39,032 nt of DNA, from the NCBI GenBank assembly GCA_016876035.1, contig VGOE01000019.1, positions 1 to 39,032 on the forward strand, read 5' to 3'. The position numbers were made by a program, and so were the translations under genes. Source of the stretch: Chloroflexota bacterium (GTDB taxonomy: Bacteria > Chloroflexota > Dehalococcoidia > UBA2247 > RBG-13-53-26). Under the pieces are notes generated by a model. That model made no database searches. It was given only the letters and a program-made list of their open reading frames with translations, and was not told the origin of the DNA. Positions within the stretch are counted from its first letter, which is position 1. Each line of letters begins with the position of its first letter. Positions 1 through 39,032 of this stretch are shown in pieces.

Positions 1-99
1 GGTCTCCTGCTCAAAATCCCCCCACCAATCCTCCTCATCCTTGACCTCCCGCCACAAATCCTCTAACTTGAGTTGGGTCAGGTCTTTGACCTGTACCAT
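1..99 (-). CDS. Putative IS256/mutator-type transposase, N-terminal fragment
   Basis: An open frame starts with ATG at 99 and runs off the left edge after 33 codons. It is preceded by GAAAGGAGG with good spacing, so translation is well supported. The peptide begins MVQVKDLTQLKLEDLW and is rich in Lys, Glu, Asp and Trp (DEEDWW near residue 21). This resembles my memory of the amphipathic N-terminus of mutator-type transposases, which precedes their DNA-binding region. The catalytic DDE residues would lie outside the window. The identification rests on this resemblance plus the terminal-repeat-like sequence upstream. A short non-transposase protein cannot be excluded. Confidence 0.45.
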   Translation of the reverse strand, partial: MVQVKDLTQLKLEDLWREVKDEEDWWGDFEQET

Positions 100-185
100 G
101 GGGCGTCCTCCTTTCTAAGATATCTTTCTCTTATCTCTAGAAGGATACGCCCCCCTCTTTTTACACACAATATGTTACGCTACCT
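1..185 (-). mobile_element. End of an IS256-like insertion sequence (partial)
   Basis: The left edge holds the start of a minus-strand reading frame (from 99), a strong ribosome-binding site, and an A/T-rich stretch at 155-184 (on the minus strand GGTAGCGTAACATATTGTGT followed by AAAAAG). As I recall, IS256/mutator elements commonly end in a sequence of this kind, with a TGTGTAAA-like core just upstream of the transposase. The rest of the element and its other end lie outside the window, so neither the paired inverted repeat nor a target duplication can be seen. Confidence 0.45.
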
Positions 186-252
186 TCCACCCCCAACACC
201 CTCACGACAGTCTTCAATGATCTGCCCTTTCACTTGAAGACCTATGACATGG

Positions 253-1098
253 TTACCATATCGAAGCCGCTATGGGCGTGGCAGAGCGGTCATGCAGCGT
301 GATGGCGCCTTTCGCACAAGTGGCACGGCAAACGCCACAGCCGTAGCACCGCCGTGGATCAAACCGCACCTTCTTGTGCGCTGCGCTATAGTCAATAGCC
401 CCAAATTGGCAGGCACGCATGCATTGCCGGCAACCGCTGCACAAATCAGGCTCAACCCTGGCAACATATTCGGCTCGGAACATGACCGGCATCTTGTATG
501 TGACGGTAGATTGCATGGCTAGACAGTCCGACCTGTCGCAGTTGCAGATGCCGCCGATAAAGGGGGGGACAAAGGTCCAGACGGTGTGACAAAGGCCTTC
601 TTGCTCATGCTCACGCAGGGCAGCCAGCGCAGCCTCTTTGGTAAGGGACTCAATCCCAGCCGTGTCCGGCCCCGTGAGGTAGCCGGCAGTGGTACTACCG
701 ATGATCTGGGCAAATTGTCCGCCATTGGGCACCATGCTAACCCCATAGCAATACCGCTGTTCCGAGCCCACCGTGATATGTCGGCAGAGGCATGCCAAGC
801 GGACGACTGAGTTCACAAAATCGAAGATTCGCTCCACGTCTTCTATGGGAACCACTTGACCAAAGTGAACCTTCTTCATATTGTTAGAGACGCGCCACGT
901 CACCACACGCCTGACGAAACCTGGTGCTTTGTCAAGCTGTTCAAGTTTCTTGAAGTCCTTGTCAGTGGCTTCGGGACGAGTGAAGAAATCTGTGATGAAC
1001 CTCCGCCGCCGCAGGTCGCTCACCAGGTCGTCGGAGTAATTCTTTGCCTGTAAGTACCACTTCTTACCCTCGCCATGCTTATGACAGAACTCACACAT
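253..1098 (-). CDS. 4Fe-4S binding protein with two C-terminal ferredoxin clusters
   Basis: This 281-residue protein ends in a classic bacterial two-cluster ferredoxin domain. The ligands are C220, C223, C226, C230 (CSGCRQCMRAC) and C251, C254, C257, C261 (CYGCGVCRATC). The first 200 residues are not a standard ferredoxin. They contain an N-terminal MCEFCHKHGEGKKWYL segment and two further Cys groups (C103, C105, H107, C117; and C185, C187, C192) that could hold another metal centre. The start at 1098 has TAGGAGG six bases upstream. No signal peptide or membrane segment is seen, so it should be a cytoplasmic electron carrier or a redox-linked sensor. It stands alone, divergent from the P-type ATPase and next to an IS end. 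The ferredoxin domain is certain. The partner enzyme is unknown. Confidence 0.85.
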   Translation of the reverse strand: MCEFCHKHGEGKKWYLQAKNYSDDLVSDLRRRRFITDFFTRPEATDKDFKKLEQLDKAPGFVRRVVTWRVSNNMKKVHFGQVVPIEDVERIFDFVNSVVRLACLCRHITVGSEQRYCYGVSMVPNGGQFAQIIGSTTAGYLTGPDTAGIESLTKEAALAALREHEQEGLCHTVWTFVPPFIGGICNCDRSDCLAMQSTVTYKMPVMFRAEYVARVEPDLCSGCRQCMRACQFGAIDYSAAHKKVRFDPRRCYGCGVCRATCAKGAITLHDRSATPIAASIW

Positions 1099-1253
1099 GC
1101 TTCGCCTCCTACCTCATAAAGCTAGCAAAACAGAGAGCCTCCCATAAAGCAGATCGCCTGGCCTTTGGCTATCAGTGTCCCCTTGGTTTGGGTTATAATA
1201 GATGTCACCACAATCACTCATAATGTCACATGCCACCTCCAAAAGCAACTCCT

Positions 1254-1282
1254 TTTCGAGAGCCCATCGATTGACGTATAAT
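1254..1282 (+). promoter_or_regulatory. Candidate promoter of the ATPase leader
   Basis: A perfect TATAAT lies at 1277-1282, with a weak -35-like TTTCGA at 1254-1259 (17-base spacer). A start about 6 bases after the -10 would fall at about 1288, exactly the first base of the folded leader described next. A second perfect TATAAT at 1194-1199 has no recognisable -35 and may be an alternative. Confidence 0.4.
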
Positions 1283-1287
1283 CCTTC

Positions 1288-1368
1288 TCAGCCAAAGGCG
1301 TCCCCCTTTTGGAGGGACTGCGTTTCAATCTATGGGCTTGCCAGGAAAAGCAAGCTTAGGTTGGCTGA
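1288..1368 (+). ncRNA. Candidate structured 5' leader (three-way junction) of the ATPase mRNA
   Basis: Three nested helices can be drawn by eye. P1 is TCAGCCAA (1288-1295) pairing perfectly with TTGGCTGA (1361-1368). P2 is GTCCCCC (1300-1306) with GGAGGGAC (1311-1318), a TTTT loop and one bulged A. P3 is GGGCTTGC (1334-1341) with GCAAGCTT (1350-1357), including two G-U pairs. P1 closes both hairpins, giving a compact three-way junction at the predicted transcript start. About 140 bases separate it from the ATPase start, and that stretch contains a further small hairpin (ACTGC/GCAGT near 1453-1467). I do not match it to the M-box, yybP-ykoY or NiCo riboswitch consensus. It could be a new ion-sensing leader or chance folding. 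Confidence 0.35.
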
Positions 1369-1507
1369 AAAACCGGATATATTGGTGCCTATGCCTTGTT
1401 TGAATCTATACCACGCCAGATTGGACAGATCATGCCAAGGGAGTCTGGCAGCGACTGCTGTGCGCAGTAAGACGACCTGAGGCCGCACGAGTAGATAGGG
1501 AGAAGCC

Positions 1508-4228
1508 GTGACCGATAACCACCAAGAATGGCATGTTCAAGAAGCTGCTGCCGTAATCCAGTCGCTCGATTCCTCAGAGCAAGGACTAAGCGAGGCGGAA
1601 GCTGAATCCCGTCTATCCCAGTACGGGCCGAACGAACTCAGAGAGACAAGAAGAGTATCTTCTCTCAAGATGTTGCTAGCCCAGCTCGCCAGCTTCTTGA
1701 TAGTCATATTGATCATTGCGGCTATCGTCTCTGCTGCTATCGGGGAATGGGTGGAAGCCATCGCAATTATTATCATCATCATCCTGGCTGCTGTCCTCGG
1801 CTTTGTTCAGGAATACCGAGCCGAGAGAGCGCTGGAAGCCTTGAAGAATATGGCCGCCCCAACTGCTTCAGTGATCCGCGATGCCATGGAGAAGCAAATA
1901 CCCGCCCGGGAAGTGGTGCCCGGGGACATAGTTGTGCTGCGAACTGGAGATAGAGTACCCGCTGACTTGCGTATCCTCGAAGCGATGAATTTGAGGACAA
2001 ACGAGTCTTCTCTCACCGGCGAGTCAGTTCCGGTGGAGAAAACTGCCACTACCCTCCCCACTAAGGGAGCTCCCATAAGCGAAAGAGTGAATATGGCATT
2101 TATGGGCACCTTGGTTACCTATGGCAGAGGAAAGGCCATTGCGGTGGCTACAGGTATGTCTACGGAATTTGGCAAGATCGCCCACATGCTTGAGGAAGCG
2201 GAGACGAGGAAAACACCTCTCCAGCTTAGTCTGGACAGAACCGGAAGATGGATCGGGATATTTGCTCTGGCAGTATGTGCTGCGATCGCCGCTTTTGGAG
2301 TCGCCCGCGGACACGGAGCAATAGAAATGCTTGTCTGGGGAGCAGCTCTCGCAGTTGCCGTGATACCCGAGGCATTGCCTGCCGTAGTAACCATCAGTCT
2401 CGCCCTAGGTGTTCGCCGCATGGTGAGACGCAATGCCCTTATCCGTAACCTGCCCGCAGTAGAAACCTTGGGCTCGACTTCAGTCATTTGCTCGGACAAG
2501 ACAGGCACTTTAACCCGGAATGAGATGACGGTACGCCGAGCATGGGTCAATGGCAGGGTCATTGACATTGGCGGTGCCGGATACACGCTGGAGGGAGACT
2601 TCTCCGTGGCTGGCAAGACCTTTGATCCCCAGGAGGACATTCATCTTCAGACTCTGCTCCGGGTAGGTGCCCTGTGCAATGATGCTCGCCTCACCCCCGA
2701 TGACGGCTCGTGGCATATTCAAGGTGACCCCACCGAAGGGGCATTGATTGTAGCTGCGGCCAAGGCCAAGATATTGCAGGACCAGTCTAACGCTGAGTTT
2801 CCTCGACTGGATGAGCTACCTTTCTCCGCCGAAAGGAAAAGGATGACCACCATTCACCAGGGAACTAAGGGAAAGCTGGCCTACAGCAAGGGAGCCCCTG
2901 AGATAATCCTTGACTCCTGCACTCGTATTTACCAAAACGGCGAAGAAAAAGAACTAAGCCATAGAGATAAAGAGAAAATCATGGATATAGCCCGCGGCAT
3001 GGCTGAGGACGCCTTGCGCGTATTGGCTATGGCATATAAGCCATTGTCCGATACTGAGCCTGCTGTCAATGCCGAACAGGCGATGGTTTTTGTCGGTCTT
3101 GTCGGGATGATCGACCCACCACGAGAAGAGGTCAAGGCAGCGATTAAGGTATGTGAGGAAGCTGGCATAAAGCCGGTTATGATTACTGGGGATCATAAGC
3201 TCACGGCAGTAGCCGTGGCACGGGAGCTTGGTCTGCTCAAGGAAAGCATAGCTCTTAGCGGAGCTGAACTGGATGAATTGAGCGATCAGGAGTTCGAGCG
3301 GATAGTGGAGCAGGTGAACGTTTATGCCCGGGTCTCCCCAGCTCACAAGATGCGGGTGATAGACGCCCTGGCCAAGAAAGGATATGTAGTAGCCATGACT
3401 GGGGATGGGGTGAATGATGCCCCTGCCCTGAAGAAGGCAGATATCGGGGTTGCTATGGGGGTAACTGGGACCGACGTCAGCAAGGAAGCTGCCGACATGG
3501 TTCTAATAGATGACAATTTTGCCTCCATTGTGGCGGCCGTGGAGGAGGGCCGAAGCATCTTTGCCAACATAAGAAAATTTCTGACATACCTCCTCACTGA
3601 TAATTTGGGGACGGTTATTGCCATGGTAGCTGCACTGCTTTGGGGTCTGCCTTTGCCTCTGGCGGCCGCCCAGATACTGTTCATAAACTTGCTCATGGAT
3701 GGTGCCCCGGCCATCGCCCTAGGGGTGGAGCCGCCAGAGCCTGGCATGATGAAGCGGCCACCACGCAACCCCCGGGCCAGCATCTTCAATCGCTATGCTA
3801 TTATCTATATTTCTTGCGTTGGGCTATGGATTGGCGTTGCTGCTTTGTCAGTGTTCAGATGGAGTGCCGGTGAGAGTCTCACCAAGTCCATGACGCTGTT
3901 TTTCGCTACCTTGATTATGCTGCGGTTGGCCAATGCGTTTAACTGCCGCTCGGCTAGCACTTCTGTCTTCCGGATAGGGCTTTTCAGCAACAAATGGCTA
4001 GTCTATGCCTGCGCCAGTTCATTTCTCCTCATGCTGGCAGCTATCTACGTGCCCTTCCTTCAGGTTGCCCTGAAGACAGCCCCCCTAACCCTGGGGGACT
4101 GGATCGTAGTCGTTGGCGTTGGCTCCACAGTTCTCATCGCCGTGGAGATTGCCAAATTCATCGCCTCGTGGCGCATCTTCCAACACCCCACACCCCACCA
4201 TCAAACAGCGCCCGCCGCAAATGGTTAA
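1508..4228 (+). CDS. Cation-transporting P-type ATPase, Ca2+ type (P2)
   Basis: This 906-residue ATP-driven ion pump of the SERCA/PMR1-like class has a typical full length. It shows the cation-ATPase N-terminal domain, the actuator motif TGES (170-173), phosphorylation site DKTGTLT at D330, a KGAPE nucleotide-binding motif, the hinge TGDGVNDAP and a C-terminal six-helix region. Helix M4 reads [10 protein letters not shown], keeping the Glu that matches SERCA E309. M6 reads NLLMDG, keeping the Asn and Asp that match SERCA N796 and D800. In M5, [10 protein letters not shown] has Thr where SERCA has E771. That pattern predicts one Ca2+ (or Mn2+) site, as in plasma-membrane and PMR1 pumps. The start is GTG at 1508, preceded by AGGGAG at 1497-1502. 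The long structured leader upstream suggests RNA-level control. The family is certain and the ion is inferred. Confidence 0.93.
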
Positions 4229-4294
4229 ACCCTCTCAGGATTTGCCCGATGCCAGAGATTAGAGGTAGACCAATCAAAGGGGCTTCCGCAGCTT

Positions 4295-6256
4295 CTATCC
4301 GCGAGCTTCAGCTATCAGGCCTCTCGACTGAAGGTCGTCGGCAATTTCTTTCAACCCCAGCTCTTCCAAAGAGGCCCTGGTTTGCAGACCGGTGGACACA
4401 TCCCATCGCCGCAGCGCATAGTATTCATCTTTCATCCGCTCGAATTTCTCCCTCTCTACGACGGCTCCTTTTCGTGATATGACTTCCCCGTCTTTACCGG
4501 GCACCAGGCAACCCGGGTTGATAAAGTCGGACTGGAGAGGCTCGGAAAAGCAGCGGTCAGAAAGGTCATCGAAACCTCTGCCCCGCTGCCCCTCCCGTAC
4601 CAGTATGGCACGCTGTAAATTGAAAACTCGCTCGCCCATCCTGTAAAGCCCTTTCTCATCAATATCCCACCCCGTTACAGCAGCCAGAAGCTTGCTTTCC
4701 AGGGTGGGGTCACCCACGTGGTCCTCGGTGTTCTGAAGGTCAATGATGGGCCAAAGATAATCACAAAGAATGAGACAGTCCTTGGCAGTCTCTCGTTCCT
4801 GGATCATCTTTGCTGCCATGTCTTTACCCTCGTATGTAGAGAAGTCACCAGCCACTTCGCTTCCCCAGAACCGCTTGGCTATGGCGCGTACTACCTCAGA
4901 AGAAGCTACACCCCCAGGCTCTTTCTTGACCCATGATACCCATTTCGCTACAAGCGTGCTCACTTCGTGAAGCTGTGGCATCGCCAGTCTGGGCTCCATA
5001 GCATGGAAAAGCGCATTGGTGATGTACAGCCTCGGACTGTAAATCTCAGTGTACCCCGGCATCGCTATGTGCACTGCACTCTTGAGCTGTTCTTTGGCTT
5101 CTCGGCCTATGGAGTTGGCAGCCTCGTCCACTCCTTTGGCCAGGGCTTCTCCGAAGCCCTGACGCAATGAAACCTTCCTGACCAGAGTCTCTATGAACTC
5201 CACGCTCCCCGTCTTTGACACGGGGATGCCCGTATTCTCGTCAGTCAGGATACCAGCTTTGTAGCAATGGTGAAGCCAGCTAATCATTCGGTCGATGACT
5301 TTAGAATCAAGCCCATAGGTGTCCACAAGCTTCGTGGCATGGAAGGGCACATCATTCCATTGACCGTAATAGGATACTGACCACGGTTGATAGAATAGGC
5401 ACGAGGCGCAGAAGAACTTCCCTGTCATTCCATCATCGGCTTCATAGAGTCGTCTGGAGCATCCCCTACAGCCATAACAGGGATCCATCTTCTTCATCCT
5501 GGTGCGGCTCAGGCTGGGCACGACTTCCGTGGAAAACCGGTAGTTCGAGTGTCGAAGGATAATTGGCACTAGCCCTCGATAATGCTGGGTCAACTCTCGT
5601 AGCCGCTCGGGTCGAGCCACCGCCACCCCCTTACCCGCGCCCTCAACAACGATGGCCTTCAGCTTCTTGGATCCCATCACAGCGCCCATACCCGCCGAGC
5701 CACTGGCGTCATTGTCCGCCAGAAGAGTTGCCATTCTCACTAGGTTCTCGCCTGCGGGGCCGATGGCCACTACCCTGGCTGATTGTCCTAGTTCACCCTT
5801 AAGGGCTTCTCTGGCCTCGATAGCCCCTTTTCCCCACAGGGCAGAAGCATCCCTAAGCTCAACCATATCACGGCGGATGAGAAGGTAGACCGGTTTTTCC
5901 GACTTGCCTTGGACGACGACGGCATCGTATCCGGCGAATTTCAGCTCAGCCCCCCACCTACCCCCCAGGTTGCCATAGGAGAACTGCTGGCGGGCTGGGG
6001 CGGGCGATTTGCCGCAGACCTGCCACCGCGAACCGGCAATCGCAGGCAATCCAGCCAGGGGACCCGTGGCAAATATCAACCTGTTCTCGGGGTCGAAGGC
6101 ATTAGTCTCCGGCGGCACTTCATCCCAATATATCTTGGCACCAATGCCTCTGCCGCCCAGAAAATCGGTGGCATAGTCAATCGTCGGAACTGTGGTGACC
6201 CTTCCCGAAGACAAGTCTACTCTCAGAATATTTCCCGCATATCCAAAGGTTGGCAT
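4295..6256 (-). CDS. Aldehyde ferredoxin oxidoreductase family protein (AOR1)
   Basis: This 653-residue tungsten/molybdenum bis-pterin enzyme belongs to the family that oxidises aldehydes to acids with ferredoxin or runs the reverse reaction. It has the N-terminal AOR domain (GYAGNILRVDLSSG at 5-18, FLGGRGIGAKIYWDE near 32-46), a pterin-site segment DNDASGSAGM (181-190) and the Fe-S ligands C260, C263, C266 and C498. Canonical AORs have Cys-x2-Cys-x3-Cys. Here one residue is missing, giving Cys-x2-Cys-x2-Cys, unlike the otherwise similar AOR2 at 35215-37218. The start at 6256 has AAGGGG upstream. It is the last gene of a minus-strand run (DUF6125-like pair, SDR), separated from the SDR gene by 272 bases of repeat-bearing DNA. 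BamB-type benzoyl-CoA reductase subunits share this fold, so an acyl-CoA or aromatic substrate is possible. Confidence 0.9.
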   Translation of the reverse strand: MPTFGYAGNILRVDLSSGRVTTVPTIDYATDFLGGRGIGAKIYWDEVPPETNAFDPENRLIFATGPLAGLPAIAGSRWQVCGKSPAPARQQFSYGNLGGRWGAELKFAGYDAVVVQGKSEKPVYLLIRRDMVELRDASALWGKGAIEAREALKGELGQSARVVAIGPAGENLVRMATLLADNDASGSAGMGAVMGSKKLKAIVVEGAGKGVAVARPERLRELTQHYRGLVPIILRHSNYRFSTEVVPSLSRTRMKKMDPCYGCRGCSRRLYEADDGMTGKFFCASCLFYQPWSVSYYGQWNDVPFHATKLVDTYGLDSKVIDRMISWLHHCYKAGILTDENTGIPVSKTGSVEFIETLVRKVSLRQGFGEALAKGVDEAANSIGREAKEQLKSAVHIAMPGYTEIYSPRLYITNALFHAMEPRLAMPQLHEVSTLVAKWVSWVKKEPGGVASSEVVRAIAKRFWGSEVAGDFSTYEGKDMAAKMIQERETAKDCLILCDYLWPIIDLQNTEDHVGDPTLESKLLAAVTGWDIDEKGLYRMGERVFNLQRAILVREGQRGRGFDDLSDRCFSEPLQSDFINPGCLVPGKDGEVISRKGAVVEREKFERMKDEYYALRRWDVSTGLQTRASLEELGLKEIADDLQSRGLIAEARG

Positions 6257-6374
6257 TAATCCCCTTACCAGAGCTTCCCCGCTGGGCTAGGCCCGCCTCG
6301 GCCTTGACTCGGCATCACGCCGCTTGTTCTTGCTGATGTGGATCACCTTGCAATCAGGATACTGATAATTCGTA

Positions 6375-6500
6375 TCGTGAGATTCCTCTCCGCCTGCGGC
6401 GGATCAGAATGGCACCTATCAATGAGCGCTCTCACCCTAAGCCGAAGCTCGGCCCTTCACGGAGTGAAAGCGCAGAGGCAGCGAAGGATCTCATATCACG
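6375..6500. repeat. Imperfect palindromic intergenic repeat between the SDR and AOR1 genes
   Basis: The 271-base gap 6257-6528 contains no convincing gene. It holds CGTGAGATTCC-like (from 6376) and GGATCTCATATCACG-like (to about 6500) sequences facing each other, and a small hairpin TCCGC/GCGGA at 6389-6403 inside GATCAGAATGG-type sequence. The same building blocks recur near 17045-17100 and 29320-29400. It may form a long hairpin in the operon mRNA and lower or separately tune AOR1 expression. Confidence 0.45.
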
Positions 6501-6528
6501 GAGGACTACTATTTCTGCCAGACCAATC

Positions 6529-7329
6529 CTACCACATGGCAAGTCCGCCGCTGACGCTTATTGTTTGGCCCGTCAGAAAAGATGCCCGCTCAGATGCCAG
6601 AAAAAGGACAGCGTCGGCAATATCCTCCGGCCTGCCCAGTCGTGGGATAGGCCAGTTCTTCATTGCTCTTTTCAGCTTGTCGGGCGTGAAGAAGTCATAG
6701 CCCCACTGCTTCCAAAAGCTCCCTTCACCCACGTCGTCTGTGGTATGAGGGACGATCCAGCCGGGCGAGACCACGTTGATGTTTATCCCATAGCGGCCCA
6801 GTTCCCAGGCCAAAGCCCTGGACAGTGCAATCACCCCACCCTTGGCGCCTCCGTAAACAGCCAGGTTCACTCCTCCGATTCCCACCTGGCCTGAACCGGA
6901 GGCAATGTTGACGATCTTCCCGCTCTGGCGCTCTATCATGCAATCAACCACAGCTCGGGTGCAGTTGATGACCCCCCAATAGTTCAGCTTTATCTCCCAG
7001 TCCCACTCCTCTCTGGGTTTCTGCACGAACGGCCGCATGCTTTGCGTCCCGCCCGCGTTGTTGACCAGCACGTCTATATGTCCGAATCTATCTAGCGTTT
7101 GCCTCGCCATCTCCTGTACAGAGCCCCACTCCGTCACATCCGTTTTGATCAAGACAGCCTCACCACCAACGCCATTTGCCTCATCTACTACTTTTTGCCC
7201 CTGCTCTACATCGATCTCGGCGTTGACAACCCTTGCCCCCTCCCTGGCGAAGCCCAAAACGATGCCCCGCCCGATATTGGAGCCACCACCAGTAACTACT
7301 ACCGTCTTGCCTGCTAACCCCAGATCCAC
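6529..7329 (-). CDS. SDR-family NAD(P)-dependent oxidoreductase
   Basis: This classical short-chain dehydrogenase/reductase has 266 residues. The cofactor motif TGGGSNIG sits at 13-20, NNAG at 90-93, catalytic Ser at 144 or 146 (NIASGSG) and the active-site pair Y159 and K163 (YGGAK). The D40 region (NAEIDVEQG) after strand 2 favours NAD over NADP. The start is GTG at 7329, with AAGGAGG six bases upstream. The protein ends in SGGLAMW, as is usual for the family. It lies 36 bases after the DUF6125-like gene and upstream of AOR1, so it probably oxidises an alcohol intermediate in the same pathway. The overall look is like BadH (2-hydroxycyclohexanecarboxyl-CoA dehydrogenase) or a hydroxysteroid dehydrogenase, but SDR substrates cannot be read from sequence. 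Confidence 0.9.
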   Translation of the reverse strand: MDLGLAGKTVVVTGGGSNIGRGIVLGFAREGARVVNAEIDVEQGQKVVDEANGVGGEAVLIKTDVTEWGSVQEMARQTLDRFGHIDVLVNNAGGTQSMRPFVQKPREEWDWEIKLNYWGVINCTRAVVDCMIERQSGKIVNIASGSGQVGIGGVNLAVYGGAKGGVIALSRALAWELGRYGININVVSPGWIVPHTTDDVGEGSFWKQWGYDFFTPDKLKRAMKNWPIPRLGRPEDIADAVLFLASERASFLTGQTISVSGGLAMW

Positions 7330-7365
7330 TCCAAGCCTCCTTCCTGCTTCATAGTCGCCTACGGG

Positions 7366-7992
7366 CTATCCCTCAATCTTGAATTCCCACTGGCAGGAAA
7401 TCTCGTCCGGACTCTTGCGGGGCGGCAGCTTCAAGGGTGTCACCTTTATCTTGGGATTTATGAGGTACTTCTCCATAGCCTTTTTTTCCATCACATGACA
7501 GAACCAGTTTATCATTTCCGGAGCTCGCTTTTCGTAGTACAACAGCGACCGACATTGTGGAATAGTTATGACAACATGATTCTCATTTATGATGTTGTAC
7601 TGAGTCTTGTACAGATTGCCCATGGTGTTGTCCAGGGGTAACTGCAAGGCCTTCAGGGAGTCTACCACCGTGTTCAGCTTGATGTTGGCTATCTTGGCAT
7701 ACCTGGGATTAACATTTTGCCCTACTGTTTCCCAGGCTTCCAGTTGAATCTCGTTGGCCGCATCAACACCGAACCTCTTCTTGGTCGCATCGTAGAAGGC
7801 GTTAGCCAGGTGAATCCAGGCGAATTGCCAGACCTCCATAATCTTGAGAAGAAAGTCCTTGGACAGATCAGCAAACATCAGGTTCGGGTCAAAGGGCCCG
7901 CTGAGGTCGTTCAGCTCTCTAGGCGCAATCTTCGGCTCCTGCTCGGCCGCCTTCTTTCCTGTCACGCCTTTCGTTCCCTTTTTCTGTGCCAC
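7366..7992 (-). CDS. DUF6125-like protein (second paralogue)
   Basis: This 208-residue soluble protein of unknown function is a paralogue of the next upstream gene (8076-8657). Shared landmarks are a basic, low-complexity N-terminus; an LSGPFDPNL (or YSGPYIPNL) motif; a helical middle; NENHVVITIPQC (or NKNHAILTVHYC) with a conserved Cys; a second conserved Cys about 25-30 residues later; and a C-terminal CQWEFKIE ending. This matches my memory of DUF6125, which is sometimes annotated as related to 2-amino-thiazoline-4-carboxylate hydrolase. The two conserved Cys and the N-x-N-H motif could form an active or metal site. The start is GTG at 7992, with AAGGAG upstream. It lies 83 bases after its paralogue and 36 before the SDR gene, consistent with one operon and perhaps a heterodimer. 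Confidence 0.65.
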   Translation of the reverse strand: MAQKKGTKGVTGKKAAEQEPKIAPRELNDLSGPFDPNLMFADLSKDFLLKIMEVWQFAWIHLANAFYDATKKRFGVDAANEIQLEAWETVGQNVNPRYAKIANIKLNTVVDSLKALQLPLDNTMGNLYKTQYNIINENHVVITIPQCRSLLYYEKRAPEMINWFCHVMEKKAMEKYLINPKIKVTPLKLPPRKSPDEISCQWEFKIEG

Positions 7993-8075
7993 TTCTAATC
8001 TCCTTTCCCTCTTTGTGTATGATGCCCCTTATCTCACCTCACAACTCGCATCTTCTAGTATGTCCAGCGTCGCCC

Positions 8076-8657
8076 CTACTTCTCGAGCTTAAACTCCCAT
8101 CGGCAATGAGGCTCGTCCTTGCTCTTGCGTCGGCCGGCTCTCAGACGCCTCACCTGTATCTCCGGGTTGACCGGCCTGACATAGGCTTTCATCCCTTCAT
8201 CCTCCAGCACCGTGCAAACCCAATCTAACCACTCCAGGTCACCCTGTTTCTCCATGGCATTAAATGCTGGACAGTAATGAACAGTGAGAATAGCGTGGTT
8301 CTTATTCTTCAAATCGAAGTCATACTTGTAGTACCCCTGAGCAAAGGATCCCATCAACTGAGTAGCCTTGACATAGGTCTCTACGTCGTTCCCCTCGATC
8401 CCGGCCGCCTGCATGGCCCACCCTGTTTCATATTTGCCTATCCTCGTCCAGGTGGACAACAGGCACTCCTTTTCCACTTCCCTTCCGAGCCTCTTGCGGA
8501 CCTCCTCTGCCCAGTAGGTGGGCAGCACGTTGACCTCTCTGGAGTAGGCCAGCAATAGCTTCACCAGCACCTCTTTGGAGAAGTCCTCGTACTTCAGGTT
8601 GGGGATGTACGGCCCACTGTAGTCCTTCAGTTCCTCTTTTCGACCTCTTTCTTTCAT
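8076..8657 (-). CDS. DUF6125-like protein (first paralogue)
   Basis: This protein has 193 residues from the ATG at 8657, which has AAGGAG five bases upstream. A longer in-frame ATG at 8810 is open but would overlap the divergent promoter at 8748-8776, so I reject it. It shows the same layout as the protein at 7366-7992: YSGPYIPNLKYEDFSKE near the start, IEGNDVETYVKATQL in the middle, LTVHYCPAF with a conserved Cys, WVCTVLEDEGMKAY with a second Cys, and a CRWEFKLE end. No signal peptide or membrane helix is seen. It is probably the first gene of the minus-strand operon ending in AOR1. The function is unknown. Its conservation as a pair with an AOR and an SDR suggests an enzyme or binding protein for a pathway intermediate. 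Confidence 0.65.
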   Translation of the reverse strand: MKERGRKEELKDYSGPYIPNLKYEDFSKEVLVKLLLAYSREVNVLPTYWAEEVRKRLGREVEKECLLSTWTRIGKYETGWAMQAAGIEGNDVETYVKATQLMGSFAQGYYKYDFDLKNKNHAILTVHYCPAFNAMEKQGDLEWLDWVCTVLEDEGMKAYVRPVNPEIQVRRLRAGRRKSKDEPHCRWEFKLEK

Positions 8658-8747
8658 TTCGGCTCCTTTCGGTGATGTGTTTTTGGGGACTATAATCCGC
8701 TCCATCATTCTACTAGTCGCTATCTCAATTTGGCAACCGCGAAAACT

Positions 8748-8776
8748 TTGACAGATGGAGTCAGATTCGATATGTT
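8748..8776 (+). promoter_or_regulatory. Sigma70-type promoter of the EthD/ene-reductase operon
   Basis: A perfect TTGACA at 8748-8753 is followed after 17 bases by TATGTT at 8771-8776. It sits in the divergent region between two operons, 66 bases before the EthD start at 8842. It is among the best promoter matches in the window. Confidence 0.6.
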
Positions 8777-8841
8777 CAGCATACGGTTTCTTAAGCCAGG
8801 GGCACAGCAAGCAGCTTCACTGTGAGGAAAGGGGGGCTTCC

Positions 8842-9624
8842 ATGATCAAGCTGGTCTATGTATACAGACGGCTTCCCCAGCTATCTCTGGCCGAATGCCA
8901 CCGTTACTGGCGCGAGAACCATGGCTCGCTGGTGCAGCGGCGGGCGGCGGCCATAGGCCTGCGCCGCTACGTCCAGGCCTCCAGGCTCGATGATCCGCTC
9001 AACGAGAGGCTACAAACCTGGAGTGGTACCACGGAGCCATACGACGGCGTAGCCAACATCTATTGGAAGGACTACGAGGACTTGTTAGTGTCCTTCTCAA
9101 AGCCGGAGGCCCAGCTTAGCGACGAGGAAATCCGTGAGGATGAACGGCGATTCATAGATACCGCCCGCTCCTCGCTGTGGCTGGCCAGAGAGGAAATCAT
9201 CAAAGGGGGATCAGGGAGAATAGTCGCCAGGAAGGGAGAGCCGACTATAAAATTGGTTCACTTCTTCCGTCGGCTTCCCGATCTCTCTCTACAGGAGTGC
9301 CAGACTTACTGGCGAGAGACTCACGGGTCGCTAGTGCGGCGGCATGCCACCGCACTAGGCCTAATGTGCTATGTCCAGGCCCACACATTAGATGACCCCC
9401 TGAATGATGCCATGCGGGCCATGCGCGGCGCTCTGGAACCCTACGATGGCGTCAATGAGCTTTGGTGGAAGGATCGCGATAGTCTAGAGAGGTCCCTCTC
9501 CACGCCAGAAGGGCAGCAGGCCTGGAAGTTGCTCCGCCAGGACGAACAGCGGTTTATGGATGCCAGCCGCTCCTCATCGTGGCTTGCCAAGGAAGACGTT
9601 GTCGTTGGGGATGATGACGGATAA
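8842..9624 (+). CDS. Tandem EthD-domain protein
   Basis: This 260-residue protein is built from two copies of an EthD (dimeric alpha-beta barrel) domain, at about 1-115 and 132-250. Each copy starts IKLVYVYRRLP or IKLVHFFRRLP, continues with CHRYWRENHGSLV or CQTYWRETHGSLV, then EPYDGV, and ends FIDTARSSLWLA or FMDASRSSSWLA. Single EthD proteins normally dimerise, so this fusion probably makes an intramolecular dimer. The ATG at 8842 is chosen because AGGAAAGGGGGG precedes it and homology begins there. An earlier ATG at 8755 lies inside the promoter. It is the first gene of a plus-strand operon with the ene-reductase 74 bases downstream. EthD relatives act in ether and polyketide metabolism, often as small oxygenases, isomerases or accessory proteins. 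The reaction here is unknown. Confidence 0.85.
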   Translation: MIKLVYVYRRLPQLSLAECHRYWRENHGSLVQRRAAAIGLRRYVQASRLDDPLNERLQTWSGTTEPYDGVANIYWKDYEDLLVSFSKPEAQLSDEEIREDERRFIDTARSSLWLAREEIIKGGSGRIVARKGEPTIKLVHFFRRLPDLSLQECQTYWRETHGSLVRRHATALGLMCYVQAHTLDDPLNDAMRAMRGALEPYDGVNELWWKDRDSLERSLSTPEGQQAWKLLRQDEQRFMDASRSSSWLAKEDVVVGDDDG

Positions 9625-9698
9625 CAACCTGAAGCTGCCAGGATAGTCCTTCGCAAGTTCCCAGTCTAGAAAAGGAAGCGAAAGGAGAGCCAGAGCAA

Positions 9699-11654
9699 AT
9701 GAAAGAGCCGATGAAGCTGGAATATCTCTTCAAGCCAATCAACATCAAGAGCATGAAACTGAAGAACCGCATAGTCATGGCCCCCATGGGGACACTCATG
9801 GCCAATGAGGATGGCTCGCCCAGTGACAGAGTGCTGGACTACTATGAGGCCAGGGCCGTCGGCGGCGCTGGATTCATCATGGTGGAGGACACCGTTATCC
9901 ATCCCTCCATCGCCTTTGGCATGGGCGAGATCGCCATAACTTCCATGTACGACGACAGGTTTATCCCAGCCTGGAAACGGTTCACCGACCATCTTCATGC
10001 GGTCGGAGCCAAGCTTTCCATCCAGGTCTGGCACCCTGGCCGGCAAGCACCGGCAATCGGCCCGGACAGGCCACCCTGGGCTCCGTCGCTGCCGCCATGT
10101 CCTTGCCCCTACTGCCAGGATGTGCCCCATGTGATGTCCATTTCAGAAATCCAGGAGATAATCGACTCTTTCGCTCAGGCTGCCCGCCGCGTCCAGGAGT
10201 CAGGGTTTGACGCTGTAGAGATCGGTGGCGCTCATGGGTATCTCATCGCTCAGTTTATGTCATCTTACAGCAACAAGCGAACGGACAAGTACGGCGGAGA
10301 CCTCATCAGCCGGATGCGTTTCGCCCTGGAAGTCCTGGAGGCCTCACGGGCAAAGGTAGGGCCAGATTTCCCTATCATCTTTCGCTTCAGTGCCGATGAG
10401 CGGGTTACTGAAGGCCGTAATCTGGACGAATCCCTGGCCATCGCTCCGTGGCTCGTCGCCGCCGGGGCGGACTGCCTCCATGTCTCAACAGGGGTCTATG
10501 TCAACGCAGAGACCTACATAGTTGCCCCTGCGGCTGTCCCCAAGGGGCACAACGTGTATGCCGCCGAACAAATCAAGAAGGTGGTAAACGTGCCTGTCAT
10601 AGCCTCCGGCAGGCTAAATGATCCCTTGATGGCCGACCAGGTGATAGCCCAGGGCAAGGCCGACCTGGTGGCTATCGGGCGGGGCCTTTACGCCGACCCG
10701 GAGTGGCCGAACAAGGTGGCCGCCGGGCGGTTTGAGGACATTCGATGGTGTACCAGTTGCCTCGACGGGTGCATCCACAGCCTGAGGACAACCTTTGCTA
10801 CTAAGTGCCAGGTGAACCCGGAGGTAGGCCGCGAGAGACAGATGGCCATCACCCCGGCCGCTCGTACTAAGCGCGTCCTGGTGGTCGGTGGTGGGCCTGC
10901 CGGGATGGAGGCCGCCCGCGTGGCCGCCCTCAGAGGGCACCATGTTACGCTCTACGAGAAAGAAAAGGAGCTTGGCGGGCAGTTTCGCATCGCCTCCATC
11001 CCACCAACAAAGCAGGAGATCATACCCTTCCTCAAATATCAGGCGCGGCAGTTGAGCCAGACCGGGGTGAAGGTGGTGCTGGGGCAGGAGGCCACAGCGG
11101 CCACTGTGAAAGATCTGAAGCCCGAAGTGGTGATCATTGCTACCGGCAGCAAGCCCCTCATCCCTGATATCCTGGGGGCAGACGGCCAGAATGTGGTTAC
11201 CGCCCACGATGTCCTCACCTTTAGGGTGACTACTGGCCGAAAGGTGCTCGTGGCAGGGGGCGGCATGGTGGGCTGTGAGACCGCTGACCTTCTGGCGTCC
11301 TATGGACGGGAAGTCACCATCATCGAGATGCTGCCTGAGCTTGCCGCTGACATGGCTCATGGCCCAAGGTATTTTCTGCTCCAGCGTCTGGCCGAGCAGA
11401 AGGTAAAGGCGGTCACATCAGCCACCATTCAGAGGATAACCAGCGACGGAGTAGTCATCAACCATGATGGCAAAGAGGAGACCATCAGAGGAATGGATAC
11501 CATCGTCCTGGCTATGGGGGCGGTGTCCGTCAACCGGTTGGCCAGGGAGATCGAGGGCAAGGTCAGCCAGGTGCATGTCATTGGTGACGCCGAGACTCCA
11601 GGCAAGGCCATGGAAGCCATCGCTGCCGGCGCACAGATAGGCAGGGCTATCTAG
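9699..11654 (+). CDS. NADH:flavin oxidoreductase / Fe-S ene-reductase (2,4-dienoyl-CoA reductase type)
   Basis: This 651-residue enzyme is of the FadH/BaiCD/BaiH class, which reduces activated C=C bonds in enoyl-CoAs or oxo-steroids. The N-terminal FMN TIM barrel (about 8-345) has the typical LKNRIVMAPMG start and HGYLIAQFMS plus KYGGD motifs. The 4Fe-4S ligands are C351, C354, C358 and C370 (CTSCLDGC then KC). The C-terminal half has an FAD Rossmann motif GGGPAGMEAA near 397 and a second dinucleotide motif GGGMVGCETA near 518. Length and order are those of the full family. AAAGGAG lies upstream of the ATG at 9699, and an in-frame ATG at 9711 is an alternative. It sits between the EthD and hydrolase genes in one operon. 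Electrons should pass NAD(P)H-FAD-FeS-FMN. The substrate is not determinable. Confidence 0.92.
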   Translation: MKEPMKLEYLFKPINIKSMKLKNRIVMAPMGTLMANEDGSPSDRVLDYYEARAVGGAGFIMVEDTVIHPSIAFGMGEIAITSMYDDRFIPAWKRFTDHLHAVGAKLSIQVWHPGRQAPAIGPDRPPWAPSLPPCPCPYCQDVPHVMSISEIQEIIDSFAQAARRVQESGFDAVEIGGAHGYLIAQFMSSYSNKRTDKYGGDLISRMRFALEVLEASRAKVGPDFPIIFRFSADERVTEGRNLDESLAIAPWLVAAGADCLHVSTGVYVNAETYIVAPAAVPKGHNVYAAEQIKKVVNVPVIASGRLNDPLMADQVIAQGKADLVAIGRGLYADPEWPNKVAAGRFEDIRWCTSCLDGCIHSLRTTFATKCQVNPEVGRERQMAITPAARTKRVLVVGGGPAGMEAARVAALRGHHVTLYEKEKELGGQFRIASIPPTKQEIIPFLKYQARQLSQTGVKVVLGQEATAATVKDLKPEVVIIATGSKPLIPDILGADGQNVVTAHDVLTFRVTTGRKVLVAGGGMVGCETADLLASYGREVTIIEMLPELAADMAHGPRYFLLQRLAEQKVKAVTSATIQRITSDGVVINHDGKEETIRGMDTIVLAMGAVSVNRLAREIEGKVSQVHVIGDAETPGKAMEAIAAGAQIGRAI

Positions 11655-11704
11655 GCACTCCTTGATCAACAGGCCAAAGGCCCAGACACAAAGCGGAGGG
11701 AAGC

Positions 11705-12607
11705 ATGAACGCTCAATCCCAGGGGTTCATTAGGACTGATTCAGACTTTCTCAGCCGGGGAACAAAGTGCCGCGGCTGGCTTTACCGGCCAAAAGGGACA
11801 GAACACCCACCAGTGGTCATCATGGCTCATGGTTTTGCCGCGGAGAAGACTTTCAGACTGCCAGCCTACGCCGAAAGATTTGCCGCAGCAGGAATAGCAG
11901 TATACGTCTTTGACTATCGCTGCTTCGGGGATAGCGATGGACAGCCCAGAAACCTGGTAAGCCCCTCCCGTCACCTTCAGGACTGGAAAGCGGCCTTGGC
12001 CCATGTCCGCTCTCTCCCTGAGGTAGATAGCCACCGCATAGCCCTGTGGGGGAGTTCCTTCAGTGGAGGCCATGTTATAGTCACCGCGGCGCAAGATCCG
12101 GACATCAAAGCAATCACAGCTCAAGTGCCCTATGTGGATTCTTTGTCATCCCGTGGAAAGATGGAATTGAAACAGACAATGCGGGGTCTGGTGGCAGCTT
12201 GCCGGGATATATTCAGGCTACTCACCTTCCGCAGTCCTTACTATATCCCAGTTGTAGGCGATCCCGGCACACTGGCGGTGATGAATGCCCCGGACTCCAA
12301 GCCCGGCTATTTCTCCATCGTCCCTCAAGGTTCCTCCTGGAAGAACGAATGCCCGGCAAGGATATTCTTTGCCGTGCCATTCTACCGCCCGATAACGGTA
12401 GCCAGAAAGGTGAATTGTCCAGCACTGATCATCATGGCCGAAAAGGACTCTATTATTTGGCCGGGCATAGTAGAGAAAGCGGCTGCCAGAATGCCGAACG
12501 CCAGGCTCATCCGCATGCCCGTGGGTCATTTTGACGTTTATACCGGCGACTGGTTTGAGAAGACGGTCCAGGTTGAAGCCGATTTCTTGAAAGAGCACCT
12601 AATGTAA
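11705..12607 (+). CDS. Alpha/beta hydrolase (dienelactone hydrolase/YcjY-like)
   Basis: This cytoplasmic serine hydrolase has 300 residues. The oxyanion-side motif AHGFAAEK (41-48) is followed by VFDYRCFGDSDG (68-79). The nucleophile elbow is WGSSFSGGH with Ser118 as the likely nucleophile. The acid is probably the Asp in AEKDSIIWP and the base the His in VGHFDVYTG near the C-terminus. It has the usual size for the family and no signal peptide. GGAGGGAAGC precedes the ATG at 11705, which is 50 bases after the ene-reductase stop, so co-transcription is likely. It may hydrolyse an ester, lactone or thioester made in the same pathway. Peptidase or haloacid-type activity cannot be ruled out from sequence alone. 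Confidence 0.88.
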   Translation: MNAQSQGFIRTDSDFLSRGTKCRGWLYRPKGTEHPPVVIMAHGFAAEKTFRLPAYAERFAAAGIAVYVFDYRCFGDSDGQPRNLVSPSRHLQDWKAALAHVRSLPEVDSHRIALWGSSFSGGHVIVTAAQDPDIKAITAQVPYVDSLSSRGKMELKQTMRGLVAACRDIFRLLTFRSPYYIPVVGDPGTLAVMNAPDSKPGYFSIVPQGSSWKNECPARIFFAVPFYRPITVARKVNCPALIIMAEKDSIIWPGIVEKAAARMPNARLIRMPVGHFDVYTGDWFEKTVQVEADFLKEHLM

Positions 12608-12660
12608 TGTCTATGAAAACACTCAACAGAGCCACTCGTGTCATTACTTCGAAAATACCG

Positions 12661-12808
12661 GTAGCAGGGGCTAACCTCAAGACTGTCATTCCCGCGGAAG
12701 CGGGAATCCAGGAACCCTGTGACGGCAGCCTGCCTCGTCATTTTCGTTCTTTGGTGGTGCTGGTGTGACCCAGCATGGGTGATCCCGGCGAAAGCCGGAA
12801 TCCAGAAG
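12661..12808 (+). repeat. 148-bp direct repeat, copy 1
   Basis: This matches 17228-17375 over its full 148 bases with scattered substitutions and no length change that I can see. It opens GTAGCAGGG, contains the hairpin ATTCCCGC-GGAA-GCGGGAAT (12688-12707), a central shared stretch ending in GGTGGTGCTGGTGTGA, and closes with CCGGAATCCAGAAG. The two copies bracket the eight-PAS kinase gene in the same orientation. It is a composite of short palindromes of the REP/MITE type and carries no coding potential. Confidence 0.85.
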
Positions 12809-12843
12809 ATATGTACACTGGATTCCGTGTCAAGCACGGAATG
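12782..12843 (+). repeat. 62-bp palindromic element, forward copy
   Basis: This reads CCGGCGAAAGCCGGAATCCAG, then TATGTACACTGGATTCCGTG, then TCAAGCACGGAATG. The reverse complement recurs at 19663-19724 with a few changes. It contains nested inverted repeats (CCGGC/GCCGG; ATTCCGTG/CACGGAAT). Confidence 0.75.
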
Positions 12844-13062
12844 GTTCACTGATTCACACCAGCACCAACAAACATGAAAGCGCCGTATTTTCGTGAGACT
12901 GACATTGATCAACACCCCCTGTGATACCCTATTGATTTAGGCCTATACTGGCGTTATCATGTAGGCGGGATGCCAAACCGTACCATTGGCCTGTGAGAAA
13001 GAGCGAAGGGAGGGCACTCACTCATTCACTCACTCTGCCCTCTGGAAGGGAGGATGGACTCC

Positions 13063-16000
13063 ATGAAAGGCAACAGCAAGAAGGAACCGAAAGCACCGCT
13101 AAAGGCACCGAGGAAAAAACAGGCTAGGGCAAGACGCAAGCCAGCAGGGGAAGCCCTGCGCCAGAGCGAAAGCGTGTTCAGGGCTCTGTTTGAGTCCGCA
13201 CTTGACGGTGCGCTTATCGTGGACAGCGAATTGAAAGTAGTGGCTGCCAGTGAAGCTGCCGCCAGGATGTATGGCCTCGGGTCTGGCATGGATGCCATCG
13301 GACTGAGTATACTCGACTTTGTCGCTCCGGAAGAAAAAGAGCGAGTCGCCAGGGTTATTACCGAAGATTTGCTTGAAAAGGATTTGCGCCACGTTGAGGA
13401 GTACCGGACACTGGCTGGAGACGGCAGGGAAATATGGATAAGCGCCACAGGAACCAGGATCGAATACGAGGGAAAACTGGCCGGGCTGATTTCACTTAAG
13501 GACATCACCGAACACAAGCAGGCAGAAGAGTCCCTGCGCCGGTCGGAGGACAAGTTCGCCACAGCTTTTCGTGCCTGCCCCGACCCGGTATGCATCACGA
13601 CGCTGAAGGAGGGACGCTATGTCGACGTGAACGACAGCTTCCTACGGGCTACGGGCTATCAGCGTGAGAAGGTAATCGGGCACACCACACCGGAGCTCGG
13701 CGTGTTTGCCAGGCAGGAGGATCGTGACAGAGTAATCCGCATGGTGCAGACAGAGGGGAGAATCAGCGATCTGGAATTTGACTTCCACACGAGGTCGGGC
13801 CAGATTCGTACGGGACTGGTCTCCGTAGAGCTTATCGATCTCCGCGGCGAGCCATGTTTGCTCACCATAGCTAACGACATCACCGAGCGCAGGCGCGCCG
13901 AGGAGGCGCTGAAGCTTCAGAAAGCCTACTTCCAGCAGCTCTTTGACAACTCCCCGGAAGGTATTGCCTGGCTGAATGATGCCGACAGGATCGTCAACGT
14001 CAACGCCGGGTTCGAGACGCTCTTTGGCTACCGGGCAGAGGAAATCAGAGGCCGCCTTATTAATGACGTTGTTGTCCCTGAAGACCGTCTTGAGGAAGCG
14101 TCAGCGTTATCTTGGGCAAGTCAGCATAGAGACGTCATCCTGCAGAAAGACACAGTGAGAAAACGCAAGGACGGCAGCCTGGTAGATGTATCCGCGCTGG
14201 GTTGCCCCATCCGGTTTGGTGACGATACAGTCGGGGTATATGTCATATACAGGGATATCACAGAACGCAAGCGGTCAGAAAAGGAACTGCGAAAATCCGA
14301 GGAGAGGTATCGGTCGCTTTTTGATAGCCATGTTGACCCCGTCACCGTTTATGACATTGATGGCCGCCTTCTATTGATCAACGCCGTCGGAGCCAGGAAC
14401 TTCGGAGGAAGACCAGAAGATTTTGTCGGCAAATCGTATCACGAACTGTTCCCCGAACAGGGTGCCGCCTACCAGGAGAGACATCGGCAGGTAGCACTGT
14501 CAGGCACACCCGCAGAGTTTGAGGATATGGTGGAGTTTCCTTCCGGCAAACGCTGGTTTTTGTCAGTCCTCCACCCAATCAAAGACGAAAGAGGCAATAC
14601 GTATGCGGTGCAAATTATTTCCCACCACATCACCGAGCGCAAGCGCGCAGAGGAAGCGCTCCAGCAGAGAGAGCAGTATTTTCGGTCGCTCTTAGAAAAC
14701 GCTCGGGATGCCGTGCTGGTTGTGAATGATGATGTAACCATTAGCTACCAAAGCCCGCCTTATACTCGCACGCTGGGATACGTACCGGAGGAGGAACTTG
14801 GTGGTAGCCTGCTCGACAAAATACACCCGGATGATGTCACCAAGCTGTCTGATGATCTTGCTCGGTTGCTGCAAAACCCAAGCCACGCCTCGCATTTTGA
14901 GGTGCGTATCAGGACCAGGGACGGGTCATGGCACATTATCGAAGGTGTAGCCAGAAACCTTCTTCATGATTCGGCCGTGCATGGGATTGTAGTCAACTTC
15001 GGCGACATCACCGAGCGCAAGCGCACGGAGGAAGCGCTCAAACAGAGTGAGGAGAAATACCGTCTGCTGGCCGAGAATGTGACCGACCTGATATACGTCA
15101 TGGATACGGACATGAAGGTCACCTACCTTAATCCGGCTATCACGCGATTGCTGGGCTTCAGCGTTGAGGAAGGGATGACCCGCAGCCTGGCAGATTCCAT
15201 GACCCCCGCCTCGCTCGGGATTGCCGCCAGGGCCCTGCAAAGTGTACTCAATGCAGGGAAGTTGCCACCAGGAGACTTTCAAGATCATGGAAGGACGGAG
15301 CTGGAGATGTACCGCAAAGACGGCTCCATCATGTGGGCAGAAAGTGTAGTCTCAGTCATGCGCGACTCTGATGGCAGACCCACAGGAATTCTGGGAGTAA
15401 CCCGCGACATTAGCCAGCGGAAGCAGGTTGAGGAGGCACTGCGGGAGTCTGAAGCCAAGTATGCTGCCGTGGCGGAGCAAGCGGCGGACGGCATAGTCAT
15501 CGTGCAGGATGGGCTCATCAAGTTCGCCAACAAGGCTCATGCCCAGATTACCGGCTATTCCGTGGCAGAGCTGACCGGCATGCCCTTCCTGGATACAATA
15601 GACCCTTCAGACCGAGACCTGGTTGCCCGGAGATACGATAGGCGGATGGCCGGGACACCGGTTTCAGCTATCCTGGAAACTAGAATGCTGTGCAAAGATG
15701 GCACGGTAAAGGAGGCAGAGGCACGGGCTACTACCATCCAGTACCAGGGCAGGCCGGCTGCCCTAGCTGTCATCCGCGACGTCACCGAGCGCAGGCGGGC
15801 GGAGCAAGAGCTACAACACAAGGAAGAGTTCTACCGTTCATTGATAGAAAACGCTTCGGATGCCATGGCCATCCTTAATACTGATGGGACGATCCGCTAC
15901 CAAAGCCCGTCTTATCTGAACGTGCTGGGGTACTTACCGGAGGAGGAAGCTGGCAGGAACTTGTCCGACCACATACACCCGGATGATATTGCCTGGGCGC

Positions 16001-16962
16001 TTGAGGATTTAGCCCGATTGCTGCAAGACCCGAGTTACGTCTCTCGTTTTGAGCTGCGTGTCAGGTTCAGAGATGGGTCCTGGCACACCATCGAAGGTAC
16101 ATCCAGAAACCTTCTCCATCATCCCGCCGTAGAGGGCATTGTGGTCAATTTTCACGACATCACCGAACGCAAGCGGGCAGAGGAAGAGCTGCAACAGGCT
16201 TACGAACGGGAAACACAATTGCGGTCTGAGTTAGTGGAGGAGATGCAGAAAAGGGTGGAGCTCACCAGAGCTTTGGTGCACGAGCTAAAGACGCCGCTCA
16301 CCTCGGTGATCGCTTCCAGCGAACTGATGGCGCTGGAGCTTCCAGAAGGGCCACTGTCTAGAATGGCAAAGAACATCCACCGCAGTGCCGGGAATCTCAA
16401 CAATAGGATTGACGAACTCCTCGACGTGGCCAGAGGCGAGCTAGGTATGCTCCGCCTGAATCTCATGTCCGTAGACCCAGCCAGAGTGCTGAAGGGACTG
16501 GTTGAGGACATGGACCCTATAGCTTTGAGTCAACACCAAACCTTGCTCCTGGATCTGCCGCCCTCCCTTCCGCCGATCTGGGCTGACGAGAGCCGCCTGT
16601 GCCAGGTGGGGCTCAATCTGCTGAGCAATGCCTGCAAATTCACCCCTCAGAGAGGAACGATCACGCTAAGGGCCAAAGTGGAGGGTGATAGGCTGATGGT
16701 GGAGGTGGAGGATACGGGTCGTGGGATAAGCGAGGCAGACCAGCAATGGCTGTTCACTCCCTATTACCGGGGCGAGGCAGATAAGGAGCGTTTCAGCGGA
16801 TTGGGGCTAGGGCTCGCCTTGTCAAAGATGCTGGTGGAACTCCACGGGGGGCAGATGTGGGTAAAAAGCCAGCAGGGCAAAGGCAGCACCTTCGGCTTTT
16901 CACTGCCTCTAGCAACAGAGAGCCAGCAGGAACAGGTGTTCCAAGGAGATGAAGAAGAATGA
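13063..16962 (+). CDS. Multi-PAS sensor histidine kinase (eight PAS domains), soluble
   Basis: The protein has about 1,299 residues. After a Lys/Arg-rich start, eight PAS domains follow at roughly 120-residue spacing, each ending in a DITERKRAEEAL-like linker. The C-terminal kinase core is complete: H-box VHELKTPLTS (His near 1073), N-box LLSNACKF, G1 VEDTGRGI, F-box LFTPYY and G2 GLGLGLALSK. There are no membrane segments or receiver domain, so it is a cytoplasmic kinase whose partner is elsewhere. PAS5 and PAS8 are nearly identical (SYQSPPY vs RYQSPSY, IHPDD, RDGSWH), a sign of internal duplication. I favour the ATG at 13063, nine bases after GGGAGG. The ATG at 13054 abuts that motif. PAS ligands (haem, FAD, small molecules) cannot be told. 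Direct repeats flank the gene. Confidence 0.93.
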   Translation: MKGNSKKEPKAPLKAPRKKQARARRKPAGEALRQSESVFRALFESALDGALIVDSELKVVAASEAAARMYGLGSGMDAIGLSILDFVAPEEKERVARVITEDLLEKDLRHVEEYRTLAGDGREIWISATGTRIEYEGKLAGLISLKDITEHKQAEESLRRSEDKFATAFRACPDPVCITTLKEGRYVDVNDSFLRATGYQREKVIGHTTPELGVFARQEDRDRVIRMVQTEGRISDLEFDFHTRSGQIRTGLVSVELIDLRGEPCLLTIANDITERRRAEEALKLQKAYFQQLFDNSPEGIAWLNDADRIVNVNAGFETLFGYRAEEIRGRLINDVVVPEDRLEEASALSWASQHRDVILQKDTVRKRKDGSLVDVSALGCPIRFGDDTVGVYVIYRDITERKRSEKELRKSEERYRSLFDSHVDPVTVYDIDGRLLLINAVGARNFGGRPEDFVGKSYHELFPEQGAAYQERHRQVALSGTPAEFEDMVEFPSGKRWFLSVLHPIKDERGNTYAVQIISHHITERKRAEEALQQREQYFRSLLENARDAVLVVNDDVTISYQSPPYTRTLGYVPEEELGGSLLDKIHPDDVTKLSDDLARLLQNPSHASHFEVRIRTRDGSWHIIEGVARNLLHDSAVHGIVVNFGDITERKRTEEALKQSEEKYRLLAENVTDLIYVMDTDMKVTYLNPAITRLLGFSVEEGMTRSLADSMTPASLGIAARALQSVLNAGKLPPGDFQDHGRTELEMYRKDGSIMWAESVVSVMRDSDGRPTGILGVTRDISQRKQVEEALRESEAKYAAVAEQAADGIVIVQDGLIKFANKAHAQITGYSVAELTGMPFLDTIDPSDRDLVARRYDRRMAGTPVSAILETRMLCKDGTVKEAEARATTIQYQGRPAALAVIRDVTERRRAEQELQHKEEFYRSLIENASDAMAILNTDGTIRYQSPSYLNVLGYLPEEEAGRNLSDHIHPDDIAWALEDLARLLQDPSYVSRFELRVRFRDGSWHTIEGTSRNLLHHPAVEGIVVNFHDITERKRAEEELQQAYERETQLRSELVEEMQKRVELTRALVHELKTPLTSVIASSELMALELPEGPLSRMAKNIHRSAGNLNNRIDELLDVARGELGMLRLNLMSVDPARVLKGLVEDMDPIALSQHQTLLLDLPPSLPPIWADESRLCQVGLNLLSNACKFTPQRGTITLRAKVEGDRLMVEVEDTGRGISEADQQWLFTPYYRGEADKERFSGLGLGLALSKMLVELHGGQMWVKSQQGKGSTFGFSLPLATESQQEQVFQGDEEE

Positions 16963-16963
16963 C

Positions 16964-16992
16964 GGCCAGGGGCAAGCTCCTGGTCTTTTCTT
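16964..16992 (+). terminator. Rho-independent terminator of the histidine kinase gene
   Basis: GGCCAGG (16964-16970) pairs with CCTGGTC (16979-16985) with one G-T pair. The loop segment can extend the stem (GGC/GCT). TTTTCTT follows at once (16986-16992). It begins two bases after the kinase stop codon. Confidence 0.75.
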
Positions 16993-17186
16993 ACTGAAAT
17001 AAGCAAAACGGTATTCTTCTCCTTCCTCATGGGAGGATCAGAATAGCAGCCCTGGGTTATCACCCTGATCCGCCCGCCTGAGGCGGGAGAAGAATCTCGG
17101 TGGTCATGCCGAACCGGCGTGCTGTCTCTGAAAATACCTAGCAATGCCATTCTTCCGAAAATAGGCGCTCAGTAGCAGAAGCCGTA

Positions 17187-17208
17187 GGGCAGGTTTCCCA
17201 ACCTGCCC
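17187..17208. repeat. Perfect 9-bp hairpin
   Basis: GGGCAGGTT (17187-17195), loop TCCC, AACCTGCCC (17200-17208). No T-run follows, so it is more likely a REP-type element than a terminator. A similar 9-bp, 4-base-loop hairpin lies at 29716-29737. Confidence 0.7.
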
Positions 17209-17227
17209 GCCCGCGATGGTCAAGTTA

Positions 17228-17375
17228 GTAGCAGGGTCTACCCTCCAGTCTGTCATTCCCGCGGAAGCGGGAATCCAGCAACCCTGTGACGGCAGCCTGC
17301 CTCGTCATTTTCATTCTTTGGTGGTGCTGGTGTGAGCCGGCATGGGTGATTCCGGCTTCCGCCGGAATCCAGAAG
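17228..17375 (+). repeat. 148-bp direct repeat, copy 2
   Basis: This partner of 12661-12808 has the same orientation and length. The hairpin ATTCCCGC-GGAA-GCGGGAAT is conserved exactly. The last third differs most (TTCCGGCTTCCGCCGGAAT in place of TCCCGGCGAAAGCCGGAAT) but keeps its ability to pair, which suggests selection or gene conversion on structure. Confidence 0.85.
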
Positions 17376-17424
17376 GTAGCGCACCGCAACTTAATAGTAG
17401 GGACATCACGCCAGCCAGCGCTCG

Positions 17425-17453
17425 TGGCAACCTGTCAAGCCTGATGCTATAAT
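17425..17453 (+). promoter_or_regulatory. Candidate promoter of the aldolase genes
   Basis: A perfect TATAAT at 17448-17453 is paired with a weak TGGCAA at 17425-17430 across 17 bases. It lies 105 bases before the aldolase start. A TTGACA at 17514-17519 has no clear -10 and may be part of a second promoter. Confidence 0.4.
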
Positions 17454-17517
17454 CTCCTCAGGCGATACGGAAAGCAGTGTCGGCCAACCAGAGAGAAAGC
17501 GCAGCTTTGATCTTGAC

Positions 17518-17534
17518 AGCCAAAAAATTTGGCT
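17518..17534. promoter_or_regulatory. Operator-like palindrome upstream of the class II aldolase gene
   Basis: AGCCAAA-aaa-TTTGGCT is a perfect 7-bp inverted repeat that overlaps the end of TTGACA (17514-17519) and lies 24 bases before the aldolase start. It could bind a dimeric repressor. No regulator gene is nearby. Confidence 0.4.
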
Positions 17535-17557
17535 CTCAGTAAGGAGATAAACGTAGT

Positions 17558-18232
17558 ATGTGGGATTCTGAGAAGAAAACGGTGCTTCAGGCGGCCCGAT
17601 TGTTGGCAGAAAAGGGCCTGGTGGTGGGCACTTCTGGAAATGTCAGCCTGCGCTTCAGGGAGACCAGTGGACGGGAGCTGGTGGTCATTACCCCCACCGG
17701 GCGCTATTACAATACGCTGGGCCTCGATGACCTGGTAGTGGTCGATCTTGACGGGGAGCGCATCGACGGGAGGCACGCTCCCTCTGAAGAGAAGCTGCTT
17801 CACATCGGGATTTACAAAGCGCGCCAGAAGCTGAACGCCGTTATCCACTCCCACCCCGTTTTTAGCAGTGCCGTTGCCGCTGCTGGCCTGGATATCCCTC
17901 CCTTTCTCGATGATCAGGTGGTCTACCTTGGCGGCGAGATAAAAGTGGCCGCCTATGCTCTGCCTGGCAGCCTGGAACTGGCCAAAAATGCGATTTCCGC
18001 GCTGGGGCCACGAAATGCTGTCCTTCTAGCCAATCATGGCGCTCTCAGCGTGGGAAAAGACATGCAGGAGGCCTTTGCCATTTGCGAGTTAATGGAAAAG
18101 ACAGCCAGGACATATATCTTCGCCCTGAGCCTGGGGAGAGTTAACCCCTTGCCTGCTGAGGCAATCGAGATGGAGACGGCCTTTTTCCAATCGCACCACG
18201 GCGACGCCGAGGGGAAGCAGACGCCGGGATGA
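17558..18232 (+). CDS. Class II aldolase/adducin family protein (FucA-like)
   Basis: This 224-residue zinc-dependent aldolase is of the L-fuculose-1-phosphate / L-ribulose-5-phosphate type. Visible landmarks are GTSGNVSLR (26-34, phosphate binding), ITPTG (47-51), SEEKLLH (catalytic Glu equivalent near 74), the metal motif IHSHP (His pair near 94) and ANHGA (third His near 155). The size is normal for the family. AAGGAG lies upstream of the ATG at 17558. It is followed 73 bases later by an LsrF-like class I aldolase, so the pair may act in one sugar-phosphate or short-chain keto-sugar pathway, releasing an aldehyde plus dihydroxyacetone phosphate or an acyl unit. 5-deoxysugar salvage uses a class II aldolase and is one option, but no partner kinase or isomerase is seen. 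Confidence 0.88.
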   Translation: MWDSEKKTVLQAARLLAEKGLVVGTSGNVSLRFRETSGRELVVITPTGRYYNTLGLDDLVVVDLDGERIDGRHAPSEEKLLHIGIYKARQKLNAVIHSHPVFSSAVAAAGLDIPPFLDDQVVYLGGEIKVAAYALPGSLELAKNAISALGPRNAVLLANHGALSVGKDMQEAFAICELMEKTARTYIFALSLGRVNPLPAEAIEMETAFFQSHHGDAEGKQTPG

Positions 18233-18305
18233 CGGGAGCGGGTTAAGAGGCTTTCCAACCTAGCTCAACCACGAAAGGCAAAAAGACTACAGGAGGACTA
18301 CCACG

Positions 18306-19103
18306 ATGGAATGGGGAATGGCAAACCGTATGGCGCAACTAATTCAATCGGATGGACATGCCCTCTTCTTGCCAGTAGACCACGGATACTTCCAGGGACC
18401 CACCACAAGACTGGAAGTACCGCGCCAGACTCTCGAGCCGCTCCTACCTTATGCTGACGCTGTTTTCATTACCAGGGGGGTGCTTCGCTCCTCGGTAGAC
18501 CCCGACAGCGCCAAGCCGATCATCCTCCGCGTATCCGGTGGCGCTAGCGTCGTCGGGAAAGACTTGGCCAACGAAGGAATCACCACCTCCATGGAGGAGG
18601 CCATCCGCCTTAATGCCTGCGCAGTGGGCATTTCCATTTTCGTGGGCAGCGACTACGAGCGCCAGTCGCTGCTGAACCTCTCTAAGCTCGTTGACGAAGG
18701 TGAGAAATACGGCATCCCCGTAATGGCCGTTACCGCCGTGGGCAAGGAACTGGCGAAACGGGACGCCCGCTATCTGGCCCTGGCCTCCCGTATTGGGGCA
18801 GAGCTAGGCGCGCGCGTGGTGAAGACCTACTACTGCGAAGACGGCTTTGAGAAGGTGGTAAGGGGCTGCCCTGTCCCCGTGGTTATGGCCGGTGGGCCTA
18901 AGACCGATTCGGAGTTCGAGGTGTTCCAGTTTGTCTACGATGGCATGCAGAAAGGCGCTGTAGGCGTGAATCTGGGAAGGAATATCTGGCAAAACGATTT
19001 CCCTGTGGGGATGATCAAGGGCATACGGGCCATCATTCACCAAAACGCCACTCCCAAAGAGGCTCAGGAGATATATAATAGTATCAAAAGCCAAGGGACA
19101 TAG
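18306..19103 (+). CDS. Class I aldolase of the DeoC/LsrF family (LsrF-like)
   Basis: This 265-residue TIM-barrel enzyme begins MEWGMANRMAQL and has DHGYFQGPT at 25-33, a stretch close to that of LsrF (3-hydroxy-5-phosphonooxypentane-2,4-dione thiolase). It also resembles archaeal-type class I fructose-bisphosphate aldolases and aminodideoxyheptulosonate synthase. The likely Schiff-base lysine is K173 (ARVVKTYY). A phosphate-binding GGPK follows at 196-199. AGGAGG lies nine bases before the ATG at 18306. It is probably co-transcribed with the class II aldolase gene. No other lsr genes (transporter, kinase, regulator) are present, so an autoinducer-2 role is doubtful, and I leave the symbol blank. 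Confidence 0.85.
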   Translation: MEWGMANRMAQLIQSDGHALFLPVDHGYFQGPTTRLEVPRQTLEPLLPYADAVFITRGVLRSSVDPDSAKPIILRVSGGASVVGKDLANEGITTSMEEAIRLNACAVGISIFVGSDYERQSLLNLSKLVDEGEKYGIPVMAVTAVGKELAKRDARYLALASRIGAELGARVVKTYYCEDGFEKVVRGCPVPVVMAGGPKTDSEFEVFQFVYDGMQKGAVGVNLGRNIWQNDFPVGMIKGIRAIIHQNATPKEAQEIYNSIKSQGT

Positions 19104-19143
19104 TTGGTGCATTCGCAATTGACCATGCTTGTTTGGATAGGCG

Positions 19144-19344
19144 ATGAAGTTCAGTGAATTGGTTAGAACCCTAGAACAGAATGGGTTTGAACTCATCAAG
19201 GAGAAAGGATCAATACGATATTATGGCAAGCCTGGTTGGGGTAGATTGATTCGAGTCGATTATCATGGCTCGAAAGAAGTCCCAACTGGTACTTGTCACG
19301 CAATTCTGAAGGCTGCTGGTTTGAAAGAAGGGAGGTATCAATGA
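19144..19344 (+). CDS. hicA: HicA-family toxin
   Basis: This 66-residue double-stranded-RNA-binding-fold mRNA interferase is of the usual HicA size. It has the typical start MKFSELVRTLEQNGFELIKE and end CHAILKAAGLKEG. Most HicA proteins carry the catalytic His directly after GS. Here the motif is KGSIRYYGK, so Ile occupies that place, and the nearest His is in VDYHGSKEVPTG. I recall a subfamily with this pattern, so the toxin may be active through a different His or be weak. It overlaps nothing but ends one base before HicB, indicating coupled translation. Its ribosome-binding site is poor. Confidence 0.88.
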   Translation: MKFSELVRTLEQNGFELIKEKGSIRYYGKPGWGRLIRVDYHGSKEVPTGTCHAILKAAGLKEGRYQ

Positions 19345-19345
19345 A

Positions 19346-19594
19346 ATGATTGACCTGAAGTACTCTCTGGTCATAGAAGCCACTGAGGATCCAGATTTCT
19401 TTGGCTTCTATTCTCCTGAATTAGAGGGATTTACTGGCGTAGGGCATTCGGTAGAGGACTGCCTTTACAAGGCTAAGTGGGGGATGCTGGAGCACGTCGA
19501 TCTCCTGAGGGAAAAGGGACTTGCTGTGCCGGAGGAGAATGCCAGTCCCGTAGTCGTGATTCAAAACGAGAAGCGGCTAGAAGCTGCGGTATAG
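19346..19594 (+). CDS. hicB: HicB-family antitoxin
   Basis: This 82-residue partner of HicA has the partial RNase-H-like HicB fold: YSLVIEATEDPDFFGFYSPE, then GFTGVGHSVEDCLYKAKWGM and a helical stretch. The sequence stops shortly after the fold (VVIQNEKRLEAAV), so no C-terminal helix-turn-helix or ribbon-helix-helix domain is evident. Autoregulation by DNA binding may therefore be absent or use a short tail. GGGAGG at the end of hicA serves as its ribosome-binding site. The pair is a type II toxin-antitoxin module. Confidence 0.88.
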   Translation: MIDLKYSLVIEATEDPDFFGFYSPELEGFTGVGHSVEDCLYKAKWGMLEHVDLLREKGLAVPEENASPVVVIQNEKRLEAAV

Positions 19595-19662
19595 CCCACC
19601 AGAGAACTTGGCGAAAGCAGGCTCATCTAGTCTGGTATCCTCACAACAAACATGCAGTATGT

Positions 19663-19724
19663 CATTCCGTGCTTGACACGGAATCCAGTGTACATACCTC
19701 CTGGATTCAGGCTTTCGCCGGAAT
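19663..19724 (-). repeat. 62-bp palindromic element, inverted copy
   Basis: This is the reverse complement of 12782-12843 (CATTCCGTGCTTGACACGGA, ATCCAGTGTACATAC and CTTTCGCCGGAAT are recognisable). It occupies the 265-base gap between hicB and the alcohol dehydrogenase gene, in which I see no gene. Confidence 0.75.
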
Positions 19725-19859
19725 AGCACTGGTAGCTCTATTGCTGAGTCTTCTCATAGACACCATACCGAGAGTTGGGTATCAGGCGAGTGTGATTGTT
19801 TCCAGAGGCGTTTCGCCCCAGTGCGATTTATCCCAGTCCTGCGCTGAAAGGGAGGTAGA

Positions 19860-20888
19860 ATGCGTGTAGCTGTGTGGTACAGCAATCGGGATGTGCGGGT
19901 GGAGGAAAGGCCCACCCCGCACATTGGCCCCGGTGAGCTTCTGGTGCGCGTAGAGGCTTGTGGAATCTGCGGCAGCGATGTCATGGAGTGGTATCGCCTT
20001 GACCGTGCTCCCCTGGTGCTGGGCCATGAAATCGGAGGCCAGGTGGCGGCGGTGGGGGAGGGGGTGGCACGCTACAAGGAAGGCGACCGGGTCACAGCGG
20101 CACACCATGTCCCCTGCAACACGTGTCGTTACTGCCTCAGCGGTCATCATACTGTCTGCGACACTCTCCGCCGCACCAATTTCGACCCCGGCGGTCTGGC
20201 TGAGTATGTGCGGCTGCCGGCCATCAACGTCGATCGTGGCGTATTCCTGCTGCCTGACGAAGTATCATACCAGGAGGCCACGCTGGTGGAGCCGTTGGCC
20301 TGCGTCGTCCGCGCTCAAAGGGTGGCCAGGGTGCAACTGGGCCAGAGCCTGCTTGTCATCGGCAGCGGCATCGCCGGTCTTCTGCATATCCAGCTAGCCC
20401 GTATCTCAGGGGTGGGGCGCATAATAGCCACGGATATCAACGACTACCGTCTGGAGGCGGCCCGCCGTTTTGGGGCCGACTTTGCCTTCCAGGCTGGCGC
20501 AGACCTGCCAGCGCGACTTCGCCAGGTAAATCAAGGCCGCTTGGCTGACCGGGTGATGGTGTGCACCGGTGCTCAGTCAGCCCTTCGCCAGGCTCTGCAA
20601 TGCGTGGAGCGCGATGGCACCGTCCTTTTCTTCGCGCCAACGGATGCCGGTGTCACTGTCCCAATTTCCATCAACGAGCTTTTCTGGCGCAATGAGGTAA
20701 CCCTCACCACCTCCTATGCCGGCAGCCCCGCTGATTATGCCCTGGCTGTTGATCTGGTCAGGGATCACCGAACGCACATGCGGCAGATGATCACCCACTC
20801 GCTGGACCTGGCAGAGGCAGGTCTGGGCTTCCGACTGGTGGCTGAAGCCAGGGACTCCCTCAAGGTGATTGTCGAACCGCAGAGGTAG
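19860..20888 (+). CDS. Zinc-dependent medium-chain alcohol dehydrogenase
   Basis: This 342-residue MDR-family dehydrogenase is of the threonine/sorbitol dehydrogenase type. Catalytic zinc ligands are C37 in CGICGSD and H56-E57 in GHEIGG. The structural zinc loop is C86, C89, C92 and C100 (PCNTCRYCLSGHHTVC). The later Glu in VEPLAC is conserved. The Rossmann region is atypical: IGSGIAGLLHIQLA replaces the common GxGxxG spacing but keeps the glycines, and D after strand 2 (IATDIND) favours NAD. GGGAGG lies just before the ATG at 19860. It is flanked by repeat-bearing gaps, so it is probably expressed alone. It would oxidise a secondary alcohol or polyol, and the substrate is not determinable. 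Confidence 0.92.
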   Translation: MRVAVWYSNRDVRVEERPTPHIGPGELLVRVEACGICGSDVMEWYRLDRAPLVLGHEIGGQVAAVGEGVARYKEGDRVTAAHHVPCNTCRYCLSGHHTVCDTLRRTNFDPGGLAEYVRLPAINVDRGVFLLPDEVSYQEATLVEPLACVVRAQRVARVQLGQSLLVIGSGIAGLLHIQLARISGVGRIIATDINDYRLEAARRFGADFAFQAGADLPARLRQVNQGRLADRVMVCTGAQSALRQALQCVERDGTVLFFAPTDAGVTVPISINELFWRNEVTLTTSYAGSPADYALAVDLVRDHRTHMRQMITHSLDLAEAGLGFRLVAEARDSLKVIVEPQR

Positions 20889-21006
20889 CCACTGCTACAC
20901 TGGCAGCTACGCAACCTCACCACCGATGAGTGTCTCATAGGAATAATCAGGCGCAATTTCCTCTCTGAACACTGCCACAATTGAGATCGTTTATCAACGC
21001 CTTCGT

Positions 21007-21036
21007 GTCATTCTGAGCGAAGCGAAGAATCTCTGA
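21007..21036. repeat. GTCATTCTGAGCG-type short repeat, copy A
   Basis: GTCATTCTGAGCGAAGCGAA with GAATCTCTGA following. Related copies lie at 29369-29397 and 37979-38005. Together with the sequence up to about 21080 (ATTCTTC...TTCAGAACGACA) it forms an imperfect hairpin. The gap 20889-21132 has no gene apart from the start region of VOC1. Confidence 0.7.
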
Positions 21037-21099
21037 AATTCTTCATCGTCCGCCCGAAGCGGACTCTTCAGAACGACATTACTATACAACCTCCATAAT

Positions 21100-21128
21100 T
21101 TGAAATTCCCACCTTTCTCAGATAGAAT
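21100..21128 (+). promoter_or_regulatory. Candidate promoter of the VOC/molybdopterin operon
   Basis: TTGAAA at 21100-21105 and TAGAAT at 21123-21128 are 17 bases apart. Transcription would start about 21134-21136, essentially at the ATG at 21133, which has no Shine-Dalgarno sequence. Either the mRNA is leaderless or translation begins further down. Confidence 0.45.
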
Positions 21129-21217
21129 CGCCATGCAGAACCCCAATGAGGTAAAGGCAGACGGCAAAAGAACCAGCACCCAGAGTCGAGCTACCCCCAG
21201 TAGACCAGATAGGCATC

Positions 21218-21640
21218 GTGGTCCAGGACATAGACCAGGTCATGGAGTATTACGCCTCCGTTTTCGGCTGGGGGCCTTTCCATCTTCGCGAGGTGGAGTT
21301 GAAAGGATTCACCTATCGCCATCAGCCCTCCGACTCCCGCCTGAAAGTGGCCTACCTCCAGTCCGGCCCTGTTCAGATTGAACTAATCCAGGTCATGGAA
21401 GGTGAAACGCCCCACAGTGACTTTCTGCGGCAAAAGGGAGAGGGGCTGCAGCACCTTTGTTTCCGGGTGGACGACTTCGCCGCCACCGCCACCGAACTGG
21501 CCAAGGAGGGCATAGAGCCCGTGTGGCATCTCCCCGGTGCGCCGGTATTCGCTTATGTCAACAGCGACCGCATTGGCGGCGTCATGTTCGAGCTAGTTGA
21601 GAAAGGACAGATGGGAGAGCAGGAAAAAGATGAGGCATGA
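21218..21640 (+). CDS. VOC-family protein 1 (glyoxalase/methylmalonyl-CoA epimerase-like), N-terminus uncertain
   Basis: This vicinal-oxygen-chelate protein has 140 residues from a GTG at 21218. Homology with VOC2 starts earlier: the same frame upstream encodes ELPPVDQIGIVV, but a stop at 21152 precedes it and no start codon lies between. An ATG at 21133 (MQNPNEVKADGK) is in the neighbouring frame. Removing one A from the AAAA at 21166-21169 would join the two into a normal VOC start, so a frameshift or base-call error is likely. Conserved features are GEGLQHLCF (metal His) and GVMFELV (metal Glu). The usual first-strand His is Gln, as in VOC2 and VOC3. It is the first gene of the molybdopterin operon. 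The role is probably isomerase, epimerase or lyase on the same substrate. Confidence 0.8.
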   Translation: MVQDIDQVMEYYASVFGWGPFHLREVELKGFTYRHQPSDSRLKVAYLQSGPVQIELIQVMEGETPHSDFLRQKGEGLQHLCFRVDDFAATATELAKEGIEPVWHLPGAPVFAYVNSDRIGGVMFELVEKGQMGEQEKDEA

Positions 21641-23840
21641 CGGAAGCCACCATCCAGCCCAAACAGAACAAGTCATATATTCTATCCATTCAAGCCATTG
21701 CGGAGGAGCTTGCCTCCTGAAGATATACGTCAAGGATGGCAGAGTAACCAGGATGGAGACAGACGATCAGGAAGAACCGCAATTCCGGGCCTGCGCCAAA
21801 GGGCGGGCCTACCGCCAGAGGACGTATGCGCCTGACCGCCTATTGCATCCGATGAAAAGGACGGGAGAAAGAGGGGAAGGCAGATTTGAGCCAATCTCTT
21901 GGGACGAGGCCATGGACACCCTGGCCGGGGAGCTGAACAGGGTCAGAGAGACCTATGGCCCACAAGCCATCCTGTTCAAATGGTCGGGAGGAGATACAGC
22001 CAGACTGCACAGCGCCACCTGCCATTACCGGCTGCTTAACATGATCGGAGGCTGCTCCGAGGTTTGGGGCACCTTCTCTTTCGAAGGCGGCCTCTTTGCC
22101 GAACTGGCTACCTACGGCACTGTAGATACAGGCAACACCAGGGACGATTTCCTCAGCTCCCGGCTGATCATCATGTGGGGTTGGAACCCCTCTTCCACCA
22201 TCCAGAACACCAACACCGCCTGGTATCTGGCCCAGGCTAAAGAGGCTGGGATCAGGATTGTCTCTATCGATCCCAGATACACAGACTCCAACGCCACTTT
22301 CTCTGACGAGTGGATTCCCATTATCCCTGGCACTGATGCCGCCCTGGCCATCGCCATGGCCTACCTGATAGTGAAGGAAAACCTCCAGGACCAGAAGTTT
22401 CTGGACAGATACACTATTGGTTTCGATCAATTCAGACACTACGTCCTGGGAATCGAGGATGGCACGCCTAAGACCCCAGCCTGGGCTGAAGCTATTACCG
22501 GTGTGCCAGCGCCCACGATAGAGCGCCTGGCCAGGGAATATGCCACCACCAAGCCAGCAGCACTGATCGCCGGCATCGGCCCGGGGCGCACCGCCTACGG
22601 TGAGCAATACCACCGGGCAGCCATGACTCTGGCAGCCATGACAGGTAACGTTGGCATCCCCGGAGGTAGTTCGGGAGGGCGGTCATGGCCCACCGCCGGG
22701 CCAACCGCTTACTTCAGCCTGGGCCGTGGCATGAGGACGCCTGCCAACCCAGTGGAGTCTAACGCCCTACCCCGCCGCAACTCCCTGGCCAGTTTTGGCA
22801 TCGCCATGAGGAGAGGCCAGATCAATGTGGCCAAGATGTCGGATGCTATTCTCCAAGGGAAAGCGGGCGGTTATCCCGCTGATTACAAACTGCTTTACCT
22901 GGTAGATACCGATTATCCCAATCAGTACCTCAACGTCAACAAGGCAGTCCAGGCCCTGAAGAAGCTCGAATTCGTGGTGGCCTTTGAGCAGTTCATGACA
23001 CCGGCGGCCAGGTTCGCTGACCTCCTGCTGCCCACCTGCACCACGCTGGAAAAAAACGATATCGCCCTTGACGGAGCCACTGGCTTCTATGGGTATATGA
23101 ATAAGGTTGTCGATCCCATAGGCGAGTCCAGGTCTCATCTTCAAATCTGCATGGAACTGGCGAACAAGCTGGGTATCCCTGACTACAACGACAAGACCGA
23201 GGACGAATGGCTGCGGGAGATAGTGAAGGGGAGCAATGACATCGCCGACTATGACACCTTCAAGAGTAACGGGATTCACAAGCTGAGACTCCCTGAGCCT
23301 TATGTAGCTTTCCAGCAACAGATCGAAGACCCGGCAAACAACCCCTTCCCCACCCCCAGCGGCAAGATCGAGATCTATTCGCAGCGGCTGGCGGACATGA
23401 ACGACCCCCTCATCCCACCCATCCCCCAGTACATCCCAACCTGGGAAAGCCGCCGTGACCCGCTGGCCCACAAGTACCCGCTCCAGCTCATTACCACTCA
23501 TATCATCAGACGAGCGCACTCCCAGTACGACAACATACCCTGGCTAAGGGAACTTCAAACCCAGGCAGTATCTATCAACTCCGCCGATGCCCAGACCAGA
23601 GGGATCAAGGATGGCGATAGGGTCAGGGTTTTCAATGATAGGGGCGAGACCATTCTTCCTGCCAGTGTGACAGAAAGGATGATACCGGGCGTAGTCGACA
23701 TCCCTCAGGGCGCCTGGTATAAGCCCGACGAGAAAGGCGTTGACACGGGAGGGTGCTGCAACGTCCTGACAAAGGACGAACACTCGCCAGGGGGAGCCTA
23801 CTGCTCCAATACGACCCTGGTACAGGTGGAGAAAGCCTGA
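21630..23840 (+). CDS. Molybdopterin oxidoreductase catalytic subunit 1 (MopB1, DMSO-reductase family)
   Basis: This subunit has about 736 residues with the full MopB layout: N-terminal Fe-S site, bis-MGD domains and a C-terminal dinucleotide-binding domain (GDRVRVFNDRG). Cluster ligands are H20, C24, C28 and C55. The first position, Cys in MopB2, is His, as in NarG. By alignment with E. coli DmsA the metal ligand should be S150 (GTFSFEGG). No Tat signal is present, so it is cytoplasmic. The start is uncertain. ATG 21630 keeps the frame, but ATG 21637 makes a classic ATGA overlap with the VOC1 stop and encodes MTEATIQPKQ before leaving frame. One added A at AAA 21661-21663 would fuse that start to the main frame. 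It is closely similar to MopB2. The substrate is unknown. Confidence 0.9.
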   Translation: MRHDGSHHPAQTEQVIYSIHSSHCGGACLLKIYVKDGRVTRMETDDQEEPQFRACAKGRAYRQRTYAPDRLLHPMKRTGERGEGRFEPISWDEAMDTLAGELNRVRETYGPQAILFKWSGGDTARLHSATCHYRLLNMIGGCSEVWGTFSFEGGLFAELATYGTVDTGNTRDDFLSSRLIIMWGWNPSSTIQNTNTAWYLAQAKEAGIRIVSIDPRYTDSNATFSDEWIPIIPGTDAALAIAMAYLIVKENLQDQKFLDRYTIGFDQFRHYVLGIEDGTPKTPAWAEAITGVPAPTIERLAREYATTKPAALIAGIGPGRTAYGEQYHRAAMTLAAMTGNVGIPGGSSGGRSWPTAGPTAYFSLGRGMRTPANPVESNALPRRNSLASFGIAMRRGQINVAKMSDAILQGKAGGYPADYKLLYLVDTDYPNQYLNVNKAVQALKKLEFVVAFEQFMTPAARFADLLLPTCTTLEKNDIALDGATGFYGYMNKVVDPIGESRSHLQICMELANKLGIPDYNDKTEDEWLREIVKGSNDIADYDTFKSNGIHKLRLPEPYVAFQQQIEDPANNPFPTPSGKIEIYSQRLADMNDPLIPPIPQYIPTWESRRDPLAHKYPLQLITTHIIRRAHSQYDNIPWLRELQTQAVSINSADAQTRGIKDGDRVRVFNDRGETILPASVTERMIPGVVDIPQGAWYKPDEKGVDTGGCCNVLTKDEHSPGGAYCSNTTLVQVEKA

Positions 23841-23853
23841 AGGAGGACAAAGG

Positions 23854-24312
23854 ATGACGAATGCCGGAAAGGTGGTGCTACCACCAGTGAGCCAGGTTGG
23901 GATTGTAGTCAGGGACATCGAAAGGACGGCGCAATACTACACCTCAACCTTTGGCATAGGCCCTTTCACCATCATCGATGTCGATATGGATGGCGTGATC
24001 TTGCGGGACAAGCCCATCAGGCTCAAGATGAAGGCGGCCTTTGCCCAATCGGGGCCGCTCCAGATTGAGCTTATCCAGTCGGTGGAGGGGGAGAACCTTT
24101 ATACCGAGTTCCTAGCCAGCAAAGGGGAAGGGCTACACCATCTGGGTTTTCAGGTTGATGACATGGAAGCTGTGCTGGCTGATTTGGCCAGGAAAGGGAT
24201 CAAGCCGGTATTTCATCATAATTACGGCTTCGGGGCCTTTGCCTATCTGAACACTGACAAGATTGGCGGTGTGATGTTCGAGCTACTCTGGACAAAGAAG
24301 CCGGAGAGGTAG
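23854..24312 (+). CDS. VOC-family protein 2
   Basis: This 152-residue single-domain protein is of the methylmalonyl-CoA epimerase/glyoxalase type and a close paralogue of VOC1. It carries LPPVSQVGIVVRDIERTAQY at the start and FGIGPF in the first motif. LQIELIQSVEG, GEGLHHLGF (metal His) and GVMFELL (metal Glu) follow. The first-strand metal His is replaced by Gln. GGAGG lies seven bases before the ATG at 23854, 13 bases after the MopB1 stop, so it is in the same transcript. The paired repeats VOC-MopB suggest that the VOC proteins process the substrate or product of the Mo/W enzyme, for example by epimerising a CoA ester or isomerising an enol. No measured function is implied. Confidence 0.88.
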   Translation: MTNAGKVVLPPVSQVGIVVRDIERTAQYYTSTFGIGPFTIIDVDMDGVILRDKPIRLKMKAAFAQSGPLQIELIQSVEGENLYTEFLASKGEGLHHLGFQVDDMEAVLADLARKGIKPVFHHNYGFGAFAYLNTDKIGGVMFELLWTKKPER

Positions 24313-24418
24313 GAAACAAACCACCATCGAGCTCTGTTTACGATGTCATTGTGTATTCTTTGGCAGCTTAGTCAGCCCAGTGACGCACTTGTGCCAACTC
24401 AACTAAAGGAGGACGGAA

Positions 24419-24928
24419 ATGGCACCACAGCTACCCTCGACAGTGAAGGTCTCAGAGCTCTTTCAGGTTGCTGTTGTCGTCCGCGACCTTGAGGAGAGCA
24501 TGAAACGCTACGAGAGCCTCTTAGGCATCAGCTCATGGATGATCTTTGAAGTCAGTCCTTCCCTCGTTCAAATGACCTATCACGGGAAACCATCCCAGCA
24601 CAGCTTCAAGGCCGCCTTCACCATGTTGGGATCCCTCATGATCGAATTGCTCCAGCCCCTCGAGGGAAGGGGTATTTACCGTGATTTCCTGGACAAACAT
24701 GGCGAAGGTCTGCATCACCTGGGGCACGTCCGGGTGGATAACTTAGATGCTGCTGTCCAGGCACTGGAGAAGGCTGGCTTCCCCTGTGTAGGGTCTGGGG
24801 AGACTTTGGGAGGCCCCGGCGAAAACTATCACAAGTGGGCTTATGTAGATACGACTGCGGCTCTTGGCTACATCATCGAACTGTCCACCGGCAGTGATCC
24901 AAGAGCTATGTTCGCCACACAGACGTAG
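24419..24928 (+). CDS. VOC-family protein 3
   Basis: This 169-residue VOC protein is more distant from VOC1 and VOC2. It has FQVAVVVRDLEESMKRYE at the first strand (Gln again in place of His), LMIELLQPLEG, GEGLHHLGHVRVDN (metal His) and YIIELS (metal Glu). A longer loop around GSGETLGGPGENYHKW distinguishes it. AAAGGAGG lies upstream of the ATG at 24419. The preceding gap of 106 bases has no clear terminator. It is followed 23 bases later by MopB2, giving a second VOC-MopB pair. A role parallel to VOC2 but on a different intermediate is the simplest reading. Confidence 0.88.
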   Translation: MAPQLPSTVKVSELFQVAVVVRDLEESMKRYESLLGISSWMIFEVSPSLVQMTYHGKPSQHSFKAAFTMLGSLMIELLQPLEGRGIYRDFLDKHGEGLHHLGHVRVDNLDAAVQALEKAGFPCVGSGETLGGPGENYHKWAYVDTTAALGYIIELSTGSDPRAMFATQT

Positions 24929-24951
24929 CTGTGATACGAAGGAGGTAAATC

Positions 24952-27180
24952 ATGGTTGTCAACGACAAGACTCTGGCTGGTGAGGAACAGATAATCTACA
25001 CTGGCTGCAATCAGCACTGCGGCGGAAGCTGCTTGCTGCGAGTGCACGTGAAGGATGGGGTTATCACCCGGATCGAGACAGATGACGGAGAAGAGCCACA
25101 GGTCAGGGCCTGCATGAAAGGCCGTGCCCAGCGTCAACGGGTGTATGCCCCCGACCGCATCACCCATCCCCTTAAGCGCGTGGGGGAAAGAGGGGACGGA
25201 AAATTCGAGCGGATATCCTGGGACGAGGCTCTGGAGACCGTGGCCGGGGACATCAGGCGAATTCGGGATACCTACGGACCGGCCTCGATTCTGTTTCTTG
25301 TCTCCGCGGGTGACATTTGCTCCATCAATATGGGCATGCCTATCTATCGGTGCCTTTGCATGGCCGGAGGCTGTTCCCTTACCTGGGCCATCTGGTCCTT
25401 CTGGGGAGCCATTGCCGCGGAGCACGTCACCTTTGGCCGCACCTTCAGGCAGAACACCCGGAACGACATCCTCAACTCCAAGTATATCATCCTGTGGGGC
25501 CTCAATCCGTCAAACTCAGTGCATGACAACAACTTCTGCTGGTATCTAGCCCAGGCCAGGGACGCCGGCATCAAGATCGTGGCCATCGATCCCCGGTATA
25601 CGGATACCGCCGCCAACTTTGCCGACGAATGGATACCCATTATCCCTGGCACCGATACGGCCATGCTTATGGCCATGGCCTACGTCATCATTACCGAGAA
25701 CCTGCACGACCAGCAGTTCCTCAACAAATACACGATCGGGTTTGGCAAATTCAAGGACTATGTGCTGGGCATCGAGGATAGCATCCCCAAGACCCCGGAG
25801 TGGGCCGAGCCTATTACCAGCGTCCCAGCGGCCACCATAGCGCGGCTGGCCAGAGAGTACGCCACTGCCAAGCCGGCATGCCTCTTGGCCGGGATTGTGC
25901 CGGGGCGGACTGCCTACGGTGAGCAGTATCACCGCGCCACTCACACCCTCTGCGCCATGACCGGGAACACGGGCAAACACGGCGGAGGGGCGGGTGACAT
26001 CGTTCATACCGGAATGCCGGTAGCGTCTCTCTACGGAGGGGTGCTTCACCATATACCCAATCCGGTGGAGGGTGATAGGCCTCCCGCGGAGCACTACTTC
26101 CCACCAAAGATCAATTATATCCTGCAAGGCCCTCGAGGCAGCGTAAACCTTCACGAAGTAGCCGACGCCATTCTTGAAGGCAAGTCCGGGGGCTATCCGG
26201 CGGACTACAAGATGGCCATAACCTGCAACACCAACTACCTCAACCAGGATGCTAACATCAACAAGACGGTGCGGGCTTTCAAGGCCTTGGAGTCCGTAGT
26301 CGTGCTGGAGCAGTTCATCAGCCCCACGGCCCGCTACGCCGACATCGTCCTTCCTACCACCACCTTCTTGGAAAGGGACGATTTCACCCAGGGATCGGAC
26401 CAGCCTTACTTCGTCTTCCAGCGTAAGTGCATCGAGCCGATAGGGGAATGCAAGCCTCATTACTTCATAGCCGCTGAGTTGGCCAAGAAATTGGGGATCG
26501 ACAATTTCGATACCGTGACGTATGGGGAGCGCATAGAGCAAATGCCGAAGAAGAACACCCTACGCTTCCCCCTCACGCTGGAGATGTTCCGCGAGAAGGG
26601 CGTTATGAAGGTCCCGCTCCCCGAGCCCTGGGTGCGTTTCAAGGAAGAGATAGAAGACCCGGAAAAGCACCCCTTCCCCACGCCTTCGGGAAAGATCGAA
26701 ATCTATAGCGAGCGGCTGGCCGAACTGAATGACCCCCTCATCCCCCCTATCCCCAAGTGGATCGAGCCCTGGGAGAGCCGGAATGACCCCCTGACCAAGA
26801 AGTACCCTCTGCAACTGATCAGCACTCACCCCAAGCGGCGTGCTCATACCCAAATGGAGACCATACCCTGGCTCAGGGAACTGGTCCCGCAAGAAGCACT
26901 GATGAACACCATCGACGCCAAGGCAAGGGGAATCCGTACCGGCGACCGCGTCCGCGTCTTCAACGAACGGGGACAAATGATTATCCCAGCACGGGTCAGT
27001 CAAAGGATCATGCCCGGGGTGGTCGATATTCCCGAGGGAGCGTGGTATGCCCCGGATGAGAATGGGGTGGACCGGGGTGGCAATCCGAACGTCCTGACGA
27101 AAGACAAACCCTCGCCTTTGGGAGCGTTTACCGCTTCCAGCAATGCTCTGGTTCAGATTGAGAAGGCGCAGGAGGACTAG
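24952..27180 (+). CDS. Molybdopterin oxidoreductase catalytic subunit 2 (MopB2, DMSO-reductase family)
   Basis: This 742-residue tandem paralogue of MopB1 has a standard Cys4 Fe-S site: C19, C23, C27 and C54. The Mo/W ligand by alignment with DmsA is S149 (AIWSFWGA). Shared blocks with MopB1 include AIDPRYTDTAANFADEW, PIIPGTD, REYATAKPA, PGRTAYGEQYHRA, HPFPTPSGKIEIYS and a C-terminal GVVDIPEGAWY. There is no Tat signal or twin arginine at the N-terminus. GAAGGAGG lies six bases before the ATG at 24952. The electron-transfer gene starts three bases after its stop, so those two proteins are almost surely partners. MopB1 may share the same partner or form a heterodimer. DMSO-reductase, acetylene-hydratase and transhydroxylase relatives all share this fold, so the reaction is open. 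Confidence 0.93.
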   Translation: MVVNDKTLAGEEQIIYTGCNQHCGGSCLLRVHVKDGVITRIETDDGEEPQVRACMKGRAQRQRVYAPDRITHPLKRVGERGDGKFERISWDEALETVAGDIRRIRDTYGPASILFLVSAGDICSINMGMPIYRCLCMAGGCSLTWAIWSFWGAIAAEHVTFGRTFRQNTRNDILNSKYIILWGLNPSNSVHDNNFCWYLAQARDAGIKIVAIDPRYTDTAANFADEWIPIIPGTDTAMLMAMAYVIITENLHDQQFLNKYTIGFGKFKDYVLGIEDSIPKTPEWAEPITSVPAATIARLAREYATAKPACLLAGIVPGRTAYGEQYHRATHTLCAMTGNTGKHGGGAGDIVHTGMPVASLYGGVLHHIPNPVEGDRPPAEHYFPPKINYILQGPRGSVNLHEVADAILEGKSGGYPADYKMAITCNTNYLNQDANINKTVRAFKALESVVVLEQFISPTARYADIVLPTTTFLERDDFTQGSDQPYFVFQRKCIEPIGECKPHYFIAAELAKKLGIDNFDTVTYGERIEQMPKKNTLRFPLTLEMFREKGVMKVPLPEPWVRFKEEIEDPEKHPFPTPSGKIEIYSERLAELNDPLIPPIPKWIEPWESRNDPLTKKYPLQLISTHPKRRAHTQMETIPWLRELVPQEALMNTIDAKARGIRTGDRVRVFNERGQMIIPARVSQRIMPGVVDIPEGAWYAPDENGVDRGGNPNVLTKDKPSPLGAFTASSNALVQIEKAQED

Positions 27181-27183
27181 ACA

Positions 27184-29202
27184 ATGCAGCAGATAGGATT
27201 TTTCTACGACCAAACACGATGCATGGAATGTTTTGCTTGCTGCGTTGCCTGCAAGGACTGGCACGACATACCGGCGGGCCCTGCCCACTGGAAGCGGATC
27301 ATCGCTATCGAGGAGGGTAAGTGGCCTCATCTGTCGCTGGCACACCTAGCCATCAACTGCTTCCACTGCGCGGAGCCAGTCTGCATGGACGTCTGCCCTG
27401 CCAAGGCCATCACCAAGAGGGAAGAAGACGGGGTGATGGTCGTGGATCGAAATAAGTGCCAGGACGAATCCCACTGCGGCGTCATGACCATCGAGTCCTT
27501 GGCCCTCTTCGCCGGTGCTGAAATTCAGGCACCCTGCAAACTCGCCTGCCCGGCCCACCTCGATGTCCAGGGATACGTTGCCCTCATAGCCAATGGGAGA
27601 TATAAAGAGGCCCTTGATCTGATCAGGGAGAAAATGCCCCTTCCCTCTGTCTGCGGACGGGTGTGCAAAGCTCCCTGTGAAACGGACTGCCAGAGGCAGA
27701 AATTGGATGAGCCTGTGGCTATCTCTGCCCTCAAGCGCTTCGTCACCGACTTTGCGCCCTATGAGGTTCCCCAACCCATTCCCCACACCAAGGCAGAGAA
27801 AATCGCCATCATCGGCTCAGGCCCGGCGGGGCTGTCCGCAGCCTATGACCTGGTCAGGATGGGTTATGGCGTCACGGTCTTCGAAGCCCTGCCTGTGGCC
27901 GGCGGGATGCTGGCTGCAGGCGTCCCCCAGTATCGCCTGCCTAAGGAAGTGCTACAGAGAGACATCGACTATATCAGGGGCCTGGGCGTGGAGATCAAAC
28001 TGAACACGCCCGTCGGTCACGGCCTGAGCCTTGGCGATCTGAGGCAGCAGGGCTACAACGCCGTCTTCATAGCTACCGGTGCGCATAAGGGCCAGACGCT
28101 ACCCGTACCCGGCGCCGACCTGGATGGCGTGCTCGTGGGCACTTCGTTTCTCAGAGACGTTAATCTGGGCAGGAAGGTGAGGGTCGGCCAGAGAGTTCTG
28201 GTGGTTGGCGGTGGCCACGTGGCCGTTGATTGTGCCCGCAGCGCCTGGCGGCTGGGGGCGCGTGATGTCCAGATGGCCTGCTTGGAGTGCCGTGAGGAAA
28301 TGCCTGCCACTGGCCCCGAACTTGAGGCCACGGCTGAAGAAGGGATTGTCATTCATCCTTCGGTCACCGTCACGAAGGTGCTGGGCAACCAGGGCAAGGT
28401 GGCTGGTGTTGAGTGTCTCAGCCTGAGCCACATGGAGTTCGATGACGAGGGCCAGTTGCGTATGGACGTCATCCCGGGCACCGAGCATACCCTGGCAACG
28501 GACACGGTCATTTGGGCTATTGGTCAGGCACCCGATTTGAGCTTTCTGGGCGGGACTGACATAGAAGTCTCGAAGCGTGGTGCTATCATCGTGGATCCTG
28601 ACACGTTTGAGACCAACATTGAGGGTGTCTTCGCCGGTGGGGACGTTATCGGAGGCCAGGAAGCCAGTGTCATTCATTGCATCGCCGCCGGCCAGAAAGC
28701 AGCAGTGCATATCGACCGCTGTCTCAAGGGAGAGGTAATCAAGGATAGTCGTCGCCCACGATCAGTGAATGCCTCGGATATCGAGGTATCCATTCCGTCG
28801 AGTGTGAGGAAGGCGAAGCAGCGCAAAATGCGCCAGTTTCCAGTGGCCAAGAGGTCTGGCAGTTTCCACGAAACCGCCCTCGGTTTCAGCCAAGCCCAAG
28901 CCATAGCCGAAGCCCAGCGGTGCCTCCGCTGCGCGGGACGGCTTTGTCAGGAGGTCTGCCCCTATGAAGCTCCTCAATTTGGAGCCGAGGATCGGGCCAA
29001 GATGCAGATGTGCGACTTCTGCCTGGACAAACTAACACTGAACGAGAAGCCTATCTGTGTGGCTGCCTGCCCGGTGAGAGCGCTGGATGCCGGCCCTCTC
29101 CAAGAACTCAAGGCAAAGTATGCTGCTAAGGAAGAGGCCAGACATTTCAGAAGATCGAGAATAGCTCCTTCAGTCGTGTTCAAGCCCAAGTTGAAGGGAT
29201 AG
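27184..29202 (+). CDS. DmsB-type ferredoxin subunit with an inserted GltD-like FAD/NAD(P) module
   Basis: This 672-residue protein has a nested architecture. Residues 1-92 are the first half of a DmsB-like four-cluster subunit: C13, C16, C19, C23; C59, C62, C67, C71; then VVDRNKC. Residues about 112-580 are a GltD/DPYD-N-like module with its own Cys set (C118, C122, C157, C161, C165, C169), FAD motif GSGPAG (211-216), NAD(P) motif GGGHVA (342-347) and a second FAD motif GVFAGGD (481-487). Residues 580-672 resume DmsB: C580, C583, C588, C592 (CPYEAPQF) and C610, C613, C625, C629 (CPVRALDAGPLQELKAKY). It should pass electrons between NAD(P)H and MopB2 in the cytoplasm. AGGAGG ends the upstream gene just before the ATG at 27184. 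Domain identity is firm. The direction of electron flow is not known. Confidence 0.92.
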   Translation: MQQIGFFYDQTRCMECFACCVACKDWHDIPAGPAHWKRIIAIEEGKWPHLSLAHLAINCFHCAEPVCMDVCPAKAITKREEDGVMVVDRNKCQDESHCGVMTIESLALFAGAEIQAPCKLACPAHLDVQGYVALIANGRYKEALDLIREKMPLPSVCGRVCKAPCETDCQRQKLDEPVAISALKRFVTDFAPYEVPQPIPHTKAEKIAIIGSGPAGLSAAYDLVRMGYGVTVFEALPVAGGMLAAGVPQYRLPKEVLQRDIDYIRGLGVEIKLNTPVGHGLSLGDLRQQGYNAVFIATGAHKGQTLPVPGADLDGVLVGTSFLRDVNLGRKVRVGQRVLVVGGGHVAVDCARSAWRLGARDVQMACLECREEMPATGPELEATAEEGIVIHPSVTVTKVLGNQGKVAGVECLSLSHMEFDDEGQLRMDVIPGTEHTLATDTVIWAIGQAPDLSFLGGTDIEVSKRGAIIVDPDTFETNIEGVFAGGDVIGGQEASVIHCIAAGQKAAVHIDRCLKGEVIKDSRRPRSVNASDIEVSIPSSVRKAKQRKMRQFPVAKRSGSFHETALGFSQAQAIAEAQRCLRCAGRLCQEVCPYEAPQFGAEDRAKMQMCDFCLDKLTLNEKPICVAACPVRALDAGPLQELKAKYAAKEEARHFRRSRIAPSVVFKPKLKG

Positions 29203-29323
29203 CCGCGGCTCGATCCAGGAGCTTGGATGAGTCTTCAGATGCATTTGGTGATGCGGATGGTGGATGCGCCGTCTCCTGGTGCTTAGTTGCAGAAATGAGA
29301 GTCACCCTGCTTCATGAAGTGAG

Positions 29324-29352
29324 ACCCTGATCCGCCTGCAGCGGATCAGGGT
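29324..29352. repeat. Perfect 12-bp palindromic hairpin after the molybdopterin operon
   Basis: ACCCTGATCCGC (29324-29335), loop CTGCA, GCGGATCAGGGT (29341-29352). An outer GTCACCCTG/CAGGGTGAC pairing is also possible. It has no T-run but lies about 120 bases after the operon's last stop and could stall or protect the 3' end. The 290-base gap 29203-29492 has no gene. Confidence 0.75.
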
Positions 29353-29368
29353 GACAGCGTCCATACAG

Positions 29369-29397
29369 GTCATTCTGAGCGGAGCGAACAATCTCAG
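29369..29397. repeat. GTCATTCTGAGCG-type short repeat, copy B
   Basis: GTCATTCTGAGCGGAGCGAA followed by CAATCTCAG matches 21007-21036 and 37979-38005 with small changes. Confidence 0.7.
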
Positions 29398-29492
29398 TTG
29401 TTACGCAGAACTGTGCAACTAGGTATTGATCCTGACAGAGAGGCCAGGACTTCGCTACGGACATTCGGGGCCGGGGCAGAAACGAGAACCAT

Positions 29493-29771
29493 ATGTTGAA
29501 ACCCGACGACCTCTGCCTCTGTTGCGGGACTATACCGGGGGCGAGCTTCAAAGAGTTGGTTGAAGCTGGCGCTGCCGGGGGATTCCACTCCATATCTATT
29601 CGGGCGCACCACTACGAGAATGCCCGTGCTGCAGGACTCAGCGACCGGGACATGCGTCTGATGTTGGAAGATCACGGTTTAGTAATTACAGAACTGGACC
29701 CTCTGCTCCAGGCGCGGTTGGAGCGGATGCTCCAACCTACCCCGAGTTTTCGGACAGTCTATCAGAGCTAG
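29493..29771 (+). pseudogene. Truncated sugar-phosphate isomerase/epimerase-like (TIM barrel) fragment
   Basis: The 92-residue frame begins MLKPDDLCLCCGTIPGASF and continues ELVEAGAAGGFHSISIRAHH, then GLSDRDMRLMLEDHGLVITE. As I know the family, this is the first beta-alpha unit or two of an AP-endonuclease-2-like TIM-barrel isomerase, which is normally about 270-290 residues. Similarity stops after LDPLL. The remaining residues are encoded by a perfect hairpin (GGTTGGAGC/GCTCCAACC, 29716-29737) and unrelated sequence, with the PAP2 gene starting five bases after the stop. I read it as a 3'-truncated remnant created by a repeat or rearrangement. A genuine small protein is possible but less likely. 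The ribosome-binding site is weak. Confidence 0.65.
29716..29737. repeat. Perfect 9-bp hairpin at the end of the isomerase fragment
   Basis: GGTTGGAGC (29716-29724), loop GGAT, GCTCCAACC (29729-29737). It resembles the hairpin at 17187-17208 in size and sits where the isomerase homology ends. Confidence 0.7.
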
Positions 29772-29775
29772 TATA

Positions 29776-30489
29776 ATGGCTATGGAAGCGATGTCGATAA
29801 AACAGAAGTGCGGATTTGGCCTCCTGCTCGCGACTCTGGCTCTCCTTACCTATGGGGCACTCACCACAGACCGATTTAGCTGGGATTTGACCCTAACTCG
29901 GTGGATTCAGTCGGTGGACGTCGGGCCCATTGCCAACCTCAACAATCGGATGGGTGTTATGGGAGTAAGTGGGGTGGTAGGTGTAGCAGTGATCGCGTGG
30001 CTGTGGCTCAGAGGCTGGCGCGCTGAGGCTGCTTTCGTGGCCCTTGTGGGGGTGGCTGACCTTTTGAACCCGCTCCTGCGTTATCTCATAGGCCGCCCCA
30101 GACCTACTCCTGACCTGGTAGATGTTTACAGGGAAGTGGAGCCCTTTAGCTTTCCCAGCGGTACAGCGATGCACGTCATCATGTTCTGCGGAATGCTGGT
30201 CTATCTGTCTGGCTACGTTCTCAAACCAGGACGCTTACGTACTGCCGTACGGGTACTCCTGATTGCCTATGTCCCCCTGATGGGCGTGTGGGTGATTGAA
30301 CGTGGCTGCCATTGGCCCAGCGATGTTCTTGGTGGCTATGTATATGGTGCCTTCTTCCTGGTGATTCTTATCTGGGGCTATCGGAAATACGTGGCCTGGC
30401 GACGCCGCTATCCCAGGAACTATGTACCTCGGGAGAAGCTCCCCGCTCTGATACAGCCTCTAGCCTGGGTGGTGAGAGTTATAACATGA
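29776..30489 (+). CDS. PAP2-family membrane phosphatase
   Basis: This 237-residue integral membrane protein is of the phosphatidic-acid-phosphatase 2/undecaprenyl-diphosphatase type. It has about five hydrophobic helices. The phosphatase signature is split as usual: LRYLIGRPRP (motif 1, with Arg where many have Lys), PFSFPSGTAMH (motif 2, PSG..H) and ERGCHWPSDVLGG (motif 3, with Glu before the usual Arg). The active-site His residues are present. The tail is strongly basic (KYVAWRRRYPRNY), placing the C-terminus in the cytoplasm. The start at 29776 lacks a good ribosome-binding site. A TATAAT spans it, so the ATG at 29791 may be the true start. It probably dephosphorylates an isoprenyl or lipid phosphate. 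Confidence 0.88.
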   Translation: MAMEAMSIKQKCGFGLLLATLALLTYGALTTDRFSWDLTLTRWIQSVDVGPIANLNNRMGVMGVSGVVGVAVIAWLWLRGWRAEAAFVALVGVADLLNPLLRYLIGRPRPTPDLVDVYREVEPFSFPSGTAMHVIMFCGMLVYLSGYVLKPGRLRTAVRVLLIAYVPLMGVWVIERGCHWPSDVLGGYVYGAFFLVILIWGYRKYVAWRRRYPRNYVPREKLPALIQPLAWVVRVIT

Positions 30490-30532
30490 AGCGACTATGG
30501 TATTCATGCTGGCTGCACCTGAGTGCTGTTGC

Positions 30533-32335
30533 TTAAGTACAGGTTTCTTCCTGCGCCTGGGCAGCCCTTTGCGTTAAGCGCAGGCCACGGGATATCATCG
30601 CTCTGAAGCCCCTTGCCAGGCTGGCCAATTCATATTGCAGGGAGGCGACAATATCTACCATCTTGATGCAGAGGTGCTCCAGGCGGGAGTCCTTTCCACC
30701 AAACAGCGGGAAATGGGAGCCCACCTTGGCTGCCTGGCAACGCAATAGAAATACGGATAGTTTGGGGCTGGTGTAGAACATCTGTGCCCAGTAAGCAAAG
30801 GCCCCTACTTTGGGCAGAGCTCCTACCAATAAGGCACAACCATAGGAGATACCTTTGCCCCTGTTTTTTATCATTCGAAGTAGAGTATAAGCGGTTCTCA
30901 ATGCGGGAGTGATAAGAATAACCGCCAATGCTTCGGTGGCACCCAGATATACCGCCAGCCAAATAAGAACACCTTCTCCTATTATTGGGGGCGCAAGCAA
31001 CTCTAAACCCAGATGGGCCATAAAACCCTTAGTATATTCCACTGCAGCCGGCAGTTGCAGGTCTTGCCTGAGTTCCTTCGCCTCCGACTCAGTCAGCCGG
31101 CCGGACTTCTGCCAGTTGTCGATGTTCTGGTTTACATACGAACCGGCAATCTCTCGCAGGTAGTCCTCACGGAAGAAGGCGCTGTAACCTAGGCGCAGCG
31201 ACCAGGCCACGTATCCGATCCCACGCAGAGTGAGGTTCTTAAGCCAAAGAGCGATGCTGCTGAGGCCAGAGTATATGCCTCTGGCGAGATTCCATCCTAA
31301 GTAACCGGTGAAGCGCAGGTCTGAGGCATGAAGCTGCTGGGCCTTTGCGGAGGATATCCGGCCTTGTCTCTGCCAGGAGTCAATGAACCCCAGCTTTATG
31401 CTCTGCCTCAGTTGTGTATCGGTCAGCAGGCGATACCTGTGGCTGAATACGGCGGGCTCACTTTCCTTCCAGGCTTTGGTATGCTGCTCTAGCTGCTCCA
31501 CATAATAATACAGCCTCGCCACACGCGCCTTGCCTAAGCTGGCCAGCAATTCTGCCTGGTTGTTTTGCAGATAGCTACGTAACCTGGCGAAATCTACATC
31601 ATCAAAGAGAGGCACCGCGCCACACCTGATCGCCCGCCAGAGATACCGGGGCAGCGTCAGTGCCGGCAAGCCGGACTCAACATCCACCAATATCCACCGG
31701 TCATCCCCATCCTTAAGTAAATTGCTGGTCGGCACGGAAAGGGCTTTATCCACCTGCCACTGTGAACCGATGAAACCCGCTTGCTGGAACTTGTCCTTGA
31801 GCACATCCAGCCATGTGGCGACCTCCTCAATCTCCCAGACCGAGCCCCGCGCCTTCTCAAATTCGGCTCCAGTAGCCATTTTGAGTAGACACCGCGGATA
31901 GTTATGCCACAGATGGCGAAAAGTGTGGAGATTCACCTGGCCAGGGATTGGTCCCCGCCCCTGCACATGTTCGGTGCCCAATATATATGCTTTAGCAGTT
32001 CCGTCCCAGCGAGAGTAACAGGCATCGGCCACCAGCGGCCTGCCAAACCAGAACTCACCCAGCTCGTGCAGCACCTTCCTGCGGAATAGGGCAGCGCGGA
32101 TAGCGCTTTCTTTGGCTCCATAGGGGGGTGGGGCTTGAAAACAAGCTCCATACATCAGGCCCCGACCCAGTTGGGACAGGCTCTGCTTTGTATGGAACAC
32201 CTTTTCGGCGTAGAGCTTGCCTGTCCTGGCATCCCTCACCAGATATACTTCAGCCGCTCTCCCATTACCCAGCCAGTCCAGGGTTTCTAGCGCCAGTTCG
32301 CTCTTCGAGCCATCCGCATAAGTTACTTCAGGTAT
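30533..32335 (-). CDS. Kinase-like protein with C-terminal membrane segments; start codon unclear
   Basis: The frame stays open from 32335 to 30533, about 600 codons. The N-terminus looks like a kinase N-lobe: LDWLGNGRAAEVYLVRD (Gly-rich loop), then TGKLYAEKVF with the strand-3 Lys. Later, QVDKALSVPTSNLLKDGDD and WILVDVESG resemble a degenerate catalytic loop and metal-binding Asp. Around residue 455-500 (GEGVLIWLAVYLGATEALAV) two membrane helices are likely. The first normal start, GTG at 32239, has no ribosome-binding site and cuts the Gly-rich loop. At 32335 an ATA codon sits six bases after GGGGG, just where an ATG would fit. I place the start there, with doubt. The function is not known. 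It may be a lipid-linked or atypical protein kinase, or a pseudokinase. Confidence 0.6.
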   Translation of the reverse strand: MPEVTYADGSKSELALETLDWLGNGRAAEVYLVRDARTGKLYAEKVFHTKQSLSQLGRGLMYGACFQAPPPYGAKESAIRAALFRRKVLHELGEFWFGRPLVADACYSRWDGTAKAYILGTEHVQGRGPIPGQVNLHTFRHLWHNYPRCLLKMATGAEFEKARGSVWEIEEVATWLDVLKDKFQQAGFIGSQWQVDKALSVPTSNLLKDGDDRWILVDVESGLPALTLPRYLWRAIRCGAVPLFDDVDFARLRSYLQNNQAELLASLGKARVARLYYYVEQLEQHTKAWKESEPAVFSHRYRLLTDTQLRQSIKLGFIDSWQRQGRISSAKAQQLHASDLRFTGYLGWNLARGIYSGLSSIALWLKNLTLRGIGYVAWSLRLGYSAFFREDYLREIAGSYVNQNIDNWQKSGRLTESEAKELRQDLQLPAAVEYTKGFMAHLGLELLAPPIIGEGVLIWLAVYLGATEALAVILITPALRTAYTLLRMIKNRGKGISYGCALLVGALPKVGAFAYWAQMFYTSPKLSVFLLRCQAAKVGSHFPLFGGKDSRLEHLCIKMVDIVASLQYELASLARGFRAMISRGLRLTQRAAQAQEETCT

Positions 32336-32382
32336 GGCAACCCCCTGAATTGCTACCGGCCCAAGAAGGATCTCTATACTCT

Positions 32383-32411
32383 AGCCTATAAAGAACAGCC
32401 ACAATTGTCAA
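32383..32411 (-). promoter_or_regulatory. Candidate promoter of the kinase-like gene
   Basis: On the minus strand TTGACA (32411-32406) is followed after 17 bases by TAGGCT (32388-32383), or after 15 by TATAGG. The -35 lies within the palindrome CAATTG-t-CAATTG. Transcription would start about 40 bases before the ATA codon at 32335, consistent with a start near there rather than at 32239. The rest of the gap 32412-32600 shows no gene. Confidence 0.4.
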
Positions 32412-32600
32412 TTGCTTCGCATCGCTTCAAAATCAGTGATTGGTGAGTTGGTGCGGCTACGAAAGGTATGGATTTTAGGTTAGAGCGGGCAAGAGGAATA
32501 GGACACTAAGGAGATGATAACGGGAAAGAGGTGTCTAAACCGGCGTCCCCTTCCCCCGATTATCTTCGAATCCTCTGCAGTTTGTCTCTAATCCTGGTCG

Positions 32601-33965
32601 TCATCCGCCGAGCTTAGAAATCGCGTTCTCAAGCTGGAGCAACAGGGTCATGTCACCGTCTATCTTTAGCCGGCCCTCCATCCAGGCACGCATGCGATCC
32701 ATTTCCCCCCGTTGAATAGCCTTCCAGTCTTCAGCAGCCACCGTGAGGGTGCAGTTGGGCTCCTTTACGGTGCCCTGATGACGGGTGGCTTTACCCCGGT
32801 CACTCACTACATACCAGTCACCACCGCCGGGACCGGTGAGGTGGAGCTGTACCGTGGCCGTGACTTCCTCGACCCGCGTTACTCCTCTGAGTGGGGGGCC
32901 TGGAGCCGGCAAATCCAGCAGGCTGGCCAGCCTTTGCGTATAAACGTTGTTGGTATCGATATCCTCGCTAGGTATGGCCGCCCCAAGTTTTTTCAGATTC
33001 TTCTGCACTTTGAGCGTAACTATGCCCAGTCTCAAAGCAGTCATAACCTCCTGATAGAAGAGGTTCTCGGCTTTCCAGCCCACCAGTTCCTCATAGCGCT
33101 GTACTGTCTCTTCTCTCTCAGGGGAGCCTTCCAGTCGGGGGATGCCATAGGCCTCGCTCACCATCCAGTCGGAGAAGAGGAAAAAGCTCAGGTCAGACAC
33201 TGGGTCCCCGAGGTAGGCCATCTCCCAGTCCAGCGCTCCCACCACCTCACCCTCCGGGCTGTAAATCATATTGCCAATGCGGCAATCGCCCCAGCACAGT
33301 GTCACACGCTCTGGGGCATACCGATTCTTCTTGAGCCAGTCCAGAGCCGCCTGGAGGATCGGCTGAGGCTCCTCCCTGGCCCAATTGAGATATCTCTCCC
33401 AGTACTCTATCTCCCGATCAAGGGGATCGGCACCGCCTTTAGGCACACCCAGGAACGAAAGCCCCAGCTTTTTCCAGTCAAGTCTGTGGACTTTGGCTAT
33501 GGTCTCCAGGGATGACCACCACATCCTGGCCCGCTTCACTGGAGTGGCGTCAAAGTAAGGCCCAAACGTGTGGTACGGAGGGAAATCACGAATGAGGATT
33601 CCGTCAATCTTGCCCATCAAGAAAAAGGGGGCTCCAAGTACCTTGTCGTCCTCCTCCAGCCAGTAGACTCTCGGCACAGGGACGCCTGTTCCTTGCAGGC
33701 GCTCCATCACATGAAACTGGTGCCCTAGTTGGTAGTCAGGATACACCGGATTGGATCGCGGGGCGCAGCGGAGCACCATCCCCTCCGACCGCCTTTTCCC
33801 CTTTTCCTGCCAGCTAAGGTTGAGGAGAAAACTATCGTGGGACTGCCCACCGCCAGACCTTTCTATACCCGATATGGACAAGTTCCGGGCCTGGGGCATC
33901 TTTCCCCCCAGCCAGGCTACAAGCCTTGACTGCAAATCAGCCAGATTCAATTCCTGCGAAACCAT
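32601..33965 (-). CDS. Phosphotransferase (APH family) fused to a C-terminal SCP2 sterol-carrier domain
   Basis: The protein has about 454 residues from the ATG at 33965, chosen because GGAGGG and AGGAG precede it. The longer frame from 34010 has none. Residues about 1-330 are an aminoglycoside/choline-kinase-like domain: SGGGQSHDSFLL, a catalytic loop LCWGDCRIGNM (Trp replaces the usual His of HGD) and metal-binding GALDWEMAYLGDP. After a linker, about 345-454 is an SCP2-like lipid-binding domain (VQLHLTGPGGGDWYVVSDRG, then EPNCTLTVAAEDW, RMRAWMEGRLKIDGD). APH relatives near acyl-CoA dehydrogenases (ACAD10/11 type) phosphorylate hydroxyacyl-CoAs. With a sterol-carrier domain, a hydroxylated lipid or steroid-like CoA ester is a reasonable guess. 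It is the last gene of the AOR2 operon. Confidence 0.85.
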   Translation of the reverse strand: MVSQELNLADLQSRLVAWLGGKMPQARNLSISGIERSGGGQSHDSFLLNLSWQEKGKRRSEGMVLRCAPRSNPVYPDYQLGHQFHVMERLQGTGVPVPRVYWLEEDDKVLGAPFFLMGKIDGILIRDFPPYHTFGPYFDATPVKRARMWWSSLETIAKVHRLDWKKLGLSFLGVPKGGADPLDREIEYWERYLNWAREEPQPILQAALDWLKKNRYAPERVTLCWGDCRIGNMIYSPEGEVVGALDWEMAYLGDPVSDLSFFLFSDWMVSEAYGIPRLEGSPEREETVQRYEELVGWKAENLFYQEVMTALRLGIVTLKVQKNLKKLGAAIPSEDIDTNNVYTQRLASLLDLPAPGPPLRGVTRVEEVTATVQLHLTGPGGGDWYVVSDRGKATRHQGTVKEPNCTLTVAAEDWKAIQRGEMDRMRAWMEGRLKIDGDMTLLLQLENAISKLGG

Positions 33966-34013
33966 CTCCTGTACCCTCCCTCGGGATTTATTGCCTGACT
34001 GTACCCGCAAGCC

Positions 34014-35144
34014 TCAGTAGCCCTGATAACCGTACCTGGGATACTTCCCCACGACCATCAGTTCCGTGGTGCCATAGCCAATCTCTCTGCCGCACCGAAA
34101 TTCAGACCCGTAGTCACAGTAACCCCAGATTTCACTCAATGTCTCCCGGTTCCTCAGGTCCAATTTGTGTCCATCTATCCAGTAAGGCCCCATCCATAAG
34201 GCATGGATGAACCCCTTGTAGTAGCCACCATAGCCGCCTGGCGCCTGGTAGCAGATAGAGATGGGACGTATGGAGACCTCCTTCCTGGTGCCGTCGATGG
34301 CATTGAGAATCACTCTACCTCCCTTAAACCGTCTTGGCTGTTCAGGGATGTCGTTATGAAACTCGTAATGGTGCTCCACATTCACCAGCTCAATCTCCTC
34401 CTTACCGCTTCCAAAGGGATAGAACATCCCGCCGCTGAAATGCCACGGCCGCACCACACCCAGCTTGTCATCCCAGATCTCTCTTATGTGGAGGGCGACC
34501 CCCCATTTCTTAAACTGCATCAGGACGAAGTTAAATAGCTGCCCATCGTATATCTCTGGAGGCTGAACACCAGTCTCTACGAAGTCTGCCCCCGCCACCC
34601 TGACACCCCATGAGCGATCCCTCTCCCCTACCCACCCCTTCTTATCCACCTGGAAGGTCTTCCTGCCAGCCTTTATCCAACCGCTGGCCCTTGCGCTCTG
34701 CACCATCCGCTTGATGTGCTCCTTCAACCTGCCACGGCTGACCCAGTACTGGCCAGGCTCCTCCTCGTGAAGAGGGCTGATCCCCTCAAGCTCTATATCA
34801 TAGCTGAGGCCGTACTCATTCTTGTCCAGGCTATAGCGCACCCTCTTCAGTGGCTCGATCACCTCGTAGGAGAAGGGCCCCACCTTGAAGACATCGATGT
34901 CGGGACGGAGCTCGCGGGAGGCCCGCACAATATATTGCGTCTCATCCTGGATGGTGAAGCAGGTAAAGGCATCCATGATATTGCGGTTGGGATAGTAGCC
35001 AAAACCAAAAGCCAGATGCGCTGTCCCAGCAATGTCGTGGGCCATGCCCCACGCTCTCTCCGTCCACTCCCGGGCGCTGGTCCCCGGACGGTCAAGAGTA
35101 GACACTACCTGATGGCAGAAGAGTTCGTCATACTTGGTAATCAC
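34014..35144 (-). CDS. Hypothetical protein, DUF7064/DUF7065-like
   Basis: This 376-residue soluble protein is rich in aromatic residues and predicted beta strands, with no signal peptide or membrane helix. The middle has GVRVAGADFVETG and QLFNFVLMQFKKWGVALH. Later comes RPWHFSGGMFYPFGSG and a C-terminal Gly/Tyr-rich tail (YGTTELMVVGKYPRYG). It reminds me of the DUF7065-DUF7064 pair, lipocalin-like double barrels distantly related to carotenoid 1,2-hydratase CrtC and often found near CoA-ester catabolism genes. I could not verify that. The start is GTG at 35144, with GAAGGAGGGAG upstream. It sits between AOR2 (70 bases upstream) and the APH-SCP2 gene (48 bases downstream), so it should act on, or bind, a hydrophobic intermediate of the same pathway. 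Confidence 0.55.
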   Translation of the reverse strand: MITKYDELFCHQVVSTLDRPGTSAREWTERAWGMAHDIAGTAHLAFGFGYYPNRNIMDAFTCFTIQDETQYIVRASRELRPDIDVFKVGPFSYEVIEPLKRVRYSLDKNEYGLSYDIELEGISPLHEEEPGQYWVSRGRLKEHIKRMVQSARASGWIKAGRKTFQVDKKGWVGERDRSWGVRVAGADFVETGVQPPEIYDGQLFNFVLMQFKKWGVALHIREIWDDKLGVVRPWHFSGGMFYPFGSGKEEIELVNVEHHYEFHNDIPEQPRRFKGGRVILNAIDGTRKEVSIRPISICYQAPGGYGGYYKGFIHALWMGPYWIDGHKLDLRNRETLSEIWGYCDYGSEFRCGREIGYGTTELMVVGKYPRYGYQGY

Positions 35145-35214
35145 TTCTCCCTCCTTCTGATACTATTTTCCCCTGAGATCGTGAAAACGCTAGGCCGGTG
35201 TTACCGATATCTGG

Positions 35215-37218
35215 TCAGTGATGCAGCCTTTGTACCTCGCCTTGAGAAGGACGGCCAGAGGCTATGAGGCCCCTCTGCTCTAGATCACGGGCTACCTCCT
35301 CCAGTCCCAACCCCTCCAGGTTAGCCCTGGTTTGCAGGCCCGTGGCCACATCCCACCCCCTGATCTGGTAGTATTCGTCTTTCGCCTTTTCGAAGGCTTT
35401 TCTATCGACTACTGCGCCCTTGAGGGAGACAACCTCCCCATCTTTCCCCGGCACCACACACTCAGGGTCGGCATGGTCGTACTCTAAGGGCAACGTATGA
35501 CACGAATCGGGCAGCTTATCGTAATCTCTTCCCCGGTGACCTTCCCTGACAAGTATGGCCCTTTGCAGATTAAACACCCTTTCACCTATCCTGTAAAGCC
35601 CCTCCTCATCCACCCCCTTCCCCGTAACAGCCGACAACAGCTTGCTTTCCAGGGTGGGATCGCCCACATGGTCCTCGGTATGTTCCAGGTCTGTCAGAGG
35701 CCACAGAAAGTCACAAAGAATAAGGCATTCCTTGGCGTACTGTCGGTCCTGAATCATCTTTGCTGCCAGGGCTTTCCCGTCCAGGGTAGAGAAATCGGCT
35801 GCCAGGTCGCTTCCCCAGAATCTCCTGGCAATGGCGCGGAATACATCGGTGGTAACATAGCTCGGGAGACCGCAAGCCATGGCTGCCCATTTGGCTAGGA
35901 GGAAACTCACTTCATGGAGGTGCTGCATAGGTAATCTCGGCTCCATAGCGTATGGAAAGGCGTTGGTCACATAGAGTCTCGGCCCATACCACGGATATAG
36001 CCCGGGCTCGGACTGGTAGCCGGCCAGCTCAGCTTGCTCTTTCGCCCCTGGCCCTAGCGAATCTGCCGCCTTGAACACCCCTTGAGCCAGCAATTCCCCC
36101 AGGCCATCCCGGAAAGCGATCTTTCTCACCAGGGTCTCAATGAACTCCAGGCTACCCATTTTCGATATAGGGATGCCACTATTTTCATCAGTCAGAATGC
36201 CAGCTTCATAGCACCCATGGAGCCAGCCCAGCATCAAGTCCACGGAGAAAATGTCAATCCCATAGTTATCGCAAAGCTTGGTAGCATAGAAGGGGACGTC
36301 GTTGGGATTATCGTTCCAGTCCCCATAGTATCGGTCAGACCAGGGCTGATAAAACAGGGCTGCTCCACAAAAGAATTTCCCCTTCTGGCCATCCGCTGCC
36401 TGGTAGATCTTCCTGGCGCAACGGCCAATACAGCCATAGCAGGGGTCCTTCTTCATTTCAGGGCCGGGTACCAGTTTGAATTCCTGATGTGTATTTCTCA
36501 CCCACCGGCTCATGTATTCCCACTGGCCCCTCCCCACTTCACGATAGTAGGCCGTGAGCTCTTTCAATCTGTGCGGCTGGGCTACCTCCACTTTCTTCCC
36601 AGCACCGATCACCACGACGGCCTTCAGTTTCTTGGCCCCCATGGTTGCCCCTAAACCTCCCGCGCCAGCCGCATCGTTGTCAGCTAACAGCGAAGCTATG
36701 GCAACCCCGTTCTCACCAGCAGGCCCCGTAGCTACCACCCTGGCTGAGCTTCCCAGCTCACTTTTGAGAGCTTCCCTGGACTCAATCGCGCCCTTGCCCC
36801 ATAAAGGTGAGGCATCCCTTAATTCAGCGATCTCGTCATTAAGGAAGAGGTAGACCGGCTTCTCCGATTTGCCTTGAACCACGATGCCGTCGTAACCGGC
36901 AAACTTCAGCTCAGCTCCCCATCTACCTCCTAGATTGCAGTAGGAGAACCGATCCGGGGCGGAAGGGGATTTCCCGCAGACCTGCCATCGCGAGCCAGCA
37001 ATTACCGGAAGCCCCCCCAGCGGCCCGGTGATGAATACTAGCCTGTTTTCTGCGTCGGAGGCTCTGACTTCAGGCGGGACCTCGTCCCAGTATATCTTGG
37101 CAGCGATACCCCTCCCACCCAGGAATTTGTCAGCATACTCCGATGTCGCAGCTTCAGCTATGCTCCTTGAGGACAAATCCACCCGTAGGATCTTCCCAGC
37201 ATACCCGAATGCCGGCAT
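35215..37218 (-). CDS. Aldehyde ferredoxin oxidoreductase family protein (AOR2)
   Basis: This 667-residue paralogue of AOR1 shares long blocks (FGYAGKILRVDLSS, KIYWDEVPPE, SRWQVCGKSP, NLGGRWGAELKFAGYD, DPTLESKLL). Fe-S ligands are canonical: C260, C263, C267 (CYGCIGRC) and C502 (ILCDFLWP; C498 is nearby). The pterin-site segment is DNDAAGAGGLG (181-191). The start at 37218 has GGAAAG upstream. The protein is expected in the cytoplasm with a tungsten bis-pterin centre and electron exchange with ferredoxin. Its operon partners are a SnoaL-like protein upstream and a lipocalin-like protein and APH-SCP2 fusion downstream, quite different from those of AOR1, so the two likely act at different steps or on different substrates. 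An acyl-CoA-reducing BamB-like role is an alternative. Confidence 0.92.
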   Translation of the reverse strand: MPAFGYAGKILRVDLSSRSIAEAATSEYADKFLGGRGIAAKIYWDEVPPEVRASDAENRLVFITGPLGGLPVIAGSRWQVCGKSPSAPDRFSYCNLGGRWGAELKFAGYDGIVVQGKSEKPVYLFLNDEIAELRDASPLWGKGAIESREALKSELGSSARVVATGPAGENGVAIASLLADNDAAGAGGLGATMGAKKLKAVVVIGAGKKVEVAQPHRLKELTAYYREVGRGQWEYMSRWVRNTHQEFKLVPGPEMKKDPCYGCIGRCARKIYQAADGQKGKFFCGAALFYQPWSDRYYGDWNDNPNDVPFYATKLCDNYGIDIFSVDLMLGWLHGCYEAGILTDENSGIPISKMGSLEFIETLVRKIAFRDGLGELLAQGVFKAADSLGPGAKEQAELAGYQSEPGLYPWYGPRLYVTNAFPYAMEPRLPMQHLHEVSFLLAKWAAMACGLPSYVTTDVFRAIARRFWGSDLAADFSTLDGKALAAKMIQDRQYAKECLILCDFLWPLTDLEHTEDHVGDPTLESKLLSAVTGKGVDEEGLYRIGERVFNLQRAILVREGHRGRDYDKLPDSCHTLPLEYDHADPECVVPGKDGEVVSLKGAVVDRKAFEKAKDEYYQIRGWDVATGLQTRANLEGLGLEEVARDLEQRGLIASGRPSQGEVQRLHH

Positions 37219-37339
37219 TTTCTTTCCAAGACTCCCTACGCTAACTCAGAGGCTCCACGAGCTCAAAGACGCATGCTCCGCCAAGGCCTGGCGGCCGCAG
37301 CACGCTTCTAACATAACCGCGACAAGAGAGGAAATAGAT

Positions 37340-37828
37340 CTAGACCCCCCGTGTCTTGGCCCACCCCTCATCATAGGGAGTCCTGTAAGTCCAGTCAACT
37401 CTTATAGAGTCGAATTTCCACTCCCCTTTTTCCCTCACGTATTCCTCGTGATACGTCCCTGCGTACCACTCAGCCCTGTTGTCTTCTAACCTGTTGTTGA
37501 CTGGTGCTTCGAAATACCACCTCGCTTTAGCTCTATCGCCCTTTACTTCGATAATAGGGTTATGCACCATATGCATGCAGAAGGATACTCCCATCGGCAC
37601 CATCTCACCGAAAAAGGTCTTCATCCCTTCTGTACCCTGGTACTGGGAGGCAGTCCCCATGCCGAAATCCAGCCTGGCATTCTGTGTGAAATGGGAAATC
37701 AACTCATCCCGATTTCGCACATCCTCCAGCCCCGCGTCGCACAGGTAGCAGTAAGTGGCTTTCAGCTTTTTGATCGCTTCAATGTCTTCCAGGATCCTGA
37801 TTCTGGCTTCTAGTTCTTCCAGCTTCAT
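37340..37828 (-). CDS. SnoaL/NTF2-like protein (BaiE-like dehydratase fold)
   Basis: This 162-residue single cone-shaped alpha+beta domain belongs to the nuclear-transport-factor-2 superfamily. A long N-terminal helix (LEELEARIRILEDIEAIKKL) leads to KATYCYLCDAG, where Y26 and D31 have the spacing of the Tyr-Asp pair in bile-acid 7alpha-dehydratase BaiE and scytalone dehydratase. His residues in FCMHMVHNP (H86, H89) could complete the site. There is no signal peptide. GAAAGGAGG gives a very strong ribosome-binding site before the ATG at 37828. It is the first gene of the minus-strand AOR2 operon. A dehydratase or isomerase acting on a cyclic hydroxy compound is plausible. Many family members are not enzymes. 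Confidence 0.8.
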   Translation of the reverse strand: MKLEELEARIRILEDIEAIKKLKATYCYLCDAGLEDVRNRDELISHFTQNARLDFGMGTASQYQGTEGMKTFFGEMVPMGVSFCMHMVHNPIIEVKGDRAKARWYFEAPVNNRLEDNRAEWYAGTYHEEYVREKGEWKFDSIRVDWTYRTPYDEGWAKTRGV

Positions 37829-37876
37829 CCTTCTCCTCCTTTCAGATTCTTCGTTGTCCCTTCTTTGCCCTGCTAG

Positions 37877-37895
37877 CTATGGGTATCCCCCATAG
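37877..37895. promoter_or_regulatory. Operator-like palindrome upstream of the AOR2 operon
   Basis: CTATGGG-tatcc-CCCATAG is a perfect 7-bp inverted repeat 48 bases before the start of the SnoaL-like gene. It has the form of a dimeric regulator site. It could also be a leader hairpin. Confidence 0.4.
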
Positions 37896-37944
37896 TACCT
37901 GGTCGCATAGTTCCGCGCAACCACCGGGATTCTTCGCCCCGCAG

Positions 37945-38005
37945 TGTCACTGTCATTCCCAGCCGCCGCGCTGTCACTGTCATTCTGAGCCGAAGCGAAG
38001 AATCA
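37945..38005. repeat. TGTCACTGTCATTC double repeat and GTCATTCTGAGC-type copy C
   Basis: TGTCACTGTCATTC occurs at 37945-37958 and again at 37972-37985. The second runs into GTCATTCTGAGCCGAAGCGA (37979-38005), related to copies at 21007 and 29369. The 454-base gap 37829-38282 has no gene. Confidence 0.7.
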
Positions 38006-38080
38006 TCCATGCTGGTCCACACCACCGCAAAGGATGAAAGCGTGTTCTTGCGGCAAGGACAACGAACGCATCTAACACCA

Positions 38081-38109
38081 CTGTCATTCCCGCGCCAGCG
38101 GGAATCCAG
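38081..38109. repeat. CTGTCATTCCCGC hairpin repeat
   Basis: The 8-bp stem ATTCCCGC-gcca-GCGGGAAT is flanked by CTGTC and CCAG. It is the same unit as in the 148-bp repeats (12683-12711 and the copy near 17250) with a different loop. Confidence 0.8.
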
Positions 38110-38203
38110 AGATCATTAACAAGGGCGTGATTTCCTTGGTTCCTATCCTTCCTCGAAGGACAGCAACGTCACAATAATTGTAGGAACCATATTTTCGTCA
38201 CAA

Positions 38204-38233
38204 TTTACACGGTTTCTCCTAATGTGGTATATT
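38204..38233 (+). promoter_or_regulatory. Candidate promoter of hsdM
   Basis: TTTACA (38204-38209) and TATATT (38228-38233) are separated by 18 bases, about 50 bases before the hsdM start. Neighbouring DNA is A/T-rich compared with the rest of the window. Confidence 0.5.
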
Positions 38234-38282
38234 CGTCCAAGAAAAGTAAAGCCTAACGCCTAGTTAGCAGGAATTCACCTTC

Positions 38283-38954
38283 ATGCAAAACCACGGCGAG
38301 ATTGTCAGCTTCATCTGGTCTGTTGCCGATTTAATTCGCGACACCTTCAAGCGGGGCAAGTATCAGGATGTTATCCTGCCACTGACTGTGCTGCGGCGGT
38401 TGGACTGTATCCTCGCCCCTACCAAGGATAATGTTCTCCAAACCAACGCCAGGCTCAAAGGCAAACTGGATAACCTGGCGCCTCAGCTCTGCAAAGCTTC
38501 CGGATTCGCTTTCTACAATACCTCTCTCTACAACTTCGAAAAGCTGTTGGCTGATGCCCCAAACCTTGCCAGCAATCTCAGAAACTACATCAATGGCTTC
38601 AGCGATAACATGCGCGAGGTGTTGGAGAAGTTCGATTTCGATAACACCATTACCAAGTTGAACGACGCACGTCTTCTCTTCCTGGTCATGGAGCGCTTCA
38701 AGAATGTTGACCTGCATCCTGACAAGGTGCCCAATCAGGCCATGGGTTACATCTTCGAAGAACTTATTCGCAAATTCAACGAGGCCCTGGACGAGAACCC
38801 TGGCGAACACTTCACTCCACGCGAGGTAATCCGCCTCATGGTGAACCTCATACTGGCACAGGATAAGCCAGCTCTGAGTAAGGCAGCCATCGTCCGTACC
38901 GTCTGTGTAATGCTTCAGTCGTTTTCGGACAAAACGACCCTGCCAAAATGTTAG
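38283..38954 (+). pseudogene. hsdM: Type I restriction-modification methylase HsdM, interrupted by an IS
   Basis: The frame starts MQNHGEIVSFIWSVADLIRD and matches the N-terminal helical domain of HsdM (VLRRLDCILAPTK, NARLKGKLDNLAPQLCKASG, LLFLVMERFKNVDLHPDKV, then GYIFEELIRKFNE). ENPGEHFTPREVIRLMVNLI marks the start of the methylase domain. HsdM should continue IVRTVYDPCCGTGG into the SAM-binding motif. Instead the match ends after IVRTV (about 38903) and 17 unrelated codons lead to a TAG at 38952-38954. The NPPY active site would be outside the window, beyond the inserted element. The gene is therefore disrupted here and the truncated product cannot methylate. Downstream hsdS and hsdR may be present past the insertion. 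The start has AGGA about ten bases upstream. Confidence 0.85.
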
Positions 38955-39032
38955 ACCCCGACCTCGATTTTGGTCAACTCACTCAGTCTGTTCACCTCCT
39001 TGCGCTTGGCGGCCGCTGCCTTTAGTTTTCTC
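38904..39032 (-). mobile_element. End of an insertion sequence disrupting hsdM (partial)
   Basis: From about 38904 (TGTGTAATGCTTCAG) the sequence leaves hsdM homology. It contains a perfect 8-bp inverted repeat GTCGTTTT-cggac-AAAACGAC (38919-38939), then the 3' end of a minus-strand reading frame. A TG-beginning terminus about 45 bases from a coding stop is compatible with IS21-like elements, but the family is not certain. The opposite end is outside the window. Confidence 0.65.
38951..39032 (-). CDS. Probable transposase or IS helper protein, C-terminal fragment
   Basis: The last 26 codons of a frame entering from the right edge read KLKAAAAKRKEVNRLSELT then KIEVGV and stop at 38951-38953. 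The peptide is short, basic and helical. Position within the inserted element, close to its end and facing outward, makes it a transposase or an IstB-like ATPase end. Sequence alone is too short to decide. Confidence 0.45.
   Translation of the reverse strand, partial: RKLKAAAAKRKEVNRLSELTKIEVGV

Follow-up and report, generated by a model that had tools for sequence, protein, structure and literature searches.

A six-gene locus encoding VOC proteins, molybdoenzymes, and an electron-transfer protein

We analyzed a 39,032-nucleotide stretch of Chloroflexota DNA (the window), which is contig C19 of a 2.53-Mb genome estimated to be 97.7% complete. Same-class relatives carry the 16S sequence AAGGCGGTTTTCTAGGTTGTCAC, which we take to be a signature specific to Dehalococcoides 16S, and because they bear it we assigned the class as Dehalococcoidia; the source genome itself lacks this sequence. 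Pfam and NCBIfam profiles identified six genes at about 21161–29202 in the order VOC-MopB-VOC-VOC-MopB-[DmsB::GltD] (Table 1), in agreement with a preliminary description of six consecutive plus-strand genes of VOC, MopB, and NAD(P)-linked type. Glyoxalase_4 was detected in three of the proteins, Molybdopterin, Molydop_binding, and Fe4S4 domains in two, and Fer4_20, Pyr_redox_2, and pieces of DmsB in the last. The tight spacing previously remarked upon is borne out by an 8-bp overlap between VOC1 and MopB1 followed by gaps of 13, 106, 23, and 3 bp. Shine-Dalgarno-like sequences precede MopB1, VOC2, VOC3, MopB2, and DmsB::GltD, and given these and the short gaps, the genes are expected to constitute one operon. 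Within the six genes, we found no excess of terminators.

Table 1. Genes of the operon, with window coordinates and the basis for their assignment
Feature	Position	Strand	Basis
VOC1, Glyoxalase_4-type	21161–21640	+	PF13669 E=9e-20; Q/E/H/E ligand set
MopB1, DmsA-like molybdoenzyme, about 735 aa	21633–23840	+	PF00384/PF01568/PF04879
VOC2, Glyoxalase_4-type	23854–24312	+	PF13669 E=4e-21
VOC3, more divergent VOC protein	24419–24928	+	PF13669 E=8e-20; alignment and tree
MopB2, DmsA-like molybdoenzyme, 742 aa	24952–27180	+	Pfam/NCBIfam, ligand residues, tree
DmsB::GltD, split four-cluster ferredoxin with NAD(P)/FAD GltD module	27184–29202	+	Pfam/NCBIfam, alignments

The first gene had been assigned an ATG start at 21133, a codon that lies in another frame than VOC1. 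No in-frame ATG is available to VOC1, whose reading frame opens only after a TAA stop at 21152–21154; within it, an ACG at 21161 aligns with the initiator Met (ATG) of the VOCs of relatives and lies 9 nt downstream of a Shine-Dalgarno-like GAGG (21148–21151). From these sequence features, ACG 21161 appears to be the initiator, as a rare start codon or as the product of a point change or assembly error. A frameshift at this position was rejected in view of the same-frame alignment and the upstream GAGG, and GTG 21218, the start chosen by the ORF finder, is disfavored because a protein beginning there would lose its Gln ligand. For MopB1, the most likely start is ATG 21633, within the 3′ end of VOC1, rather than TTG 21597.

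Elsewhere in the window, two AOR-family paralogues occupy the minus strand, one at each end of the region (4295–6256 and 35215–37218). A class II aldolase gene followed by an LsrF-like thiolase gene lies upstream of the operon (17558–19103), the latter scoring 374 bits and passing the NCBIfam equivalog cut-off of 297. An intergenic stretch at 21000–21035, ATTCTGAGCGAAGCGAAGAATCTC, has the look of a dispersed repeat.

The VOC proteins share an invariant metal-ligand set

VOC1 is 53–61% identical to the MopB-adjacent VOCs of relatives, and VOC3 shares 31–36% identity with VOC1 and VOC2. In an alignment of 13 VOC proteins, twelve from loci of the MopB branch described below and one from a second locus in the source genome (L022), Gln14, Glu72, His96, and Glu143 are invariant. 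All three window VOCs have Gln at the first metal position, as had been noted. We dropped the suggestion that this substitution for His is a special feature, as Q/E/H/E is typical across the wider VOC subfamily and occurs also in VOCs encoded away from MopB. The ligands of human glyoxalase I, which likewise has Gln in first place, resemble this set.

All three proteins scored under every NCBIfam equivalog cut-off. Against the methylmalonyl-CoA epimerase model TIGR03081 (cut-off 114.95 bits) they scored 58.1, 53.9, and 54.8; against the glyoxalase I model TIGR00068 (cut-off 120), VOC1 scored 19.1 bits and the other two were not listed. An AlphaFold model of VOC2 (pLDDT 92.5) found PDB 3gm5 as its best match, followed by methylmalonyl-CoA epimerases. 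The position equivalent to Glu43 of the Streptomyces methylmalonyl-CoA epimerase is mostly Gly in the operon VOC family. The VOC genes have dN/dS values of about 0.14–0.23, which indicates purifying selection.

MopB1 and MopB2 belong to a predicted cytoplasmic branch near DmsA

The source genome contains 20 matches to PF00384, eight of which fall in one branch comprising MopB1, MopB2, and six paralogues with 48–61% identity to them. Throughout this clade, a Ser occupies the molybdenum-ligand column, aligned with that of DmsA, YnfE, YnfF, TorA, and BisC. In MopB1 and its orthologues, His replaces the first cysteine of the FS0 cluster site (window about 21690–21720), as it does in NarG in the same alignment, and MopB2 keeps the four-Cys site. 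MopB1 and its orthologue at locus L064 show a dN/dS of about 0.1.

Our phylogeny placed the branch near DmsA/YnfE/YnfF (support 93/88), within a group that also holds TorA and BisC of E. coli (100/100). Scores against the DmsA/YnfE model TIGR02166 were 698.9 bits for MopB1 and 646.5 for MopB2, both under the curated cut-off of 777.7; for comparison, the L064 orthologue scored 682.3 and E. coli DmsA and YnfE 1440.6 and 1401.3. The preliminary description had asked whether the enzymes belong to a characterized clade, and in our tests they fell within none of the reference groups (DmsA/YnfE-F, TorA/BisC, and NapA/FdhF). To call them a wholly unknown lineage would overstate the case, given this proximity and the DMSO-reductase-like molybdoenzymes already reported from Dehalococcoidia (PMC4959651, PMC7506110).

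A motif scan found no Tat motif at the N-termini of MopB1 and MopB2 or elsewhere in the branch, while E. coli DmsA, YnfE, YnfF, and TorA all showed it, upholding the earlier description of tandem paralogues without Tat signals. Nor did we detect a DmsC/NrfD-like anchor among neighbors in the window or at VOC-linked loci; the one six-transmembrane neighbor tested is MarC. These sequence features point to a cytoplasmic branch near DmsA/YnfEF.

Among solved structures, the window MopBs scored about 292–309 bits against DMSO/TMAO reductases, 182–207 against transhydroxylase, and 151–169 against acetylene hydratase (about half the DMSO/TMAO reductase values). We also considered membership among the catechol dehydroxylases, which these scores do not support; the MopB tree was built without dehydroxylase sequences.

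A flavin module is inserted within the DmsB-type ferredoxin

The last gene had been described as a fusion of DmsB and GltD. A fusion is present, but its layout is not end to end: the GltD module (residues ~114–565) sits inside the four-cluster ferredoxin, and DmsB relatives that stand alone align to residues 3–98 and ~583–669, on either side of it. In keeping with this, the DmsB model TIGR02951 matched in two stretches split by GltD, with 144.8 bits against a cut-off of 214.1, and the protein is not the contiguous four-cluster ferredoxin that the model describes. The AlphaFold model is good over the GltD core, which resembles NfnABC and StnABC, and poor over the DmsB halves, so that it does not confirm the predicted reassembled ferredoxin fold.

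The NAD(P) motif, CLECREEMP, is acidic where NADPH-type modules have RR, which suggests NADH in the source genome; the copy in a relative (G053) has an NADPH-type motif. The fusion is real but rare, with full-length matches limited to 3 of the 294 class genomes, distributed over three families. The parts in the window read most naturally as a soluble NAD(P)-linked system, as first proposed. The GltD module supports such a link here, but the fusion is not a constant feature: at most of the VOC-linked loci, DmsB is an ordinary stand-alone protein, and another electron partner must therefore be possible.

DmsB::GltD could work in either direction. In an oxidative reading, the molybdenum site would use water to hydroxylate a substrate of phenolic or cyclic type and pass the electrons to NAD+. 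Ser-ligated cytoplasmic MopBs with phenolic substrates exist, namely resorcinol hydroxylase and transhydroxylase (PMC10100899), and the latter, at 207 bits, ranks among the closest structures to MopB1 after the best-scoring ones. The sequences are nonetheless closer to DMSO/TMAO reductases, in a comparison that included the transhydroxylase family by score alone, and we regard this oxidative direction as quite unlikely.

VOC-MopB linkage recurs across families

To define linkage, we required a same-strand VOC gene no more than 1.5 kb away. By this measure, 14 of the 76 MopB ORFs of the clade (a count that includes fragments) have a VOC of the same family nearby, in ten genomes belonging to three families (f1, f23, and f64). 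A fifteenth candidate, L139, was dropped because its VOC (H/Q/A/E) is unrelated. Chance would link about 1.4% of MopBs, based on 20 Glyoxalase_4 matches in 2.53 Mb, giving a binomial P of about 2e-12 when shared ancestry is ignored. Of 294 class genomes, 41 have the VOC type, 41 the MopB branch, and 29 both (hypergeometric 3e-21, common ancestry likewise ignored). VOC genes are conserved next to particular MopB orthologue groups, and with these MopBs also outside the reference clades, the refuting condition set in the preliminary description did not hold. Every MopB1 orthologue with at least 74% identity is VOC-linked (6/6), and 62 of the 76 clade MopBs have no adjacent VOC, which places the VOC outside the core molybdoenzyme.

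Gene order at these loci differs among families: DmsB-VOC-MopB-VOC-MopB at L060 and L064; VOC-DmsB-MopB at L092–L094; another MopB and an old yellow enzyme-like (OYE) gene, then DmsB-VOC-MopB-MaoC-MaoC, at L095; and, in a fourth family, MopB-DmsB::GltD-VOC-OYE at L073. With order reshuffled in family f23, frozen synteny alone does not account for the linkage. Members of this VOC family are also found away from MopB, and an unrelated Cys-type MopB adjoins Q/E/H/E VOCs both in the source genome (L022) and in G149 (L096). In genome G002 (L071, about 10735–10790, minus strand), all that is left of MopB1 is a C-terminal scar (ICSNTTLVQV, 84% DNA identity to L060 over 45 bp) between two kept VOCs. 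Unless the contig is misassembled, this genome has retained VOC without MopB1.

These patterns bear on whether the VOCs, without catalytic activity, serve the molybdoenzyme as accessory subunits or help to assemble it. Such a role would suit small genes wedged between dmsB and mopB in a conserved position, and the overlap of VOC1 with MopB1. We consider it very unlikely, however, in light of the invariance of all four metal-ligand positions, the persistence of VOC after MopB1 deletion in G002, the occurrence of the VOC family without MopB or beside an unrelated type of it, and the lack of a VOC at most clade MopBs.

A scan of genome contigs recovered four distant relatives only, two of which, mapped on their short contigs, showed no VOC, and a wider search of the phylum outside the class returned only distant MopBs that have DmsB and no VOC on the stretches examined. 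At L143, L145, L149, L152, L155, and L163, other MopBs of the branch have DmsB, an aldehyde ferredoxin oxidoreductase (AOR) gene, or both after them, which makes a further recurrent pairing. Separately, a MopB frame with an in-frame TGA fused to GltD was observed on contig C20 (L009, 4683–9422), with a VOC gene just downstream; by sequence, this MopB is a probable selenocysteine formate dehydrogenase.

Gene context points to possible organic-acid catabolism

BaiCD-like OYE flavoenzymes adjoin L060, L066, L071, L073, and L095; one f23 locus includes thiolase, ChsH2-type, and MaoC genes, and branched-chain-type ABC uptake genes lie upstream at L073. We infer that these neighbors point to catabolism of organic acids via CoA thioesters. 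Aromatic breakdown has been proposed for Dehalococcoidia, as have DMSO and TMAO as substrates of their DMSO-reductase-like enzymes (PMC4959651).

The latter proposal raises the prospect that MopB1 and MopB2 are ordinary cytoplasmic S- or N-oxide reductases (of DMSO, TMAO, or methionine sulphoxide) and the VOCs unrelated detoxification cargo. DmsA/YnfE is indeed their best-matching family, and BisC, which is cytoplasmic and likewise has no Tat motif, is a sulphoxide reductase with a Ser ligand. Yet the MopBs score under the DmsA-family cut-off and have neither anchor nor Tat motif, eight branch paralogues together with OYE, MaoC, and thiolase linkage fit diverse organics better, and the VOC linkage is far above chance and survives changes in gene order. 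We judge this explanation unlikely.

Discussion

Judged by gene content, conserved linkage, ligand residues, electron-transfer architecture, and the lack of Tat motif and anchor, the operon is a real, conserved cytoplasmic variant of DmsA/DmsB with VOCs as recurrent partners, for which the chemistry we propose is a reasoned guess. Since the pairing recurs in relatives, the operon probably represents a real, still undescribed form of anaerobic processing of organic molecules. Our literature search for a VOC-molybdopterin partnership in Chloroflexi or Dehalococcoidia found none.

The best explanation, which we hold tentatively, is cytoplasmic NAD(P)H-driven Mo/W oxygen-atom chemistry on an organic metabolite, with the VOCs shifting protons in the same pathway. 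NAD(P)H, probably NADH in the source genome, would reduce the FAD of the GltD insert, and electrons would pass through the DmsB-type [4Fe-4S] clusters and FS0 to a Ser-held bis-MGD molybdenum (or tungsten) site. This site would remove an oxygen atom from a soluble organic metabolite or, in reverse, add one. The VOCs, as putative metal-dependent enzymes of the lyase, isomerase, or epimerase type with a Gln/Glu/His/Glu site, may catalyze enolisation or a proton shift next to a carbonyl or thioester, acting on what the molybdoenzyme consumes or produces. The probable pathway is anaerobic breakdown of cyclic or aromatic acids via CoA thioesters, and the two MopBs and three VOCs could be paralogues that handle related substrates or act in successive steps. 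A bolder form of this proposal, which we think somewhat unlikely, is that the VOCs and the cytoplasmic DmsA-like enzyme are obligately joined in a two-step machine that takes oxygen off organic molecules or moves it on them, NADH-powered via the ferredoxin-inserted flavin module, possibly with Nfn-like bifurcation; it would be catabolic, belong to anaerobic Dehalococcoidia, and have no characterized counterpart.

The usual interpretation of DMSO-reductase-like genes in Dehalococcoidia is respiration of DMSO or TMAO. Should a large cytoplasmic branch act on organics together with VOC, OYE, and CoA-pathway enzymes, that interpretation would wrongly predict sulphur respiration from these genomes and would have overlooked a source of organic-matter breakdown under anaerobic conditions. 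The conserved VOC-MopB pair offers a compact, testable unit, and GltD inside DmsB would be an unusual, direct NAD(P) supply for a DmsA-type enzyme.

Among known systems, E. coli DmsABC and YnfEFGH (DMSO/selenate reductases) share with the operon a DmsA-type subunit, the molybdenum-ligand Ser, the FS0 cluster, and a DmsB partner, and YnfE and YnfF are tandem MopB paralogues too. They differ in having Tat signals and a membrane anchor and in having no VOC, the operon being the opposite on each point. The nearest solved relatives of the VOCs, methylmalonyl-CoA epimerase and PDB 3gm5, have the same single-domain VOC fold, but the ligands of the epimerase are His/Gln/His/Glu rather than Q/E/H/E. 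We know of no VOC or GltD partner for resorcinol hydroxylase (RhL) or pyrogallol-phloroglucinol transhydroxylase. Both have a Ser-ligated MopB in the cytoplasm with soluble organic substrates (PMC10100899), as we propose for the operon, although transhydroxylase is less similar to the window MopBs than DMSO/TMAO reductases are. The catechol dehydroxylases of Eggerthella and Gordonibacter, which dehydroxylate organics, resemble the branch in their expanded bis-MGD paralogues; their clade is closest to acetylene hydratase (PMC7028382), whereas the window MopBs score about twice as high to DMSO/TMAO reductases. Finally, NfnABC, StnABC, and other GltD-type flavoproteins contain the same NAD(P)/FAD and Fe-S module as the fusion, which, unlike them, has it interrupting the DmsB ferredoxin of a DmsA-type enzyme.

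Follow-up and report, generated by a model that had tools for sequence, protein, structure and literature searches.

Architecture of the fusion protein

Here we analysed a stretch of 39,032 nucleotides from a Dehalococcoidia genome (the window), in which a single open frame at 27184-29202 (+) encodes a protein of 672 amino acids that is composed of the N-terminal half of a DmsB-like ferredoxin (aa 1-98), a GltD/NfnB-like flavin module (aa ~114-584) and the C-terminal half of DmsB (aa 588-672). The parts of this fusion protein and the genes of two DmsA-like molybdenum subunits encoded in the window are given in Table 1. An earlier note on this DNA had proposed that a complete FAD/NAD(P) module of the GltD type lies between the two halves of a DmsB-type ferredoxin, and the Pfam and TIGR02951 scans returned exactly the order that it had predicted, DmsB(N)-Fer4_20-Pyr_redox-DmsB(C). 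Fer4_20 and Pyr_redox_2 matched the module with 90.7 and 124.2 bits (Pfam cut-offs of 25.8 and 26.1, respectively), and its top NCBIfam match was NF009410 (PRK12771), with 460.1 bits, under the curated cut-off of 516. When the two ends of the protein were scanned separately against TIGR02951, a model of 161 positions, aa 3-94 corresponded to positions 1-99 (E = 1.5e-24) and aa 588-648 to positions 101-160 (E = 1e-19). The full model is hence covered by the fusion, though in two pieces, and the whole-protein score was 144.8 bits, below the curated cut-off of 214.1.

Table 1. Coordinates in the window of the fusion protein's parts and of the molybdenum subunits.
Feature	Position	Strand	Basis
MopB1, second DmsA-like subunit (likely ATG at 21630)	21597..23840	+	56% identity to MopB2
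MopB2, DmsA-like molybdenum subunit, immediately upstream of the fusion	24952..27180	+	TIGR02166, 646.5 bits
DmsB N-terminal half (aa 1-98)	27184..27477	+	TIGR02951 positions 1-99; Cys invariant in five orthologs; alignment to stand-alone DmsB paralogs
Cys of the DmsB N-terminal half: group I C13, C16, C19, C23; group II C59, C62, C67, C71; first two of group III C92, C98
Variable linker from C98 to the flavin module (about aa 99-113)	27478..27522	+	Length and sequence differences among orthologs
Inserted flavin module of the GltD/NfnB type, circularly permuted by sequence (aa ~114-584)	27523..28935	+	Fer4_20, Pyr_redox_2; NF009410; 46 related modules
Fer4_20 part (aa 115-191): C118, C122, C161, C165, C169, K184	27526..27756	+	Pfam; 8oh5_C alignment
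FAD- and NAD(P)-binding Rossmann domains (aa 206-501): GSGPAG (211-216), GGGHVA (342-347)	27799..28686	+	Pyr_redox_2
Permuted tail (aa ~548-584), ending EAQRC(580)LRC(583)	28825..28935	+	Homology to the GltD/NfnB N-terminus
DmsB C-terminal half (aa 588-672 and stop): group III C588, C592; group IV C610, C613, C625, C629	28945..29202	+	TIGR02951 positions 101-160 of 161; invariant Cys

The clearest evidence for a genuine insertion is the alignment of the fusion with a stand-alone DmsB paralog from the same genome (contig C25), in which fusion aa 3-98 correspond to 28989-29276 (E = 1.5e-38) and aa 586-669 to 29277-29531 (E = 1.9e-28), the second stretch directly abutting the first. Because both halves can be aligned to this contiguous paralog without an intervening gap, and the TIGR02951 pieces are complementary, we read the fusion as a true domain insertion and not as an end-to-end fusion, in agreement with the earlier note. 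The two DmsB halves recognised there also stood, with their boundaries (aa 1-92 and 580-672) shifted slightly to aa 1-98 and 588-672, since C92 and C98 are part of the N-terminal DmsB half and C580 and C583 part of the flavin module.

In the stand-alone DmsB proteins of the class, Cys group III mostly has the form Cx5Cx2Cx3C, as in CLGRDRCQLCLEACPY. The insertion splits this group between its second and third Cys, giving VDRNKC(92)QDESHC(98) before the insert and LC(588)QEVC(592)PY after it, so that 489 residues separate C98 from C588 and groups II and III of DmsB are non-contiguous in the fusion chain. It would be very improbable, given this arrangement, that the two ends are independent small ferredoxins flanking a GltD module instead of one DmsB fold: the halves complement each other in one model and in one contiguous paralog, and the split falls inside one Cys group, neither half having a full group III. 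Judged from these alignments, the insertion of the whole flavin module into a DmsB-type ferredoxin is confirmed, both in its architecture and in its insertion point, and the two halves probably pack as one DmsB fold. The sole structure model, obtained with few homologs, had a mean pLDDT of 34.7 and was not used; the viral-contig alignment available for modelling held only E. coli-like DmsB, thioredoxin reductases and one partial GltD, and the DmsB half was misaligned in it.

Distribution and conservation of the fusion

The survey covered the Dehalococcoidia class, a sample of the phylum, one exact-pattern scan and plasmids. Fusions were found in 5 of the 393 genomes of the class, the window genome included, and these five genomes belong to five families. 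The four orthologs (G045, G053, G368 and G347) share 52-57% identity with the fusion and have the same architecture and insertion point, the same order of domains thus being present in other genomes, where the earlier note had suggested looking for it. The occurrence of four orthologs in four other families rules out an assembly chimera or chance. In the phylum sample of 400 genomes no further fusion was found at E 1e-150, scans of viral contigs for the fusion returned no relatives, and the only matches in a genome-collection scan were Halieaceae proteins, which have a GltD module but lack DmsB parts. A plasmid match (L116) covering more than 80% of the query was rejected, its host protein being different, and a candidate second fusion in G053 (contig C253) was really a contig end.

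Exactly 23 Cys are invariant in the five fusion proteins, of which 16 belong to DmsB and seven to the module (C118, C122, C161, C165, C169, C580 and C583). The 16 DmsB residues form four groups, which upholds the identification of the host as a four-cluster ferredoxin of the DmsB type. In the tree of the DmsB halves four of the fusions cluster with support 99/97 and G347 is unresolved, while a single clade for all five fusions was not rejected (p-AU = 0.374). We also observed 27 and 21 reductive-dehalogenase matches in two single-contig relatives (1.5 and 1.7 Mb, respectively), which points to Dehalococcoidia as the class.

Circular permutation of the flavin module

In GltD and NfnB a CxxC segment lies N-terminal to the PCxxxCP motif. 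This N-terminal CxxC is missing here and the segment is found at the C-terminus instead, where aa ~548-584 (ending EAQRCLRC), C-terminal to the Rossmann domains, align with the N-termini of 4ylf_B (9-43) and 5jca_L (15-46), and fusion aa 117-517 align with the remainder of 4ylf_B. A profile HMM constructed from 44 such tails matched residues 12-50 of E. coli GltD with 26.3 bits, the best of 2000 shuffles reaching 5.7. As far as homology can show it, the flavin module is a circular permutation in which the final ~37 residues correspond to the N-terminus of ordinary GltD. The permutation cut separates the CxxC from the CxxxCP that comes next in a single cluster motif; we infer that the module begins and ends next to its own exit cluster, a layout that would account for its ability to plug into ferredoxin motifs. 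The split of group III, the permutation of the module and the presence of the same permuted module in other Fe-S hosts of the class (see below) are features absent from the earlier note, and none of the papers found in our literature search describes a DmsB-GltD fusion or a GltD permutation.

The tail CxxC is present in 44 of 46 related modules regardless of host, and 17 of these proteins end within 25 amino acids after it. Because of this conservation and of the proteins that terminate nearby, C580 and C583 were assigned to the module. Reciprocal exchange of Cys residues was our initial hypothesis: C92 and C98 would complete the exit cluster of the module and C580 and C583 would complete group III of DmsB, the cluster assignment alone being different. 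The segment RCLRCAGRLCQEVCP (579-593) does resemble one ordinary four-Cys motif, and C92 and C98 precede C118 and C122 like the N-terminal pair of ordinary GltD. However, the exchange was demoted once the tail CxxC had been found so widely, including in the 17 proteins in which the chain stops at that point and no ferredoxin follows that could be completed, and modules inserted in HdrA have no upstream Cys pair near their start. We hence consider the exchange of ligands unlikely and favour C580 and C583 as ligands of the module.

Cluster ligands and nucleotide preference

The order of ligands in DPD and GltD is the basis of our cluster assignment, according to which the flavin-proximal cluster would be bound by C122, C161, C165 and K184 and the exit cluster by C118, C169, C580 and C583. 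K184 aligns with K170 of StnC (8oh5_C alignment) and is Lys in four orthologs and Arg in G053. In StnC this Lys is a ligand of the flavin-proximal cluster next to a non-bifurcating FAD, and the Arg variant retained half of the activity (PMC10482914). The Lys or Arg is thus the probable eighth cluster ligand of the module and, the FAD of StnC being non-bifurcating, bifurcation is not expected in the fusion. The homology of the module to NfnB, together with the alignment of R251 with R239 of StnC, which corresponds to R201 of NfnB, would fit an NfnB-like flavin bifurcation between MopB and a ferredoxin. Nevertheless, K184 replaces the glutamate ligand of NfnB, as in the non-bifurcating StnC, and no gene for an NfnA- or HydBC-like partner adjoins the fusion, which makes bifurcation extremely improbable.

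With regard to the nucleotide, the column comparison of the 46 modules showed that LE takes the place of the NADPH-type RR pair in three orthologs (in the fusion of the window within ACLECREEMPA), and that the G053 ortholog retains RR. The presence of LE instead of RR hints at NADH. Contrary to this, the module carries a GxGxxA motif, regarded as of the NADP type (PMC12054007), which argues for NADP. On these motifs the choice of cofactor is ambiguous.

Molybdenum subunits and genomic context

MopB2 has the FS0 Cys residues and, together with the fusion, shows the pattern of a complex iron-sulfur molybdoenzyme (CISM), a catalytic MopB with FS0 and a four-cluster subunit. Its S149 shares an alignment column with the Ser that ligates Mo in E. 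coli DmsA (S205 when the annotated precursor is numbered, which we take to be S176 of the older numbering), and a Ser is kept at this position in the readable MopB partners. At all five loci the fusion has a DmsA-like MopB gene as its direct neighbour, in either order, and in the window MopB1 may share the fusion subunit with MopB2. No twin-arginine signal was seen in the N-terminus of MopB2, no membrane-anchor gene lies beside the fusion on the contigs read, none of the five genomes has DmsC, and NrfD occurs on other contigs only. The idea of the earlier note that the flavin module replaces a quinone anchor fits these absences but is unproven by them, since a stand-alone DmsB/MopB pair of the same genome (L050) is likewise without an adjoining anchor gene.

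Several other features of the locus deserve mention. In MopB1 (21630-23840) a His replaces the first FS0 Cys (YSIHSSHCGG), as it does in another MopB of the class (L088); a His at this position is a trait of the NarG type. Three genes of the VOC/glyoxalase type (21218-21640, 23854-24312 and 24419-24928) lie around the two MopB genes, and in G053 (L048:9317-9874) the fusion is likewise accompanied by a VOC gene and an OYE-like gene. The window further contains two aldehyde:ferredoxin oxidoreductase-like genes, at 4298-6256 (-) and 35218-37218 (-), and, upstream of the redox cluster, a histidine kinase with many PAS domains (13054-16962), possibly a regulator. Promoter and terminator scans around the locus gave results near chance level. 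Elsewhere in the same genome (contig C8, L049:2463-5342 (-)) an ORF of 960 amino acids joins a DmsB-like ferredoxin and a MopB end to end, with further DmsB and MopB genes adjoining.

Putative electron path

In subunits of the NarH, FdnH and DmsB type, Cys groups II and III bind the clusters that are distant from the molybdenum subunit, at the end facing the membrane anchor. The flavin would hence enter where the membrane subunit normally docks. This general placement of groups II and III does not agree with the earlier note, which had set the flavin in the middle of the Fe-S relay: the insert is in the middle of the polypeptide only, and in the relay it would occupy the anchor-docking end.

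Taking these results together, we think it probable that a permuted GltD module plugged into Cys group III of DmsB makes this system a soluble, NAD(P)H-linked molybdenum oxidoreductase that lacks a membrane subunit reacting with quinone and most likely acts as an NAD(P)H-dependent reductase. The path, the soluble state and the direction are what we infer from the arrangement of domains and genes. Electrons would pass from NAD(P)H to the FAD of the flavin module, then to the proximal cluster and the exit cluster, from there to the group II/III clusters of DmsB and on to the group I/IV clusters, and finally through FS0 to the Mo-bis-MGD of MopB2 and possibly also of MopB1. Because the module is opened beside its exit cluster and the host inside a cluster motif, the two junctions would keep the clusters of module and host side by side.

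The electrons might also run in the opposite direction: MopB would then use water to oxidise or hydroxylate an organic substrate, and NAD(P)+ would receive the electrons from the flavin module. Some enzymes of the DMSO reductase family are oxidative, and the neighbouring oxidoreductases, aldolases and VOC proteins suggest catabolism. In AorABC, a tungsten aldehyde oxidoreductase, electrons run from the catalytic subunit to a four-cluster ferredoxin, whose FS4 faces the FAD, and then to FAD and NAD+ (PMC10413684). The likeness to AorABC is functional, both systems having a catalytic Mo/W subunit, a four-cluster ferredoxin and an FAD unit that reacts with NAD, whereas AorABC consists of three separate chains, its catalytic subunit is unrelated and its FAD subunit is not inserted. 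Against the oxidative direction, the MopB partners fall into the DmsA/TorA/BisC group, in which Ser ligates the Mo and the known members are mostly reductases. We therefore keep oxidation as a tentative alternative of some weight, and an NAD(P)H-dependent reductase as the preferred reading.

The same module in other hosts and comparison with known systems

Across the class, HdrA-like and NuoG/FdhA-like proteins contain related modules, NuoF-like proteins have them at their end, and others are flanked by NuoH- and NuoI-like domains. In the tree of the modules those inserted in DmsB grouped with those inserted in HdrA, with weak support. The genome of the window itself has GltD modules between HdrA-like ferredoxin motifs on four contigs (L002, L004, L005 and L006, on C61, C46, C27 and C1, respectively), like type III HdrA, and a NuoG/FdhA-like protein (L008:991-3486 (-), contig C20) in which a GltD module separates the first ferredoxin motif from the second. 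In G032 an ORF of 1013 amino acids (L018:1333-4371 (-)) combines a NuoH-like membrane domain, a permuted GltD module and a NuoI-like ferredoxin, and looks in its domain order as if an NAD(P)H input had been attached to the core of complex I.

Precedents for such arrangements are known, and the DmsB host is a variant of these. In type III HdrA a GltD domain is inserted within the HdrA ferredoxin, and NAD(P)H has been proposed to replace ferredoxin as the partner (PMC12054007). As in the fusion, the GltD domain interrupts the ferredoxin of its host, but there the host is HdrA instead of a molybdoenzyme's DmsB subunit. The thioredoxin-reductase-like core of HdrA is absent from the fusion, in which the lone Pyr_redox_2 stretch is that of the GltD module, and neither DmsB nor permutation came up in a search of the text of PMC12054007. 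The Stn transhydrogenase subunit StnC is a GltD/NuoG fusion (PMC10482914). In StnC (8oh5) and the related 9bov chain the module is permuted in the same way, has a Lys at the proximal cluster and feeds an Fe-S relay. In StnC, however, the module lies between NuoG-like domains and has HydBC-like bifurcating partners, whereas in the fusion it lies between DmsB ends and has a MopB neighbour.

Compared with the DMSO and selenate reductases of the DmsAB(C) type, MopB2 and the ends of the fusion match the DmsA and DmsB models, but DmsC is missing from this system, no twin-arginine signal could be seen in MopB2, and DmsB carries an inserted flavin module. In NfnB/NfnL, GltD and DPD the homologous FAD/NAD(P)H module bears two [4Fe-4S] clusters in its N-terminal part, the fusion differing from them in the C-terminal position of the CxxC segment and in the Lys that replaces a Glu or Gln ligand.

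Placing the fusion beside these other hosts, we regard as evenly balanced the chances that the permuted GltD, opened beside its exit cluster, is a portable NAD(P)H port for the 4Fe-4S motifs of unrelated hosts (DmsB, HdrA, NuoG/FdhA and NuoH-NuoI-like proteins), with DmsB as the case in which a host cluster motif is split and a molybdoenzyme of the membrane type turned into a soluble, NAD(P)H-linked one. The permutation would then offer a testable structural reason why this module, rather than ordinary GltD, occurs inside ferredoxins and, for protein design, would provide a natural domain whose two termini coincide with the exit of electrons. A respiratory-type molybdoenzyme could in this way leave the membrane and couple directly to NAD(P)H by means of a single gene. 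These results suggest that some uncultured Dehalococcoidia may run NAD(P)H-coupled molybdenum chemistry.
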